A stretch of DNA of 64,000 nucleotides from Fidelibacterota bacterium (GTDB lineage Bacteria; Fidelibacterota; Marinisomatia; Marinisomatales; Marinisomataceae), in contig JAOIOW010000001.1 of NCBI GenBank assembly GCA_028140795.1, forward strand, positions 274,466 through 338,465. The letters run 5' to 3'. The position numbers were made by a program, and so were the translations under genes. Each line of letters begins with the position of its first letter. Positions within the stretch are counted from its first letter, which is position 1. The notes beneath the pieces are model-generated. The model was not told where the DNA came from. It worked only from the letters and a program-made list of their open reading frames with translations, and did not search any database. Positions 1-64,000 of the stretch are shown in pieces.

Positions 1-2
1 AT

Positions 3-188
3 TCTCCAGAAGATGAATTTAGAAAAAGCTTAGCTATTTATTATTTAACGACTCCACCATCAGATGTAGATAAACGAGGTAAAGCGCTCTTTGCTCCAAC
101 TGATGATCAAAAAGGGGATAAAGATATTGAAGAGTTAATTGATAAACGTTCAAAAGTAGAAACCGCTTCAGAAGTTTATAAAAAATAG
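3..188 (+). CDS. 2OG-Fe(II) oxygenase family protein, C-terminal fragment
   Basis: This reading frame enters from the left edge and stops at TAG 186-188, giving the last 61 residues of a protein. The segment RKSLAIYYLTTPP, then a basic stretch ending in KALFAP, and later IEELIDKRS, resembles the C-terminal end of 2-oxoglutarate/Fe(II) dioxygenases of the prolyl-4-hydroxylase type often found beside glycosyltransferase genes in marine bacteria. The RKSLAIYY segment would carry the arginine that binds 2-oxoglutarate; the iron ligands lie outside the window. A role in hydroxylating a surface glycan or protein is inference from position only. The next gene starts 26 bp downstream on the same strand. 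Confidence 0.5.
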   Translation, partial: SPEDEFRKSLAIYYLTTPPSDVDKRGKALFAPTDDQKGDKDIEELIDKRSKVETASEVYKK

Positions 189-214
189 TTATTTCTTATT
201 ATAAGTACCCAATT

Positions 215-1153
215 ATGTCAAACAACACCCAATTATCTGTTGGATTAGTGATTCCCACATCAAATGCCGAAAAGCATTTAAAAAAAAACTTAAAAGTTAT
301 TGATCAAGAACAAAATAAAGTTTTGGTTATTGATTCAAACTCCTCGGATAGAACAGTAGAAATCGCAAAAGAATATAAATGTAAAATTGCAACTGAAAAT
401 AATTTTAATCATGGTCTCACTAGAGAAAAAGCAAGAAAAATTTTAAATACTGACATTGTAGTTTTCATAACACAAGATGCATATATAGATAGCCAAGAAT
501 CAATAAATCGTTTGGTAAAACCAATTAAGGAAGGAAAAGCATCAATAACATATGGAAGACAAATACCAAGAAAAAATTCAAGTATTTTTGAATATTTTCC
601 CGTTAATTTTAATTATCCAGAACTTTCAAATACTAGATCTATTGAAAATTTAAGCAAGGATGGAGTGTATACATTCTTTTGCTCAAACAATTTTGGTGCT
701 TACTTAAATAAAGACTTAAATGAAGTGGGGGGTTTTGAATATATATTAACTGGTGAAGATTATGTTGCTTGCACACATTTACTTTTGACAGGTAAAAAAG
801 TGGCATATGTTTCAAAAGCAATAGTAGAACATTCACATAACTTTTCGCTTTCAGAAAATTTCAGAAGATATTTTGATACTGGTTTTATTAGAGGTGAAAG
901 ACCATATTTACAAGAGTTAGCTGGTAATGCAAATGGAAGAGGAGCAAAGCTAACAAAGCTATTTTTTAAAAAAATTATAAAAGAAAAACCTCATTTAATT
1001 TTTTATGCATTTATTGAAACTGTAGTAAAATTTTTAGGTTTTAAAGTTGGGAGTTTTTTTGGTTTTTACGGATCAAATTTTTCATCAGAGGTTAAAATGT
1101 TTTTAAGTAATCAAAAATACTTTTGGAAAAATAAAAAACCTTCAATTAATTAG
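215..1153 (+). CDS. GT2-family glycosyltransferase (rhamnosyltransferase-like)
   Basis: 312 residues with a GT-A fold start: LVIPTSNAEKHL at residues 11-22, the nucleotide-binding VIDSNSSDRT at 38-47, FNHGLTR at 64-70, and a DxD-equivalent TQDAY at 86-90. A GGFEYILTGEDY segment carries the acidic pair expected for the catalytic base. The FNHGxTR motif is typical of the rhamnosyltransferase branch of GT2, which moves sugars onto lipid-linked O-antigen or capsule units at the cytoplasmic face. The C-terminal part is hydrophobic and basic, suggesting membrane association. The neighbouring rml genes supply dTDP-rhamnose, consistent with this role. Its 3' end overlaps the convergent flippase gene by 12 bp. 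Exact donor and acceptor are unknown. Confidence 0.85.
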   Translation: MSNNTQLSVGLVIPTSNAEKHLKKNLKVIDQEQNKVLVIDSNSSDRTVEIAKEYKCKIATENNFNHGLTREKARKILNTDIVVFITQDAYIDSQESINRLVKPIKEGKASITYGRQIPRKNSSIFEYFPVNFNYPELSNTRSIENLSKDGVYTFFCSNNFGAYLNKDLNEVGGFEYILTGEDYVACTHLLLTGKKVAYVSKAIVEHSHNFSLSENFRRYFDTGFIRGERPYLQELAGNANGRGAKLTKLFFKKIIKEKPHLIFYAFIETVVKFLGFKVGSFFGFYGSNFSSEVKMFLSNQKYFWKNKKPSIN

Positions 1154-2425
1154 CCAAAATTTTAATGGATTCCATCCTAGTCTAATTTTTACAAAATATG
1201 CAGCTAATAAATTTTGAACAGATAATGCTAAAGTTGTGGAAATTGCTGCACCTAAGGCTCCATAGAGACTTATAAGAAAACTACCGAAGAGAAATGCTAT
1301 TAATAAAGAAAAAATTCTTATGTTTCTCATATCATTTTCATGACCAGTCATATTTAATATTTCTTCTACAGAACCACATAAAGCTGTAATAAACTGACCA
1401 ACAATCAATATCTTTAAAATTATTGCTCCTTGGTAATATTCGTCCCCAAAAAAAGACATTATTTGATCTGAAAATAATATTATAAAAACTAAAATTGGGA
1501 AAGCTAAAGTAATGATTATTTTACTGCATAAGTAAAATGTTGAACGCATTTTTGAAATTTCATTATTGTGGAAATAAGATGAATATCTTGGCGCTGCAAT
1601 AAGGTTTATTGATATTAATATTAGGGAAGTGAGCATTGCAACTCTGTTCGCAACTGAAAAGATTGCTACATCACTAGAATTTGAGAAGATACCTGTTAAT
1701 AATACCCCAGACCATTCCATAAGAACTGTTGCAGAACTTAAAACCCATAAAGATTTTGTAGTATCTAGGAAAAAATGATTTTCGGTAGTATCTATTTTAT
1801 CTGTCTTTTTTCTATTTTTTAACCATAAAAAAATACTAATAATAAAAGTAAATATACTGGAGCTTAAAAAATAAATAGAAAATGTATAAAGATTAAAATC
1901 GATGGAGCGTAAATAGCCATTAAAAACAAATATTGAGAAAATAATTGGAACGCTAATATTATGCAAAAAAACTGTCCAAGATGTTTTACCAAGTCCTTGC
2001 AAAACAGAGCCAATTAATTTTGATATTGTAAAAAAGGGTAGACTTATAGAAAAGATTTTTATAGTTGATGACAATTCTTCATTTCCCAATAAATGAGTAG
2101 ATAAAAAATCACTTACAAGAAATGTAGTTATCGAAATCGAAACCGATAAGACAAATACATTACGTAAACCAACTGTAAATAAAGAATTTATTTTAGGCCA
2201 ATTATCTCTTGAAAATAGTTTAGCAATATACCTTACATAACCTATTTGCATTCCTTGACTGCAAAAGATTAAAAAAACAGATAGAATACCAAAAAATAAA
2301 AAAAATGATCCTGAAGACTCTAAAGTTAAGCTTCTAGTAACTAACGTTGTCATGAGTAAACCTGAAAGAGCCCCAGCAATTTTTAGAAAAAATGATATTA
2401 TAGATTTTTTTACAATGATATTCAT
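1142..2425 (-). CDS. Polysaccharide flippase (Wzx/MurJ-like, MOP superfamily)
   Basis: 427 residues, almost entirely hydrophobic, with about 12 predicted membrane helices and short charged loops. The start (ISFFLKIAGALSGLLMTT, then LVTRSLTLESSGSF) matches the N-terminal helix layout of polysaccharide-synthesis flippases. These proteins move undecaprenyl-pyrophosphate-linked repeat units across the inner membrane before Wzy polymerisation. It is the last gene of the leftward polysaccharide block and overlaps rmlD by 4 bp (ATGA type), so it is probably co-translated. The 3' end overlaps the convergent glycosyltransferase. The family is clear; substrate specificity cannot be read from sequence. 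Confidence 0.85.
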   Translation of the reverse strand: MNIIVKKSIISFFLKIAGALSGLLMTTLVTRSLTLESSGSFFLFFGILSVFLIFCSQGMQIGYVRYIAKLFSRDNWPKINSLFTVGLRNVFVLSVSISITTFLVSDFLSTHLLGNEELSSTIKIFSISLPFFTISKLIGSVLQGLGKTSWTVFLHNISVPIIFSIFVFNGYLRSIDFNLYTFSIYFLSSSIFTFIISIFLWLKNRKKTDKIDTTENHFFLDTTKSLWVLSSATVLMEWSGVLLTGIFSNSSDVAIFSVANRVAMLTSLILISINLIAAPRYSSYFHNNEISKMRSTFYLCSKIIITLAFPILVFIILFSDQIMSFFGDEYYQGAIILKILIVGQFITALCGSVEEILNMTGHENDMRNIRIFSLLIAFLFGSFLISLYGALGAAISTTLALSVQNLLAAYFVKIRLGWNPLKFWLIN

Positions 2426-3318
2426 TTGCTAGACTTATCCTTTTCATTAATCTTTTCAATACATTGCTTTACGGCGTTATCAAGTAACATTGGTTTGAAA
2501 TGGTATTCTTTACTTAATTTTGATGTATCTAAAACAGAAAATAAAGGGCGCTTTGCTAAAAAATTTAGTTCACTAGAATCAACGGGAATTAATTTTGGAG
2601 ATTTGAAAGATGAATTTAATTCACCTTGAATTTTGAAGATTAGCTTTGCAAAGTTAAACCATGATAATTTTTCGTTTCCACTAAAGTGATATAGTTTTTT
2701 TATATTAATTTCACCGTCTAATTCTGAAATGATATGAAATATCAATAAAGCAATATCTTTTGCATAAGTTGGACATCCTACTTGGTCTTTTACAATGCTA
2801 ATTTCTTCTTTAGTTATGGATAATTTTAGCATTGTTTTTAAAAAGTTTGATCCATACTCACTGAAAACCCATGAAGTTCGTAAAATAATATAATTACAAT
2901 TTGATTTTTGAATTGCAATCTCTCCCATCAGCTTGGATTTACCATATTCACTCTCCGGTTTAGTTTTACAATCTTCAGTATAAGCTATTTGAGAAAAACC
3001 ATCAAAAACATAATCAGTAGATATATGAAATAATAATCCATTGACTTCATTACATACTTTCGCAAGATTTTCTACAGCTATATTGTTTATCAGATTTGAG
3101 TCTTGAGGAAACTTTTCAGCATTATCAACTGCAGTGTAAGCGCTTGCATTAATTATAATTTTTGGCTTATAGTATTTTACTTTATCTCTTGTTTCTTCAA
3201 GATTACTTATATCAATTTTTTCTCTTGATGTAAGAATAACTTCATAAGGTAAATTTTTTACAACGTCATTGATACTTTTTCCAAGTTGACCGTTGCAGCC
3301 AATAACTAAAATTTTCAT
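2422..3318 (-). CDS. rfbD: dTDP-4-dehydrorhamnose reductase
   Basis: 298 residues; reduces dTDP-4-dehydro-L-rhamnose to dTDP-L-rhamnose with NAD(P)H, the last step of the pathway. The N-terminal Rossmann motif is GCNGQLGKS (7-15). STDYVFDG near residue 100 and the YGKSK catalytic Tyr/Lys pair near 128 are diagnostic for RmlD. It overlaps rmlC by 4 bp upstream and the flippase by 4 bp downstream, within a continuous rmlB-rmlA-rmlC-rmlD order. The complete set in one block shows the polysaccharide contains rhamnose or a derivative made from it. Confidence 0.96.
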   Translation of the reverse strand: MKILVIGCNGQLGKSINDVVKNLPYEVILTSREKIDISNLEETRDKVKYYKPKIIINASAYTAVDNAEKFPQDSNLINNIAVENLAKVCNEVNGLLFHISTDYVFDGFSQIAYTEDCKTKPESEYGKSKLMGEIAIQKSNCNYIILRTSWVFSEYGSNFLKTMLKLSITKEEISIVKDQVGCPTYAKDIALLIFHIISELDGEINIKKLYHFSGNEKLSWFNFAKLIFKIQGELNSSFKSPKLIPVDSSELNFLAKRPLFSVLDTSKLSKEYHFKPMLLDNAVKQCIEKINEKDKSSK

Positions 3319-3851
3319 TTAAAATAATCTGTAAATTTCATAGCGGAAGAGTCCTTTTTGGAAAGAATAGGATTTTTTATAGGCCAATTAATTTGTAAAT
3401 CTGGATCATTCCAAAGAATGCTGCATTCATCATCGGCATCATAATATTCAGTACATTTATATTCAAAATCAGCTGTGTTTGATAAAACTAAAAAACCATG
3501 TGCAAACCCTGGAGGAACCCAAAGCTGTCTTTTATTTTTTTCTGAAAGATTTATTCCAATCCATTTACCAAAACTATCAGACTCCTTTCTAATATCTACC
3601 GCTACGTCAAAAACTTCGCCTCTAACAACTCTTACTAGCTTTCCTTGAGGCTTAAGTTTTTGAAAATGTAATCCTCTCAAAACCCCTGAGGATGATCTAG
3701 AATGATTATCTTGTACAAACTCTAAATCATTACCAAGAAAATTCCCATAGCGTTCTTTTTGAAATGTTTCTAAGAAAAATCCTCTTTCATCTCCATGTAT
3801 AGTTGGATCAATAATAAAACAATCTGATAATAATGTTTTTGTAATTTTCAA
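3315..3851 (-). CDS. rfbC: dTDP-4-dehydrorhamnose 3,5-epimerase
   Basis: 178 residues, normal length for RmlC, a cupin that epimerises C3 and C5 of dTDP-4-keto-6-deoxyglucose. DERGFFLETF (21-30), the GLHFQ segment holding the catalytic His62, and WVPPGFAHGFLVLS are the family signatures. It lies 3 bp after rmlA and overlaps rmlD by 4 bp. No unusual feature was seen. Confidence 0.96.
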   Translation of the reverse strand: MKITKTLLSDCFIIDPTIHGDERGFFLETFQKERYGNFLGNDLEFVQDNHSRSSSGVLRGLHFQKLKPQGKLVRVVRGEVFDVAVDIRKESDSFGKWIGINLSEKNKRQLWVPPGFAHGFLVLSNTADFEYKCTEYYDADDECSILWNDPDLQINWPIKNPILSKKDSSAMKFTDYFK

Positions 3852-3854
3852 TTT

Positions 3855-4733
3855 TTAATTCTCTAAAATTTTTTGGAGATAATCAGCATATTCTGTTTTT
3901 CCTAAATTTTCAACACTTTTCATTAACGAATTTTTAGATATCCATTTTTTGTTATATGCTATCTCTTCAAGGCAAGCAACTTTCAAGCCCTGTCTTTTTT
4001 CAATAGTTTGAATAAACTGACTAGCTTCTATTAGTGAATCGTGTGTTCCAGAGTCAAGCCATGTAATTCCCCTCGCTAAAGCTTCAACATTCAATTTTTT
4101 ATTTTCTAAATAAACTTTATTTACATCAGAAATTTCTAATTCACCTCTATCTGAAGGTTTAATAGATTTAGAAATATTTATTACTTCATTATCATAGAAG
4201 TATAATCCTGTTACTGCAAAGTTTGACTTAGGATTTTTTGGTTTTTCTTCAATTGACAGAGCCTGACCTTTACTATCAAATTCGACCACACCAAACCTTT
4301 CGGGATCTACAACATGATAGCTAAATACTGTAGCTCCATCATTTTGTTGAGCAACATTTTCAAGTGATTTAGAAAGATCTTTTCCATAAAATATATTATC
4401 TCCTAAAATCAGGGTAACATTATCATCTCCAATAAAGTCTTCTCCAATTAAAAAAGCTTGAGCAAGACCACCAGGATTTGGTTGAATTTCGTATGAAATT
4501 TCAAGTCCAAACTGTTGGCCATCACCTAATAGTTGTTCATACTTTTCAATATCATCTGGAGTGGATATAATTAGAACTTTTCGAATGTTAGATAGCATTA
4601 AGATTGATAGAGGATAATATATCATTGGTTTATCATATACTGGTAATAATTGTTTAGATGTACTTATTGTAACAGGATACAGTCTTGTTCCTGAGCCTCC
4701 AGCTAAAATAATTCCTTTTCTTTCAATGTTCAT
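3855..4733 (-). CDS. rfbA: Glucose-1-phosphate thymidylyltransferase
   Basis: 292 residues; joins dTTP and glucose-1-phosphate to form dTDP-glucose, the first step towards dTDP-rhamnose. The nucleotide-binding loop [16 protein letters not shown] (8-23) is followed by [18 protein letters not shown], and LGDNIFYG carries the metal-binding Asp. Length and motifs match RmlA. The start ATG overlaps the rmlB stop codon by one base, so translation is likely coupled. Confidence 0.97.
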
Positions 4734-5794
4734 TATTTATTACCAATTCTTTCTAGCTTATACTCACCAGACAATACTCTTTCCCACCAAATTTTATTAT
4801 CCAAGTACCATCTAACTGTTTTTTTTAATCCGGTTTCAAAAGTTTCCTCCGGATACCAATTAAGTTCTGATTTAATTTTACTAGCATCAATAGCATATCT
4901 TCTATCATGACCTGGCCTATCATCAACAAACTTAATTAAATCTTTATAAAGATTTACACCAGCTGGCTTGTTCGGAGCCATTTCTTCTAATATCTCACAA
5001 ATTGAGTTAACAACTTCAATATTTTTCTTTTCATTATCTCCTCCAATATTATATGTTTCTCCTAACTTGCCTTCAATAGCAACTTTAAGAAGTGCTTTTG
5101 CATGATCTTCAACATAAAGCCAATCTCTTATCTGGTCTCCTTTACCATATATTGGAAGAGGTTTTCCATGTAATGCATTTAAAATAATATGCGGTATAAG
5201 TTTTTCAGGAAAATGATATGGTCCATAATTATTTGAACAATTTGTAATAACTATTGGAAGATTGAATGTTCGACCCCATGCCCTAACAAGATGGTCAGAA
5301 CTTGCTTTGCTTGCTGAGTACGGAGAACTTGGAGCGTAGGGTGTTTTTTCAGTGAATAAATCAACATCATTTTCTAAGTCACCATAAACCTCATCTGTAG
5401 AGATGTGATGGAATTTGAATTTTCTTCTTTCACCACTTGGAATGCCTTGATAAAACTGTCTAGCCTCATCTAATAGATTAAAGGTGCCAATAATATTAGT
5501 CTCTAAAAATCTTAATGGACCATCAATAGATCTGTCAACATGACTCTCAGCTGCTAAATGCATTACCAAATTTGGCTTAAAATTGTTGAATAACCTTTTA
5601 AGGTCATTTTTATTACATATATCTACGTGAGCAAAACTATAATTATCATTTTTTTCAATACTCTTAAGAGATTCTTGATTTCCTGCGTACGTTAAACAAT
5701 CAACATTTAAAACTTTATAATCAGTAGAATTTAGAATATGCCTGACTAAGGCACTTCCAATAAAACCTGCACCGCCTGTAATTAAAACTTTCAT
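4733..5794 (-). CDS. rfbB: dTDP-glucose 4,6-dehydratase
   Basis: 353 residues from the ATG at 5794 ([14 protein letters not shown]); an in-frame TTG at 5809 would add five residues but is a poorer start. It is an extended SDR enzyme making dTDP-4-keto-6-deoxyglucose. The GGAGFIGS Rossmann loop, STDEVYGD and [15 protein letters not shown] (catalytic Tyr and Lys) are all present. The 86-bp AT-only stretch upstream has no clear Shine-Dalgarno sequence. It heads the rml group, and the two upstream same-strand genes make it plausible that the whole leftward block is one transcript. Confidence 0.97.
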
Positions 5795-5815
5795 TATTTG
5801 TTTCAACAAGATAGT

Positions 5816-5833
5816 AATATTTTCTAAAATATT
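5816..5833. repeat. AT-only inverted repeat between glycosyltransferase and rfbB
   Basis: Perfect 8-bp arms AATATTTT / AAAATATT around CT, followed by a second overlapping ATTTTA-TCT-TAAAAT palindrome to about 5845. It lies in the 86-bp gap between two leftward genes. It could be a weak stem in the mRNA or a promoter-region element. Because it is pure A/T in a very AT-rich genome, chance is a real explanation. Confidence 0.3.
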
Positions 5834-5880
5834 TTATCTTAAAATATATTATCGTTTCAAAAGTAATTTTCTAAAAATTT

Positions 5881-6777
5881 CTATTTTTTTAATAACACTT
5901 TTCTAAATGTTATTTCAGTAAAAACTATTAACGATTTAAATATTAAATATATAAAATGGACTAATTGATTATGAGTTTGATAAAATTTCTTAAGATGAAT
6001 TACCCAGTCACCTTTCATAGATAGTTTTATGCCGCTTGAAGACATATCTAATCTTTTTTTATTCCATCCTCTGCAGTGGTAGGCATAAAAATTTGATAAT
6101 ACTTTTAAATTCCAGCCTTTTTCCATTAAATAAAGAGAAAGATCAATATCATCTTTCCACATAAAAAATCTTTCATCCCAAACTTTTCCATTTCTTAGGG
6201 TTTCTTTTAAAGATTTCTGTCTGCAGAACATAAAAGCACCACAAATCAATAAATTTTTTTCATCTGCAAAATTTTTTAGGTCTCTTATTTTTTTACCTCT
6301 ATAGGAATCATAATACCTCCCATACCATTTTTTATTTATACCAGCACTATCTAGCTCTTCTAAAGGTTTATTCTTTTCAAGTGAATATCTTAGTAGAAGA
6401 GGAGAGCAAATAGCAATATTTTTGGAATCTTCATTTTCCATAAAATTATACAAATTTTGTAAAAGGCCATCTGTCACAAAAGCATCAGGATTTAAAAATA
6501 AAACATATTTAGAATGTTTAGATATTTTATTGTACCCAACATTATTTGCAGCGCAAAAACCAATATTTTTTTTGAGTTTATGAATTAATATGCCTGGTCT
6601 ATTATCATATTCTGAAAGATATTGATCATCTTTAGAACCATTATCAATAAGTACAATCTCAATAATTTTATTATTCAAGTCATTTGACAAAAAATCTATA
6701 CATTTATGAATAACATGGTTGCTATTATATGTAACAATAATAACAGATATATCTGGTTTATAATTCACTCTATCCAT
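5881..6777 (-). CDS. GT2-family glycosyltransferase
   Basis: 298 residues. The N-terminus ISVIIVTYNSNHVIHKCI and VLIDNGSKDD form the donor-nucleotide site. The NIGFCAANNVGY segment and LFLNPDAFV (DxD-equivalent NPD) place it with WbbL-like rhamnosyltransferases. A WDERFFMWKDDIDLSLYL segment supplies the acidic catalytic region, and a C-terminal hydrophobic stretch suggests membrane contact. It would add a sugar, plausibly rhamnose, to the repeat unit. It overlaps the upstream polymerase gene by 8 bp, so both are likely translated from one mRNA. Confidence 0.87.
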   Translation of the reverse strand: MDRVNYKPDISVIIVTYNSNHVIHKCIDFLSNDLNNKIIEIVLIDNGSKDDQYLSEYDNRPGILIHKLKKNIGFCAANNVGYNKISKHSKYVLFLNPDAFVTDGLLQNLYNFMENEDSKNIAICSPLLLRYSLEKNKPLEELDSAGINKKWYGRYYDSYRGKKIRDLKNFADEKNLLICGAFMFCRQKSLKETLRNGKVWDERFFMWKDDIDLSLYLMEKGWNLKVLSNFYAYHCRGWNKKRLDMSSSGIKLSMKGDWVIHLKKFYQTHNQLVHFIYLIFKSLIVFTEITFRKVLLKK

Positions 6778-8104
6778 ATGACTTATTAAATCTAAATCTA
6801 TTTATAATATAGTATACCAAATATATCGCTAGAAAAATTCTTCCCTGTGAAATTATAATTAACCAAAAATCACCAACTCTCACAAAATGAAAAAAAGTAA
6901 TTATAAAAAAAGGAAATATTGTTAGGAAGAATAGTTTTCTATTAATTCTTTCAAGAAGGTATTTAAAGATATATTTACAAAAAATACCAAAGAAAAACGA
7001 AAGAAATATTAAGGTAACAAATCCACCTTGCATATAAAAAAGTCCAAAAATTCCCATAGGTATTCCTGCAGAAAATATTGGAAAATATTTTGAAACTAAA
7101 GACTCTCCAATTGATGGAAATTCACTTAATCCTCCATCTAGACCCCAAAATAATAATAATTGTTTTGGTATAAAATCTAATCCAAATCTAAAACTTTCAT
7201 CATTACCATATGAATTAATTAATGTAATAACCATGTCCCAAACAAAAAATTCAGCAGTTTCTTCAACTATAGATTTACCTGCTTCTGCGGAGTTTGAAAT
7301 ACGAAAAGCAACAATGCTTGTTAGAAGCAACAACGCAAAAATATACATTATAAGCCCTGTAAATGCAGAAAATCTTTTTTTATAAAAATAATAGTAAACA
7401 GCAAACGGTACAAAAATACTTATAATTGCTAGTCTTCTACCAAAAATCAAACATAATAATATATTGAAAGCTGCAAGTAAAAATACTTTTAATTTTAAAC
7501 CATATCTTACCAACATAAGGGCAGGAGGTAGAAATGATAACAAAATAAAAATAAAAGCGAGCTTGATTATATATCCAGACTCAGGAATTGCTTTAACTAA
7601 TGCAGATTGAATTGAAATAATATTACTTATGCCACCAAAATTTATAATTAAAATCAAGCCACTAGTGATGATTGCTATTTCAACCATTATTGCAATAAGT
7701 ATTAAAAAACTTTCGGAGTATGATTCACCATTTAATTTTTTTTGATCTTTAAACCCGCTATAAACGGTGTATCCAAATACAAATGGTAAATATGCTAATG
7801 AGACAAATAAAAATGTCGATAAAATTGGGTCTATTTCGAATTGATATAGATTGAAGGTAAAAGGCTGAGCTTCATTCAATAAATAGAATCCAGGTCTGAT
7901 AAAAAAGTAGGTTATAAAGTAAAAAAATACAATCCATATTGGGCTAAGTACAATTTTTTCCACCTTAGAGGTTAAAAGAAAAAGCGAAATCCAAAAAAAA
8001 CACCATAATAAAATATTTAGATTTACTTCAGCAAAGTATAAACCTGAAGCAAACAAAAAAAATATAAATATCCCAAAGAATATTACTGAATTATTTTTTA
8101 GCAT
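6770..8104 (-). CDS. Wzy-like O-antigen/capsule repeat-unit polymerase
   Basis: 444 residues with about 11-12 hydrophobic segments. The only sizeable non-membrane loop lies in the C-terminal half (around WDMVITLINSYGNDES through GLDGGLSEFPSIGE), the layout expected of Wzy polymerases with a large periplasmic loop. Wzy proteins have little sequence conservation, so the call rests on topology and on lying between glycosyltransferase, flippase and Wza/Wzc genes. It would join lipid-linked repeat units in the periplasm. An O-antigen ligase is a less likely alternative. The 76 bp upstream are AT-rich with no recognised signal. Confidence 0.72.
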   Translation of the reverse strand: MLKNNSVIFFGIFIFFLFASGLYFAEVNLNILLWCFFWISLFLLTSKVEKIVLSPIWIVFFYFITYFFIRPGFYLLNEAQPFTFNLYQFEIDPILSTFLFVSLAYLPFVFGYTVYSGFKDQKKLNGESYSESFLILIAIMVEIAIITSGLILIINFGGISNIISIQSALVKAIPESGYIIKLAFIFILLSFLPPALMLVRYGLKLKVFLLAAFNILLCLIFGRRLAIISIFVPFAVYYYFYKKRFSAFTGLIMYIFALLLLTSIVAFRISNSAEAGKSIVEETAEFFVWDMVITLINSYGNDESFRFGLDFIPKQLLLFWGLDGGLSEFPSIGESLVSKYFPIFSAGIPMGIFGLFYMQGGFVTLIFLSFFFGIFCKYIFKYLLERINRKLFFLTIFPFFIITFFHFVRVGDFWLIIISQGRIFLAIYLVYYIINRFRFNKSYG

Positions 8105-8180
8105 TTTTTGGATATTTGATTTATTGCAACCATATTTTGATAATCTTATAATAAAAAGTTAAACTTAAAATAAACTAACA

Positions 8181-9026
8181 TTATTTTTTGAAAAATTTGA
8201 CGTTTTGACTTTCTTCTCTTTCAATAAGTTCCTCATAAGACGATCTTATTGCTATATTTAAGTTTACTACTTTTTGTAATATTTCAAGTGGTTGATTCAT
8301 TTTATCTGCATACTCTACAAATGCCTTTGAATCTTTAGGCAAACATGCACCACCAAAGCCATATCTTCCATCAGGTCCTGGCACTTGCATATGTGAATTC
8401 CCAATTCTTTCATCTTTGGTTATTGCTAGTATAAAATCTTCCCAAGATTGTTTTGTGCCTGATTTATCAAAAAGTTTTTTTAATTCGTTAAAAAATATGA
8501 CTTTTGTTGATAAAAATGAGTTGATAGTATACTTAATAAATGATGCAGAAATAATATCCGTAAAAATATAATCGTCATATATACATTTTGTATATTTTTT
8601 ATAAAAGCTAGCTAGAGTTTTTGCGTATTTAATTTCTCCTCCAAAAACAATTAATTTAGAGTTAATAAAGTCTTCATCAGCACTTACTTCTCTTAAAAAT
8701 TCTGGATTATGTATTAATTTTCCATACAAACTCGAAATACTTTTTAAATAATTGGGTAGTACAGTGCTTTTTATTACAACCAAGCATGACATTTTCATTG
8801 CAATAATATCTTTAATAGCTTCTTCTAATTTTGAAATGTCTTGTAAAGATCCATCATCACTAACGGGGGTTGGTAAACAAAGAAAGATAATATCAGGATT
8901 AAAGGTTTTTAACATTGATATATTGGTATTTAACTTTGGGTCAATTTTTAAGACTTCCACATTATCTTTTAGCCCGTTCTTAAGAGCTGAGCCAACAAAT
9001 CCGTAACCTATTATTCCAACTTTCAT
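8181..9026 (-). CDS. Short nucleotide-sugar (UDP-glucose-type) dehydrogenase
   Basis: 281 residues. KVGIIGYGFVGSAL (2-15) is the NAD-binding loop, FLCLPTPVSDDGSL and VIKSTVLP are family motifs, and GFGGACLPKD contains the catalytic cysteine. Full-length UDP-glucose dehydrogenases have about 390-450 residues with a C-terminal UDP-sugar-binding domain; this protein ends soon after the central helix and lacks that domain. Short forms of this kind occur in phages and marine bacteria. It may make a uronic acid for the polysaccharide, but substrate binding without the third domain is uncertain. The stop is clean, with no trace of the missing domain downstream. Confidence 0.78.
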   Translation of the reverse strand: MKVGIIGYGFVGSALKNGLKDNVEVLKIDPKLNTNISMLKTFNPDIIFLCLPTPVSDDGSLQDISKLEEAIKDIIAMKMSCLVVIKSTVLPNYLKSISSLYGKLIHNPEFLREVSADEDFINSKLIVFGGEIKYAKTLASFYKKYTKCIYDDYIFTDIISASFIKYTINSFLSTKVIFFNELKKLFDKSGTKQSWEDFILAITKDERIGNSHMQVPGPDGRYGFGGACLPKDSKAFVEYADKMNQPLEILQKVVNLNIAIRSSYEELIEREESQNVKFFKK

Positions 9027-9040
9027 ATCAATTAAATTTT

Positions 9041-9481
9041 CTAAAAATCCTTTAAATCTAAGTTATCAATAGTAAGGCTTATTTTCTTCATAATTTCTAG
9101 GTATTCATTATCATTCATTGTGTAGGGGTCAGAAATTTCTACATCTTTAATATTCCTAGTAGACAGAATGAATTTATTAATATATTTTGGGAAGCTCTTA
9201 TTAAGCATATTCAAGACGTTTATATCAGCAGCAATAAAAAAATCAAAATATTCGAGCATTCTTTTAGATATTTTTTTTGGTGTATGTAATACATTTTTTA
9301 TGCCAGCTTTCTCAAGATAGTTTATAGATCTAGGATCCATATTTGGTTCAGCCATTGGATAAAGACCGGCTGAATAAATTTCAAAATCTTCTCCATACTT
9401 TTTTTTTAATAATGCTTCAAATACGGGACTTCTACAATAATTTGCTATACAAACGCAACAAAATGAAGTTCGTTTTTTCAC
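9041..9481 (-). CDS. Low-molecular-weight protein tyrosine phosphatase (Wzb-like)
   Basis: 146 residues. The P-loop CIANYCRSP near the N-terminus fits C-x5-R-S, with the nucleophilic Cys and phosphate-binding Arg, and SDPYTMND near residue 119 supplies the general-acid Asp. Such phosphatases dephosphorylate the tyrosine tail of Wzc kinases, cycling polysaccharide export. The gene lies 6 bp after wza, which follows wzc, the classical wza-wzb-wzc set in a different order. The usual second P-loop Gly (GN) is Ala-Asn here, a minor change. Confidence 0.88.
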   Translation of the reverse strand: MKKRTSFCCVCIANYCRSPVFEALLKKKYGEDFEIYSAGLYPMAEPNMDPRSINYLEKAGIKNVLHTPKKISKRMLEYFDFFIAADINVLNMLNKSFPKYINKFILSTRNIKDVEISDPYTMNDNEYLEIMKKISLTIDNLDLKDF

Positions 9482-9487
9482 TGTTAA

Positions 9488-10258
9488 TTAATTTGATCCT
9501 AGGCTGCTTACTTGACTCAGAAGTGCTGAAAATGGGAAAAACTGTGATATGACTTTATTCCATCTAGTTGTTCCACTTGAATTAACATAAATAATATCAT
9601 TATTTTTTAGGTAGAATCTTCCAGCATCAATAAAATATGAAGGGTCTTTAAGATTAGCATAGTAGATTTTTGGATCACTATCAAAGTTTTCTTGCCTAAT
9701 AATAAATACGTCTTTCGCAGCTGTAATTGTATTTAATCCATATGCATCTCCAATTGCTTTAGATAAGGTAATTGGAATATCAGTAATATTAATTTTTAAG
9801 GGTCTAGTAACTTCTCCTAAAACAAAAATTTGTTGTGAATTAAATCTTGATATAGTCACATCAACTTGAGGTTCGTTAAAAAGTTTTGAAAGTGAATCTG
9901 TTATATCTTTTCTTAATTCATTTTGAGTTTTACCAGCAGCTTTTATTAATCCTGCATAAGCAAAAAATATATCACCATTTTGATCAACTCTTCTCAAGTT
10001 TTGATCAGGTGTTATATTAATTATAGGAAAGATCTCTGGTAATCCCCAAACCACAACTGATATTTCGTCACCAGAACCTATTTTGTAGGAAAAATCAACT
10101 TCTTTTGAATTTGAGGATTCATTGATTGGAATTATATCAATAGTTTTACCAATAGATTTTATGTAAACACTATCTTTTTTGGGCATATGCATTCCTGGTG
10201 CTATAAAGCAGCCATTCAAAAAGATAAGTAAGATTGATAGACTAAGTACTTTTTTCAT
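9488..10258 (-). CDS. Wza-like outer-membrane polysaccharide export lipoprotein
   Basis: 256 residues from the ATG at 10258. A longer upstream extension would start inside wzc, be low-complexity and precede the signal peptide, so it is rejected (10264 is a second possible ATG). MKKVLSLSILLIFLNGC is a lipoprotein signal with lipobox LNGC. The mature part holds a Poly_export domain (YKIGSGDEISVVVWGLPE) and SLBB-like repeats (VDVTISRFNSQQIFVLGEV). It would form the outer-membrane channel for capsule or exopolysaccharide. It overlaps the 3' end of wzc by 17 bp. Shorter than E. coli Wza (about 380 residues), so fewer ring domains are expected. Confidence 0.87.
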   Translation of the reverse strand: MKKVLSLSILLIFLNGCFIAPGMHMPKKDSVYIKSIGKTIDIIPINESSNSKEVDFSYKIGSGDEISVVVWGLPEIFPIINITPDQNLRRVDQNGDIFFAYAGLIKAAGKTQNELRKDITDSLSKLFNEPQVDVTISRFNSQQIFVLGEVTRPLKINITDIPITLSKAIGDAYGLNTITAAKDVFIIRQENFDSDPKIYYANLKDPSYFIDAGRFYLKNNDIIYVNSSGTTRWNKVISQFFPFSALLSQVSSLGSN

Positions 10259-12413
10259 ATTCATAAGATTCATATAAGTATTTCTCCGAGTAGTATTGAT
10301 AAGCATAATTACCGTAAAGACCATAATAACCATAATAACCTTCTGGTTTTGCATAAGCATTATATATATATCCATCTATAGAGGAGTTTAATTGATTAAA
10401 AATGTTGTTGGCCTGTTTAACTTCACTAATTTTAGATAATTCATGTCTTAAAATGACAAAATTAAAGTCAGATTTATTGATCATTACAGATGTATCTGCA
10501 ACTGATAAAATAGGCGCACTATCAATAATGATATAATCAAACATTTTTTTAAAGCTTTCTAGTTGATTTGTAAATCCTTTACTGGTAACAAATTGAAAGG
10601 AGTTAACCAGTTTTCTAACTCTAGGAATAAGATAGAATCCTTCACTAGTTTTAAAAGAAGAAATATTTTCTTCATTAATTTTAAGAAATTCATTCTCATT
10701 CACTGATTTTTTCTTTAAAAAGTTTCTACCGATAGTACCTCTTTTAAAGTCCGCATCAATGACTAAAACTTTTTTTCCAATTGAAGATAAGGAATGAGCC
10801 ATCGCTACAGATATTGTTGATTTACCATTGGAAGGAGTAGGACTGGTCAATACAATGACATTTTTACTTACATCATTATTTTGTAAAGATTTTATATTAA
10901 CAATAATTGATTCTAATGACGAAACAAGCTTTAAGTCATCTTGATTATTTTCAATCTTAGTTATAAAAGGAATAACTCCTATCATGGGTTGAGGAAGATT
11001 ATTATCAAAAATTTCAGCAGGATTTGAAATTGGAAGAAAATTTGAACCTCTAATAATTGCTACAATACATGATAATAAAAATGCAATGATAGTGACTAAA
11101 ATAACTGATAGAAATTGTGGACTGACAAGGTTTTCCATGTAAGCTTCGTCAACTACCCTAATGTCTCCTATTGTACTTGCTTCCATAATAGAAAAACCCA
11201 ATCTCCTAGTTTCAAGCTCTTCAAGAGAAATTCTTGATGTTTCTAAATCGCTAAATAAATCAATATATTCCTGCTGTTCTTTAGGCATCTTTTTAATTTG
11301 GGATAAAATCAAATTCTTTTCTTCTTCAATGACTTTTTTCTGGTTAATCAATTGTTTATACAAAGGATTATCTGGCTTATAGTTTTGCATCCCAACTGAA
11401 AGTTCAATATCAATTTCACTTAAAGACTTATCAATTAATTGCACTTTTTCTATTACAGCTTTAGTTTCGAGATCAATGTCTACCAGTTCATTTAATTCTA
11501 AGAAATTTTTAACTCTTTCTTGATTAATTGTTACGACTTGCTCCAAAAGAGCAATATTTTCATCAATAAAATTAATTGCAGCCCTTGATTTTTCACTTTC
11601 ATAGGATAGTCTTTGTTGAATAAGTAAATCATTTGCAACATTGATTATTTTTTTACCAAGTGAGATATCGTCTGTTTCATATGAAATTTGAATTAATCCC
11701 TCATCATTACTAAAAGCTTTTCTTGATGAGAGAGTTGAAACATCAAGATCTTCAATCAAATCTTCATAAATTATATCAGGATTCTGATAAGTTACCTTAA
11801 TCATTCTGTCATTTTTTAGATAAGCTTTTTCAACATTGATTATTAGATTTTCAAAAATATAATTGTCTTCACCAAAATTAATATTTGCGACAAATTCTTT
11901 TTTATTGGAGTATAGTTTCAAATAATCTTCATGATAACTTATGTAAAAAGTCTTCATGGACAAGAATTTGTTGAAAATTTTAGAAACACTTTCTTCAATT
12001 AAACTTGAATTAATATTAAAATCAACAAACTCATCTTTATTTAAATCTTTTATTTCAATATTCAATTGCAGTTGATTAATTAGTTCAATCATATTTGTCC
12101 TAGATTCATATAGTGTAACCAGGTTATCTAAGTCTCCACCTGAATTATTCATAGGAGATATCATTTGCATAGTATCAGTTGGGTCTAAAGAGTTTAGGTC
12201 GAATGATTCAACTTGAAGAAGGCTGGAAATTTTATATTCCTTTGTTGCAAACAAAAAATATGTAAGAGATATTGCTAAAAAAATAAAGGTGATACTTAAA
12301 ACTAATTTTGATTGCATCAAAATATTTCTAATTAGTCTTCCGAAATCTATTTTATCATCGATTTGATTTTCAAATGTCTGATTTTCAAATGTCTGATTTT
12401 CTGTTTTTTTCAT
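10242..12413 (-). CDS. Wzc-like tyrosine autokinase and chain-length regulator
   Basis: 723 residues. An N-terminal Wzz domain is bracketed by membrane helices near residues 32-52 and 430-450, with coiled-coil regions between. The BY-kinase domain follows: Walker A PSNGKST (about 527-533), Walker A' VLVIDADFKRG (about 549), Walker B IIIDSAP (about 629). The C-terminal tail is extremely tyrosine-rich, 13 Tyr in the last 31 residues, the autophosphorylation cluster. Wzc controls polymer length and couples Wzy to Wza. The N-terminus contains an in-frame repeat of a 15-nt unit (NQTFE). Probably the first gene of the leftward polysaccharide operon, behind an inverted-repeat-rich leader. Confidence 0.93.
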   Translation of the reverse strand: MKKTENQTFENQTFENQIDDKIDFGRLIRNILMQSKLVLSITFIFLAISLTYFLFATKEYKISSLLQVESFDLNSLDPTDTMQMISPMNNSGGDLDNLVTLYESRTNMIELINQLQLNIEIKDLNKDEFVDFNINSSLIEESVSKIFNKFLSMKTFYISYHEDYLKLYSNKKEFVANINFGEDNYIFENLIINVEKAYLKNDRMIKVTYQNPDIIYEDLIEDLDVSTLSSRKAFSNDEGLIQISYETDDISLGKKIINVANDLLIQQRLSYESEKSRAAINFIDENIALLEQVVTINQERVKNFLELNELVDIDLETKAVIEKVQLIDKSLSEIDIELSVGMQNYKPDNPLYKQLINQKKVIEEEKNLILSQIKKMPKEQQEYIDLFSDLETSRISLEELETRRLGFSIMEASTIGDIRVVDEAYMENLVSPQFLSVILVTIIAFLLSCIVAIIRGSNFLPISNPAEIFDNNLPQPMIGVIPFITKIENNQDDLKLVSSLESIIVNIKSLQNNDVSKNVIVLTSPTPSNGKSTISVAMAHSLSSIGKKVLVIDADFKRGTIGRNFLKKKSVNENEFLKINEENISSFKTSEGFYLIPRVRKLVNSFQFVTSKGFTNQLESFKKMFDYIIIDSAPILSVADTSVMINKSDFNFVILRHELSKISEVKQANNIFNQLNSSIDGYIYNAYAKPEGYYGYYGLYGNYAYQYYSEKYLYESYEYEKST
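12365..12401. repeat. 15-nt tandem repeat inside the 5' end of wzc
   Basis: On the + strand the unit GATTTTCAAATGTCT occurs twice in direct succession (12365-12379 and 12380-12394), followed by a 7-nt partial third copy. Because the unit is a multiple of three it adds five-residue NQTFE blocks near the Wzc N-terminus without shifting frame. Copy number could change by slippage. Confidence 0.8.
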
Positions 12414-12422
12414 ATCTTTTTA

Positions 12423-12488
12423 AATCTCTAAAATAATACTGTTTTACAGTATTATTTATTTACGAACGTAATATATAAAATAGAGATT
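12423..12488. promoter_or_regulatory. Nested inverted repeats upstream of wzc
   Basis: Three perfect inverted repeats lie in the 160-bp gap between wzc (leftward) and the tRNA (rightward). The strongest has 12-bp arms, 12431-12442 and 12446-12457, around TTT, starting 18 bp before the wzc ATG. Next is TTACG-AA-CGTAA at 12460-12471. An outer pair AATCTCTA (12423-12430) and TAGAGATT (12481-12488) encloses both. They could be operator sites or a folded 5' leader of the polysaccharide mRNA. On the minus strand a -10-like TATATT lies at 12471-12476, overlapping the edge of the middle repeat. No regulator gene is adjacent. Confidence 0.6.
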
Positions 12489-12573
12489 AGCTTTACTAAA
12501 ATTTTTTTGTATACTACAATTAGGTTGGAATAATAATAATTTAATTTCAACTTTAAAATATTAATTTTTAGAA

Positions 12574-12647
12574 GGGCCCATAGCTCAATTGGTTAGAGCA
12601 ACGGACTCATAATCCGCAGGTTCGGGGTTCAAGTCCCTGTGGGCCCA
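12574..12647 (+). tRNA. tRNA with CAU anticodon (Met elongator, or Ile2)
   Basis: A 74-nt cloverleaf: acceptor GGGCCCA/TGGGCCC, D arm GCTC/GAGC, anticodon loop CTCATAA (CAU at 34-36), T arm CGGGG/CCCTG with TTCAAGT loop, discriminator A. A perfect 1-72 pair excludes the initiator tRNA. CAU can be elongator Met or, if C34 is modified to lysidine, Ile for AUA codons; sequence alone does not decide. Position 27-43 is an A-C mismatch. The 3' CCA is not encoded (CTA follows), so it needs the CCA-adding enzyme found at 48291. The aminotransferase ATG begins only 3 nt after the tRNA. Confidence 0.95.
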
Positions 12648-12650
12648 CTA

Positions 12651-13559
12651 ATGAGTAGTCATTCGTATATATCAAATCCAAAAAATAAAGATATTTTTAT
12701 CAATATTAATGGGGAGCTCTTTCATAGAGATAATGCAAAAATTTCGGTTTTTGATAGTGGTTTTCTTCTTGGAGATGGAGTATGGGAGGGTATTAGGCTT
12801 CATAAGTCTAAACTTGTATTCATTTCTGAACATCTAGAAAGACTCTTTAATAGTGCTCGCGGAATTTCTCTTCAAATTCCTCTATCAAAGGAGGATATAA
12901 TATTTGAAATTGAAAAAGTACTATTAAAAAATAAAATGACTGACGATGTACACATTCGTTTAATAGTTTCTCGAGGAGATAAGATTACTCCATATCAAAA
13001 CCCTAATGCGAATATAGGACCTATAAATTTTGTAATTATTCCTGAATACAAAAAAACTGATCCAAAGATTTATAAAAATGGTATTACAATTGGAAGAGTC
13101 TCAACAATTAGGCCCTCAGAAAATATTTTAAGTACACATTATAATACTTTAAGTAAGCTAAATTGTATTCTCGCAAGCATTGAGGCTAATAAGTTAAATT
13201 ATGACGAGGGTATTATGAATGATCCTAACGGAAATATTAGCACTTGTAATTCCACAAATCTTTTTTTTATTAAAAATAATAGGGTATTGACATCAACGGG
13301 GAAATTTTGTCTTAATGGAATTACAAGAAGCAAAGCAATTGAAGTATGTAAAATAAATGAAATTCCTTGTAACGAAACAAACTTTACTTTTGAGGATATT
13401 AGAGATTGTGAAGAGGCTTTTGTTACAGGTACATTTGCAGGCATTATACCCGTATCAAAAATTGAAAATAATATGCTAAGTTCAACCAATACCAATTCTT
13501 TAGTCAATAAAATTAGAGCTTCATATAATCAATATATCAATCAAAGCATTGAATCCTAA
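12651..13559 (+). CDS. PLP-dependent class IV aminotransferase (D-amino-acid/branched-chain type)
   Basis: 302 residues from the ATG at 12651. An upstream in-frame start at 12639 lies inside the tRNA and is rejected. FDSGFLLGDGVWEGIRLH (35-52), NISTCNSTNLFFI (195-207) and GITRSKAIEVC are class IV signatures. The likely PLP lysine is K169 in TLSKLNCILA. The family includes branched-chain and D-amino-acid transaminases and aminodeoxychorismate lyase; substrate is not clear. It resembles a subgroup that sits next to a sulfotransferase-like P-loop protein, as here, where the stop and start codons overlap by one base. After tRNA processing the mRNA would have almost no 5' leader. Confidence 0.88.
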   Translation: MSSHSYISNPKNKDIFININGELFHRDNAKISVFDSGFLLGDGVWEGIRLHKSKLVFISEHLERLFNSARGISLQIPLSKEDIIFEIEKVLLKNKMTDDVHIRLIVSRGDKITPYQNPNANIGPINFVIIPEYKKTDPKIYKNGITIGRVSTIRPSENILSTHYNTLSKLNCILASIEANKLNYDEGIMNDPNGNISTCNSTNLFFIKNNRVLTSTGKFCLNGITRSKAIEVCKINEIPCNETNFTFEDIRDCEEAFVTGTFAGIIPVSKIENNMLSSTNTNSLVNKIRASYNQYINQSIES

Positions 13560-14269
13560 TGATAGTTGCTTGTTGGTCAGGTCCTAGAAATATTTCAACA
13601 GCACTCATGAGATCATGGTCTTCAAGAAAGGATACATTTGTCACAGATGAACCTTTTTATGCATATTACCTCAAAGAGACCAAGCTTAAACATCCTTTTT
13701 ACAAAGAAATAATTAATAAATATTCTTCAAATTATGATGAAATTGTTAAATATCTTATTAGTAGAACTCCGAAAAATAAAACAATTTGGTATCAAAAACA
13801 CATGGCTCACCACATTTTTGATTTTAATAACATTGAATGGGTGAATAATTGTGAAAATTGTATTTTATTAAGACATCCAAAAGAAGTAATTAGCTCTTAT
13901 TCCAAAAAGAATAAACTGGATTCAGTTGAAGAATTAGGTTATCCTCAACAGTATGAAATTATTAAGTATCTTAAAAAAATGAATAAATCTTATGTCATAA
14001 TTGATTCAAATGAACTTTTAAAAAACCCAGAAAAAGTATTATCGCAATGGTGTATGAAAATTAATATTAAATTTGATAAGTCAATGCTGAGATGGAAAGA
14101 AGGTAATCATGCCAGTGATGGTATTTGGTGGAAGAGTTGGTATGATAACGTAATAAAAACTACCAGATTTAAACAGTATGAAAAAAAAGATATTAACATT
14201 GAGAATAAATATGATTCTATTTATAATGAATCAATGAAATATTATACCTACCTAAAAGAAACTAAATAA
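13559..14269 (+). CDS. Sulfotransferase-like P-loop protein
   Basis: 236 residues. WSGPRNISTALMRSW (6-20) matches the 5'-phosphosulfate loop of PAPS-dependent sulfotransferases, and LLRHPKEVISSYSKKN provides the R-x-P-x(5)-S-type 3'-phosphate site. It is therefore expected to bind PAPS or a related nucleotide and transfer sulfate (or another group) to an unknown acceptor. The start overlaps the aminotransferase stop by one base (TAATG), indicating coupled translation. An APS-kinase-like gene two genes further on strengthens a sulfate-activation theme. No signal peptide, so cytoplasmic. Confidence 0.75.
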   Translation: MIVACWSGPRNISTALMRSWSSRKDTFVTDEPFYAYYLKETKLKHPFYKEIINKYSSNYDEIVKYLISRTPKNKTIWYQKHMAHHIFDFNNIEWVNNCENCILLRHPKEVISSYSKKNKLDSVEELGYPQQYEIIKYLKKMNKSYVIIDSNELLKNPEKVLSQWCMKINIKFDKSMLRWKEGNHASDGIWWKSWYDNVIKTTRFKQYEKKDINIENKYDSIYNESMKYYTYLKETK

Positions 14270-14469
14270 TGAATTCTTTATTAAAATTATGGTCCCAACC
14301 TCAATGGATAAAATGGATTATTTACTTAGCAATCGTATATATTTTATTTTTGATAAAAGAAGCATTCGCTATTGTTTTATGGTTTCTGTTTTGTATAATT
14401 CTGTATTATATCATCTTCGCAAATAATGTATTTAAAACAAGGACATATTATGAAAAAAATAATTTTTAG
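14269..14469 (+). CDS. Small membrane protein of unknown function
   Basis: 66 residues with two likely membrane helices (about residues 16-31 and 33-52) separated by very little loop, and a basic C-terminus. Its ATG overlaps the TAA of the sulfotransferase gene (TAATG) and its end overlaps the peptidase start by 20 bp, so position in a tightly packed operon is the main support. I do not recognise a family. It could be a membrane anchor for neighbouring proteins or a spurious reading frame, but translational coupling makes it more likely real. Confidence 0.5.
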   Translation: MNSLLKLWSQPQWIKWIIYLAIVYILFLIKEAFAIVLWFLFCIILYYIIFANNVFKTRTYYEKNNF

Positions 14470-16111
14470 TTTTTTGTTATGCGCGTTGCTGTCTTGTCAG
14501 GAGAATAGGCCTCATGGTAATCAGTATAATTTGCCAGAACTAACTCCAAACAACCTCTTGATGGGCAGTTTAAATGAAAATCGTTCATCATATCGAGTAT
14601 CATATTATGATATCAATATTGATTTTAATATTGATAAAAAATCATTAAATGGTTTTGTTACAATTAAGGCCGAAAGCATGAGGGATCTAAATATACTACA
14701 AATTGATTTAGCCGAAAATTTAGATATCAAAAAAATAATGCATAAAAAAGAAGAATTAAATTTCTCAAGAGAACTTGATGCTGTTTTAGTTAATTTTCCA
14801 TCAACTATAAAAAAAGGTAATTTTTTTGAATTTTCAGTTTTTTACGAAGGTATTCCTCAAAGTGCAGATAATCCACCTTGGGCAGGAGGTTTTACTTGGT
14901 CCAAAGATAAAGATGGACGTGATTGGATTGCTGTATCTTGTGAAGGAGAAGGTGCAAGAATTTGGTGGCCAAATAAGGATCATATTACTGCGGAGGGAGA
15001 TAGTGTGAGAATGGCTTATACAGTTCCGTCAGATTTAGTAGCAGTTGGAAATGGACAATTAAGAAGTGTCAAAGAATTTGATGATAAAACCACATATGAA
15101 TGGTTTGTTCAAAACCCAATTAATAATTATAACATATCTGTACAAATTGGAAACTATGTTTCTGTTCAAGATACGTTAATAAAAAATGATACAACCCATC
15201 TTATGAATCATTATGTTTTAGATTATAATAAGGAATTAGCTTCAAATTATTTTCTTCAGTCAAAAGAAATAATTCGTTTTTATGAAAAATACTTTGGCGA
15301 CTATCAATGGTACAAAGATGGCTATAAACTAGTTGAAGTTCCTTATCTTGGAATGGAACATCAATCAGCAGTAACATATGGAAATGGATTTAGTATTTAT
15401 AATGGAGTAAGAAGCAAAAGTTGGCCAATGTATGGAGTCATAGACCCCTTAATTATTCACGAAACAGGGCATGAGTGGTTTGGTAATAGTGTAACCGCAT
15501 CAGATCCAACTCATATTTGGATCCACGAAGGGTTGCAAGTTTATTCAGAAGCTATATATTTTGAAGATAAATTTAACAGTTATGAAGTTGGTGTTCATTA
15601 TTTAAATAGCATTAAAAATAGAATTATAAATGAAATACCGATTGTTGGAAACGAAAATGAAAATCACTGGGCACTTCATGGCGATACATATATGAAAGGT
15701 GCATGGGTAATGCACACCTTAAGGAGTGTAATTAATAATGATAAAATATGGTTTGAAATTTTGAAAGAATTTATGGTTGAAAATGCAAAAGGCTTTGTAG
15801 ATACAAGGGACTTTTTTAATAAAGTTAATGAAAAAACTGGGCAAGACTATTGGTATTTTGCTGAACAATATTTTTATAGTCCAAATCAACCAAAATTAGA
15901 TTACTACCAAACTGACCAAACATTTCATTTCAGATGGAGAAACGTTAATGATAATTTTATTATGCCAATTGAATTATTAGTTAATGGTTCAATAAAAAGG
16001 GTTCTGCCTTCAAAAGACTTTCAATCATTTAATATAACTAAACATTCTCAAATAGAAGTTATGGACTGGAAGTTTTACATTCTACCTAATGAGGTCAATT
16101 TAAATGAATAA
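14450..16111 (+). CDS. M1-family zinc metallopeptidase, lipoprotein
   Basis: 553 residues from the ATG at 14450, which gives a lipoprotein signal MKKIIFSFLLCALLSCQ; the 8-codon upstream extension is rejected. The zinc site is HETGH followed 18 residues later by the Glu of HEGLQVYSE, the gluzincin layout. The substrate-binding motif reads YLGMEHQSAV in place of the GAMEN motif, a variant known in M1 peptidases of Bacteroidetes-like bacteria. It would cleave N-terminal residues from peptides at the cell surface or periplasm. Its place within an aminotransferase-sulfotransferase operon is unexplained. The next gene overlaps by 8 bp. Confidence 0.9.
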   Translation: MKKIIFSFLLCALLSCQENRPHGNQYNLPELTPNNLLMGSLNENRSSYRVSYYDINIDFNIDKKSLNGFVTIKAESMRDLNILQIDLAENLDIKKIMHKKEELNFSRELDAVLVNFPSTIKKGNFFEFSVFYEGIPQSADNPPWAGGFTWSKDKDGRDWIAVSCEGEGARIWWPNKDHITAEGDSVRMAYTVPSDLVAVGNGQLRSVKEFDDKTTYEWFVQNPINNYNISVQIGNYVSVQDTLIKNDTTHLMNHYVLDYNKELASNYFLQSKEIIRFYEKYFGDYQWYKDGYKLVEVPYLGMEHQSAVTYGNGFSIYNGVRSKSWPMYGVIDPLIIHETGHEWFGNSVTASDPTHIWIHEGLQVYSEAIYFEDKFNSYEVGVHYLNSIKNRIINEIPIVGNENENHWALHGDTYMKGAWVMHTLRSVINNDKIWFEILKEFMVENAKGFVDTRDFFNKVNEKTGQDYWYFAEQYFYSPNQPKLDYYQTDQTFHFRWRNVNDNFIMPIELLVNGSIKRVLPSKDFQSFNITKHSQIEVMDWKFYILPNEVNLNE

Positions 16112-16559
16112 ATATCAAGCTATATGGCTTACTGGTCAGCCTGCTAGTGGTAAAACAACATTAGCAAATATGCTAATTGATCATTTTAATAAAAATGGCC
16201 ATGAAAAAGATTTTTACAATATAGATGGTGATGACTTACGCGATTTATTTCAAAATAAAGACTATTCTAGAAAAGGAAGATTTGCAAATATTAGATTGGG
16301 TATGAGCATTGCAGCATATTTAATTAATAAAAATAAAACTCCAATTATCTCTTTAGTTTCTCCCTATAGAGAATTGAGAGAAGAGTTCAAGAGCAAATAC
16401 GAGGTCTTAGAAGTGTACCTATTTACAACAGAAATAAGGGGAAGAGAAAATTTTTTTGTTAAAGACTATGAAAAACCATTAAAAAATTTTATTGAGATAG
16501 ATACAACACATCAAACAGAACAGGAAAGTTTAAATGAAATACTCAATGTTTATAGGTAG
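16104..16559 (+). CDS. APS-kinase-like protein (CysC family), shortened
   Basis: 151 residues versus about 200 for adenylylsulfate kinase. Walker A GQPASGKT (11-18), DGDDLRDLF (41-49), NIRLGMSIAAYL, SPYRELREEF and the YEKP...IEIDTT segment (122-134) follow CysC order. The region that in CysC reads RDxKGLYKKAR...FTGID is reduced to a few residues, so part of the APS-binding lid is missing. It may still make PAPS from APS for the sulfotransferase upstream, or phosphorylate another nucleotide: the CysC-like Cj1415 of Campylobacter acts on cytidine diphosphoramidate. It overlaps the peptidase by 8 bp and the next gene by 26 bp. Confidence 0.72.
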   Translation: MNKYQAIWLTGQPASGKTTLANMLIDHFNKNGHEKDFYNIDGDDLRDLFQNKDYSRKGRFANIRLGMSIAAYLINKNKTPIISLVSPYRELREEFKSKYEVLEVYLFTTEIRGRENFFVKDYEKPLKNFIEIDTTHQTEQESLNEILNVYR

Positions 16560-16875
16560 ATGGCAACCATGGCATGATGGTCATCGCTGGTTAATTGATC
16601 AAAGACTAAATGAAGGAAAAAATGTTTTAATTTGTGTACGAGAGGTTAGCAAAGATGATAAAAACCCTTATAACCCTAAAGATGTAAAAGAAAACGTGGA
16701 AAAAAAATTAAAAGATTTAATTGATTTAAAAAAAGTTAAAGTAATCATTATTCCAGATATTGAATCAGTGAATTATGGTCGTGGGGTAGGGTATGAAATT
16801 ATTGAACATATTCCTCCATCAGATATTAGTAAGATTTCTGCAACTAAAATAAGGAAAGAATTATTTAACAAGTAA
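16534..16875 (+). CDS. Minimal HxGH nucleotidyltransferase (cytidylyl/adenylyltransferase-like)
   Basis: 113 residues. FIGRWQPWHDGHRWLI (6-21) contains the HxGH motif and ISATKIRKEL (101-110) the ISxTxxR motif, both of the nucleotidyltransferase superfamily that includes NMN, phosphopantetheine and glycerol-phosphate nucleotidyltransferases and ATP sulfurylase. The fold is close to minimal size. Start and previous stop overlap by 26 bp, implying the two proteins work together, for instance kinase then nucleotidyl transfer on one metabolite. The substrate is unknown. The 3' end overlaps the convergent hldA-like gene by 15 bp. Confidence 0.72.
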   Translation: MKYSMFIGRWQPWHDGHRWLIDQRLNEGKNVLICVREVSKDDKNPYNPKDVKENVEKKLKDLIDLKKVKVIIIPDIESVNYGRGVGYEIIEHIPPSDISKISATKIRKELFNK

Positions 16876-17781
16876 CTCTTTAATTTGTTTAATATTTGCT
16901 GCAGCAGTACCAACCTTTCCAACTACATTAGCAGCTGCGGCATTAGCAAATTTAGAAGAAAACTCAATATCATTAGTTTTTGCATATGCAACGGATAAAG
17001 CTGCAATAACGGTATCACCTGCTCCAGTAACATCTGGGTTCTCTACATTAAAGGGATCTATATTTTTTACAAATTTTTGCTTACCGACAATTGTAATACC
17101 CTGATCTCCTTTTTTAGCAATTACATAATCAAAATTTTTTTCTTCAATCAATTTATTACAAGCAATTAAAATGGAATCGTTATTAGAAATTGCTATTTCT
17201 GATAATACTTCAAGTTCATTTATATTTGGAGTAATAATATTGGAGTGAATAAATAAATGTTCCCAACTTTTATTTTTTGGATCGAGGATCACATTAATTC
17301 CTTTTGGTTTAAAAAACCAAGGTAACATTAGAGTTCCTTTATTATAATCTGACAAAATTATTATGTCATAATCAGTATAATTTATTTTTTTTAGCGAATT
17401 TGGGCTCCATCGAAGCAATTTTTCTTTATCTACTCTTGCGATTTGAGTCCCATTGCAATAAATCCTCTGTTTTAGAGTAGTAATATGATCTGGAATAACT
17501 TCAATAAATTCTGTGTTAACATTATTTTTGTTTAATTCTTTAACTAAACTTTCTCCGAATGTATCATGTCCAACAGCACCCATACATGTTACTTTTGATC
17601 CCATTTTACTTAGATTCATTGCTACATTTCCTGCACCTCCAGGAATAAAATATTCATTCTCTGGTATTACAACAGGAACAGGAGCTTCTGGAGACATTCT
17701 ATTAGAATTTCCAATTACGTAATGATCTATCATGAAATCTCCAATTAGCAAAACTTTAATATCCGAAAAATCTAAATTCAT
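16861..17781 (-). CDS. D-glycero-D-manno-heptose 7-phosphate kinase-like (HldA/RfaE N-domain)
   Basis: 306 residues, the length of the kinase domain alone; no fused nucleotidyltransferase as in E. coli HldE. RMSPEAPVPVV (28-38), GGAGNVAMNLSKMG and KQRIYCNGTQIARVDKE are RfaE-type motifs, and NPDVTGAGDTVIAAL holds the PfkB catalytic Asp. It would phosphorylate heptose-7-phosphate at C1 for LPS core or S-layer sugar synthesis. GmhA, the preceding enzyme, is encoded at 20126. It overlaps gpmA by 4 bp. A general PfkB sugar kinase is the alternative. Confidence 0.82.
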   Translation of the reverse strand: MNLDFSDIKVLLIGDFMIDHYVIGNSNRMSPEAPVPVVIPENEYFIPGGAGNVAMNLSKMGSKVTCMGAVGHDTFGESLVKELNKNNVNTEFIEVIPDHITTLKQRIYCNGTQIARVDKEKLLRWSPNSLKKINYTDYDIIILSDYNKGTLMLPWFFKPKGINVILDPKNKSWEHLFIHSNIITPNINELEVLSEIAISNNDSILIACNKLIEEKNFDYVIAKKGDQGITIVGKQKFVKNIDPFNVENPDVTGAGDTVIAALSVAYAKTNDIEFSSKFANAAAANVVGKVGTAAANIKQIKELLVK

Positions 17782-18521
17782 TTTGCTTTACCTTGATTTA
17801 CAACAATTTCTTGTTTTGCCTTTAATTCTTCTTTATCAATAAGATATTTCTTATCTAAAACATTTAAGCTTTTATCTAAAGTATATACCAATGGAACACC
17901 GGTTGGAATATTTACGGAAACAATCTCTTCACTTGATAATTGATCTAAAATTTTTACTATAGCTCTTAAAGAATTACTATGCGCTACAATGAGATGATTA
18001 TCTCCACTGGTAACAAAATTGTTAACATATTCTTTCCAAAATGGCTTTAATCGATCAATAACATTTTTCAAACTTTCTCCAATTGGTAAATCTTTACCAA
18101 TATCTTTAAATTTTTTATTTAGTTTTGGGTGCCTATCATCATTTTCTAGCAATAAAGGTGGTGCTATATCATAGCTTCTTCGCCAAATATGGACCTGATC
18201 TTCTCCGTATTTTAAAGCTGTTTCAGATTTATTTAATCCTTGAAGAGCACCATAGTGCCTTTCATTTAAACGCCAATCATAGTGAATTTTTTCTTTAGGA
18301 AAATTGATTATATCAGTAACAATTCTTGTGGTTTCAATAGCTCTATCCAATATTGAAGTATTAACGCTTTTAATTTTAATATTAGACTTTACTAATTGAT
18401 GTCCTGAAAAAGTTGCTTCCTCAATCCCAGTTTTTGTAAGAGAAACGTTTTTCCATCCTGTAAATCTATTTTCTAAGTTCCATTGACTTTGACCATGTCT
18501 CAAAAGAATAATTTTTTTCAT
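17778..18521 (-). CDS. gpmA: 2,3-bisphosphoglycerate-dependent phosphoglycerate mutase
   Basis: 247 residues. LLRHGQSQWNLENRFTGW (6-23) contains the phospho-His site; LNERHYGALQGLNK and HIWRRSYDIAPP are specific to dPGM rather than broad-specificity phosphatases. It interconverts 3- and 2-phosphoglycerate in glycolysis. It lies 18 bp after the epimerase gene and overlaps the heptose-kinase-like gene by 4 bp, an unusual neighbourhood for a glycolytic enzyme. Confidence 0.95.
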   Translation of the reverse strand: MKKIILLRHGQSQWNLENRFTGWKNVSLTKTGIEEATFSGHQLVKSNIKIKSVNTSILDRAIETTRIVTDIINFPKEKIHYDWRLNERHYGALQGLNKSETALKYGEDQVHIWRRSYDIAPPLLLENDDRHPKLNKKFKDIGKDLPIGESLKNVIDRLKPFWKEYVNNFVTSGDNHLIVAHSNSLRAIVKILDQLSSEEIVSVNIPTGVPLVYTLDKSLNVLDKKYLIDKEELKAKQEIVVNQGKAK

Positions 18522-18539
18522 AACAACTTATGTAGAATA

Positions 18540-19454
18540 TTAATCTTTAATACCTAAATCTTTTTTATACTTAGGGACCCAATCTTCAATGATGATTCGC
18601 GGTTCCCATCCAAGTAAATTTTTAGCTTTTGTGTTATCAGCTAAAGTTTCTCTTGGTTCAACAACCGGATCAATATTTACAGTTTTACCTCCCATCATTC
18701 GAGCAATATCATTAACTGACCTATTATCATTATTACCAATGTTGATTACATCTCCTTGCCCAACTTTTGTTGAAGTCATAGCTAGTAGGTTGGCTCGAGC
18801 AATATCTCTTACATGAGTAAAATCTCTTCTCTGGTTACCATCACCCCTTATGGTTAACGGTAAATTATTGAGTCTTTGTTTTGCAAAAACACACATGACC
18901 AAAGCATATGCCCCATCTAAGCTTTGCCTTTCTCCATAAACATTAAAGTATCTTAATGAAACAGTTTCAATATTGTAAACTTGAGAAAACATTCGACAAC
19001 AAACTTCACCATAATACTTTTGCATTGCATATGGTGAAATTGGATCTATTGGGTCTGTTTCTTTTGAAGGAAGGCTTACAGTATTTCCATAGGCAGAAGA
19101 AGATGAACTGTAAACTAATCTTTTAACACCAACATCTGAACAGGCTTTTAAAATATTTACAGTACTTAATGTATTATTTTTTTCAAAAATTAAAGGATTA
19201 TCTATTGATTCCTGAACTCTTGGAAAAGCAGCTAAATGGAAGACACCATCAACATTTGAAAGTACATTTTTGATATTAGGAAAATTTTTTTCATCCGATA
19301 AGTCAATTCTATGATATATGACATTTGAGTTACAGTTTTCTTTTTTTCCAGAGGAAAAATTATCAATAACCTCTACTTCATGGCCTTCCTCAACAAGATA
19401 ATCTACAAGGTTACTACCAATAAATCCTGCTCCCCCTGTAACGACAAATTTCAT
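18540..19454 (-). CDS. NAD-dependent epimerase/dehydratase (UDP-glucose 4-epimerase-like)
   Basis: 304 residues. [17 protein letters not shown] at the N-terminus binds NAD; HLAAFPRVQESIDNP, YSSSSSAYGN and SPYAMQKYYGE (catalytic Tyr-x3-Lys) give an active extended SDR. RYFNVYGERQ and RDFTHVRDIA place it with GalE/WbpP-type epimerases acting on UDP-hexoses or UDP-GlcNAc. It would supply an epimerised sugar for the surface glycan; the phosphoglycosyl transferase is divergently transcribed 84 bp away. HldD is less likely because of the GalE-type C-terminal motifs. Confidence 0.82.
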   Translation of the reverse strand: MKFVVTGGAGFIGSNLVDYLVEEGHEVEVIDNFSSGKKENCNSNVIYHRIDLSDEKNFPNIKNVLSNVDGVFHLAAFPRVQESIDNPLIFEKNNTLSTVNILKACSDVGVKRLVYSSSSSAYGNTVSLPSKETDPIDPISPYAMQKYYGEVCCRMFSQVYNIETVSLRYFNVYGERQSLDGAYALVMCVFAKQRLNNLPLTIRGDGNQRRDFTHVRDIARANLLAMTSTKVGQGDVINIGNNDNRSVNDIARMMGGKTVNIDPVVEPRETLADNTKAKNLLGWEPRIIIEDWVPKYKKDLGIKD

Positions 19455-19521
19455 ACCTAAAGGTAGCTAGTAGATAATTTTATAACAATTGTAATTTTTA
19501 TAGTTTTTTTAATTATTAAAT

Positions 19522-19541
19522 CATAGTAAGATACTACTATG
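19522..19541 (+). promoter_or_regulatory. Inverted repeat enclosing the start codon of the phosphoglycosyl transferase gene
   Basis: CATAGTA (19522-19528) and TACTATG (19535-19541) form a perfect 7-bp inverted repeat with a 6-nt centre AGATAC. The ATG of the downstream gene (19539-19541) is the end of the second arm. In RNA this would place the start codon inside a stem; in DNA it could be an operator. No Shine-Dalgarno sequence precedes the start. Confidence 0.45.
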
Positions 19542-20129
19542 TTTGACAAAATTTTCTCAATATTTGCAATAATCTTAATTTCCCCAATCATAATAATTGT
19601 ATCATCAATAATTATTTTGAAAGACGGATTTCCAATTTTTTTTTCGCAGGAAAGAGTCGGAAAAAATGGTAAGATTTTCAAAATCTACAAATTTAGAACG
19701 ATGATAAAAAATGCTGAAGAAATTTTGAAAAATGACAAATCATTATACCAAGAATATGTAAACAATGGCTATAAAATAGAATCTTCTAGAGATCCAAGAA
19801 TTTTACCATTTGGAAAATTCCTACGTTCATCAAGCATTGATGAGCTTCCTCAATTTTTTAATGTTTTAAAAAACGATATGAATGTTGTTGGTCCGAGACC
19901 TGTAGTTAAGAAAGAAGTAGATGATTTGTATGGGGAAAATAAAGAGATTTATCTATCAATGAAGCCCGGAGTAACTGGACTATGGCAAGTAAGTGGGAGA
20001 TCAAATATTAAGGACTTTGAAAGAGTTCAATTAGATATTGAATATTCAAAAACAAAAAGTATATTTTTAGATATTAAAATTATTTTAAAAACAGTAGCGG
20101 AAGTTTTAAGAAGGACTGGGGCATACTAA
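19539..20129 (+). CDS. Phosphoglycosyl transferase, PglC/WbaP C-domain type
   Basis: 196 residues. One N-terminal hydrophobic segment (about 5-27, the re-entrant membrane helix) precedes the catalytic domain: FSQERVGKNGKIFKIYKFRTM, SSSIDELPQFFNVL (Asp-Glu dyad), VGPRPVVKKE and KPGVTGLWQVSGRS. These monotopic enzymes move a sugar-1-phosphate onto undecaprenyl phosphate, the first membrane step of glycan assembly. It likely primes the repeat units that the Wzx/Wzy proteins at 1-8 kb process, although it is 11 kb away. The 3' end overlaps gmhA tail-to-tail by 4 bp. Confidence 0.93.
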   Translation: MFDKIFSIFAIILISPIIIIVSSIIILKDGFPIFFSQERVGKNGKIFKIYKFRTMIKNAEEILKNDKSLYQEYVNNGYKIESSRDPRILPFGKFLRSSSIDELPQFFNVLKNDMNVVGPRPVVKKEVDDLYGENKEIYLSMKPGVTGLWQVSGRSNIKDFERVQLDIEYSKTKSIFLDIKIILKTVAEVLRRTGAY

Positions 20130-20677
20130 ATTTTTTCCTCAATAAACGAACAAATAATATGTCCAATTAAAATATGCATTTCTTGAATTCTTGCAGTTTT
20201 TTTACTATCAACTTTAATTATATTTTTTGTAAGACTAGACATTTTCCCACCATCATTACCTGAAAGAGCAAAACATCTCATACCAATGTCTTTAGAAGCC
20301 TTAATTGCATTAATAATATTTTTACTATTGCCTGAAGTTGAGATTGCAATAAGTAAATCATCTTTTAAACCTATTGCTTGGATTTGCTTAGAAAAAATTT
20401 CATCAAAACTAAAGTCATTACCAATAGATGTAATGGAAGATATATTTTCTGAAAGCGAGATTGCAGGTAATGGCTTTCTTGCTTTTTCAAATTTACCAAC
20501 AAATTCAGCTACAATATGACTAGCATCGCTAGCACTTCCTCCATTTCCACATATTAGTATCTTATTTCCAGATTTAATTGTTTCGTATGACATGATACAT
20601 ATTTTTTCAATATCATCAAGTTGATTAAGCAATGTATTACTTACTTTAATATGCTCTAATATGACTTCTTTTATCAT
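20126..20677 (-). CDS. gmhA: Phosphoheptose isomerase
   Basis: 183 residues, a SIS-domain protein converting sedoheptulose-7-phosphate to D-glycero-D-manno-heptose-7-phosphate. ILICGNGGSASDASHIVAEF (40-59), the SLSENISSITSIGND segment, STSGNS and a C-terminal RIQEMHILIGHIICSFIE are GmhA-specific. Its ATG directly follows the ahcY stop (TAAATG), so it is the last gene of the SET-metK-ahcY operon. With the heptose kinase-like gene at 16861 it indicates heptose in LPS or another glycan. Confidence 0.94.
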   Translation of the reverse strand: MIKEVILEHIKVSNTLLNQLDDIEKICIMSYETIKSGNKILICGNGGSASDASHIVAEFVGKFEKARKPLPAISLSENISSITSIGNDFSFDEIFSKQIQAIGLKDDLLIAISTSGNSKNIINAIKASKDIGMRCFALSGNDGGKMSSLTKNIIKVDSKKTARIQEMHILIGHIICSFIEEKI

Positions 20678-22168
20678 TTAGTATCTATATTCATCTTTTT
20701 TATAAGGACCATTAACATTAACTCCAATATACTCTGCCTGAGATTTAGATAATTTAGTTAAATCTGCATCTAAATGTTTCAAATGAATTCTTGCAACTTC
20801 TTCATCTAATTTTCTCGGTAAGTCATAAATGCCTGGTGCAGGTTTATTTTTAGCAAGAAATAATTGTGCCAACACTTGATTTGAAAATGATGTAGACATT
20901 ACAAAGCTAGCATGTCCTGTTGCGCAACCAAGATTAACTAATCTTCCTTCTGCTAATAAAAATATTTGTTTGCCATTTTTGAAAGTATATCTATCAAGCT
21001 GAGGTTTTATTTGATCTCTTTTTGCATCTGATTTATTTAAAGCATCAACTTGAATTTCATTATCAAAATGTCCAATATTACAAACAATGGCTTGATCTTT
21101 CATTTTTTTCATATGTTTTAATGTAATAATATCTTTATTGCCAGTTGTTGTTACAAAAATATTTCCCCTCTTTAAAACATCTTCTAATCTTCTGACTTCG
21201 AATCCTTCCATTGCTGCTTGAAGAGCGCATATTGGATCAATCTCAGTTACAATAACTTTACAACCATATGATTTCATAGATTGTGCCGAGCCTTTACCTA
21301 CGTCACCGTATCCACAAACAACAACAGTTTTCCCTGCCAACATTATTTCAGTTGATCTTTTAATTCCATCAGCTAATGATTCTCTACAACCGTAAAGATT
21401 ATCAAATTTAGATTTGGTCGCTGCATCATTTACATTAAATGCTGGGAACAGTAAAGTAGCATCTTCTACCATTTGCTGTAATCTTGCCACACCTGTTGTC
21501 GTTTCTTCTGAAACACCTATAATTTCAGGAACAATATTATGCCAATGATTTGGATTAAGTTTATGAACTTTCCTTAAAAGTTTTTCAATTACAATTTCCT
21601 CTTCAATATTTGAAGTAATTTTTGGTAGTTTTTTATGTTCATTAAAATAGTTTTCTAATTCGAATCCCTTGTGAATTAATAAGGTTGCATCGCCACCATC
21701 ATCAACAATAAGATTTGGTCCTAAGTTATTTTTAAAGGTTAAAGCTTGTAAAGTACAATCCCAATATTCTTCAAGCGTTTCACCTTTCCACGCAAATACT
21801 GGAGTCTTAGTCTTAGCAATTGCAGCGGCAGCTTCATCTTGCGTAGAGAAAATATTACAACTTGCCCAACGCACATCAGCACCAAGATCTTTTAATGTCT
21901 CTATAAGAATTGCTGTTTCGATTGTCATATGCAATGAACCAGTAAGTCTAAAGCCTTTCAAGGGTTTTGATCTTGAATATTTCTTTCTTAATTCCATTAA
22001 GCCTGGCATTTCCTTTTCAGAAATATCAATCTTATCTCTACCTAATTTTGCTAATGCAATATCTTTAATTTTGTATGGTAGAGATTCAACAATCTTTTTG
22101 GATTGATCCTGTATTTTACTTTTTTGTGTTTTCATTGATTTGTTTGATTCATTTAATTGTACTCTCAT
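20678..22168 (-). CDS. ahcY: Adenosylhomocysteinase
   Basis: 496 residues; hydrolyses S-adenosylhomocysteine to adenosine and homocysteine. [49 protein letters not shown] (NAD-binding) and the C-terminal [10 protein letters not shown] with final DEYRY are all present. It belongs to the longer bacterial form with an insertion of about 40 residues after the DDGGD motif. An ATG at 22135 (MKTQKSK) is an alternative start; the extra 11 residues are not conserved in the family as I know it. It follows metK by 8 bp, so SAM synthesis and SAH removal are co-expressed. Confidence 0.97.
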
Positions 22169-22176
22169 TTTCCCTC

Positions 22177-23295
22177 TTAAAAGTTTAATTGATTTGCTAT
22201 ATCAGTTTTTTCCCAAGCAAGATCGTTTTTCCCAAAATGACCATAGTTTGTGGTTTTAGTTAGATCTAATTTAAATAGATTAAATTTCTTAATGATTCCT
22301 AAAGGTGTCAAATCAACATTTTGATAAATCCACTCTGATATGTCATTTCTAACTATACCATCACAATAGACATAAAGCGATACAGGTTCTTTAACACCTA
22401 TGGCATAACTAAGTTGAATAGTAGCATTTTGCGAAACTCCTGATGCCACAATATTTTTAGCTAAATATCTTGCCATGTATGCGCCACTTCTATCTACTTT
22501 TGTGCAGTCTTTTCCGCTAAATGCTCCTCCACCATGAGGTGCATAGCCACCATACGTATCAACAATGATTTTTCGTCCAGTGACTCCCGTATCGCCATCT
22601 GGTCCACCTGTTACAAAATTACCAGTTGGGTTCACTTGAAAGATAGTATGATCATCGAACATATCATTTAATTCTGGCTTGATAATTTCTTCTACTCTTT
22701 TTTGTACTTCTGCAGGATTACCTTTTAAATCTTTGCTATGTTGGGTACTGCAAATAACGTTTGATATTCTTACAGGTTTATTCACATTACTGTATTCGAC
22801 TGTTACTTGCGCTTTTCCGTCTGGACCCATCCAGTCTTGCCCATTATGTCTTGCAGTAGAAAGTGCTTTAGTAATTTTGTGGCTGTAATAGATTGCGCTT
22901 GGCATTAAAGAATCATTTTCACTGCATGCATAACCAAACATCATTCCTTGATCTCCTGCACCAAAGTCATCTGTTCCTCTTGCTATGTCGACACTTTGAT
23001 TATGAATTAAATTTTTAAAAGATAATGTATTCCAATGAAAGTTTTCTTGTTCATAGCCAATGTCTTTAACGGTATGCCTGACAAGTGCTTCTATAGAATC
23101 AGTATTGTTCATTAAGTCCGTTTTAACTTCTCCAGCAATAGTAACCATATTTGATGAAACCATTGTTTCAATAGCTGCTCTATGACTCTCATTTTGATTT
23201 ATTAAATAATTTGCTACATTATCTGAGATTAGGTCAGCAACTTTATCTGGATGGCCTTCTGTGACTGATTCAGATGTAAAAAAATAGTTTTTCAT
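22177..23295 (-). CDS. metK: S-adenosylmethionine synthetase
   Basis: 372 residues; makes SAM from methionine and [23 protein letters not shown] (6-25) holds the ATP-binding His, [12 protein letters not shown] and [19 protein letters not shown] are the hallmark loops. Slightly shorter than the usual 380-400 residues but with all motifs. It overlaps the upstream SET-domain gene by 4 bp. I looked for a SAM riboswitch in the 103-bp leader of the operon and saw none. Confidence 0.97.
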
Positions 23296-23621
23296 TTCTC
23301 TATTTTAATCCAATCATGTTTTGTGTAATCAACTGTGATTTCATCACCTAAATTTATATTTATTAAAGTTTTAATTTTAATAAAATCTCCATCATAAATC
23401 GCTTCACAATTTGGTTCATTTGAATGATTGAAAAATCCCCCTAAAGGAGTTCTGATATATCCGTGAGAAAATCTATCATCTTTTACGTGAGATATCCCAA
23501 GCTCATTATGTTTTGGTATTTCACATGTTGCAAAAAGACCTAATCCATGAATAGGAGATTTTTTAATTGTTAAACTAGATGCTAGAGGCTCAAAAGTCTT
23601 TAATTTTTCAAAATTTGACAC
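23292..23621 (-). CDS. Minimal SET-domain protein (putative lysine methyltransferase)
   Basis: 109 residues comprising almost only a SET domain. SPIHGLGLFAT (22-32), GGFFNHSNEPNCEAI (NHSxxPN motif) and GDEITVDYTKHD (ExxxDY motif) form the SAM- and lysine-binding core; the pre-SET and post-SET cysteines are absent. Stand-alone bacterial SET proteins methylate lysine on proteins, but targets are mostly unknown. It starts the operon with metK and ahcY, overlapping metK by 4 bp, which couples it directly to SAM supply and SAH removal. Confidence 0.82.
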   Translation of the reverse strand: MSNFEKLKTFEPLASSLTIKKSPIHGLGLFATCEIPKHNELGISHVKDDRFSHGYIRTPLGGFFNHSNEPNCEAIYDGDFIKIKTLININLGDEITVDYTKHDWIKIEK

Positions 23622-23708
23622 GTGGAATAATATAATTATTTAAACTGATAATAAATGTTTTTTTTATTGTGTATTTAGAATATATTCATCTCGACATGAA
23701 GACAAATC

Positions 23709-23720
23709 TAGGAAATCCTA
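23709..23720. repeat. Short inverted repeat before the zinc-ribbon gene
   Basis: TAGGA-AA-TCCTA, 4 nt before the ATG at 23725, in the 103-bp divergent gap between the SET-metK operon and this gene. The AGGA in it may serve as a weak Shine-Dalgarno sequence. The rest of the gap is AT-rich with no clear riboswitch or terminator. Confidence 0.3.
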
Positions 23721-23724
23721 TTTA

Positions 23725-24432
23725 ATGAGTTTAATTAATCAAATAATTTTATTGCAAGAAGTTGATAATAAATTATTTGAGATTGAAAAATTACTTGGCG
23801 ATTTACCCGCAAAAGTTGAAGAGCTCACTCAAAATGAGAATGGTGTTAAATCATCACTTCAGAATAAAGAAAATGAATTAAAAGAAACATCTGTTTTAAT
23901 TAGTACTAATGAAACCTTAGTCGAAACGACTTCTGAAAAAATTAATTCTTTAAAAGATAAACTCATTGATGGTTCAATCAGTACCAACAAAGAATATGAT
24001 GCTATGATGGAAACTATAGATTTCGAGAAAAATCTTTTATCTGAAAAAGAAAATGAACTCATTGAGCTTATGAGTAAAAAAGAAGAGCTATCAAAAGAAA
24101 TTGAAGAAGATAAATCTTCCCTTGATGGAATTATTTCAGAGCTGAATACTAAAAAAGATGCTTTAAATTCTAAAATGCAAGAGGTCTCAGAAGAGCAAAA
24201 TGCATTAAAGACTGAAAGAGAGTCGGTTGCTCAAAATATAGATTCTGGTACAATGTCAAAATATGCTGAGATCTATGAAGCTCGAAAGGGTTTAGTTGTA
24301 GCTGAAATTTTAGATAATAGCTGCGAGGGGTGCGGTGCAATGGTTCCCCCGCAAAGTATCAATGAGGCATTGTCTCAAAATATCGTTTTTTGTGGTAATT
24401 GTAGTAGATTTCTTTACAAATCAGAAAATTAA
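23725..24432 (+). CDS. Coiled-coil protein with C-terminal C4 zinc ribbon (zf-RING_7 type)
   Basis: 235 residues. Residues about 10-175 are a long Glu/Lys-rich coiled coil; the C-terminus has CEGCG and, 20 residues on, CGNC, a four-cysteine zinc ribbon (C4-type, DUF164/zf-RING_7 family). Such proteins are widespread in FCB and other bacteria, and a nucleic-acid-related role has been proposed without firm proof. It lies 45 bp upstream of rnpB on the same strand. Confidence 0.85.
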   Translation: MSLINQIILLQEVDNKLFEIEKLLGDLPAKVEELTQNENGVKSSLQNKENELKETSVLISTNETLVETTSEKINSLKDKLIDGSISTNKEYDAMMETIDFEKNLLSEKENELIELMSKKEELSKEIEEDKSSLDGIISELNTKKDALNSKMQEVSEEQNALKTERESVAQNIDSGTMSKYAEIYEARKGLVVAEILDNSCEGCGAMVPPQSINEALSQNIVFCGNCSRFLYKSEN

Positions 24433-24440
24433 TTTTTTTC

Positions 24441-24469
24441 TTCTAAATTCAATATCTATCCCTTATTAT
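24441..24469 (+). promoter_or_regulatory. Candidate sigma-70-type promoter for rnpB
   Basis: TTCTAA (24441-24446), 17-nt spacer, TATTAT (24464-24469). Transcription would begin about 8 nt later, at the predicted 5' end of RNase P RNA at 24478. The match of spacing and RNA end supports it; the -35 is only a moderate match to TTGACA. Confidence 0.5.
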
Positions 24470-24477
24470 ATCCACAA

Positions 24478-24815
24478 GAGCTGATTGGATGATTACTCGA
24501 TTTTTCGAGAGGAAAGTCCGGGCACCGAAGAGCATAGTGCCACCTAACAGGTGGGATTCGTGAGAATATGGACAGTGCAGCAGAAAGTAAACCGCCAGTA
24601 AATGGTAAGGGTGAAACGGTGGTGTAAGAGACCACCAGTAATAATGGTAACATTATTAGCTGGTAAACCCCACTAGGTGCAAGATCACGTAGACCCGAGA
24701 TACTGCTCGTATCATTTGAGGGAAGGGTAGATTGCTAGAGTTTTATAGAAATATAAGATAGAGAGGAATGATCATCGCATCACAGATGTACAGAACCCGG
24801 CTTATAAATCAGCTC
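24478..24815 (+). ncRNA. rnpB: RNase P RNA (bacterial class A)
   Basis: 338 nt. The closing helix P1 is formed by GAGCTGATT (24478-24486) and AATCAGCTC (24807-24815). The universally conserved segments are present in order: AGAGGAAAGTCCGGGC near the 5' end, CAGAAAGTAAACCGCC, GGGTGAAACGGTGG, GTAAGAGACCACCAG, a GCAAGATC segment, and ACAGAACCCGGCTTAT near the 3' end. It is the catalytic RNA that matures tRNA 5' ends. Only 11 nt separate its 3' end from the fabH start, so the two are probably co-transcribed. Short reading frames across this region are artefacts. Confidence 0.97.
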
Positions 24816-24826
24816 AAAAAATTATT

Positions 24827-25825
24827 ATGAAAAAATCTAAAATAGCAGGTATTGGATTTAATGTTCCTGATAATATTGTGAAAAACCATGATATTGAAGA
24901 AATGATGGATACAACAGATGAATGGATTCAAACCAGATCTGGTATTAAAGAACGAAGATGGGTACTTCCTGGAACTGCTAATTCTGATTTAGCTCTTCCA
25001 GCATGTGTTAAGGCAATAGAAAATGCTGGAATTAAGCCCAATGATATTGACGCCATTATCGTTGGAACAGTCAGTTCAGATTATAATTTTCCAGGTATGG
25101 CTCCCATTATTCAACGTAAGCTTGGCATTACATCAAACATTCCAGCATATGATATAAGTGCAGCTTGTTCTGCCTTTATTTATTTACTTGAAATGGGAGA
25201 TCAATATATTAAATCAGGTAAATATAGCAATGTGTTATTAGTTGGATCAGATTTAATGTCAACTATTATAGAACGAACTCCTGAAGGAAGAGCAACAGGT
25301 GTATTATTTGGTGACGGCTCAGGCGCTGTAGTGCTGCAAGAATCAGATGGTGATAGCCAAATCTTATCAACACATTTATTTGCGGATGGAGATGGCGTAG
25401 AACACCTACGAGCAAAAGCTCCGGGTTCAGTTTTTAACCCTTTAAGAATTGATGCTAAAATTGTTGAAGATAGACATCATCTTCCACATCAAAATGGAAG
25501 GGAAGTATTCAAAAATGCAGTTAAAAGAATGCCAGAGGCAATTAATGTTGCCTTAGAACATAATAATTTATCCATTGATCAAGTCTCTTTAGTGGTAGCA
25601 CATCAAGCGAATAGAAGAATTCTAGAAGCGTGTGCTGAAAGAATGAAATTACCTATGGATAAAATGTATATTAATATTCATAAATATGGCAATACAACAG
25701 CAGCTACTATTCCAATTGCTTTATGCGAAGCAATAGAAGAAGGTAAGTTGGTTAAAGGCGACAATATTATTTTAACTGCTTTTGGTGCTGGGTATACTTG
25801 GGCATCGGCAGCTATTAAATGGTAA
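24827..25825 (+). CDS. fabH: 3-oxoacyl-[acyl-carrier-protein] synthase III
   Basis: 332 residues; condenses acetyl-CoA with malonyl-ACP to start fatty-acid synthesis. The triad is Cys in ISAACSAFIYLLE, His in VAHQANRRI and Asn in KYGNTTAATIP; TTDEWIQTRSGIKERRW near the N-terminus is typical. It follows rnpB by 11 nt without a visible promoter or Shine-Dalgarno sequence, so the mRNA freed by RNase P RNA 3' processing would have a tiny leader. A phospholipid or acyl-chain gene (plsX, acpP) is not adjacent. Confidence 0.96.
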   Translation: MKKSKIAGIGFNVPDNIVKNHDIEEMMDTTDEWIQTRSGIKERRWVLPGTANSDLALPACVKAIENAGIKPNDIDAIIVGTVSSDYNFPGMAPIIQRKLGITSNIPAYDISAACSAFIYLLEMGDQYIKSGKYSNVLLVGSDLMSTIIERTPEGRATGVLFGDGSGAVVLQESDGDSQILSTHLFADGDGVEHLRAKAPGSVFNPLRIDAKIVEDRHHLPHQNGREVFKNAVKRMPEAINVALEHNNLSIDQVSLVVAHQANRRILEACAERMKLPMDKMYINIHKYGNTTAATIPIALCEAIEEGKLVKGDNIILTAFGAGYTWASAAIKW

Positions 25826-25826
25826 A

Positions 25827-28109
25827 ATGAATAATTTTCAAAAAATAAAAAGTTTTTTTAGTAATAATAAATTTCCAATACTGATTTTTTTTGGTCTTTC
25901 TTTTGCAATCTCATTAACATTCCCAACAGGTTTTTCCATTAGATATTCTTATCAATTAAATGATATTGCTAATGAGCCAATAATTGCACCATTTGATTTT
26001 GGTATTTTAAAGACAGATCAAAAATTAACTAAAGATTTGGATGAAGCTCGAAATTCAGTTCCATTTTCATTTTCAAGAGATCAAGACTTTGTAGACAATC
26101 AAATTGCAATAATAGACACTTTCTTTATTTATTTAAATGATATTTACTCAGCACATGATCTATTTATTTCATCTCAAGACTCTCTTTATAAATATCGATA
26201 TGAACCAGAATTTGAAAGCTATCAATCTAGTTTTATTGCTGATAGTACCACATACGTTACATTGTATAGCGAGTTTCTTGATCAATATCAATTTCAGATT
26301 GATAAAGCCCAGTGGGATCAGTTGCTGGGTATAAATGAGAGTCTCACTGAGCCACTTAATTTAGAATTATTCAAAAATCAGATTAAGCAAATATGTTTAA
26401 ATAGATGGGCAGAAGGTATCATTGATGAGCCATTGGAAAATATTTTTAGTGATGAAATAAGTATTATTCAAGGAGGAGAGCTGGTAATTGCTCCAACAAG
26501 AAATTACAACGATATTGAAACGGCTTGGAAAAAAAATAGAGAAGAAGTAAATCTGATATATGATAATGAGCTTGATATTAAATCTACTCTGAGCTATGAA
26601 TTAATAAATGAATTTACTAAACCAAATATTCTTTTTGACAAAGATTTAACTGAATCAAGACAAAAGGAAAGATTAGATAAAGTATCAAGGTTTCAAGGAA
26701 CTGTACTTGCTAATGAGTTAATTGTAGATACAAATAATAGAATTACTGAATCTGTGCTACTTAAGTTAAAGTCATTGCAATTAGAATCTGAAAGAAGGCT
26801 TGGGTATGAAAGGGCAGCAGATAAATTCAGAGAATATTTAGGAGCTTTCTTTGTAGTATCAATATTATTGTTTTTACTTTTTTCTTTCTTTTACATTTAT
26901 AGAAATGAGTATTTTAGGGAACCCAAATTATTGTTATTGATTGGGTTATTAATGTACCTTATAGTGTTTTTTTCTTGGATTATAGTTAGTTATCAACTAC
27001 CTACTTATATCATTCCAATTGCAATGTTTTCAATTTTATTAACAGTATTGCTTGATACTACGGTGTCTCTTATCTCATCTACAATATTAATACTTTTAGT
27101 CTCATTACTCATTGGGAACGATTTAGACTTTGCAATAATACAGTTTTTTATATCATTTATTGCAATTTTAAGTGTAAGAAAATTACGAAAAAGAAGACAA
27201 ATCATTGCAACTATGTTAACCTTAGTATTCTGTAGTTTGTTTGTATTTTTCTCTGTAATGCTTTTTAAAGGAATTGATTTCCTTGATTATAACTATTCAA
27301 CAGTTGGATATTTAGCTCTTTCAAGTTTTTTATGTCCAATTTTAGCATTTGGACTTGTACCATTATTTGAATCATTTTTTGGAATAACTACAGATTTGAG
27401 CTTAATTGAATTGCTTGATTATGATCAGCCTTTATTAAAGAAATTGATGGAAGATGCTCCCGGAACTCACACGCACAGTGTGAAAGTAGGAACTCTAGCG
27501 GAATCTTGTGCAAATGCTATTGGAGCTAGAGCACTGTTATGCAGAGTTGGATCATATTATCATGATATAGGAAAAATTAAAAAACCAGAATATTATGCAG
27601 AAAATCAAACTGGAGAAAATAAGCATGATTCTATAACTCCACATATGAGTGCAAAAATTCTAAAACAACATGTTACTGATGGACTTGCTTTAGCTGATGA
27701 ATATGGTTTGCCAAATATTATTAAAGATTTTATTGAAACACACCATGCTAAAAATAGAATGGAGTTTTTTTACAAAAAAGCATTAGAAAATGATAGCAAA
27801 GTTGATGAGAATGAATTTAGATATCCAGGGCCAAAACCTTCATCAAAAGAAACAGGTATTGTTATGTTAGCTGAAGCAATTGAAGCACAAGCTAATTCAC
27901 TGAAAAATCCAACGTTAGAAAAATTTGAAACAATGATTGATAAAGCAATTCGAAGTAGATTAGAAGACGGGCAATTAGACGAATGTCCGCTTACAATGGA
28001 AGATCTTCAAAAAATTAAAGGTAGAAGAGATGGTAAACATGGTTTGTTACCAGTACTATCAGGATTGTATCATTCTAGACCTGAATATCCATCAAAAGAT
28101 GATGAATGA
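25827..28109 (+). CDS. PgpH-like membrane HD phosphohydrolase (c-di-AMP phosphodiesterase family)
   Basis: 760 residues from the ATG at 25827, one base after the fabH stop; a start inside fabH is rejected. An N-terminal helix, a large extracytoplasmic 7TMR-HDED-like domain (to about 330), seven membrane helices (about 335-520), then the HD domain: GTHTHSVKVG, YYHDIGKIKKPEYY, HMSAKIL and ETHHAKN. This is the architecture of PgpH, which degrades cyclic di-AMP to pApA. No c-di-AMP cyclase is in the window. It overlaps ybeY by 11 bp. Confidence 0.9.
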   Translation: MNNFQKIKSFFSNNKFPILIFFGLSFAISLTFPTGFSIRYSYQLNDIANEPIIAPFDFGILKTDQKLTKDLDEARNSVPFSFSRDQDFVDNQIAIIDTFFIYLNDIYSAHDLFISSQDSLYKYRYEPEFESYQSSFIADSTTYVTLYSEFLDQYQFQIDKAQWDQLLGINESLTEPLNLELFKNQIKQICLNRWAEGIIDEPLENIFSDEISIIQGGELVIAPTRNYNDIETAWKKNREEVNLIYDNELDIKSTLSYELINEFTKPNILFDKDLTESRQKERLDKVSRFQGTVLANELIVDTNNRITESVLLKLKSLQLESERRLGYERAADKFREYLGAFFVVSILLFLLFSFFYIYRNEYFREPKLLLLIGLLMYLIVFFSWIIVSYQLPTYIIPIAMFSILLTVLLDTTVSLISSTILILLVSLLIGNDLDFAIIQFFISFIAILSVRKLRKRRQIIATMLTLVFCSLFVFFSVMLFKGIDFLDYNYSTVGYLALSSFLCPILAFGLVPLFESFFGITTDLSLIELLDYDQPLLKKLMEDAPGTHTHSVKVGTLAESCANAIGARALLCRVGSYYHDIGKIKKPEYYAENQTGENKHDSITPHMSAKILKQHVTDGLALADEYGLPNIIKDFIETHHAKNRMEFFYKKALENDSKVDENEFRYPGPKPSSKETGIVMLAEAIEAQANSLKNPTLEKFETMIDKAIRSRLEDGQLDECPLTMEDLQKIKGRRDGKHGLLPVLSGLYHSRPEYPSKDDE

Positions 28110-28536
28110 AATAAATATTTTTAATGAATATAAAGATTTTGATTTCGATAAAGATCATATCATTCAACTAATCAATTTATCACTTGAGACAGCTAAATAT
28201 AATCAGGTAAAAATCAACTTGATTTTCTGTGATAATGATAAATTGAACTCTTTTAAAAAAGAATATTTTAATGATGATGTATTAACAGATATAGTTACTT
28301 TTCCCATTAAGAATGATGATGATTTAGAAGCTGAAATATACATCAGCGTTGAAATGGCCAGGATAAATTCCAAGGAATTTAATGTTTCGCTTGATAATGA
28401 GCTTAGTAGGCTTATAATTCATGGAGTATTGCATTTAATTGGGTTTAACGATGATACAGAAGATTCCAAAAAAATTATGTTTTTAAAACAAGAAGAGATT
28501 ATTTCCAATTTTTCAGGAAACGTTTGTAGTGAGTGA
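28099..28536 (+). CDS. ybeY: Endoribonuclease YbeY (rRNA maturation factor)
   Basis: 145 residues from ATG 28099 (28102 is also possible); longer upstream starts lie inside the previous gene. The metal motif reads HGVLHLIGFNDD, whereas the E. coli type is HxxxHxxGYDH: the first two His ligands are present but the third is Asp. The same substitution occurs in Bacteroidetes YbeY, so activity is likely retained and it supports FCB ancestry. YbeY acts in 16S rRNA 3'-end maturation and ribosome quality control. It overlaps mazG by 8 bp. Confidence 0.9.
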   Translation: MMNEINIFNEYKDFDFDKDHIIQLINLSLETAKYNQVKINLIFCDNDKLNSFKKEYFNDDVLTDIVTFPIKNDDDLEAEIYISVEMARINSKEFNVSLDNELSRLIIHGVLHLIGFNDDTEDSKKIMFLKQEEIISNFSGNVCSE

Positions 28537-29299
28537 AGCAGTAAAAGAATTAATTGATATAGTAATTAAGCTAAGATCTGATAATGGTTGTGATTGGGAC
28601 AGAAAGCAAACTTCAGAATCATTGACACCACATTTAATTGAAGAAGCAAATGAGGTGGTAGATGCAGTATTAGAAAAAAATTCTGAAAATTTGAAAGAAG
28701 AGTTAGGAGATTTGCTTCTACATGTAGTTTTTCAAGCAGTAATAGCTTCCGAGAAAAAAACATTCGAGTTTGAGGACGTTGTGCAACAAATAAATGAAAA
28801 ATTAATTAAAAGACATCCTCACATTTTTGACAAAAACTATGATGGTAAAGATTTATCCAATGCAAAAAATTGGGAGCTTATTAAAAAGAGCGAAAAAAAT
28901 AGAGAATCCATTCTTGATGGTATGCCTAAATCGCTTTCAGCCCTAATTGTAGCCCAAAGATATCAAGATAAAACAGGCGCTGTAGGTTTTGAATGGGAAA
29001 ACTTTTCTCAAGCAATGGATAAAGTTGACGAAGAATTAAAAGAGCTAAAGCAGGCTATAAACAATAATGATTTAAATAATATTGAAGAGGAAATTGGAGA
29101 TTTATTAATTACCATAGTTAATCTTGCAAGATTTTTTGATATTTCAGCTGATTTAGCACTAAGAAAGACCAATCAGAAATTTTATAGAAGATTTAATTTT
29201 ATTGAAAAAATTGTACAAAAAAATAATCAAAAAATTGAAGATATATCTTTAAAGGAACTATTAAATTATTGGGAGAAAGCTAAGCATGAAGAAAAATAA
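28529..29299 (+). CDS. mazG: Nucleoside triphosphate pyrophosphohydrolase
   Basis: 256 residues with a GTG start overlapping ybeY. Two MazG domains are visible: LIEEANEVVDAV with EELGDLLLHVVFQA (N-terminal half) and KVDEELKELKQA with EEIGDLLITIVNLARF (C-terminal half), each giving the ExxE...ExxxD metal site. CDWDRKQTSESL is the conserved start. It removes non-canonical or excess NTPs. It overlaps the next gene by 14 bp. Confidence 0.95.
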   Translation: MSEAVKELIDIVIKLRSDNGCDWDRKQTSESLTPHLIEEANEVVDAVLEKNSENLKEELGDLLLHVVFQAVIASEKKTFEFEDVVQQINEKLIKRHPHIFDKNYDGKDLSNAKNWELIKKSEKNRESILDGMPKSLSALIVAQRYQDKTGAVGFEWENFSQAMDKVDEELKELKQAINNNDLNNIEEEIGDLLITIVNLARFFDISADLALRKTNQKFYRRFNFIEKIVQKNNQKIEDISLKELLNYWEKAKHEEK

Positions 29300-29708
29300 A
29301 ATAGTTGGAATAACTTTTGGTTCTTTTGATCTTTGTCATTACGGTCATGCTTTGATGTTTGAAGAATGTAAGGAATATTGCGACTACTTAATTGTTGGAG
29401 TACAATCTGATCCTAGCATAGATCGTCCTGAAAAAAATAAACCTGTTCAATCACATGAAGAAAGAATAGGTATAGTAAGTTCTCTAAAGTTTGTAGATGA
29501 GGTGGTAACATATGATACCGAAGCTGACTTAATTGAGGTTTTAAAAAATATTCAGCCAGATGTAAGAATTCTTGGTGCTGATCATGAAGGAAAGCCTTTT
29601 ACAGGACATGAGCTTCCAATTAAATGTATTTTTAATACAAGAGACCATGGTTATTCTACTTCAGAGCTTAGAAGGAGAGTTTTTGAAGCAGAGAAAAGTA
29701 AAACTTAG
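29286..29708 (+). CDS. TagD-like cytidylyltransferase
   Basis: 140 residues. GITFGSFDLCHYGHALMFEE has the HxGH motif, and HGYSTSELRRR the second motif; LIVGVQSDPSID is typical of glycerol-3-phosphate cytidylyltransferase relatives. The HldE C-terminal domain is also similar, so ADP-heptose formation with the stand-alone heptose kinase-like gene is a possible role. It is co-translated with mazG (14-bp overlap), and its stop overlaps the convergent gene by 4 bp. Confidence 0.78.
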   Translation: MKKNKIVGITFGSFDLCHYGHALMFEECKEYCDYLIVGVQSDPSIDRPEKNKPVQSHEERIGIVSSLKFVDEVVTYDTEADLIEVLKNIQPDVRILGADHEGKPFTGHELPIKCIFNTRDHGYSTSELRRRVFEAEKSKT

Positions 29709-30283
29709 TTTCCAATTAAGTAATTAAATATTATACTAGATCCCAATCTTAAGTTGTTATCCTCATTAAGTTCACTTTCAAAAATACTTTCTTCTTTTAA
29801 AGCTAAAACTCGAAGCTTTTCACTAATGTATACTTGTTTCGTGTTAAACTGTAATTGATCAAAATTGACTCTATAAGGATTAATGTTCAAAACTTCTGAA
29901 ATGGAATTATTTTTTTCAGGATATTCGTTTAGCAGTTTTTTAAGAAAGATCGATAATGTATAATCAGACTTATAATTATCAATTAATAATAAACTTCCAT
30001 TCAAAATCATTTTATTTAACTCCTTAATATGAGTTTCTGATAATTTTAAATAAGAATTACCGCATAAAAATATTATAGAATATCTAGAAAATACTAAATT
30101 AGCTTCATCATTTATTTCAAATACTAAATCAATATTTGAAGTAGTTTTAAGGTATTCTGATAATTTATTTGCTTCATCAATATTACAATTTCCATATAAT
30201 AATATTTTATCTGATTGAGCAAATAATTGATTGACTAGCATTAGTATTATTAATAATGCAGTTATATTTAGTTTTTTAATCAT
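29705..30283 (-). CDS. Secreted protein of unknown function
   Basis: 192 residues from the ATG at 30283; a TTG three codons upstream is a poorer start. MIKKLNITALLIILMLVNQLFAQ is a Sec signal peptide ending FAQ. The mature part looks like an alpha/beta fold with segments such as SIIFLCGNSYLKLSE and NGSLLLIDNYK, faintly reminiscent of DUF4159-type domains, but I cannot assign it. The start lies 31 bp from the divergent EnvC-like gene; both are exported, so shared control is possible. Confidence 0.65.
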   Translation of the reverse strand: MIKKLNITALLIILMLVNQLFAQSDKILLYGNCNIDEANKLSEYLKTTSNIDLVFEINDEANLVFSRYSIIFLCGNSYLKLSETHIKELNKMILNGSLLLIDNYKSDYTLSIFLKKLLNEYPEKNNSISEVLNINPYRVNFDQLQFNTKQVYISEKLRVLALKEESIFESELNEDNNLRLGSSIIFNYLIGN

Positions 30284-30314
30284 TATTAACAATTTAGGTT
30301 TTAATTTTATTTAA

Positions 30315-31484
30315 ATGAAAAAACTTAAATTTTATCTCATAATACTTTTGATAACTTCATTAGCATTTAATCAAGATCAAAGCTTTGATAAATCAATTAA
30401 AGATACTGAAGAACAGATTAATAGACTTAAAGCATCTATCAATTCAGGAAATAAAGAAGTTGAAAAATTGAAAACTCAATCAAAAAAAACAAAAGATATA
30501 ATTGAGCTAACAAGAAGAAATATTAAAAACTCTAATGCATTAATTAATGCATATGACAAAAAAATCAGTCTTTATAATAAGCAATTAGTGAATCTTGAAA
30601 ATGCAATCATCAGAAATAATCAATCCATTAATGACATAAAAAAATCTTATGAAATAAGATCAATAAGTCTTTATAAAAATAGAAATAATGATCTTTCAAA
30701 TTACATCTTTAATTCTAAAAGTTTTTCGCAGATGATTTACCGTCTAAAATACTTTAATATAATTTCAGAAATAAATCAAAAGTCTGTTAATAAAATAAAA
30801 ACTACACAAAAGTTTAATAGACAAAAAACTTCTGAAATTTCTGGACTGCTTGATAGGGTCGAAGAAAGTAAAAATTACAAAAAAACAGAAATATCTAGCT
30901 TAAATCAGAAAAAAAGATATCAAGAAAAGTTGCTAAAGCAACTCAAAAAGGAAGAAAATGAAGTAAAAGCTGAGATTGCAATACAATTACAACAAATTGA
31001 TGCTTTGGAAAAACTCCGTAAGCAAATTATTTCGGATAGAAAAAAGTATAATGAGCAGCAGTTAGCTAGTTTAAAAAGAATTGATAAGGATATAAGGAAT
31101 TATAAAGGAAAGTTAGATTGGCCTGTTCAAGGGAAAGTCGTTAAATCATTTGGACCACAATGGAATCCTCGTTTGAATACTACTTTAGATAATCCGGGTA
31201 TTGATATTAGCGCAAGAGCAACACTTCCAGTTAAAAGTGTCTTTGATGGATATGTATCAACCATTACATTCATAGCTGGATATGGAACCACTGTGATAAT
31301 CGATCACAACAATAGTTATTACACTGTTTTTACTCATTTAGAAAATTTGCTAATATCAGAAAATATGAATGTTAAAGAGGGCCAAAATATTGGATATGTA
31401 TCAAATGATAATATTATTCATTTTGAAATTTGGGGTAATAATCAAAAATTAAATCCAGAAAAATGGTTAGTTAATGGAAATTAG
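30315..31484 (+). CDS. EnvC-like murein hydrolase activator (coiled coil plus degenerate LytM)
   Basis: 389 residues: signal peptide (1-19, ending AFNQ), a coiled coil from about 22 to 260, then an M23/LytM domain. In the active site the usual HxGxD reads NPGIDIS and the HxH reads IIHFE, so one zinc ligand and the catalytic His are replaced; the YTVFTHL His remains. This matches EnvC/NlpD-type activators, which do not cut peptidoglycan but switch on amidases at division. It overlaps holB by 11 bp. Confidence 0.85.
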   Translation: MKKLKFYLIILLITSLAFNQDQSFDKSIKDTEEQINRLKASINSGNKEVEKLKTQSKKTKDIIELTRRNIKNSNALINAYDKKISLYNKQLVNLENAIIRNNQSINDIKKSYEIRSISLYKNRNNDLSNYIFNSKSFSQMIYRLKYFNIISEINQKSVNKIKTTQKFNRQKTSEISGLLDRVEESKNYKKTEISSLNQKKRYQEKLLKQLKKEENEVKAEIAIQLQQIDALEKLRKQIISDRKKYNEQQLASLKRIDKDIRNYKGKLDWPVQGKVVKSFGPQWNPRLNTTLDNPGIDISARATLPVKSVFDGYVSTITFIAGYGTTVIIDHNNSYYTVFTHLENLLISENMNVKEGQNIGYVSNDNIIHFEIWGNNQKLNPEKWLVNGN

Positions 31485-32538
31485 TCAAATACAAAGTGGA
31501 TCATGGCAAAAGTTTGAAAATGCTATAAAAGAAGAGAAAATTTCAAATGCTTATATCATTTATGGACCATCTGGCTCAGGTAAAGAAGCATTAGCATTGC
31601 AATTCGTAGCTCAGATTTTATCATTAAAAATAACTGATTTGGTTTATAATGAAAATATTACTTTCATTGCTCCGGCATCAAAAGATTTTTACCAGAATTT
31701 ATTTAAAAGCAAAACATTTGAAACTGATGAGTATAATCAATGGAAAGAATTTTTAAGTAATAAAATGTACAATCCTTTTTTGAAAAAGGTTTTATCTGAA
31801 AGTAATAATATTCCTGTTATAACAATTAATAATTTAAAAGAGAAAATCTACTTTAAGACCAGTGGTAGAAAGATTGTAGTAATTTTTAACTCTGAAGCAT
31901 TATCTCATGGAAGTGGTGAATCAGCAAATATGCTTTTAAAAGTGTTAGAAGAACCACCAAGCAATACTACATTTATTTTAGTAACCGATTATATTGACAA
32001 GGTAATGCCAACAATTAAATCACGATGCCAGTCTGTATATGTTCCTAGATTAACAAATGACTCAATTGCACAATTTTTTGTAAAAAACAACCAAATATCT
32101 TCAAATTTCATTTCTTTTATTACAGATAATAATTTAAATGCACTCAATTCACTTAATTCTTTTGACAAAGAGGAAATTCTAGATTGTATAAAAGATTATT
32201 TTAATGCAATTAGATATAAGAATGCAGAATCTATTTCAAATTTTATAGATAAAATCGAAAGCCTTTATAAATCCTCAAGAAATGAATTTGATTTTCACCT
32301 ATCGGTAATTAGGAAGTTCATTAAGCTCATTTCAATGACTAATCAGTCCGTTGGTTATGATATTGAATTTGAGGAATTTGAAGAATTAGCATTAATTATT
32401 AATAAAAAATATAAAAATATGGATCATATCAAATTAATTGAAAACATTGAAAAGTTAATAAGTGTGCTTGATGGTAATGCAAATCCCAGGTTGTCATTAA
32501 TGAACATGATTATTAATTCAAATAAGGCATTAAATTAG
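31474..32538 (+). CDS. holB: DNA polymerase III delta' subunit (clamp-loader)
   Basis: 354 residues. NAYIIYGPSGSGKEALALQF (25-44) is a P-loop; NMLLKVLEEPPSNTTFILVT with MPTIKSRCQSVYVPRL gives the sensor-1 and SRC region of AAA+ clamp-loader subunits. The zinc-binding cysteines of DnaX are absent, so delta' rather than gamma/tau. It overlaps the EnvC-like gene and is followed by metG after 3 bp, an arrangement frequent in bacteria (holB near metG and tatD). Confidence 0.87.
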   Translation: MEISQIQSGSWQKFENAIKEEKISNAYIIYGPSGSGKEALALQFVAQILSLKITDLVYNENITFIAPASKDFYQNLFKSKTFETDEYNQWKEFLSNKMYNPFLKKVLSESNNIPVITINNLKEKIYFKTSGRKIVVIFNSEALSHGSGESANMLLKVLEEPPSNTTFILVTDYIDKVMPTIKSRCQSVYVPRLTNDSIAQFFVKNNQISSNFISFITDNNLNALNSLNSFDKEEILDCIKDYFNAIRYKNAESISNFIDKIESLYKSSRNEFDFHLSVIRKFIKLISMTNQSVGYDIEFEEFEELALIINKKYKNMDHIKLIENIEKLISVLDGNANPRLSLMNMIINSNKALN

Positions 32539-32541
32539 CAC

Positions 32542-34017
32542 ATGGAAAAGTATTATATAACTACACCAATATATTATGTGAATGATAAGCCTCATATTGG
32601 TCATGCATATACAACAATACTTGCAGATACCATTTCAAGATTTAGAGCTTTAATAGGAGAAAAACCCACTTTTTTAACTGGACTAGATGAGCATGGGTTA
32701 AAAGTCCAGCAAGCAGCAGAAAAAAATGGAAAGGCCCCTCAGGATCACTGCGATTTAATGGCTCCAGCATTTATAGACTTGTGGAAAAAATTAAAGATCA
32801 ATTATTCTGATTTCATTAGGACTACGGAGCATAGACATACAAAGATTGTTCAAAAAATATTAAAAAAAGTTCATGAATCAGGTGACATATATATGGACGA
32901 ATACGAAGGATGGTATTCAATCTCTGAAGAAAGATTTATTACAGAAAAGGAGCTTAATTCTGGTCAATTTGGTCAGGTAAAACAAATAAAGGAAAAAAAT
33001 TATTTTTTCAGAATGAGTAAATATCAAACAACTTTAGTAGATAAGATTGAAAACGATGAATTGCTAATTCAGCCAAAAAGTAGAAAGAATGAGGTACTTG
33101 GTTTTCTTAAAAATGAATTATCTGATCTTTGCATTTCCAGACCAAAATCTCGTCTTGAGTGGGGAATAGAACTACCTTTTGATGATAATTATGTCACATA
33201 TGTATGGTTTGATGCATTAATCAATTATATATCAGCTATAGGAGCTTATAGCAATGATGAGCAGTTTTCTTCTTTATGGCCAGCAGATGTTCATTTAATT
33301 GGTAAAGATATTTTAACTACCCATTCGGTTTATTGGCCTACAATGTTGCTATCATTAGGATTGCCATTACCGCAAAGAATTTTTGCACATGGATGGTGGC
33401 TCACGGACGAACAGAAAATGAGTAAATCATTAGGAAATGTTGTAAGTCCCTTAATGTTAATAGATGACTTCGGCGTTGATTCTGTGAGATATTATCTAAT
33501 GTCTGAAATGGTTTTAGGTATGGATGCAACTTTTTCATCAGAATCTTTTGAAAAAAAATATAATAGTGACTTAGCTAATGATTTTGGTAATTTAGTGAGC
33601 AGAGTTTCAACTTTAATAAAGAATAATTTTGATGAAAAAATTCCAGAAAGTAGTTTAGCAGAATCTGATCTTTCTACCAATTTCCAGAAAATAGCTTTAA
33701 AAGAACAATTAGATAATTTAGAGATTGATAGAGTAATTAATGATATAATGACTTTCATTCGTAGCATTAATGTTTTTATGGAACAAAACGAACCATGGAA
33801 ATTAGTAAAAAGTGATAAGGGTCAGGCTGGAAATATACTATATCATTGCGCAGAATCCCTAAGGTTGGCTGCTGTAATGTTATCTCCTGTAATGCCTTCA
33901 AAAACCAAGGATATTTTAGATATTTTAGGTACCAATGATGTAGAATTAGTTTGGGGTAAATTAGAATCAGGATCAAAGATTTCTATTTCAAAGCCTATTT
34001 TTCCGAGAATCAGTTAA
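32542..34017 (+). CDS. metG: Methionyl-tRNA synthetase
   Basis: 491 residues. PIYYVNDKPHIGHAYTTI holds the HIGH motif and KMSKSLGNVVSP the KMSKS loop. The connective insert (SISEERFITEKELNSGQF) has no zinc-binding cysteines, and the C-terminal EMAP-like dimerisation domain is missing, so it is the short form. It charges tRNA-Met, possibly the one at 12574. It abuts tatD (overlap 1 bp). Confidence 0.96.
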   Translation: MEKYYITTPIYYVNDKPHIGHAYTTILADTISRFRALIGEKPTFLTGLDEHGLKVQQAAEKNGKAPQDHCDLMAPAFIDLWKKLKINYSDFIRTTEHRHTKIVQKILKKVHESGDIYMDEYEGWYSISEERFITEKELNSGQFGQVKQIKEKNYFFRMSKYQTTLVDKIENDELLIQPKSRKNEVLGFLKNELSDLCISRPKSRLEWGIELPFDDNYVTYVWFDALINYISAIGAYSNDEQFSSLWPADVHLIGKDILTTHSVYWPTMLLSLGLPLPQRIFAHGWWLTDEQKMSKSLGNVVSPLMLIDDFGVDSVRYYLMSEMVLGMDATFSSESFEKKYNSDLANDFGNLVSRVSTLIKNNFDEKIPESSLAESDLSTNFQKIALKEQLDNLEIDRVINDIMTFIRSINVFMEQNEPWKLVKSDKGQAGNILYHCAESLRLAAVMLSPVMPSKTKDILDILGTNDVELVWGKLESGSKISISKPIFPRIS

Positions 34018-34775
34018 TGCTATTAATTGATACACATGCACACCTTTATTATGATAATATGTATGAGAATTTATCTGAAGTTCTGAAGTTAGCAGAATCT
34101 AATAATGTAAAAAAAACTATTTGTATAGGTACAGATCTTGAGACTTCATTAAAGTCAGTAGAAATCGCAGAACAGTATGAAAATGTTTTTGCTACAGTAG
34201 GTATTCATCCTCATGATTCAAAAGATGTCCCAAAAAATTATTTGCTAGAGCTTGAAAAATTATCTAAAAGTAATAAAGTGGTAGCAATTGGTGAAATTGG
34301 AATTGATAATTATAGAAATCATTCTCCACAAGATATACAGAAAAAAGTAATGATAGAACAAATGGATCTTGCATATAAATTAAATCTTCCAATTGTCTTT
34401 CACAATAGAGATGCAGATAATGAAATATTTGATGTGTTGAAAAAACATCCATTTCATAAAGCATTATCTCATTGTTTTTCAAGCAATTTAGATTTTGCAA
34501 AAAAACTGATATCTCTTGGAATAAAAATTTCTTTTTCAGGAAATGTAACTTTTAAAAATGCTACAAATACGGAAGTGGTAGAAAATATTTCAATTAATGA
34601 TTTTATGCTTGAAACTGATTGTCCATTTTTAGCACCTCATCCATTTAGAGGTAGTAAAAATGAACCAAAGTACGTATTAACAATAGCCGAAAAAATTGCT
34701 GAATTAAGAGGTGAAACTTTAGAGCAGATTGCATTATTTACTTCAAAAAATGCGGAACAATTTTTTAATATATAA
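34017..34775 (+). CDS. tatD: TatD-family metal-dependent deoxyribonuclease
   Basis: 252 residues. The metal site is built from DTHAHLY (5-11), GEIGIDNY, FHNRDAD, HCFSS and ETDCPFLAPHPFRG, the complete TatD pattern. These enzymes act as 3'-5' nucleases and in D-aminoacyl-tRNA proofreading or DNA quality control. It lies between metG and rsmA with no gap, a widely conserved trio. Confidence 0.93.
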   Translation: MLLIDTHAHLYYDNMYENLSEVLKLAESNNVKKTICIGTDLETSLKSVEIAEQYENVFATVGIHPHDSKDVPKNYLLELEKLSKSNKVVAIGEIGIDNYRNHSPQDIQKKVMIEQMDLAYKLNLPIVFHNRDADNEIFDVLKKHPFHKALSHCFSSNLDFAKKLISLGIKISFSGNVTFKNATNTEVVENISINDFMLETDCPFLAPHPFRGSKNEPKYVLTIAEKIAELRGETLEQIALFTSKNAEQFFNI

Positions 34776-35537
34776 ATGGTTTTTGCAAAAAAGAAATGGG
34801 GACAAAATTTTCTAGTTGATAATAATCTCTTAGAAAAAATAATCAAAACCATTGATATCAAAAAAGATGATGAAATATTAGAAATAGGCCCTGGGCATGG
34901 TGCATTATCTGAAAAAATTATACAAAAAACTAAAACTTTAAAAATGGTTGAGATTGATCCTGAACTGATTCAAGTAATTGGTCAAAATCCATTACTTTCA
35001 CCATTTGAAATTTTTAATCAAGATATTTTAAAAACAAATCTTCAGGAATTAGGTTTAAATAATCCAAAGGTTATTGGGAATATTCCATATAATATTACTT
35101 CTCCCATTATATTTTGGCTTATCAATCATTTGCCTTATTGGCGTGAATCATATCTGATGGTTCAAAAAGAAGTAGCTCAAAGATTGATAGCAGATATTGG
35201 AACCAAAGATTATAGTCGAATCACTGTTATGACTGGCTTGTATTTCAATATAAAGATATGTTTTTATATTTCTCCAAATGTATTCAATCCAAAGCCAAAA
35301 GTTGAATCAGCCTTTATATCAATTAAAAAGAATAATAAATACGATTTAAGTAAAATTGATTCAAAGAAATATAGTCAGGTAGTTCGAATGGCTTTTAATC
35401 AAAGAAGAAAAATGTTACGAAATTCCCTTTCTGCATTAGACATTAATAGAGATAAATGTGAGGTTGATTTTCAAAGAAGACCAGAACAGCTTACAATTGA
35501 TGAATTTTTGGACATTTCTAATAATATTATATCCTAA
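34776..35537 (+). CDS. rsmA: 16S rRNA (adenine1518/1519-N6) dimethyltransferase
   Basis: 253 residues. KKWGQNFLVDNNLLEKI (6-22), EIGPGHGALSEKI (SAM-binding motif I) and IGNIPYNITSPI (NxPY catalytic motif) are diagnostic of KsgA/RsmA. It dimethylates two adenines at the 3' end of 16S rRNA late in small-subunit assembly. Its start directly follows the tatD stop. Confidence 0.96.
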   Translation: MVFAKKKWGQNFLVDNNLLEKIIKTIDIKKDDEILEIGPGHGALSEKIIQKTKTLKMVEIDPELIQVIGQNPLLSPFEIFNQDILKTNLQELGLNNPKVIGNIPYNITSPIIFWLINHLPYWRESYLMVQKEVAQRLIADIGTKDYSRITVMTGLYFNIKICFYISPNVFNPKPKVESAFISIKKNNKYDLSKIDSKKYSQVVRMAFNQRRKMLRNSLSALDINRDKCEVDFQRRPEQLTIDEFLDISNNIIS

Positions 35538-35566
35538 TTGGCATTTTTGAATTTTATCACTAAGTT
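35538..35566 (+). promoter_or_regulatory. Possible promoter for rpsU
   Basis: TTGGCA (35538-35543), 17-nt spacer, TAAGTT (35561-35566), in the 37-bp gap before rpsU. The -35 is good and the -10 weak. If used, transcription would start only a few bases before the rpsU ATG, giving an almost leaderless mRNA. Chance match is possible. Confidence 0.3.
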
Positions 35567-35574
35567 TCCGCACG

Positions 35575-35769
35575 ATGATTGAAGTAAACATAAAAGACAA
35601 TGAATCTCTAGAGAGAGCACTTAGACGTTTCAAAAAGAAATGGGAACGTTCGGGTGTGCTTAAAGACGTTAAAAGAAAAGCTTTTTATGAAAAGCCTAGC
35701 GTTACAAAGAGAATTGCCAAAAAACAAACCATTAGAAGAGCAGTAAGACTAGCAAAGTTTAATAACTAA
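35575..35769 (+). CDS. rpsU: 30S ribosomal protein S21
   Basis: 64 residues, normal size. ESLERALRRFKKKWERSGVL followed by a strongly basic C-terminus is the S21 signature. S21 binds near the anti-Shine-Dalgarno end of 16S rRNA and helps initiation; in Bacteroidetes-like bacteria it has been linked to sequestration of that site. Here it directly follows rsmA, which modifies the same rRNA region. Confidence 0.95.
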   Translation: MIEVNIKDNESLERALRRFKKKWERSGVLKDVKRKAFYEKPSVTKRIAKKQTIRRAVRLAKFNN

Positions 35770-35820
35770 TAGTCTATATCTCCTCTTTTAATTCTAATAA
35801 AAAAGTTCTAATCTACAACT

Positions 35821-37134
35821 ATGTTAATTAGAAGTGCATCCGGTCTTAGAGGAATAGCTGAAGATCATTTTACTCCCGAATTAATTGATAAGTACATTTC
35901 TGCATTTATTTCTACTCAAAATATAAAATCATGTGTTATTGGAAGAGATGGCAGACCTTCAGGGAAGCAAATTTCTCAATGGGTAATTGATTCGTTTCAT
36001 AAAAATGGAATCAATGTTGAAAACTGTGGTCTTGCAACAACTCCTACAATGCAAGTCATGACTGAAAAAGAAAATTTCGATGGTGGTATTGTAATTACAG
36101 CTAGTCATAATCCATCGGAGTACAACGGACTAAAGTTCCTGCAAACAGATGGGACATTTTTAAGTCCAGAGCAATGTGAAGAATTATTTAAAGCAGTCGA
36201 TCAGAATGTTTCAATAGACCCACCTGATTCACTTGGAGTAGTTTCAGATTATTCCACAGCTAATGAAGAGCATATAGATAAAGTTTTAGCTGCAAAATGC
36301 ATCGACATAGATAATATTCGAAAAAATAACTTTAAAGTTGTAATTGATGCTGTAAATGGAGCAGGGTCATTTATTCTACCAATGCTTTGTGAACGATTAG
36401 ATTGTGAAGTTATAACAATGAATTGTAGTGGAGATGGTGATTTTTCTAGAATACCAGAGCCACTAGCTGAAAATTTAGAAGCCTTAGAGCAAAAAGTTTT
36501 AGAGGTTGGTGCTGATATTGGATTTGCCACAGATCCCGATGGAGATAGATTATCAATAGTTTCTAATAAAGGAAAAGCAATTGGAGAGGAATACACATTA
36601 GTTTTAGCAGTGAAAAATTATTCGAATTTTCAAGAAAGTATGGTTGTAACTAATCTATCAACCTCAATGATGCTTGATGATATTACAAACAAAACTATAA
36701 GAACAAGGATTGGGGAAGCGCATGTTGTTCAAAAAATGAATGAGTTGAATATTTCCATAGGTGGCGAAGGAAATGGAGGAGTGATTCTGAAAGAAGCACA
36801 CTTAGGAAGGGATTCTTTGGTGGCAGTTTCTATGATTTTAAGCTTATTATCTATTTCCGGAAAATCAATTAGTGATGAAATTTCCAGCATACCAAAATAT
36901 TTAATGGTAAAAGATAAGATTTTTCTTAATAGTAAAATTGATTTTGATAGTCTTGAAAGTATATTTGATTGTGACGAAATTAATAGGCTTGATGGTATAA
37001 AATTTAGTTGGTCAGATAAATGGATTCACATAAGAAAATCTAATACAGAGCCAATAATAAGAATTTTTGCTGAAGCACCAACAAAAGACAAAGTGGATGA
37101 ATTGGTCAATACATTAAAAAATTATGTAAAATGA
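35821..37134 (+). CDS. Phosphohexomutase (phosphomannomutase/phosphoglucosamine mutase)
   Basis: 437 residues. The phosphoserine loop TASHNPSEYNGLKFL, the metal loop DPDGDRLS, the sugar-binding GGEGNGG and the phosphate-binding KSNTEPIIRIFAEA give all four domains of the alpha-D-phosphohexomutase family. Members interconvert 1- and 6-phosphates of glucose, mannose or glucosamine; the GEGNGG loop favours a glucosamine or mannose enzyme. Likely needed for peptidoglycan or LPS precursors. It overlaps valS by 4 bp. Confidence 0.9.
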   Translation: MLIRSASGLRGIAEDHFTPELIDKYISAFISTQNIKSCVIGRDGRPSGKQISQWVIDSFHKNGINVENCGLATTPTMQVMTEKENFDGGIVITASHNPSEYNGLKFLQTDGTFLSPEQCEELFKAVDQNVSIDPPDSLGVVSDYSTANEEHIDKVLAAKCIDIDNIRKNNFKVVIDAVNGAGSFILPMLCERLDCEVITMNCSGDGDFSRIPEPLAENLEALEQKVLEVGADIGFATDPDGDRLSIVSNKGKAIGEEYTLVLAVKNYSNFQESMVVTNLSTSMMLDDITNKTIRTRIGEAHVVQKMNELNISIGGEGNGGVILKEAHLGRDSLVAVSMILSLLSISGKSISDEISSIPKYLMVKDKIFLNSKIDFDSLESIFDCDEINRLDGIKFSWSDKWIHIRKSNTEPIIRIFAEAPTKDKVDELVNTLKNYVK

Positions 37135-39755
37135 AGTTATTAGAAAAAAAACATAGCCCTTCAGATATTGAGAGTAAGTGGTATAAACATTGGGTTGAAA
37201 AAAAATATTTTTCAAGTAAAGAATCTGAAAACCATTATACAATTGTAATTCCTCCACCTAATGTTACTGGTAAGCTTCATATGGGGCATGTTCTTAATAA
37301 TACCATTCAAGATATATTGATTAGAAAAGCTAGAATGGAGGGTAAAAATGCATGCTGGATTCCTGGTACAGATCATGCGTCAATTGCTACTGAATCAAAA
37401 GTAACTAAGATGCTTGAAGAGCAAGGAATTAATAAAAAAGATTTAACTAGAGAAGAGTTTTTAAAGTATGCGTGGGAATGGAAAGAAGAATATGGTGGTA
37501 CTATCATTAATCAACTTCAAAAACTCGGATGTTCATGTGATTGGGATAAAACTAGTTTTACTATGGATGAGGATTATTCTAAAGCTGTTTTAGAGTCTTT
37601 TGTTCAACTATATAATAAAGGATTGATTTATAAAGGTAGTAAGCTAGTAAACTGGTGTCCAAAGTCACAGACCGCTTTAAGCGATGAAGAAGTTATGTTT
37701 AAAGAGGTAAATGGAACTCTTTGGTACATTAAATATGCTATTAATGATTCTGATGCATTTATAGAAATTGCAACAACCAGACCAGAAACTATGTTAGGTG
37801 ATACAGCAATAGCAGTAAATCCTAATGATAAAAGATATAAAAAATTGATAGGCAAGACAGCATTATTACCACTAGTTGGTAGAAGTATTCCTATTATAGC
37901 AGATGACATGGTAGATCCTGAATTTGGAACGGGCTGTGTTAAAATTACACCTGCGCACGATTTGAATGATTATGAAGTAGGAATAAAGCATAATCTCGAA
38001 ATGATTAATATTATGAATGCAGACAGTTCTATTAGCGATAAAGCTCCAGAAAAGTATAGAGGTATGTCAAGGGAGGCCGCTAGAAAGCAAATTGTTCTTG
38101 ATTTAAAAGACATAAATCATCTAATAAAAGAAGAGGATTACTTTCATAAGGTTGGATATTCAGAACGAGGAAATGTACCAATTGAATATTATTTGTCAGA
38201 GCAATGGTTTTTAAAAATGGAAGATTTAGCTAAGCCAGCTAGCAAAGCAGTTAAAAATAATGAAATTAATTTTTACCCAAATCATTGGGTTAAAACCTAC
38301 AATCATTGGATGGATAATATTCAAGATTGGTGCATAAGCAGACAACTTTATTGGGGCCATCAAATACCTGTGTGGTATAAAAAAGGTACGGATAGAACTA
38401 ATCAAGATAATTGGTTCGTTTCAACCACACCGCCAACAGATTTAGAAAATTGGGAACAAGATAATGATGTTTTAGATACGTGGTTTAGTTCATGGCTGTG
38501 GCCTTTTGCAGTTCATGGATGGCCGGAGGTAAAAACCACAAAATATTTTCCAACCAACGCACTAGTAACTGGTCCAGATATCATTTTCTTTTGGGTAGCA
38601 AGAATGATTATGTCCGGATATGAATTTATGGGTGATTTGCCATTTAAAGATGTTTATTTCACGAGCATTTTAAGAGACGAAAAAGGCAGAAAATTAAGTA
38701 AGTCCTTAGGAAATTCTCCTGATCCAATAACATTATTTGAAAAATATGGTACTGATGCAACTAGATTTTCCATAATGCTGATGTCACCACAGGGTTCTGA
38801 TGTATATTTTTCAGAGAATGGAATTGAAATCGGAAGAAACTTTATGACCAAGATTTGGAATGCAAGTAGATTTATTATGCTCAATCACGAAGATTCATTT
38901 GCAGATGAGATTGATATTGAAGTATTAGATAATTTTGATAAATGGATTCTTGATTCACTAGACGAAACAGTCAGTGAAGTCAATAAATACTTCAATAAAT
39001 ATCAGTTTAATGAAGCAATAAAAAAAATCTATGATTTTACATGGAATGAGTTTTGTAATTGGTATATAGAAATTGTAAAACACAGATTTAGAGAAGGTGA
39101 TATTACTTCAAAAAGTAATTCGTTTAATATTTCTAAAAAAATAATTAAGAAGGTTCTATTATTATTACACCCAATTGCACCATTTGTATCTGAAGAGATT
39201 TGGAATCATCTGAAAGATACTAATGAAGAAGATATTATTATATCATCTTGGCCTAAAGCTACAAATAGCAACATAAGTCACAACAAAGATGAAATATTAG
39301 ATTTTAAAGAAATAGTTACTTCAATTAGAACTATTCGCTCAGAATTAAATGTCCCACCATCGAAAAAAATTGACGTGATCGCTCATGCAAAAAATGAATC
39401 AATTGAGAGCAGATTAAATCCTTTAATTGATCTAATTAAATCTTTATCAAATTCTAAAAATTTGAATTTGAGTTCAAAAAAAGAAAAGCCAGAAAACTCT
39501 GCAGTAGCAGTATGCAAGTCAGTGGAGCTATATATTCCATTAGGGGATTTAGTAAATAAGGAGGAAGAACTCCAAAAGCTTGACAAAAGATTAAGCGAAC
39601 TAGACAAACTCATTTCATCAATTGAGAGCAAGTTGTCTAATGAAGAGTTTATAAGTAAAGCTCCTGAAAATATAGTTAATGGTGAAAAAAATAAACTAAG
39701 CGATTTTCTTGTTGAAAGAACAAAAATTCTTTCTAATATTGAGGTATTAAAATGA
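37131..39755 (+). CDS. valS: Valyl-tRNA synthetase
   Basis: 874 residues. PPPNVTGKLHMGHVLNNT carries the HIGH motif, GTDHASIATES is ValRS-specific, TTRPETMLGDTA lies in the editing domain, and GRKLSKSLGNSPDP is the KMSKS loop. The C-terminal coiled-coil arm (EEELQKLDKRLSELDKL) is present. Full length and intact. It overlaps both neighbours by 4 bp. Confidence 0.98.
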   Translation: MKLLEKKHSPSDIESKWYKHWVEKKYFSSKESENHYTIVIPPPNVTGKLHMGHVLNNTIQDILIRKARMEGKNACWIPGTDHASIATESKVTKMLEEQGINKKDLTREEFLKYAWEWKEEYGGTIINQLQKLGCSCDWDKTSFTMDEDYSKAVLESFVQLYNKGLIYKGSKLVNWCPKSQTALSDEEVMFKEVNGTLWYIKYAINDSDAFIEIATTRPETMLGDTAIAVNPNDKRYKKLIGKTALLPLVGRSIPIIADDMVDPEFGTGCVKITPAHDLNDYEVGIKHNLEMINIMNADSSISDKAPEKYRGMSREAARKQIVLDLKDINHLIKEEDYFHKVGYSERGNVPIEYYLSEQWFLKMEDLAKPASKAVKNNEINFYPNHWVKTYNHWMDNIQDWCISRQLYWGHQIPVWYKKGTDRTNQDNWFVSTTPPTDLENWEQDNDVLDTWFSSWLWPFAVHGWPEVKTTKYFPTNALVTGPDIIFFWVARMIMSGYEFMGDLPFKDVYFTSILRDEKGRKLSKSLGNSPDPITLFEKYGTDATRFSIMLMSPQGSDVYFSENGIEIGRNFMTKIWNASRFIMLNHEDSFADEIDIEVLDNFDKWILDSLDETVSEVNKYFNKYQFNEAIKKIYDFTWNEFCNWYIEIVKHRFREGDITSKSNSFNISKKIIKKVLLLLHPIAPFVSEEIWNHLKDTNEEDIIISSWPKATNSNISHNKDEILDFKEIVTSIRTIRSELNVPPSKKIDVIAHAKNESIESRLNPLIDLIKSLSNSKNLNLSSKKEKPENSAVAVCKSVELYIPLGDLVNKEEELQKLDKRLSELDKLISSIESKLSNEEFISKAPENIVNGEKNKLSDFLVERTKILSNIEVLK

Positions 39756-41080
39756 AAAAATTAATTTTTATACTTTTATCATTTAGTTTGGTGTTTTCCC
39801 AACAAGAATCTTCAAATAGATCTCTAACGATTTATAAAGATAATTTTGCTGTGATTAAGGAGCCAATTATATGGAATTTGAAATCCGGTAGCAATATCAC
39901 TTCCTTCTCAAATATTTCAAAAAACTTATTATTTGATTCACCTGTTTTAAATATTGAAGGAGTAGAAGTTTTATCTCAGACCTTAAATAAAAATTTTTCA
40001 TCCACTGATAGTTTTTTAAAAAATAGTGTAGGTTCACCAGTTGAAATTATACCAATAAGTGGAAGCAGAACAGAAGGTTTATTGATGGATATTAATAGTT
40101 CAAGCATATCTGTTAAAACCAGTAAAGGCCTTGTTGTATTTCAAAGATCACAATTACTTTCATTTACATTAAAATCAAATAGTGTTCAGGATAAATTTAC
40201 TCCTCAAATAGTATGGGAATTAATTTCAATTGAAGAAAAACCTGTTAGTGCTGAATTAACATATATTTCTTCAGGATTTTCCTGGAAGCCAATTTACACA
40301 TTAACAATTAATGGTGATGATTCTACTGCTTCATTAATGGTTAATGCAGAGGTAACAAATAATTCAAATGTTAGTCTTTTTGCCGCCAATTTAAAAGTTG
40401 TAGAAGGTAATGTTCCTTTAAATTCCTCTACTAAAAAATCATCATATCAAATGATGGAATCTAGAAGTGCTATCGACACTAGAAATTCATTGGGAGATTT
40501 TTATATCTTTGATATTGGTTCAAATCTAAAGCTCGATTCTATGCAATCAATTCAATTACCCCTAATGGAGTCTAGACAGATTACTTACGACAAAAAGTAT
40601 ATATTTGAAAATTCTGAAAGAGATCAGGGAGATGAACCTTTAAGTATTGAAGTTTCATTCGAGAACTCGGCTTCAAATAATTTAGAACTTCCATTACCGT
40701 CAGGAGTATTATTCCTCTATGAAAAAGATGATACAAATTCAATGAACTTTATTGGAAGAAATTCACTTACTCAGCTATATAAAGGTGGTGTAGCAATCTT
40801 AGATGGAGGAAAGGCATTTGACATTATTGGTAAAAGAAGAATTTTAAATTTTGATAGACAGTCCAACAGTGAAGAATCTACTATATCTCTACAAATACTT
40901 AATACCAGTGATAAATCTATTAAAGTTAAAGCAGTAGAAAAAATCTTTGGAGACTGGGTGATTAAAGAATCTTCTTCGATGTATATAAAAGAAGATGCAT
41001 CAACAATTTATTTCCCATTAGAGATTGAACCTGGACAAACTGAGCTAATTACTTATACTTACAAAAAAGAATGGAAGTAA
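39752..41080 (+). CDS. Secreted DUF4139-domain protein
   Basis: 442 residues with signal peptide MKKLIFILLSFSLVFSQ. The body has the layout of DUF4139 proteins: an N-terminal beta-rich part (LTIYKDNFAVIKEPIIWNL) and a C-terminal part with ISSGFSWKPIYTLTI. Function of the family is unknown; members are periplasmic or outer-membrane associated. It overlaps valS by 4 bp and is followed by recG after 6 bp. Confidence 0.78.
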   Translation: MKKLIFILLSFSLVFSQQESSNRSLTIYKDNFAVIKEPIIWNLKSGSNITSFSNISKNLLFDSPVLNIEGVEVLSQTLNKNFSSTDSFLKNSVGSPVEIIPISGSRTEGLLMDINSSSISVKTSKGLVVFQRSQLLSFTLKSNSVQDKFTPQIVWELISIEEKPVSAELTYISSGFSWKPIYTLTINGDDSTASLMVNAEVTNNSNVSLFAANLKVVEGNVPLNSSTKKSSYQMMESRSAIDTRNSLGDFYIFDIGSNLKLDSMQSIQLPLMESRQITYDKKYIFENSERDQGDEPLSIEVSFENSASNNLELPLPSGVLFLYEKDDTNSMNFIGRNSLTQLYKGGVAILDGGKAFDIIGKRRILNFDRQSNSEESTISLQILNTSDKSIKVKAVEKIFGDWVIKESSSMYIKEDASTIYFPLEIEPGQTELITYTYKKEWK

Positions 41081-41086
41081 TGTCTT

Positions 41087-43189
41087 TTGAGCGAAGCTTT
41101 ACAAAATTCTAATTCGTCGTTAGATACCCCAATTCAATTTATCAAGGGCGTAGGTCCAAAAAGAGCTAAGGTGCTCGAATCATTAAATATTTTTACCATT
41201 AAAGATTTATTATATTATTTTCCTAGAAAATATTTGGACAGAACATCTCTTTCAACAATTGGATCTATTAGTGAAGGAGATGAAGTAAACTTAGTTGGTA
41301 GAGTCAAATCTGTAAATCTCAGAAGAATGAAAAAAGGAAATTTTGTTACTGCTAATGTAGCAGATCATACTGGTTCAATTAGATTAATGTGGTTTAACGC
41401 TGCGGATTACATTCATCAATCTCTTAAAGTTGGTGATTTGTTAACAATGCATGGCAAGGTAGCAGCGTATAAAGGTAGTCCACAAATAGTACATCCTGAA
41501 TATGATAAATTAAATGCAAATGAAATTTCATTAACTACAGGATTTATCATTCCAGTTTACCCCTTAACAGATGATTTAAAAAAATCAGGACTCGATAACA
41601 GAAATTTGAGAAAAATAATTTATTTAGCTTTAGAATCAGTAGACAGTATTGATGATCATTTTGATAAAGATTTAAGAAAAAAATTCAATATTGAAAATTT
41701 AGATATTTCTTTAAGAAATATTCACTACCCAAAAAATTTTGAATCACTAGAGAAGTCAACTCATCGCTTGAAATATGATGAACATTTCTTTCTACAGTTA
41801 TTATTAGCTATGAGAAAAAGTAAAATCAAAGAAAATAAATATGATTCTATAAAATTCAAGACAAAGTCATATAATAAGATATTAAAAAATCTTGATTTTG
41901 AGCTCACAGGCAGTCAGCAACTATCATTGAGAGAGATCGTTGATGATTTTATTTCAGAAAATCCAATGAATCGTATGATTCAAGGAGATGTGGGATGTGG
42001 TAAAACTATTGTATCTATTCTTGCATCATCAATTGTAGTAGATAATGATTATCAAGTTGGAATAATGGCCCCAACTGATCTTTTATCAAAGCAATTGTAT
42101 AAAAATTTTAAATCTCATTTTGAAGCTATAGGCATAAAATGTTCCTTGTTAGTTGGAAGCTTGAAGCCGAAAGACAAAGACAAGGTTTTAAAGGACATTA
42201 AATTAGGGAAATCTAATATAATAATTGGAACACACGCTTTATTTCAAAAGGATGTTCAGTTTCATAATTTAGGATTTGTAGTTATTGATGAACAACATCG
42301 ATTTGGTGTGAACCAAAGGCAAAAGCTTCTATCAAAATCGACTAATCCTAATCTAATGGCAATGACAGCAACACCAATACCAAGAACTCTAGCTATAACC
42401 TATAATGGGGACATGGATTTATCTATTATTGATGAATTGCCAAAAAATAGACCTGACATTCATACTTCGTTTATAGAAAAAGATAATTTATCAACTGCTT
42501 TTAATTTTATAAGGGAAAAAGTAGAAAGCGGAGGACAAACAATTATTGTTTATCCATTAATCAATGAAAGCGAAAAACAAGACTTATCTGCTGCGGTTGA
42601 ATCTTATGAATATTTAAGCAATAGTATTTTTCCTGATTTGAATGTTGGATTAATGCATGGACAATTAGAAGACGAAAATAAAAACAATGAAATGCAAAAA
42701 TTTATGGAAGGAGACATAGATATCTTGGTTTCTACAACTGTTGTTGAGGTTGGAATTGATAATCCAAATGTTAACGTAATGCTTATCAATAATTCCGAAA
42801 GATTTGGATTAAGTCAGCTTCATCAATTAAGAGGAAGAGTTGGAAGAGGATCTTTGGAAAGTTATTGTCTTTTATGTAGTGATAGCGAATCTCCTAAAAC
42901 TAAAGAAAGATTAAGTATCATTGTAAATTCAAGGAATGGTTTTGAAATTGCTGATGAAGATTTAAAATTACGAGGACCCGGAGAGTTTTTTGGAGAAAAG
43001 CAAAGTGGATTTGTAAAATTTAAAATAGCAGATTTAATTACTGACGGACCTATTATTAGAGATGCGAGAATGAATGCTTTTGAAATTATAAAGAATGATG
43101 CAAATTTGACCCATAATAACCACATAAATATCAAGCAAAAGTTTGATGATGAATATTTACAATTATTTTTAAAAACAACAGTAAACTGA
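41087..43189 (+). CDS. recG: ATP-dependent DNA helicase RecG
   Basis: 700 residues with a TTG start at 41087. The N-terminal wedge/OB domain begins IQFIKGVGPKRAKVLESL; helicase motifs are MIQGDVGCGKTIVSIL (Walker A), VIDEQHRFGVNQR (DEQH Walker B), MTATPIPRTLA and QLHQLRGRVGRG. RecG remodels stalled forks and branch-migrates Holliday junctions. Full length. Confidence 0.96.
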   Translation: MSEALQNSNSSLDTPIQFIKGVGPKRAKVLESLNIFTIKDLLYYFPRKYLDRTSLSTIGSISEGDEVNLVGRVKSVNLRRMKKGNFVTANVADHTGSIRLMWFNAADYIHQSLKVGDLLTMHGKVAAYKGSPQIVHPEYDKLNANEISLTTGFIIPVYPLTDDLKKSGLDNRNLRKIIYLALESVDSIDDHFDKDLRKKFNIENLDISLRNIHYPKNFESLEKSTHRLKYDEHFFLQLLLAMRKSKIKENKYDSIKFKTKSYNKILKNLDFELTGSQQLSLREIVDDFISENPMNRMIQGDVGCGKTIVSILASSIVVDNDYQVGIMAPTDLLSKQLYKNFKSHFEAIGIKCSLLVGSLKPKDKDKVLKDIKLGKSNIIIGTHALFQKDVQFHNLGFVVIDEQHRFGVNQRQKLLSKSTNPNLMAMTATPIPRTLAITYNGDMDLSIIDELPKNRPDIHTSFIEKDNLSTAFNFIREKVESGGQTIIVYPLINESEKQDLSAAVESYEYLSNSIFPDLNVGLMHGQLEDENKNNEMQKFMEGDIDILVSTTVVEVGIDNPNVNVMLINNSERFGLSQLHQLRGRVGRGSLESYCLLCSDSESPKTKERLSIIVNSRNGFEIADEDLKLRGPGEFFGEKQSGFVKFKIADLITDGPIIRDARMNAFEIIKNDANLTHNNHINIKQKFDDEYLQLFLKTTVN

Positions 43190-43196
43190 GGACTAA

Positions 43197-43511
43197 ATGA
43201 AAGAAAAACCAACAGAAAAACAATTATTTGATGCCTTGATTTCCCAAACAGCTTATGGAATTTGGGTGTCACTTGGAAAATTGCAAAACCCAGTAAGTGG
43301 AGAAACATCTATCGATCTTACTCAAGCATCAATTCAAATAGACATGTTAGATATGATTAACAATAAAATGCATGCTAGTCTTACGGATGAAGAAAGAGAG
43401 TATATTGATAAAGTTTTAGCTGAAGCAAAAATGAATTATCTTGAAGTTGAGAAAAATGAGAACGAACAAGATAGTTCAAAAGAAGAAAATAAAGAAGAAC
43501 CAGAAGCATAG
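43197..43511 (+). CDS. DUF1844 family small protein
   Basis: 104 residues. The segment SLGKLQNPVSGETSIDLTQA with DMLDMINNKMHASLTDEERE matches the DUF1844 pattern (a short helical domain with conserved ID.L and LT..E). The tail is highly acidic. Function unknown; members occur across FCB bacteria. A GAGGA sequence 6 nt before the ATG is one of the few clear ribosome-binding sites here. Confidence 0.75.
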   Translation: MKEKPTEKQLFDALISQTAYGIWVSLGKLQNPVSGETSIDLTQASIQIDMLDMINNKMHASLTDEEREYIDKVLAEAKMNYLEVEKNENEQDSSKEENKEEPEA

Positions 43512-43513
43512 AG

Positions 43514-46393
43514 TTGAGTTTTTTCACTACTTATAGCAAAAAATTAGAAAATCTAATTGCTGGAGTTATTTTTCTGATAACATTTGCAGTATATTTTTCA
43601 ACAATGGCTCCTACAGTATCTTTCTGGGATACTGGAGAGTTTATAGCAACTTCTCATATTTTAGGAGTACCTCATCCTCCAGGGAGTCCACTATTTTTAT
43701 TGGTTGGTAAATTTTTTAGTCTAATACCCATCAGTAGTGATATTGCATTCAGAGTGAATATTTTTTCACCTATAATAAGTGCATTAACCATTAGTCTCTT
43801 ATTTCTCATTTGTAATCAATTCATTGATAGAATAGATCCAAGTGATAATAATAAGTTTTTTAAGATGTGGTCCTCTTTAACTGCTTCTTTGACTTTTGCC
43901 TTCACTCATAGTCATTGGTTTAATGCTGTTGAAACTGAAGTGTATGCTTTTAGCGGATTTATGACTGCTCTAGTTGTATTTCTAATAATGCGCTGGTCTC
44001 AAAAAATTCATGATTCAAATCATATCATATACTTAATATTTATAAGCTATATCATTGGATTAGCAACAGGTTTACATTTACTTAATCTGTTAACTATCCC
44101 ATTTATTGGACTAATAATATATTTTTCAATCGGAAAATTGAGCACCAAAAATTTGATTCTTACCTTTATATTTTCTTTAGTTATTTTTTTTGGAATTCAG
44201 ACTGTTATTATAAAAGGCCTCCCGCAATTAACTGCATCTTTAGGATTAGTTGGACTAAGTTTTTTAATTATTTTGTGGGTTATAGCCACGATTTACTCAA
44301 TTAAATCAAACAAAACTTTTTTATCAATTTTCTTATCATCTGTTTTACTGATTGTAATTGGCTATTCCACATATTTTGCAATTTTTATTCGATCTGGCCA
44401 AAATCCCAATATAGATGAAAATAATCCTGAAACTATTTCTGAAGCTATTTCTTATCTAAACCGAGACCAATATGGTCAAATGACTATTTTGCCAAGAAAA
44501 TTTGATAATCTTCCTTCAAAAATTTCTATTGTGGGATCTCCAGCTGATGACAACTCACAGTTTTCATTTGATCAGGAATTGGATTACATGTTACATGATA
44601 TTCCATCTCAAGCAAGCTTTTTATGGAATTACCAAATTAAAAAAATGTATTTAAGATATTTCTTATGGCAATTTGCAGGTAAAGGTGACAGCGGAGACCC
44701 ATTTGTTGCAAGTGTTGGAGCATCCTCTGATGAAGATGGAGTGGATTGGAGACAATTCGGATTACCAATTGCACTTATAATGGGCTTAATTGGAATAGGA
44801 TATCACTTCAGGAAGAATAAACAAGATGCATTTTCTTTATTGATATTATTTTTAATGACTGGTATTGCAATTATTTTCTATCTCAATCAAGATGCTCCAC
44901 AACCAAGAGAACGTGATTATGCTTATGTAGCAAGTTTTATGACTTTTTCCATTTGGATTGGTTTAGGTATCTATTCATTCATCAATTTCATTACAGATTC
45001 TTTGCTAGAAAAGTCAATTAAATTACAATCATCTTACTTTTTGATAGGGTTATTCATTCTATTTATGCCAACTAGAATGTTAATTGCCAATTATCATGAA
45101 CATGACAGAACAGGAAACTACATTGCTTGGGATATGGCATATAATATGCTTCAAACATGTGAACCAAACTCAATTCTTTTTACAAACGGAGATAATGACA
45201 CATTTCCTTTATGGTATTTACAAGAAGTTGAACAAATAAGAACTGATGTAGTAGTTGCCAATTTGAGTCTTTTAAATACCACCTGGTATGTTGAGCAATT
45301 AAGAGAACGATATAAGGATAATCCATTTATTAAAATGAGCGATAAGGAAATTCAAAGTCTAGATTTTAAAAGATGGGAATCAAAGAAAATCTCTATAAAT
45401 GCTCCAAAAGATAGCAACAATGAGATAGGTAAAATTGAGTGGGAATTAAACCCTACTTATTTAGGCGTTGCATTAAGAACACAAGATCTTATGGTTTTAA
45501 GAATAATTAATGATAATAATTGGAATAGACCTATTTATTTTGGTGTGACTGTTTCCCCGACAAGCATGCTAAATCTTGATAACTATTTACAGATGGAAGG
45601 CTTAGCATACAGATTGGTAAATAATTCAAATCAGATAATTAATCAAAATAAAATGTCGGATAATTTATTATCGTATATTGGAGATAATTCTTGGTTTACT
45701 GATTACGATTCAAATAAATACAATTTACTTGATAGAGATATTTCAAAAGAATATCAGAGAGGATATATCTTTAGAAATCTTGCAAATGAGAAAGTATATG
45801 TTGATCCTCAATTAGGACGATTGGTACAAAATTATCGCACTGGATTTGTAAGACTTTCTATATCTCATTATTTAAATAAAGATTTTCAAAAAGCTGAAGC
45901 GGCTCTTCTGAAAATGGAAGAAATTATGCCAAGCAGTATTATTCCTATACCTTCAAAACAACTTCAATACCAAATTGCACAAGTTTATAGCGGTGTAGGT
46001 AATCAAGCTAAAATGAAATATCATATGAAAGAGCTTGTTGAAAGAAAAGATTTATTGCTTGAAGACTATATATTGTATGGGAAGACTTTCATTCAACTTT
46101 TAGAAGATTATGATGAGTCAAAATTAATTTTTGAAACTATATACCAGAATTATAAAATTATTGAACAGTCAATTTTAAGACGAGGGTTCACAGCAACAAA
46201 AATATCAGAAAAAGAATGGCAAGATTGGCAACAATCACTTCCAGAAATTATTTACCTACTTTTTCTAAGTTATAAAAATCTTGAAATGTATGATGAGGCC
46301 AAAATATTATTAAATGATTGGATTAATAAGAATCCTGCTGATGATAATGCAAAAGAACTACTTGAGGAAATATTGCAGCTAGAGTCTTCCTAA
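43514..46393 (+). CDS. DUF2723 membrane protein (TMEM260-like, putative protein O-mannosyltransferase)
   Basis: 959 residues with a TTG start 3 nt after the previous stop. About 12 membrane helices fill residues 10-510; FWDTGEFIATSHILGVPHPPG in the first loop contains the acidic and His residues conserved in DUF2723. The C-terminal 400 residues are soluble with TPR-like helices. Human TMEM260, of the same family, is a protein O-mannosyltransferase, which suggests a lipid-sugar-dependent GT-C enzyme, though the bacterial substrate is unknown. The next gene, a GT2 transferase, has an overlapping start. Confidence 0.82.
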   Translation: MSFFTTYSKKLENLIAGVIFLITFAVYFSTMAPTVSFWDTGEFIATSHILGVPHPPGSPLFLLVGKFFSLIPISSDIAFRVNIFSPIISALTISLLFLICNQFIDRIDPSDNNKFFKMWSSLTASLTFAFTHSHWFNAVETEVYAFSGFMTALVVFLIMRWSQKIHDSNHIIYLIFISYIIGLATGLHLLNLLTIPFIGLIIYFSIGKLSTKNLILTFIFSLVIFFGIQTVIIKGLPQLTASLGLVGLSFLIILWVIATIYSIKSNKTFLSIFLSSVLLIVIGYSTYFAIFIRSGQNPNIDENNPETISEAISYLNRDQYGQMTILPRKFDNLPSKISIVGSPADDNSQFSFDQELDYMLHDIPSQASFLWNYQIKKMYLRYFLWQFAGKGDSGDPFVASVGASSDEDGVDWRQFGLPIALIMGLIGIGYHFRKNKQDAFSLLILFLMTGIAIIFYLNQDAPQPRERDYAYVASFMTFSIWIGLGIYSFINFITDSLLEKSIKLQSSYFLIGLFILFMPTRMLIANYHEHDRTGNYIAWDMAYNMLQTCEPNSILFTNGDNDTFPLWYLQEVEQIRTDVVVANLSLLNTTWYVEQLRERYKDNPFIKMSDKEIQSLDFKRWESKKISINAPKDSNNEIGKIEWELNPTYLGVALRTQDLMVLRIINDNNWNRPIYFGVTVSPTSMLNLDNYLQMEGLAYRLVNNSNQIINQNKMSDNLLSYIGDNSWFTDYDSNKYNLLDRDISKEYQRGYIFRNLANEKVYVDPQLGRLVQNYRTGFVRLSISHYLNKDFQKAEAALLKMEEIMPSSIIPIPSKQLQYQIAQVYSGVGNQAKMKYHMKELVERKDLLLEDYILYGKTFIQLLEDYDESKLIFETIYQNYKIIEQSILRRGFTATKISEKEWQDWQQSLPEIIYLLFLSYKNLEMYDEAKILLNDWINKNPADDNAKELLEEILQLESS

Positions 46394-47406
46394 TGAAATT
46401 ATCAATTATCATCCCTCACCATAATGGTAAAAAGTTACTTTTTGATTGCTTACAATCATTATTTGATAATATTTCTATTGATAGTTTTGAGGTTATTGTT
46501 GTAGATAATTTTTCAAATGACGGATCAGCGGATGAAGCTAAAATTCAATTTCCATCCATTCATTTATTAAAATCAAAAAAAAATCTAGGATATAGTGGAG
46601 GTTGTAACTTTGGAGCAAAAAAAGCCATAGGTGAATATATTATTTTTCTCAATAATGATACATTGTACACAAAAAACTGGATAGAAGAGCTAATCAATTT
46701 TTTAGATAAAAATCCTCATGCGGGTGCAGCTCAGCCTAAAATTCTAAATGCAATAGATAAAGATACATTTGATTATGCTGGTGGAGCTGGTGGCTATATT
46801 GATAAATACTGTTTTCCTTTTGTTAGAGGAAGATTATTCAATACGCTTGAAAAAGACTTAAATCAACATGACAGTGCTAAGAAAATTTTTTGGGCTTCTG
46901 GTGCAGCTTTCATAATTAGAAAAGAATTATTACATGAATTAAATTTTTTTGACAACATTTTCTTTGCTTACATGGAAGAAATAGATTTATGCTGGAGACT
47001 TCAAGCGCTAGGTTGGGGAATATGGAATGTACCAACTTCAGTTGTTTTTCATTACGGAAAGCAAACTATAAAACAAAATTCATTTAAATCACATTACTTA
47101 AATCATAGAAACTCATGGATTTTATTTATTAAAAATTCTCCATCGTTTGAAAAAGGAATGCTAATTATAAAGAGATTCATTTTAGATCAAATGGCAGCTA
47201 TCTATTCTATTTTAACTCTAGATTTTAAAAGATTTTTAGCAATTTTTTATTCTCATTTTTGGTTAATCTATAATTTGAGAGTTATGGTGAATGTGAGAAA
47301 GAGCAATGATTTAAGACATAAAAATCTTGATTTAATATATGATGGTAGTGTAGCTATTGATTATTTTTTTAAGCGTAAAAAATATTTCAATCAAATATTT
47401 GAATAA
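46393..47406 (+). CDS. GT2-family glycosyltransferase (rhamnosyltransferase-like)
   Basis: 337 residues. KLSIIIPHHNGKKLLFDCL, VVDNFSNDGSADEA, NLGYSGGCNFGAK and IIFLNNDTLYT (NND as DxD-equivalent) define the GT-A donor site; FFAYMEEIDLCWRLQALGW gives the acidic catalytic segment. A hydrophobic stretch follows near the C-terminus. Its ATG overlaps the DUF2723 stop by one base, so both may act in one glycosylation pathway. It ends 16 bp inside the convergent DUF4835-like gene. Confidence 0.88.
   Translation: MKLSIIIPHHNGKKLLFDCLQSLFDNISIDSFEVIVVDNFSNDGSADEAKIQFPSIHLLKSKKNLGYSGGCNFGAKKAIGEYIIFLNNDTLYTKNWIEELINFLDKNPHAGAAQPKILNAIDKDTFDYAGGAGGYIDKYCFPFVRGRLFNTLEKDLNQHDSAKKIFWASGAAFIIRKELLHELNFFDNIFFAYMEEIDLCWRLQALGWGIWNVPTSVVFHYGKQTIKQNSFKSHYLNHRNSWILFIKNSPSFEKGMLIIKRFILDQMAAIYSILTLDFKRFLAIFYSHFWLIYNLRVMVNVRKSNDLRHKNLDLIYDGSVAIDYFFKRKKYFNQIFE
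47391..47402. repeat. 12-bp perfect palindrome at convergent gene ends
   Basis: TCAAATATTTGA lies across the overlap of the two genes; TCA is the reverse complement of the minus-strand stop TGA and the plus-strand stop follows at 47404. Could act as a weak bidirectional stem. Confidence 0.4.
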
Positions 47407-48260
47407 AATTCTTTATATATATTTGATCTTTGAGAGTCTAAGTCTTGAAGTTCTAATAACATCTCTTTTTGACCTAATTTTTCCATTATTTCTCCAATTT
47501 TAGGTCCATGATATTTCATAAACATGTTGGTATAGTTTTCTTGTGAATAATTATTAAATATTTCATCAAGATTTTTAATCAATTCATCTAATGCTCGTAT
47601 ACATTCATCAATATTACCATTTTCAAAAAGTTCATATGATAAGTATGTTGAAAAACGAAGTTTTCTCAAACCTACATTATCTGTTAATAGGTTAATTAAG
47701 AGTAATCTTTGCTCCCATCCTCTGGAAAAATTTGACGCACTTGCACGTACAGCTATACTTCTAGCTTTTTCGTAATGCTGCGATCCACCCAGAGAGCTCC
47801 ATGTATCTAATTCTGCACCAAGTATTATGTTTCCATAAAAGCCAAGAAGACTTGATAGGGGGTCATAATATACACTATCATAGTAAAGCGAAGAATTTTG
47901 ACTAAGCGAAAATTGAGAACCTTTATCAAAAAAATGTAAATCCATATTATTACTAAATAAAGACTGCATTAAAAAAGATTCTGAGCTACCAGTATTTGCA
48001 TTACCTTCAAAAATAACTTGAATATTTAACTTGAGTTCTAAATCTCTATATTCATCATTCCAAACAGTATCAACATAAAACTTCTCAATAGAATTTTTAA
48101 GATTAAATAGTGATGATTTTTCATCGTCTCTCAAAAGTCGATCATCAAAAGTTATATTTGTTTCCTTAAACTGAGCACTTAATTCAGAAAAGAATAATAC
48201 AACAATAATGCATTTAACAATTTTTATTTGTAAGGAAATTTTAATTAGTTTTCTTAGCAT
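47391..48260 (-). CDS. Secreted DUF4835/PorD-like protein
   Basis: 289 residues with a signal peptide ending in LSAQ (about residue 30). The central block SSLLGFYGNIILGAELDTWS, then LGGSQHYEKARSIAVRASAS and GWEQ, matches the DUF4835 family, named PorD where it is associated with type IX secretion in Bacteroidetes. No other type IX component is present in this window. The family is essentially confined to the FCB group, supporting the taxonomic call. Start lies 30 bp from the divergent cca gene. Confidence 0.65.
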   Translation of the reverse strand: MLRKLIKISLQIKIVKCIIVVLFFSELSAQFKETNITFDDRLLRDDEKSSLFNLKNSIEKFYVDTVWNDEYRDLELKLNIQVIFEGNANTGSSESFLMQSLFSNNMDLHFFDKGSQFSLSQNSSLYYDSVYYDPLSSLLGFYGNIILGAELDTWSSLGGSQHYEKARSIAVRASASNFSRGWEQRLLLINLLTDNVGLRKLRFSTYLSYELFENGNIDECIRALDELIKNLDEIFNNYSQENYTNMFMKYHGPKIGEIMEKLGQKEMLLELQDLDSQRSNIYKEFYSNI

Positions 48261-48290
48261 AATAGACCTATATATTTTTTAATTTACAAA

Positions 48291-49712
48291 ATGACATTAA
48301 TTAAAGACATAATTAACCAAAATAAGAGATTGGCCAAAATTTCTAAAATTATATCTGAGTTGAGCGATGAAACTCAGATAAATGCTTTTTTAGTGGGTGG
48401 CTGTGTTCGAGATTTAATGCTAAATCCATTAGCAGAATCAATTGATGTCGATATTATGGTTGAGGGAGATGGGATTAATTTTGCTGAAAAGTTAGCTAGA
48501 AAAATTAATGTTCCAAAAATCGTTCCTTTTAAAAAATTTGCAACTGCCAAAATTCCATTTAAAGAGTATGAAATTGAGGTAGCTTCAGCAAGACTTGAGA
48601 AGTATGATGAATCTTCCAGGAGTCCTTCTGAAGTTGTAATGTCTAATATTGAAGATGATTTATTAAGAAGAGATTTTACAATAAATGCAATGGCTATATT
48701 ATTGAATAAAGAAAATTTTGGTGAATTTTTTGATCCATTCAATGGAATGAAGGACCTAAGTAATAAAATTTTGAGAACACCTCTTGATTCTGATACAACA
48801 TTTTCAGATGATCCACTGAGAATGATGAGAGCAGCATATTTTGCATCAAAACTATCATTAGATATAGAACCAAGTTGCTTAGAGTCGATTAAAAATAATG
48901 CAGAGAGAATTACAATAGTTTCTCAAGAAAGAAAAACAAATGAATTATTAAAAATTCTAGGTACCAAAAAACCATCTATTGGATTAAATATTTTACAAGA
49001 AGCAGGTCTTATGGAATTTGTATTTCCCGAAATTGCAGAAATGTATGGACTTGATCAATCAAATGAATATCATCACAAAGATATTTTCTATCATACTTTG
49101 GAAGTTGTTGATAATGCAGCACAATTATCTGATAAGCTTGATTTAAGGTTAGCTGCTTTGGTACATGATATCGCTAAGCCTAAAACAAGAAGATTAAGTA
49201 AGTCTAAAGGATATACATTCTATGGACATGATGATGTGGGGGCAAGAATGTTAAAAGGCATATCTTCTAATATGAAATTTTCAAATTCAACAAGGGACTA
49301 CATTGCAAAACTAACAGCATTGCATTTGAGGCCAATAAGTTTGGCAAAAAAAGATGTCACTGATTCTGCGATTAGAAGATTAATTGTTGATGCTGGTGAA
49401 GAAATTGATGATTTAATGAAATTATGTAGAGCTGATATTACTACAAAAAATCCCAAAAATATCACAAAGTATTTAGGCAATTTTGATAGAGTTGAAAAAA
49501 GAATGAATGAAGTGATTGAAATAGATAAGCTCAAAGCATTTCAATCTCCAGTAAGAGGAGATGAGATCATGAAAATGTTTGATTTGGGTCCTGGTAAGGA
49601 AGTTGGAAAAATCAAGACTATGGTAGAAGACGCAATCATTAATGGTGAAATTAGCAATGATTATTCTTCCGCAATGACATTTTTGGATCAAATTAAACAG
49701 CAAAAAAAATAA
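48291..49712 (+). CDS. cca: CCA tRNA nucleotidyltransferase with HD domain
   Basis: 473 residues. FLVGGCVRDLM (35-45) and DVDIMVEGDG form the nucleotidyltransferase active site (GGxxRD, DxD), RRDFTINAMA is the second motif, and LAALVHDIAKPKTR is an HD phosphohydrolase site. The tRNA at 12574 has no encoded CCA, so such an enzyme is required. A poly(A) polymerase of the same family is the alternative. Inverted repeats begin 6 bp after its stop. Confidence 0.9.
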   Translation: MTLIKDIINQNKRLAKISKIISELSDETQINAFLVGGCVRDLMLNPLAESIDVDIMVEGDGINFAEKLARKINVPKIVPFKKFATAKIPFKEYEIEVASARLEKYDESSRSPSEVVMSNIEDDLLRRDFTINAMAILLNKENFGEFFDPFNGMKDLSNKILRTPLDSDTTFSDDPLRMMRAAYFASKLSLDIEPSCLESIKNNAERITIVSQERKTNELLKILGTKKPSIGLNILQEAGLMEFVFPEIAEMYGLDQSNEYHHKDIFYHTLEVVDNAAQLSDKLDLRLAALVHDIAKPKTRRLSKSKGYTFYGHDDVGARMLKGISSNMKFSNSTRDYIAKLTALHLRPISLAKKDVTDSAIRRLIVDAGEEIDDLMKLCRADITTKNPKNITKYLGNFDRVEKRMNEVIEIDKLKAFQSPVRGDEIMKMFDLGPGKEVGKIKTMVEDAIINGEISNDYSSAMTFLDQIKQQKK

Positions 49713-49718
49713 CTTTGC

Positions 49719-49733
49719 TTTACAAAATGTAAA
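49719..49733. promoter_or_regulatory. Inverted repeat TTTACA-N3-TGTAAA, candidate operator of the efflux operon
   Basis: Perfect 6-bp arms around AAA, just upstream of a possible -35 element. CTTTAC recurs at 49734-49739 and 49739-49744, so three copies of the half-site lie within 27 bp. This pattern fits a dimeric repressor or activator of the TetR or MarR kind, but none is encoded nearby. A weak terminator for cca is the alternative. Confidence 0.5.
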
Positions 49734-49734
49734 C

Positions 49735-49762
49735 TTTACTTTACATGTCCTTAAATGATAAT
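49735..49762 (+). promoter_or_regulatory. Candidate promoter of the tolC-type efflux operon
   Basis: TTTACT (49735-49740), 16-nt spacer, GATAAT (49757-49762) preceded by T. The -35 overlaps the CTTTAC repeats, consistent with control by a bound regulator. The predicted 5' leader would be about 60 nt and contain the second palindrome. Confidence 0.45.
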
Positions 49763-49792
49763 ATTTATTGGGATAAAAAATGGAAACTTTTG

Positions 49793-49807
49793 GACGTAAA
49801 TTACGTC
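49793..49807. promoter_or_regulatory. Perfect palindrome GACGTAA-A-TTACGTC in the efflux leader
   Basis: Seven-bp arms with a one-base centre, 22 bp before the tolC ATG. With three G/C pairs per arm it is unlikely to be chance in this AT-rich sequence. It could be a second operator or, in RNA, a very tight hairpin placed just before the Shine-Dalgarno sequence AAGGAG. Confidence 0.55.
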
Positions 49808-49828
49808 TATAGAGTACCAAGGAGAAAA

Positions 49829-51097
49829 ATGAAGACTAAAATACTATTTATAATTCTTTTAAGTATTATGAGCGCTCAAACCTTAAGCGTTGATGAGGCA
49901 GTTAGAATTGCATTAGAAAACAAGTCTGCAATTACTAATGCAGAAAAAGATGTTAGAATTGCTCAGTTGAATAGAAATTCATCGGCTGCATTACTATTAC
50001 CATCAATAAGTGCTAGTAATTCTTTTAGAGAAACAACTTATGGAAACTCTATTATTACAGGCTCAGAATCATTTTCTGGAGGTGTCAACTTGTCTCAAAG
50101 TTTATTCAACTTTGGAGGAAAAGTTAATTCTGTTCGTCAAAGCGACAATTCTTATCAAATCACTAAAATTCAAAAGAGAGAAACAACATCTAGAATAATT
50201 TTAAATGTATATACATTCTATTATCAACATTTAAAAGACTCAGAGTTATATGAAATTGCTAAAGAAGATTTAAACCTATCAAAAAGACAACTTGATTTGG
50301 TTAAACAGCGATTTGATCTTGGAGCAGTGAGCAAAACAGACTATTTAAAAGCTACTGTAAGATATGGTTCTGCTAAATCGACCTTACTTACAAGAGAGCT
50401 TAGTTTTAATAACTCTTTTAAAAATCTAAGAAATAGCATGGGTCTTATTGGTACAGATACTAAGATAAGTCTTCCTAAAAAAGTAGAAATTAACTTAATA
50501 ATACCTACATTTGATGAAGCATATCAGTTAATGCTTTCGAATAGCACAAGTTTAAATATTTTAGATAGAAGAGTCACCTCTGCAAAGATTGGCGTGAAAC
50601 AGTCATGGGCATCAAGTTTACCTAGTTTAAGCATGAGTCTTGGCTATAATGCTACATCAAGCGATCAAATTACTAAGCAATATTTTGAGGATAATTACAT
50701 TAAAAGTGCAAATTTAACTTTAAGCATACCTCTTTTTAATGGTTTCAGAAAAAGGAACGACATTAAAATTTCAAAATTACAGTTATCTCAAAGCGAAGCT
50801 TCACTCAGTACTGCCAAAAAAGATGCTGAGGTTGAACTTTATTCTTCATTAAACAGATTAAATAATTACGAAGAGTTAATTCCTATTCAACAGGAAATTT
50901 TATTGTCAGCAGAAGAGGATTTAAAATTAGCCGAACAGAAATATGAGCTTGGTTCTGCTGATATTCTTGAGTTGCTTGATGCTCAATTAGCAGTTATTCA
51001 AGCCAGCTCTTCACTAGTTACAACTAAGTATGATGCTGCGATTCAAATGGCAACACTAGATAATATTATTGGAACTTTAGACAGAAAATATAAATAA
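49829..51097 (+). CDS. TolC-family outer-membrane efflux protein
   Basis: 422 residues from the ATG at 49829, chosen because it gives a signal peptide (MKTKILFIILLSIMSAQ) and has AAGGAG 6 nt upstream; a longer upstream frame covers the palindromes and is rejected. The mature protein shows two TolC repeats: SVDEAVRIALENKSAI with long coiled helices, and FDEAYQLMLSNSTSL, with LAEQKYELGSADILELLDAQ near the end. Forms the outer-membrane tunnel for the pump encoded by the next four genes. Confidence 0.93.
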   Translation: MKTKILFIILLSIMSAQTLSVDEAVRIALENKSAITNAEKDVRIAQLNRNSSAALLLPSISASNSFRETTYGNSIITGSESFSGGVNLSQSLFNFGGKVNSVRQSDNSYQITKIQKRETTSRIILNVYTFYYQHLKDSELYEIAKEDLNLSKRQLDLVKQRFDLGAVSKTDYLKATVRYGSAKSTLLTRELSFNNSFKNLRNSMGLIGTDTKISLPKKVEINLIIPTFDEAYQLMLSNSTSLNILDRRVTSAKIGVKQSWASSLPSLSMSLGYNATSSDQITKQYFEDNYIKSANLTLSIPLFNGFRKRNDIKISKLQLSQSEASLSTAKKDAEVELYSSLNRLNNYEELIPIQQEILLSAEEDLKLAEQKYELGSADILELLDAQLAVIQASSSLVTTKYDAAIQMATLDNIIGTLDRKYK

Positions 51098-51106
51098 GGA
51101 GTATTT

Positions 51107-52366
51107 GTGAAAAATTTAATTGATAAAATTATGCAACATAAAATGAAAATTTTAGGACTTATAATTGTTGTTCTAGGGTTATCATTCTTTAATGGAAATA
51201 ATGATGATGGAACTTTAGAAGTTTCAGTTCAAAAAGTTTCGACCAAAGATCTTTCTAGCAAAGTGGTGGCAGATGGAGTTTTAACTCCTGAAACAGAAGT
51301 TAAACTTAGCGCAAACAGTACCACTTACATTACTGAAATTGCGGTAAAGGAAGGAGACTTCGTTAAAAAAGGTGACTTCTTGATGTCATTAGATGATCGT
51401 CAACAAAAAGCTGCTACTGAAGCTTCAAGAGCAAGTCTTGAGGCAGCAAAAGTACAACTTGAACAAAGAAAAGCTCAGCAAGAAAGACAATCAAAACTTT
51501 ATGCTCAAGGACTTATATCTGATCAAGAAATGGAAACTACTAATTCCTCATATGCATCAGCACTTAGTGCTTATAATGGTGCTCAATCTAGATTAATTCA
51601 AGATGAAGATGCATTGTCCAAGCTAAGATTAATTGCTCCACAAGATGGAACTATTACTTTTATTGATGGTGAAGTAGGAGATTTAGCTCAAGGTGGTATG
51701 TTTAGTCCAACTGTGTTGATGAAATTATCAGATTTATCTAAAATGGAAGTCTATGTAAATGTAAATGAAAATGATATAGCTGACATATCATTGAATGATA
51801 CAGCCTTAATTCAAGTAGATGCATACCAAAACAAAAAATTTAAAGGCCTTGTAAAAGAAGTTGCATATGCTGCTACTACATCCAGCGGAGGTTCATCTCA
51901 ACAAGTAACAAATTTTCAAGTTAAAGTACAAATGTTAGAAGTAGTTGATGGGATGAGACCAGGTATGAGTGCTACTGTTGATATTATAACAGAGGAAAGA
52001 CTAGGTGCTATTGCTATTCCAATTCAGGCATTGACTACTCCAAGACCAGGCAAAAGTGCTGAAAAGAAATCAGGATTTTCTGCTGAGGTTAGTGTTAATG
52101 GAGAGTCACAGTGGTCCAATAGAAAGCAATTTGGAGGCAAGCAAAAGAAATCAACCGTCGTTTTTGTCTTGAAAGATGATAATACTGTTGAGCAACGTAT
52201 TGTTGAAGCAGGTATTGTTGGAGATAGAGATTATGAAATTATTTCAGGATTAGAGGTAGATGAGACAATTGTTACAGGTAGCTTTATTGCTATCAGTAGA
52301 GAATTATATGATGGAGCTGTTGTTAAAGTAAAAGAAAATTCTAGACCAAGTCGTAAACGTGGCTAA
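51107..52366 (+). CDS. Efflux periplasmic adaptor (HlyD/MacA-type membrane fusion protein)
   Basis: 419 residues, GTG start with AAGGAG 7 nt upstream. An N-terminal membrane anchor (about 13-29) is followed by a split lipoyl domain ([20 protein letters not shown] and [14 protein letters not shown]), an alpha-helical hairpin (about 100-160) and beta-barrel domains. It bridges the inner-membrane transporter and the TolC-like tunnel. A Lys/Ser-rich insertion around residues 310-345 is unusual. It overlaps the ATPase gene by 8 bp. Confidence 0.93.
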
Positions 52367-53048
52367 GTCCAAAAAAGAAATTATATCTATTCAGTCAGTA
52401 TCTAAGATCTACAACTTAGGTGAAACGGTTGTTAAGGCTTTAGATAATGTATCATTAAGCATTTATGATAACGATTACATTTCTATCATGGGACCTTCAG
52501 GTTCTGGAAAATCAACATTAATGAATATTATTGGATGCCTAGATGTCCCTACTAAAGGAAAGTATAAATTTAAAGATGAGTTAATTTCTGAAATGGATGA
52601 TAACCAACTTGCCAATATAAGGAATGAAAAAATTGGTTTTGTTTTTCAAACTTTTAATCTCCTTCCAAAACTTAATGCTATGCAAAATGTTGAGGTTCCT
52701 TTGATTTATTCTTCACTTGGAAGAAAAGAAAGGATAGAACGTGCAGAAGAGGCATTACATATTGTAGGGTTGCAAGATAGAATGACGCACAAGCCTAATG
52801 AATTATCAGGAGGACAAAGACAAAGAGTTGCTATCGCAAGAGCATTGGTAAATAAGCCCTCAATCATTTTAGCTGATGAACCTACTGGTAATTTAGATTC
52901 AAAAAGTGGTAACGAAATCTTGAAATTTTTTGCAAAACTGCATAAGGATGGAAATACAATTATTATGGTGACCCATGAAGAGTCTGTAGCAAAGCTTTCT
53001 AAAAGACGTATTGATATTTTTGATGGAAAAATTGCTAGAGATGAATAA
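52359..53048 (+). CDS. ABC transporter ATPase (MacB/LolD-type)
   Basis: 229 residues with GTG start. Walker [10 protein letters not shown] (43-51), Q-loop [10 protein letters not shown], signature [15 protein letters not shown], Walker [12 protein letters not shown] and the switch His in VTHEE are intact. [16 protein letters not shown] is typical of MacB/LolD ATPases. In E. coli MacB the ATPase is fused to the permease; here it is separate. It powers the two permeases that follow, overlapping the first by 8 bp. Confidence 0.95.
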
Positions 53049-54282
53049 TTTTTTTAAAAATATAATCATTGGTTTATTTTCTGTAAGATCAAATCTCACT
53101 AGAGTTATTTTAACTGCCTCTGGATTAACAATTGGTATTTTCACTGTAAGTATAGTTTCTGCAGCAGTCTCAAGTATTGATAAAGAATTCGCTAAATCAA
53201 TGGATTATTATGGTAATGATAAAGTATATGTTGGAACGTGGCCATGGTCTTTTGATTTTGATTGGTGGAAATATAGAAATCGTCCAAAAATTGAAGAATC
53301 TTCATTAGAGTATATTACCCAATACAGTGAATACATTACAGATGTAAGTATCAAAAAAAATACTTGGACTAGAGCAACTTATGGAAATAAAGCCTCATGG
53401 GTACAATTGAACGGAGTATACCCAAGTTATCAAGATATGTTAAGTGGCACAAAAATTGAGAACGGAAGATTTTTCTCTCAAAATGAATGGGATCTTCAAA
53501 GAAGAGTTATCATTGTTGGAGGTACTGTAAGAGACGGATTTTTTCAAGGAAAAGATCCTATTGGAAAAAAAATAAGATTAAATAATGTTACTTTTGAAAT
53601 TATTGGTGAATTAAAAAAACAAGGTATAGGAATGGTTCCAGGTGGAACATTGGATAACTTAGTTATTATGCCTTCAACAACATTTGAAAGAATTCTTACA
53701 AGATGGGGTTTTGATGAACTGGTTTTACAAACCAGTCCTGAAGATATTCCGTTAGCAAAAGAAGAAGTTGGAATGATTATGCGTGTTGCTAGAAAAATTC
53801 CTCCAGGTGATGATGATAATTTTGCTGTTAATTCAGCTGATGCATATATGGAACAATTTAATACAATGAAAAATGCAATAGCGGGAATGGGATTTTTAGT
53901 AACAGGAATTTCTTTGGTAGTCTCTGCAATTGGTATTATGAACGTAATGTTTGTTTCTGTCAGAGAAAGAACTAGAGAAATTGGCCTAAGAAAAGCAATG
54001 GGAGCAACCAATTTCAATATATTAACTCAATTTTTAAGCGAGGCAGTGGCTATAGCAATTATTGGAGGATCTGTTGGAATTGCACTCATTCGATTAACCG
54101 TTTTTGGACTCGCTTCTTTTCCTATACCAAACTTTAATGGCGCAACATTACCAATAAGTTTTGACTTATTGCTTGTATTTTACACCTTCACTGTTTGCGT
54201 TTTCATTGGTGTTTTAGCAGGCTTGATTCCAGCCAGAACAGCAGCAAATCTAAATCCTATTGATGCCTTAAGAGATGAATAG
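53041..54282 (+). CDS. MacB-type ABC transporter permease, first copy
   Basis: 413 residues from ATG 53041 (upstream in-frame starts lie within the ATPase gene). One N-terminal membrane helix, a large periplasmic MacB_PCD domain (about 50-275), then three helices with the coupling motif [17 protein letters not shown]. This four-helix mechanotransmission fold extrudes peptides, drugs or lipids towards TolC. It differs clearly from the second permease, so the pump is probably a heterodimer. Confidence 0.92.
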
Positions 54283-55546
54283 AATAATAAATTATTTAGT
54301 CGATGCTATCGGTGGAGTACTTTTTTATTTTGGTCAGACGAAATTAAGAACTGCGTTAACTCTGATGGGTATTACTGTGGGAGTTTCTTCTATCATTGCA
54401 ATTATGACAGTTCTAGAAACTTTTGAACAGTCAACTGAATCGTTAGTTGCAGATATGAAAACTAATATATTTTACATTACTAAAGATAATCCCGTCCAAG
54501 TACAATTTGGTAATGATGCAGGATGGGGTAAAAGAAAAATACCAAGAATTACATGGGATGAATATGAGCAATTAAAACGAAATCTTACTCTAGTGACTAA
54601 CATGGCTGCTACAACCACGGAAGAACCAAGCGATAGAACAATCTCTGTTGGAAAAGAAGAGTTGAAAAGTAGACTTTCAAGTTTTTGGGGTTCTGATGGC
54701 GATGTATTGTCTGTTTCAAAATATGATATCCTTGATGGAAGAAATATTCAAGATGTTGATATAGAAAATGCTAGCAGGGTTGCTATCGTAGGATATTATA
54801 TTAAAGAGCAACTTTTTCCATATTCAAATCCCGTGGGACAAAATATAGAAATTGATAATATCCCTTTTGAAATAATCGCTTTAACTGAACCTAAAGGTGA
54901 ATTGTTAGGTCAAAATATGGATAGTATGATTGGTATTCCTATCAGCACATATTTAAAATATTATGGAGGAAAAGGATGGAGAGGGAGACCTGATCTTCAA
55001 CTTATTTTAGAAGCAGAATCCATGGATACTTTGGAAGATGCAACTGATGAAGCTATTGGAGTATTTAGAGCTATAAGAAAAATTCCACCAGGTGAACCAA
55101 ATAACTTTTACATTGCAACCAATGATCAATTAATGGATACTTTTGGCAGCTTTACATCATCTATAAAAATTTTTGTTGGTCTGGTAGCAGGTATTTCTTT
55201 AATCGTCGCTGGGATTGGAATTGCTAATATTATGCTAGTTTCTTTAACAGAAAGAATTAAAGAGATTGGTATTAGAAAAGCTTTAGGCGCAAGAAGAGTA
55301 GATATCTTTTTACAATTCTTAATTGAAGCAATTTTAATCTCTATTCTTGGTGGAATTGTTGGGATTATTTTGGGCTTATCTTTCGGTAATGTTGTTGCTA
55401 CCTTTCTTGAACAAAATCCTGTAATTCCATATGAATGGGTGTTCTACAGTCTTCAAATTTGTGCTTCTATGGGTATAATATTTGGCCTCTACCCAGCAAT
55501 TAAAGCATCAAAGTTGAATCCAATTGATTCAATGAGATACGACTAA
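54275..55546 (+). CDS. MacB-type ABC transporter permease, second copy
   Basis: 423 residues. Same layout as the preceding permease: N-terminal helix (LRTALTLMGITVGVSSIIAI), periplasmic domain, and three C-terminal helices with LTERIKEIGIRKALGARRVD. It overlaps the first permease gene by 8 bp. Sharing IPPGxxxNF near the end of the periplasmic domain with its partner suggests an old gene duplication. Last gene of the five-gene efflux operon. Confidence 0.92.
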   Translation: MNRIINYLVDAIGGVLFYFGQTKLRTALTLMGITVGVSSIIAIMTVLETFEQSTESLVADMKTNIFYITKDNPVQVQFGNDAGWGKRKIPRITWDEYEQLKRNLTLVTNMAATTTEEPSDRTISVGKEELKSRLSSFWGSDGDVLSVSKYDILDGRNIQDVDIENASRVAIVGYYIKEQLFPYSNPVGQNIEIDNIPFEIIALTEPKGELLGQNMDSMIGIPISTYLKYYGGKGWRGRPDLQLILEAESMDTLEDATDEAIGVFRAIRKIPPGEPNNFYIATNDQLMDTFGSFTSSIKIFVGLVAGISLIVAGIGIANIMLVSLTERIKEIGIRKALGARRVDIFLQFLIEAILISILGGIVGIILGLSFGNVVATFLEQNPVIPYEWVFYSLQICASMGIIFGLYPAIKASKLNPIDSMRYD

Positions 55547-55606
55547 GTCTTATGGCCTTTTTCTTGATGAAGTCTTTCTAATCATCTAAATTGTCAAAAA
55601 TAATTT

Positions 55607-55914
55607 ATGTCTAAAAAAAATAAAATCTCAGAACAAGAAGTAAAGAAGATTGCTGAATTATCAAGATTATCTTTAACAAGTGAAGAACTAAAAAAACGCA
55701 CTGAAGATATGAATAATATTCTTAATTATATGGATACATTAAACGAAATTGATACTGAAAAAGTTGAGGAGTTGTATAATGTTCATGATATGAATAACTC
55801 TTTAAGAGAGGATAATTATGAATCTTCTTTGGATAAAAAAGATGTATTAGCAAATAGTCCAAGTTCTAATTCTGATTATGTTGAAGTTCCTTTAACTGTA
55901 AAAAAGGAAAGCCA

Positions 55915-55918
<4 letters not shown>
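55607..55918 (+). CDS. gatC: Asp/Glu-tRNA amidotransferase subunit C
   Basis: 103 residues. EVKKIAELSRLSLTSEELKK at the N-terminus and ILNYMDTLNEIDTEKVEE are the GatC pattern; the C-terminal part ends normally. GatCAB converts misacylated Glu-tRNA-Gln or Asp-tRNA-Asn. gatA and gatB are not in the window. It overlaps kdsB by 4 bp, a non-functional-looking but tight pairing. Confidence 0.9.
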
Positions 55919-58195
<2,277 letters not shown>

Positions 58196-58197
58196 AT

Positions 58198-59019
58198 ATG
58201 AACAAAGTAAAGCTAGATAACATTATTTTTGGAGATAGCGCTATACCTTTCATTGGAGGTCCATGTGTTATTGAAAGCAGAGATCATTGTTTCGGCATTG
58301 CTGAAAAAATAACTGAAATTACATCTAAGCTAAATATCCCATTTGTTTTTAAGAGCTCTTTTGATAAGGCTAACAGGACATCCATTTCATCATTTAGAGG
58401 AGATGGTTTAGATGTTGGATTAAAGATTTTAGAAGAAATAAAAAACAACTTTAACATTCCGGTCACTACAGATATTCATCTACCTGAACATGCCAATGCA
58501 GTTAGTGATGTTGTAGATATTATTCAAATTCCAGCATTTCTTTGTAGGCAAACTGATTTATTAGTTGCAGCAGCGCAAACTGGCAAAGTAGTGAACGTTA
58601 AAAAAGGACAATTTTTATCTCCTTACAAAGTAGAAAATATCATTAATAAATTAGAAGAAAGTGGTAATAAAAATATCTTAATAACAGAGAGAGGTAATAC
58701 TTTTGGTTTTGATAGTTTAGTTACAGACTTAAAATCGATTCCTATAATGCAGTCATTTGGTTATCCTGTTATTTTTGATGCCACACATAGTGCACAAATA
58801 CCTGGAAATCATGAATCAAAAACAGGTGGAAATAGACAATTTATTCCTTCCCAAACATTTGCTGCTGTTTCATCAGGTGCAAATGGAATATTTATGGAAG
58901 TGCATGATGATGTAGATAATGCATTGAGCGATGCTAGCACACAATGGCCTATTGATAAACTAGAAAAAATATTAACATCTATTATTGCTTTTAGGGAAAC
59001 ATATTTAAATCATGGATAA
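58198..59019 (+). CDS. kdsA: 3-deoxy-8-phosphooctulonate synthase
   Basis: 273 residues. IGGPCVIESRDHC (19-31), FKSSFDKANRTSI and VTDIHLPEHA are KDO-8-phosphate synthase motifs; DATHSAQIPGNH carries further active-site residues. It condenses PEP with arabinose-5-phosphate. The Asn after the FDKA motif (FDKANRTS) suggests the metal-independent class. It overlaps kdsC by 8 bp. Confidence 0.96.
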   Translation: MNKVKLDNIIFGDSAIPFIGGPCVIESRDHCFGIAEKITEITSKLNIPFVFKSSFDKANRTSISSFRGDGLDVGLKILEEIKNNFNIPVTTDIHLPEHANAVSDVVDIIQIPAFLCRQTDLLVAAAQTGKVVNVKKGQFLSPYKVENIINKLEESGNKNILITERGNTFGFDSLVTDLKSIPIMQSFGYPVIFDATHSAQIPGNHESKTGGNRQFIPSQTFAAVSSGANGIFMEVHDDVDNALSDASTQWPIDKLEKILTSIIAFRETYLNHG

Positions 59020-59554
59020 AAAATTTCGAGATCAACTTTCTAAAATAAAATTATTGATTTGTGATATTGATGGTGTACTCACAGATGGATCATTTATTAA
59101 AAGTACATCCGGAGATGAGTTGAGATCTTTTAATGCGCTTGATGGTGTTGGTTTTGTAACGCTTAGATTATTGAATCTTAATATTAAAACTGCATGGATT
59201 ACTGGAAGAGAATCTCTTACAACTACTCAAAGAGCAGAAGAGCTTCAAATTGATGACGTATATAATGGAGTAATTCGTAAAATTGATGCATACGATGAAT
59301 TAAAAAAGAAATATGGGGTGTTAGATAATGAAGTTTGTTTCATTGGAGATGACATTATAGACATACCTATTTTAGAAAAAGTTGGATTTGCTGTTACAGT
59401 ACCAAATGCTCCAAAGTATATATCTAATTATTCGCACTATACCACTTTGCTTGAAGGGGGGAAAGGCGCAGTAAGAGAGGTAATTGACCTGCTTATTGAA
59501 TCTAGAGGTGATTTTACTGAACAATTAGATAAATTACTTAGTGAGCTAAGATGA
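59012..59554 (+). CDS. kdsC: 3-deoxy-manno-octulosonate-8-phosphatase
   Basis: 180 residues, HAD superfamily type C0. LICDIDGVLTDGSF (15-28) has the nucleophile and general-acid Asp, TAWITGRES motif II, and CFIGDDIIDIPIL motif IV. Removes phosphate from Kdo-8-phosphate. It overlaps both kdsA and lptC, as in many LPS loci. Confidence 0.94.
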   Translation: MDKKFRDQLSKIKLLICDIDGVLTDGSFIKSTSGDELRSFNALDGVGFVTLRLLNLNIKTAWITGRESLTTTQRAEELQIDDVYNGVIRKIDAYDELKKKYGVLDNEVCFIGDDIIDIPILEKVGFAVTVPNAPKYISNYSHYTTLLEGGKGAVREVIDLLIESRGDFTEQLDKLLSELR

Positions 59555-60081
59555 CACTAGATTTAAACAAAAAATTAACAATTTATTTAATGCTTTTTTT
59601 TGTTTCATGTTCAAAAGATGAAGTTACCAATAATGTTGAAAAAGATGTACATGATCAATTATCAACAAATGTAGAAATTACATTAACAAAAAAAGGTAAT
59701 ATTACTGCAAAAATCAAATCGGAAATCTTAAAAAAGAATAATCAATCATTACAATTAGAGCTATATGATAACGTTAATGTTGATTTATTTGATGAAGATT
59801 TTCAGCATAAATCTTTAATTAAATCACAATCTGCGATAGTAAATGAAAAAGAAAATAGAATTAAAGCTTATGGAAGTGTTATTGTCATTTCTGATGATGG
59901 AAAAATACTTATGACAGACTCTTTAACATGGGATAATAATTCTGATAAAATTTATACTGATGCAAATCTTAAATTTGTTACTTCAGATACTGATACACTT
60001 TATGGAACTGGATTTAAATCTAATATAGACCTTACTGATTGGAATATTTTGCAACCAAGAGGAAGAATTAATAATGACTAA
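59551..60081 (+). CDS. lptC: LPS export protein LptC-like lipoprotein
   Basis: 176 residues. KLTIYLMLFFVSCSKDE is a lipoprotein signal with lipobox VSC, then a beta-jellyroll repeat pattern (IKSQSAIVNEKENRIKAYG, SDDGKILMTDSLTWDN) typical of LptC in FCB bacteria. It takes LPS from the inner-membrane LptBFG complex to LptA. E. coli LptC is anchored by a helix instead of lipid. No separate lptA gene lies between it and lptB. Confidence 0.85.
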   Translation: MTLDLNKKLTIYLMLFFVSCSKDEVTNNVEKDVHDQLSTNVEITLTKKGNITAKIKSEILKKNNQSLQLELYDNVNVDLFDEDFQHKSLIKSQSAIVNEKENRIKAYGSVIVISDDGKILMTDSLTWDNNSDKIYTDANLKFVTSDTDTLYGTGFKSNIDLTDWNILQPRGRINND

Positions 60082-60805
60082 AGTATTAAGAGCAGAAAAT
60101 CTTGTTAAAAAATATGGAGATTTTTATGCCGTTAATGACATTGATTTAAATTTAAATAAAGGTGAAGTTGTAGGTCTTTTAGGACCGAACGGGGCAGGAA
60201 AGACCACAACATTTTATATGATTACTGGTATGATAAGGCCTTCTTCAGGTAAAATAATTTTTGGAGATGAAGATATAACAAAGTCTCCAATGTACAAAAG
60301 AGCTAGAATGGGGATTGGATATTTAGCTCAAGAACCATCAATTTTTGGGAAATTAAGTGTTGAAGATAATTTGAAAATTGTGCTTGAAACAATTATTCCC
60401 AACAAAGAAGAACAAAATCAACTAATTGATAAACTTCTAAATGAATTTAATATTTCTCATATAAGAAATAATATTGGAGCTGGATTATCGGGTGGAGAAA
60501 GACGAAGAGTTGAAATATGTCGCACTTTAGCTTTAAAACCTGACTTTGTATTGCTAGATGAACCATTTGCAGGTGTTGATCCAATTGCGGTTGAAGATAT
60601 TCAGAAGATGATTATTTCTCTAAAACAGCAAAATATTGGAGTACTAATTACTGATCATAATGTTAGAGAGACACTTTCAATTACAGATAGGTCATACCTT
60701 CTTTACGGAGGAAAGATATTAAAATCAGGAGATGCCCAAACCTTAGCAAATGATGAGGAAGTAAGAAGAATATACTTGGGTAAAAATTTTAAATTGGATC
60801 AATGA
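60074..60805 (+). CDS. lptB: LPS export ABC transporter ATPase
   Basis: 243 residues. GPNGAGKTTTFYMITGM (Walker A), LSGGERRRVEICRTLAL (signature), FVLLDEPFAGVDPIAVEDI (Walker B) and ITDHNVRETL (switch His) match LptB rather than the branched-chain amino acid ATPases. It overlaps lptC and rpoN, giving kdsC-lptC-lptB-rpoN, the same order as in proteobacteria apart from lptA. Confidence 0.96.
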   Translation: MTKVLRAENLVKKYGDFYAVNDIDLNLNKGEVVGLLGPNGAGKTTTFYMITGMIRPSSGKIIFGDEDITKSPMYKRARMGIGYLAQEPSIFGKLSVEDNLKIVLETIIPNKEEQNQLIDKLLNEFNISHIRNNIGAGLSGGERRRVEICRTLALKPDFVLLDEPFAGVDPIAVEDIQKMIISLKQQNIGVLITDHNVRETLSITDRSYLLYGGKILKSGDAQTLANDEEVRRIYLGKNFKLDQ

Positions 60806-62091
60806 ACAAACTTTCTACTAAGCTTAGACAAAAACAATCTATAGTTCCTCAGCAAATTATAAAATCTAGACTATTAGAGTTATCTATTGATGAGCTTGAA
60901 AAAGATTTGGAAAATGAAATACAAGTAAACCCTGTAATTGAAGAAAAAAGCATTGAAGAATCAAGATCAAATAATCAGGTAGATTCATTTCAAGATCAAA
61001 GTAGCTATGAATTATTCTTAGCAAATATTCCTGAAAGTAAGGACATCACAGATGATTTAATAACTCAAATTGATACATCAAATCTTGATGAGATATCAAA
61101 ATTAATTGGAAAAGAAATAGTATTTAATTTAGATAAGAATGGATTTTTAGATATTGAGTTAGAGTTAATAGCAGATAATCATAATGTTGATGTTGAAGAA
61201 ATAGAACAAATCAGAAAAGAAGTAATGGAGCTTAATCCTGTGGGTGTAGGAAGCAAAGATTTGAAAGAGTACTTAACTTTTCAAATTGGAGATTCTAATT
61301 CACTATCAAACAAAATAGTTGAAAATCATTTTGATGATTTTCTAAATCAGGATAAAGATAAAATAAAACAAAATATAAATTGTTCGGACAAAGAAATTGA
61401 TGAAGCTTTTTCATTCATTTCAGATCAAAATTTTTCTCCCATTCTTGATAATGATTTAGGCATCGAAAATGTTTTACCGGACGCAATAGTAAAGGAAAAA
61501 GAAGATAAGTGGTTGATTCTTATAAATGATAGACTATTAAATAAGTATCAAATTTCGCAAGATTATCTTGATGCAGCAATGAATTCAAATTCTTCAAAAG
61601 AAGAAAAAACTTTCTTGAAAAACCATATTAGTGATGCACAGAATATCTTAGACACATTGAATTATAGATCTAATACACTAAAGGATGTAATTGAGCAGAT
61701 TTTATTAGTGCAGGGAAATTTTTTAAGCAATAAAAGTGAATTTTTAAATCCGTTAAAATTAGAAGATATTGCAAATAAAATTGATAAAGATATTTCAAGT
61801 ATTAGTAGAGTGGTTAAAAATAAATATATTGATACACCAATTGGACTAATTAGTTTAAAAAGTTTATTTTCAAACGCATTAACTAAAAAATCTGGTAAAA
61901 CCGCATCTACAAATGAGCTTAAAAAAGTGATGCTTGAAATAATAGATGCCGAGGATAAGAAATCTCCATTATCTGATTCAGATATTGTAGAGAAATTAAA
62001 TGAAAAAGATTTTCTAATAGCAAGAAGAACGGTTGCTAAATATAGAAAGCTATTAGATATCAAAAATGTAAATCAAAGGATAGAAAAATGA
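60802..62091 (+). CDS. rpoN: RNA polymerase sigma-54 factor
   Basis: 429 residues. The N-terminal activator-interaction region is Gln/Leu-rich (RQKQSIVPQQIIKSRLLELS), followed by core-binding and DNA-binding regions, and the RpoN box appears near the C-terminus as ARRTVAKYRKLLDI. It directs transcription from -24/-12 promoters with enhancer-binding proteins. No sigma-54 activator gene is in the window. Slightly shorter than the E. coli protein (477). Confidence 0.93.
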   Translation: MNKLSTKLRQKQSIVPQQIIKSRLLELSIDELEKDLENEIQVNPVIEEKSIEESRSNNQVDSFQDQSSYELFLANIPESKDITDDLITQIDTSNLDEISKLIGKEIVFNLDKNGFLDIELELIADNHNVDVEEIEQIRKEVMELNPVGVGSKDLKEYLTFQIGDSNSLSNKIVENHFDDFLNQDKDKIKQNINCSDKEIDEAFSFISDQNFSPILDNDLGIENVLPDAIVKEKEDKWLILINDRLLNKYQISQDYLDAAMNSNSSKEEKTFLKNHISDAQNILDTLNYRSNTLKDVIEQILLVQGNFLSNKSEFLNPLKLEDIANKIDKDISSISRVVKNKYIDTPIGLISLKSLFSNALTKKSGKTASTNELKKVMLEIIDAEDKKSPLSDSDIVEKLNEKDFLIARRTVAKYRKLLDIKNVNQRIEK

Positions 62092-63011
62092 GCGTAAAAC
62101 ATTGTATAAAAGTAGACGACTTTAGTAAAAATGAGATCTTAGATTTATTTGAATTGGCTGCTGAATTAAAGTCTAAATATAGAAATAAAGAAAGTTATCA
62201 ACCCTTCAAAGACCACTCTATGGCTATGATATTTGCAAAACCTTCTGCGCGAACCAGAGTTTCATTTGAAACAGGTTTTGCTTGGATGGGAGGGCATGCA
62301 ATTTATTTAGCTCCCCAAGATATTGGCTTAGGAACTCGTGAGAGTGCAGGTGATTTAGCTCAACTTTTCAGTAGATATAATGATATGATTATGGCAAGAG
62401 TATATAGTCATAATGATATGTTGGAATTTGAAAAACATGCTACTGTTCCAGTTGTGAATGGTCTAACTGATTATAATCATCCATGTCAAATTCTTACTGA
62501 TATGTTTACAATTTGGGAGCAAAAAAAAGATAATTTAAGTGATTTAAAGATTGTATATGTTGGCGATGGAAATAATATTGTTAACTCATGGATTAGATTA
62601 GCTTCAGTATTACCATTTGAATTCACTTGCGTCTGTCCTGAAGGGTATGAACCTGATGCAGAAACAATTTCATATGCCAATTCTAAAAATATCTCTTCAA
62701 TAAATATTCTTCATGACCCAATTCAGGGAGTAAAAGATGCTGATGTTATCTATACAGATGTTTGGGCATCAATGGGTCAAAAAGAAGAAGTGAATGAAAG
62801 GGTAAAAATATTTTCTCCTTTGCAGGTAAATAATAATTTGATTCAGCATGCAAAAAATGATTATATGTTTATGCATTGTTTGCCAGCTGAAAGAGGCAGA
62901 GAAGTTACCGATCAAGTAATTGATTCTCAAAATTCCATAGTATTTGAGCAAGCTGAGAATAGACTACATACCCAAAATGCTATTATGTTAACTCTAGCAA
63001 ATAAAGTTTAG
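62088..63011 (+). CDS. argF: Ornithine carbamoyltransferase
   Basis: 307 residues. FAKPSARTRVSFETGF binds carbamoyl phosphate, DYNHPCQILTDM and MHCLPAERGREVTDQV complete the active site, and DVWASMGQKEE is the SMG loop for ornithine. It forms citrulline in arginine synthesis. The HCLP motif favours ornithine over N-acetylornithine or succinylornithine. The ATGA overlap links it to rpoN; the stop abuts that of the convergent phosphoesterase. Confidence 0.92.
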   Translation: MSVKHCIKVDDFSKNEILDLFELAAELKSKYRNKESYQPFKDHSMAMIFAKPSARTRVSFETGFAWMGGHAIYLAPQDIGLGTRESAGDLAQLFSRYNDMIMARVYSHNDMLEFEKHATVPVVNGLTDYNHPCQILTDMFTIWEQKKDNLSDLKIVYVGDGNNIVNSWIRLASVLPFEFTCVCPEGYEPDAETISYANSKNISSINILHDPIQGVKDADVIYTDVWASMGQKEEVNERVKIFSPLQVNNNLIQHAKNDYMFMHCLPAERGREVTDQVIDSQNSIVFEQAENRLHTQNAIMLTLANKV

Positions 63012-63022
63012 TTATAAACTTT
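63003..63022. terminator. Possible bidirectional terminator across two stop codons
   Basis: AAAGTTTA-GTTA-TAAACTTT is a perfect 8-bp hairpin with 4-nt loop; T-rich runs follow on both strands (CTTTTTAT on +, TTTATTTG on -). The argF stop (63009-63011) and the convergent gene's stop (63012-63014) lie inside it. Only one G-C pair per stem makes it thermodynamically weak. Confidence 0.45.
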
Positions 63023-63743
63023 TTATACTAATTGAATTACCATCATATTTGGCATAATTAAATTGTTGGTCACAACAATCATCAAGTATAATTAATTGTT
63101 TTTGATTTTCATTAAAATTAAATGAATGATGATAGTGACCCATGATTACAATGTCACAACTTTTATTCCACTTTGATCTAGCATATTCAATCAACTCTGA
63201 ATGAATTCTATCTAACTTTTTATCATCAATTTTGTGTGAATCTTTTCTTTCATATGAAATCTTTTCTGCAACTTTTAACGCAATACTTTTTGGTAATAAT
63301 GAGTATAAAAAACGAAAAATTTTACTTCTTAAAATAATCTTTAATAATCTATATCCTTTATCCCAAGATAGGATACCGTCTCCATGGGTGACATAAATTC
63401 TTTTATTACCTGCAAATAAAATTTGATCATTTAAAAAAGATTTTGTTGTTAGTGATTTAAATTCTTTTCCTATCCAAAAATCATGATTCCCTGCTATAAA
63501 ATATATTTCAATTCCTTTTCCTTTTATTTTTTCTAGTAATAAAAAAATCTTTTCAAAATAATTTGGATTATTTTTTTTGTATTCAAAGTAATAATCAAAA
63601 AAATCTCCCATAATAAAGATACTTCCTTTAGACTTTTCAATTACATGAATAAACTCTTCCATTTTCTTGATTTTACGTTCATTAGATAATGAAGGAGTTG
63701 GAGAAAAGTGATTATCTCCAAAAAAATAGATTGGCAATTGCAT
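63012..63743 (-). CDS. LpxH-like UDP-2,3-diacylglucosamine pyrophosphatase/metallophosphoesterase
   Basis: 243 residues. The calcineurin-like metal site is complete: FFGDNHFS, MGDFFDYYFEY, AGNHDFWIG, VTHGDGIL and MGHYHHSF. The order and the FDYYFEY segment match the LpxH group of FCB bacteria, which hydrolyse UDP-diacylglucosamine to lipid X in lipid A synthesis. Fits the Kdo and LPS-export genes on the other strand. A general phosphoesterase role cannot be excluded. Confidence 0.83.
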   Translation of the reverse strand: MQLPIYFFGDNHFSPTPSLSNERKIKKMEEFIHVIEKSKGSIFIMGDFFDYYFEYKKNNPNYFEKIFLLLEKIKGKGIEIYFIAGNHDFWIGKEFKSLTTKSFLNDQILFAGNKRIYVTHGDGILSWDKGYRLLKIILRSKIFRFLYSLLPKSIALKVAEKISYERKDSHKIDDKKLDRIHSELIEYARSKWNKSCDIVIMGHYHHSFNFNENQKQLIILDDCCDQQFNYAKYDGNSISIKSL

Positions 63744-63798
63744 TAAAAAACTTAATCTTTTATAAAAATTGCATCAATGAATTAATAATTTAAAATTT

Positions 63799-63827
63799 TT
63801 GTCTTAAATTATACTATCTTTGATAAT
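63799..63827 (+). promoter_or_regulatory. Candidate promoter for the gene at the right edge
   Basis: TTGTCT (63799-63804), 17-nt spacer, GATAAT (63822-63827), within the 146-bp divergent gap. The same -10 hexamer GATAAT precedes the efflux operon. A TATCTTTG sequence at 63815-63822 also matches the Bacteroidetes -7 consensus TAnnTTTG, but no -33 element is at the right distance. Confidence 0.45.
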
Positions 63828-63889
63828 AAAAATATTTTGAATAAATAAATTATTTGAAACTTTATCAATTTTTTAACTTATAAAATCAT

Positions 63890-64000
63890 ATGCGCATTAT
63901 ACTTACTATATTATTATTAACTAATCTTTTATATCCACAAAGTTTTGGGCAAAATAAGGTTCAATATGAATCCTTTGATTGGGAGTACATTGTAAGTCCA
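63890..64000 (+). CDS. Secreted protein, N-terminal 37 residues only
   Basis: ATG at 63890, open to the window edge. MRIILTILLLTNLLYPQSFG is a signal peptide, followed by QNKVQYESFDWEYIVSP. An N-terminus of the form NKVQYxxFDWxYI is, as I recall, typical of FCB proteins with TolB-like PD40 propeller repeats and a peptidase-like domain. The function cannot be judged from this fragment. Confidence 0.55.
   Translation, partial: MRIILTILLLTNLLYPQSFGQNKVQYESFDWEYIVSP

Follow-up and report, generated by a model that had tools for sequence, protein, structure and literature searches.

A compact kinase-nucleotidyltransferase pair beside a sulfotransferase block in Marinimicrobia: a candidate minimal PAPS synthase

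Described sulfate-activation systems and their relation to the locus

Two ATP sulfurylases with no relation to each other, Sat and CysDN, are known to activate sulfate. In bifunctional PAPS synthases (animal PAPSS and bacterial Sat-APS kinase), an APS kinase and an HxGH-fold adenylyltransferase form a unit. The same holds for a short kinase (KIN) and a nucleotidyltransferase (NT) encoded in the window, the 64,000-nucleotide stretch of Marinimicrobia DNA analysed here. Animal PAPS synthases carry the APS kinase first and the ATP sulfurylase second, and the kinase is likewise N-terminal in KIN-NT fusions, so that the kinase-then-NT order is that of the animal enzymes (PMC3734648). In contrast to the bifunctional synthases, NT has 113 aa and lacks PF01747, PUA_2, and the QxRNP and GRDHAG motifs. 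The heterodimeric ATP sulfurylase CysD-CysN(-CysC) shares its product with the one predicted for KIN-NT, and in one Marinimicrobia genome (G167) it takes the same place in the gene order. However, its proteins are unrelated to NT, and none occurs in the whole genus of the window.

The archaeal NadM proteins provide the nearest curated models, with GRxQPxHxGH, PDI, and ISxTxIR segments common to NT. In contrast to NadM, NT is about one-third shorter, lies far under the family cut-off, has an APS kinase as partner, and carries its own GRx[VI]GY segment. PHROG 10255 is the family of the fused KIN-NT protein carried by Stenotrophomonas and Xanthomonas phages; it is annotated as 'kinase' only, without a proposed function. 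Moreover, viral 'cysC' auxiliary metabolic genes have been reported as sulfate-assimilation genes encoding short CysC proteins 27-47% like database CysC (PMC9529941). These are probably of the same type as KIN, and the available part of that report makes no mention of a paired NT.

The block and its sulfotransferase

The features of the locus are as follows:

12574-12648, + strand: tRNA-Met (CAT), from ARAGORN and Rfam RF00005; precedes the block and stands outside the proposed mechanism
12651-13559, + strand: AT, class IV PLP enzyme, 302 aa, ATG start; PF01063
13559-14269, + strand: ST, Sulfotransfer_5 protein, 236 aa; PF19798
14269-14469, + strand: TM, hydrophobic 66-aa protein, an ORF with a conserved position between ST and M1 within the genus
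14426-16111 as ORF, likelier 14450-16111, + strand: M1, M1-family metallopeptidase; PF01433/PF17900
16104-16559, + strand: KIN, predicted APS kinase of 151 aa, a short P-loop kinase resembling APS kinases; PF01583
16534-16875, + strand: NT, HxGH nucleotidyltransferase, 113 aa, predicted minimal ATP sulfurylase; PF01467

The ORF coordinates agree with the six consecutive, overlapping plus-strand genes of the original prediction, the overlaps from AT to NT being 1, 1, about 20, 8, and 26 bp. Position 12574, given there as the start of the block, is the first base of the tRNA-Met gene and has no coding gene, and the alternative GTG start of AT at 12639 also lies inside the tRNA gene. The proposal of a single six-gene operon holds in part. 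AT-ST-TM-M1 is an intact block in 11 related loci, whereas KIN-NT is placed variably: on the opposite strand in five of the 11, upstream of the block in two, and apart from it in others. A fixed six-gene operon was therefore rejected, and the six genes are modules with separate distributions, AT + ST forming module A and KIN + NT module B. The co-occurrence in related genomes on which the original prediction depended was found, and because every protein has homologues in these genomes the block is not a chance product. No RNA structure was found at the KIN-NT junction, and a promoter scan gave a site number not above that of shuffles.

ST matches PF19798 at 1e-47 (Pfam). Its AF2 model has a pLDDT of 93.7, and the top Foldseek matches are PAPS sulfotransferases, PAP-bound structures included, which bears out the sulfotransferase fold claimed earlier. 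The claimed PAPS site is likewise consistent with the match of the undocked model to PAP-bound enzymes. The segments WSGPR..ST and R-x-P-x-x-V-x-x-S are invariant, and ST is predicted to be a PAPS-dependent sulfotransferase. By structure and sequence it is nearest to the CurM and olefin-synthase sulfotransferases (4gbm, 4gox). Those two are domains of polyketide synthases, whereas ST stands alone as a protein and has a PLP enzyme as partner.

The pairing of AT with ST, also claimed at the outset, is supported, the two genes being adjacent in each of the 30 Marinimicrobia loci covered. The original prediction also cites a fused counterpart in plant BCAT-like proteins, in which a class IV aminotransferase would be joined to such a P-loop domain. 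A literature search found no description of a PF19798-aminotransferase pair, and absence from that search is no proof of novelty.

The kinase-nucleotidyltransferase pair across lineages

KIN passes the gathering cut-off of PF01583 (62.8 bits against 21.1; 5e-17), and its alignment retains the P-loop, DGDxxR, (F/Y)S..R..N, and PYR motifs. Against the APS kinase equivalog TIGR00455 it scores 65.3 bits, below the cut-off of 138.7. The APS lid LYKKARxGEIKxFTG is absent from KIN and present in its counterparts in genomes G047 and G136. In these two genomes (loci L206 and L207) a full-length APS kinase stands in the place of KIN beside ST and NT; KIN is thus exchangeable with a full-length APS kinase.

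The sole Pfam match of NT is PF01467 (4e-6), and PF01747 is missing from the whole genome as well as from NT. In the window NT carries GRWQPWHDGH and GRGVGY, and HxGH and ISxTxxR are conserved. The Sat motifs QxRNPxHxxH and GRDHAG, missing in NT, are present in the Sats of the same phylum. The NT model (pLDDT 85.6; phage and plasmid rows were excluded from the structure job) has a Rossmann-like nucleotidyltransferase fold matching PPAT, NMNAT, and ATP sulfurylase, the last with TM-scores of 0.56 (8a8g) and 0.55 (1v47), and this match does not separate ATP sulfurylase from NMNAT or PPAT. By motifs and fold, NT belongs to the HxGH nucleotidyltransferase superfamily. Its relation to Sat goes no further, as a profile comparison gave a probability of 15% and nothing shared beyond the superfamily; NT as a degenerate Sat was rejected on that result. 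Lectin (agglutinin) matches from phmmer rest on short repeated motifs and were dismissed.

In several lineages NT lies directly behind, or is fused behind, APS kinases above the TIGR00455 cut-off, with scores of 249 bits in Flavobacteriales, 188 in Chitinophagaceae, 172 in Acidobacteria, and 156 in haloarchaea; the Acidobacteria protein and the haloarchaeal one, which is plasmid-borne, are single-chain fusions. Sulfotransferases lie one or two genes from KIN-NT in haloarchaea, Acidobacteria, and one Bacteroidia MAG. Within Marinimicrobia, AT-ST is directly followed by a Sat-APS kinase fusion in two genomes (G024, G168) and by CysD-CysN/C in G167, the position at which KIN-NT stands in the genus of the window. 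KIN is present in 78 of the 80 viral contigs with NT. Five queries found no sulfotransferase near the viral pairs, and the neighbours of phage pairs include DNA-metabolism genes. In many SAR11 loci NT occurs without KIN. Numerous marine bacteria, halophilic archaea, and phages carry the kit, and in most of the cells that have it no classical ATP sulfurylase was detected.

The genomes surveyed are MAGs or single cells and often incomplete. Among the 24 of the genus, NT is present in all 13 with ST and in none of the 11 without it (Fisher 4e-7), always on the same contig as ST and 1 to 9 kb apart. Neither Sat nor CysD (TIGR02039) was detected in any of the 24. In the rest of the phylum, 110 of the 117 genomes with a strong APS kinase have Sat or CysD. 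Both are lacking in 38 of the 44 NT genomes of other lineages, and PF13469 sulfotransferases occur in 32 of these 44, with at most 12 matches each. Outside the genus, Sat or CysD accompanies ST in 38 of 61 genomes, compared to 75 of 160, a weak enrichment (p = 0.05). The other 23 lack both, with NT present in G101 alone; ST may therefore not always need locally made PAPS. NadD (TIGR00482 above cut-off) is found in 19 of the 24 genus genomes, both with and without NT. For CysQ/PAP phosphatase there was no match at the family cut-off, and sub-threshold relatives occur both with and without NT.

Interpretation of the pair and its rivals

KIN-NT is probably a minimal PAPS synthase that feeds ST, NT being an ATP sulfurylase of a third kind, not orthologous to the other two. 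The direct observations are genes, families, folds, fusions, co-occurrence, and positional replacement, and from them we infer the reactions of NT and KIN, the use of PAPS by ST, the nature of its acceptor, and what AT, TM, and M1 do. NT would convert ATP and sulfate to APS and pyrophosphate, KIN would turn APS into PAPS by phosphorylating its 3'-OH, and ST would use PAPS to sulfonate a small acceptor. The sulfate-activation theme of the original prediction is supported. No support was found for its statement that an ATP sulfurylase is missing, NT being the best candidate for one, or for its suggestion of a nucleotide transfer by NT to an amino compound.

Alternatively, NT may make an AMP or CMP conjugate of another oxyanion or acid, the 3'-OH of which the kinase phosphorylates, and the module would then produce an activated group of an unusual kind, destined for glycans or DNA. 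A precedent exists in the Campylobacter phosphoramidate (MeOPN) pathway, which joins a CTP-dependent transferase to a CysC-like kinase in a set that also includes a glutamine kinase and a hydrolase. The missing APS lid of KIN, the divergence of the viral and SAR11 kinases of this type, the polysaccharide genes around the block, and the DNA-metabolism genes near phage pairs are all consistent with it. However, bona fide APS kinases occupy the place of KIN, canonical PAPS genes replace KIN-NT beside AT-ST, and sulfotransferases are neighbours, and this alternative is unlikely. It is slightly harder still to believe that a sulfotransferase block landed by chance beside a mobile, functionally unlinked kinase-nucleotidyltransferase pair. 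The pair often lies on the other strand or several kb from the block and stands alone in viruses, as chance would allow, whereas the perfect co-occurrence on shared contigs within the genus, together with Sat or CysD taking over its position elsewhere, argues for a link. A NadR-like NAD salvage module, with NT as an NMN-type adenylyltransferase and KIN as a riboside-type kinase, is very unlikely and was rejected: the top curated matches of NT are archaeal NMNAT models and its GRxQPxHxGH motif is NMNAT-like, but NT scores 32.9 bits against TIGR01527 (cut-off 181), NadD is already present in the genus independently of NT, the partner of NT is unmistakably an APS kinase in several lineages, and sulfotransferases co-occur with it.

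Returning to KIN-NT as a PAPS synthase, we lean towards its broader form, in which NT is a third non-orthologous ATP sulfurylase family that forms with APS kinase a portable PAPS synthase in SAR11, Marinimicrobia, Flavobacteria, haloarchaea, and very many phages. On the same reading, with NT as the ATP sulfurylase partner of APS kinase, viral cysC genes would be half of complete sulfate-activation modules. A literature search found no description of an NMNAT-like ATP sulfurylase, and that absence is no proof. If true, a 113-residue third ATP sulfurylase would fill a gap in SAR11, as well as in many marine bacteria whose APS kinase and sulfotransferases stand without a recognised ATP sulfurylase, and it would allow PAPS to be supplied by a very small enzyme. 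In addition, the widely reported viral cysC would change from lone assimilation genes to parts of complete PAPS-making modules.

The remaining proteins are placed around the acceptor. AT, the constant neighbour of ST, would produce the acceptor or convert it afterwards. AT matches PF01063 at 141 bits (7e-41, Pfam) and so has the class IV aminotransferase domain, with the probable catalytic lysine K169 retained. The signature Glu of this class contacts PLP N1; it is Thr in 13 of 13 rows of the AT family alignment and Glu in a paralogue. There is a slim chance that, instead of transaminating, AT exploits an ST-generated sulfate ester as leaving group. A role at the envelope in handling the product or its precursor is probable for TM, for which no Pfam family rose above its cut-off, and for the M1 lipoprotein. 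M1 matches PF01433 (1e-17, Pfam) and PF17900 and has a lipoprotein-type signal (LLSC) and HETGH...E; for the lipoprotein, the ATG at 14450 is a likelier start than position 14426. The block of the window sits among polysaccharide genes.

The six genes and their surroundings

The original prediction placed six consecutive, overlapping genes in the window. All six open reading frames were confirmed and their overlaps agree with it, while its left end, 12574, is base 1 of a tRNA-Met gene and not the start of the gene set. The reading frames are:

12651-13559, plus strand: AT, class IV PLP enzyme
13559-14269, plus strand: ST, Sulfotransfer_5 protein (PF19798)
14269-14469, plus strand: TM, 66-aa hydrophobic protein
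right end 16111, plus strand: M1, M1-family lipoprotein
16104-16559, plus strand: KIN, short APS-kinase-like protein
16534-16875, plus strand: NT, HxGH nucleotidyltransferase

Polysaccharide genes on the minus strand lie left of the block, and convergent genes for a PfkB-family kinase, a histidine-phosphatase family protein and an epimerase lie to its right. SAM synthetase and SAH hydrolase genes (20678-23295, minus strand) are found 4 kb from NT, and RNase P RNA (bacterial class A) at 24477-24820. The genome, whose closest named relatives are Marinimicrobia, is incomplete (0.92 Mb in 12 contigs).

In the proposed reaction series, predicted from genomes with the activities inferred, NT would convert sulfate and ATP to APS, KIN would convert APS and ATP to PAPS, ST would use PAPS with an acceptor, and AT would make or use that acceptor.

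AT-ST and the features of the four enzymes

The PF19798 family is present in 74 of 245 genomes searched across the phylum, and the predicted AT-ST partnership is real, since AT lies directly upstream of ST in all 30 Marinimicrobia loci examined. TM and M1 accompany the pair in 11 genus-type loci. The high-confidence ST model (93.7) matches sulfotransferases in a structure search, many of them PAP-bound; its invariant segments, WSGPR..ST and R-x-P, resemble the 5'- and 3'-phosphate loops of sulfotransferases. AT retains the Lys segment and has Thr for the signature Glu in 13 of 13 family rows, so that, judged by sequence, the transaminase label is not safe. The AT family, with this Thr in every member seen, is an unusual PLP enzyme. 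AT is fragmented in genome G057, either a decaying copy or an assembly error.

KIN retains the P-loop, DGDxxR, the aromatic-S..R..N segment and PYR in the alignment, and carries RGREnFFVxDYExP in place of the APS lid. The NT model (85.6, with the final third less certain) is an HxGH nucleotidyltransferase whose matches include, about equally, PPAT, NMNAT and ATP sulfurylase; the modelled fold therefore permits the ATP sulfurylase proposal and does not prove it. In sequence, NT resembles NMNAT more closely than Sat. An HxGH motif is likewise present in the human ATP sulfurylase domain (a work cited in PMC3779200), and the histidines of that motif are required (PMC11697783). NT lacks the defining features of both Sat and CysDN and is a member of neither; as predicted, it would be a new variation on a known kind of sulfate activation, in which an HxGH nucleotidyltransferase works with an APS kinase. 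An ATP sulfurylase of this type was not found described in the literature searched.

Replacement beside AT-ST and genome profiles

In G047 and G136 the place of KIN, between M1 and NT, is taken by a full-length APS kinase that has the usual lid. ST overlaps the next gene, a canonical Sat-APS kinase fusion, in G024 and G168, while in G167 CysD follows ST and is followed by CysN/C. The slot adjoining AT-ST is therefore filled by three different PAPS-making solutions, with KIN-NT as the third, predicted one.

Within the genus, NT occurs in 13 of 24 genomes, exactly the 13 with ST (Fisher p = 4e-7, relatedness ignored), and the two share a contig every time, 1 to 9 kb apart; neither Sat nor CysD was found in any of the 24. 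Outside the genus, Sat or CysD is present in 110 of 117 genomes that have a strong APS kinase and lack NT. Among 44 NT genomes of other lineages, Sat occurs in 4 and CysD in 2 others, leaving 38 with neither; PF13469 sulfotransferases occur in 32 of the 44, with nine or more matches in several Flavobacteriales genomes of 1.4-2.0 Mb. Genome incompleteness is unlikely to explain these absences in full. Sat and CysD are both absent from 23 of the 61 ST genomes outside the genus, so ST may not always need locally made PAPS.

KIN-NT as a separate module

KIN-NT is a module distinct from AT-ST. Of the predicted six-gene operon, the AT-ST pairing stands, and the predicted order of the whole block, seen in the window, recurs in L136/L206 and L138/L207; KIN-NT is separable, lying near AT-ST-TM-M1 on the opposite strand in five Marinimicrobia-type loci (L124, L125, L129, L130, L133) and upstream of it in L123 and L168. 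The Marinimicrobia-like blocks of L130 and L133 carry Flavobacteriales and Gammaproteobacteria MAG labels, reflecting either mis-binning or transfer. NT is interrupted by stops in G050 (contig C5 6999-7338; cf. L123/L208), a decaying copy or an assembly error.

Among 84,980 species genomes scanned, 431 relatives of NT turned up, and the best 80 belong to Marinimicrobia, Bacteroidota, Nitrospirota, Acidobacteriota, Marine Group III archaea, SAR11 and others. In an NT tree the window copy clusters with other Marinimicrobia copies (support 100/98). This cluster sits in a part of the tree that it shares with copies from viruses, archaea and bacteria, where most branches are weakly supported. The pattern is that of a mobile module.

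KIN is present in 78 of the 80 viral contigs found through NT, mostly before NT and overlapping it or adjacent to it, and the two are fused in phages of Stenotrophomonas, Xanthomonas and Clavibacter. The pair is very common in environmental phages (IMG/VR contigs L036-L115), where its neighbours include genes of DNA metabolism (clamp loader, ThyX, DNA methylase). No sulfotransferase was seen adjoining a viral pair, and the PAPS may serve host enzymes or another use. PMC9529941 reports viral cysC genes as genes of sulfate assimilation that are phylogenetically separate from cellular CysC; KIN is very probably of this type, the literature's "viral cysC" genes probably being KIN, and the companion NT would alter their meaning.

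Outside the genus, the partners of NT are APS kinases, exceeding the TIGR00455 cut-off in Flavobacteriales, Chitinophagaceae, Acidobacteria and haloarchaea. Haloarchaeal plasmids carry a kinase-NT fusion annotated cysC, and a sulfotransferase gene (Pfam match) adjoins it; in L200-L202 the fusion is in the middle of a compact three-gene cassette, between a 407-aa sulfotransferase and a YqcI/YcgG-family protein. In an Acidobacteria MAG, an 845-aa TPR protein encoded two genes ahead of the fusion contains a sulfotransferase domain; a Bacteroidia MAG has overlapping sulfotransferase, APS kinase and NT genes, and L153 has another sulfotransferase gene nearby. SAM synthetase and SAH hydrolase genes, a further sulfur-metabolism link for NT, lie downstream of it in a Bacteroidota group and upstream of KIN-NT in two Marine Group III archaea (beside CysC/KIN-NT in L145, L154-L156, L160, L162, L165 and L170, and in L134 and L139, respectively). 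In some Bacteroidota (L150, L154, L155, L157, L160 and L170), APS kinase and NT are separated by another small NTase (132 aa, PF01467, rfaE/TagD-like). NT lacks a recognisable KIN next to it in many SAR11 genomes (L174, L177, L179, L181-L183, L185-L191, L193, L194, L198, L199), where its constant neighbours are genes for a TenA/haem-oxygenase-like protein and an MFS transporter.
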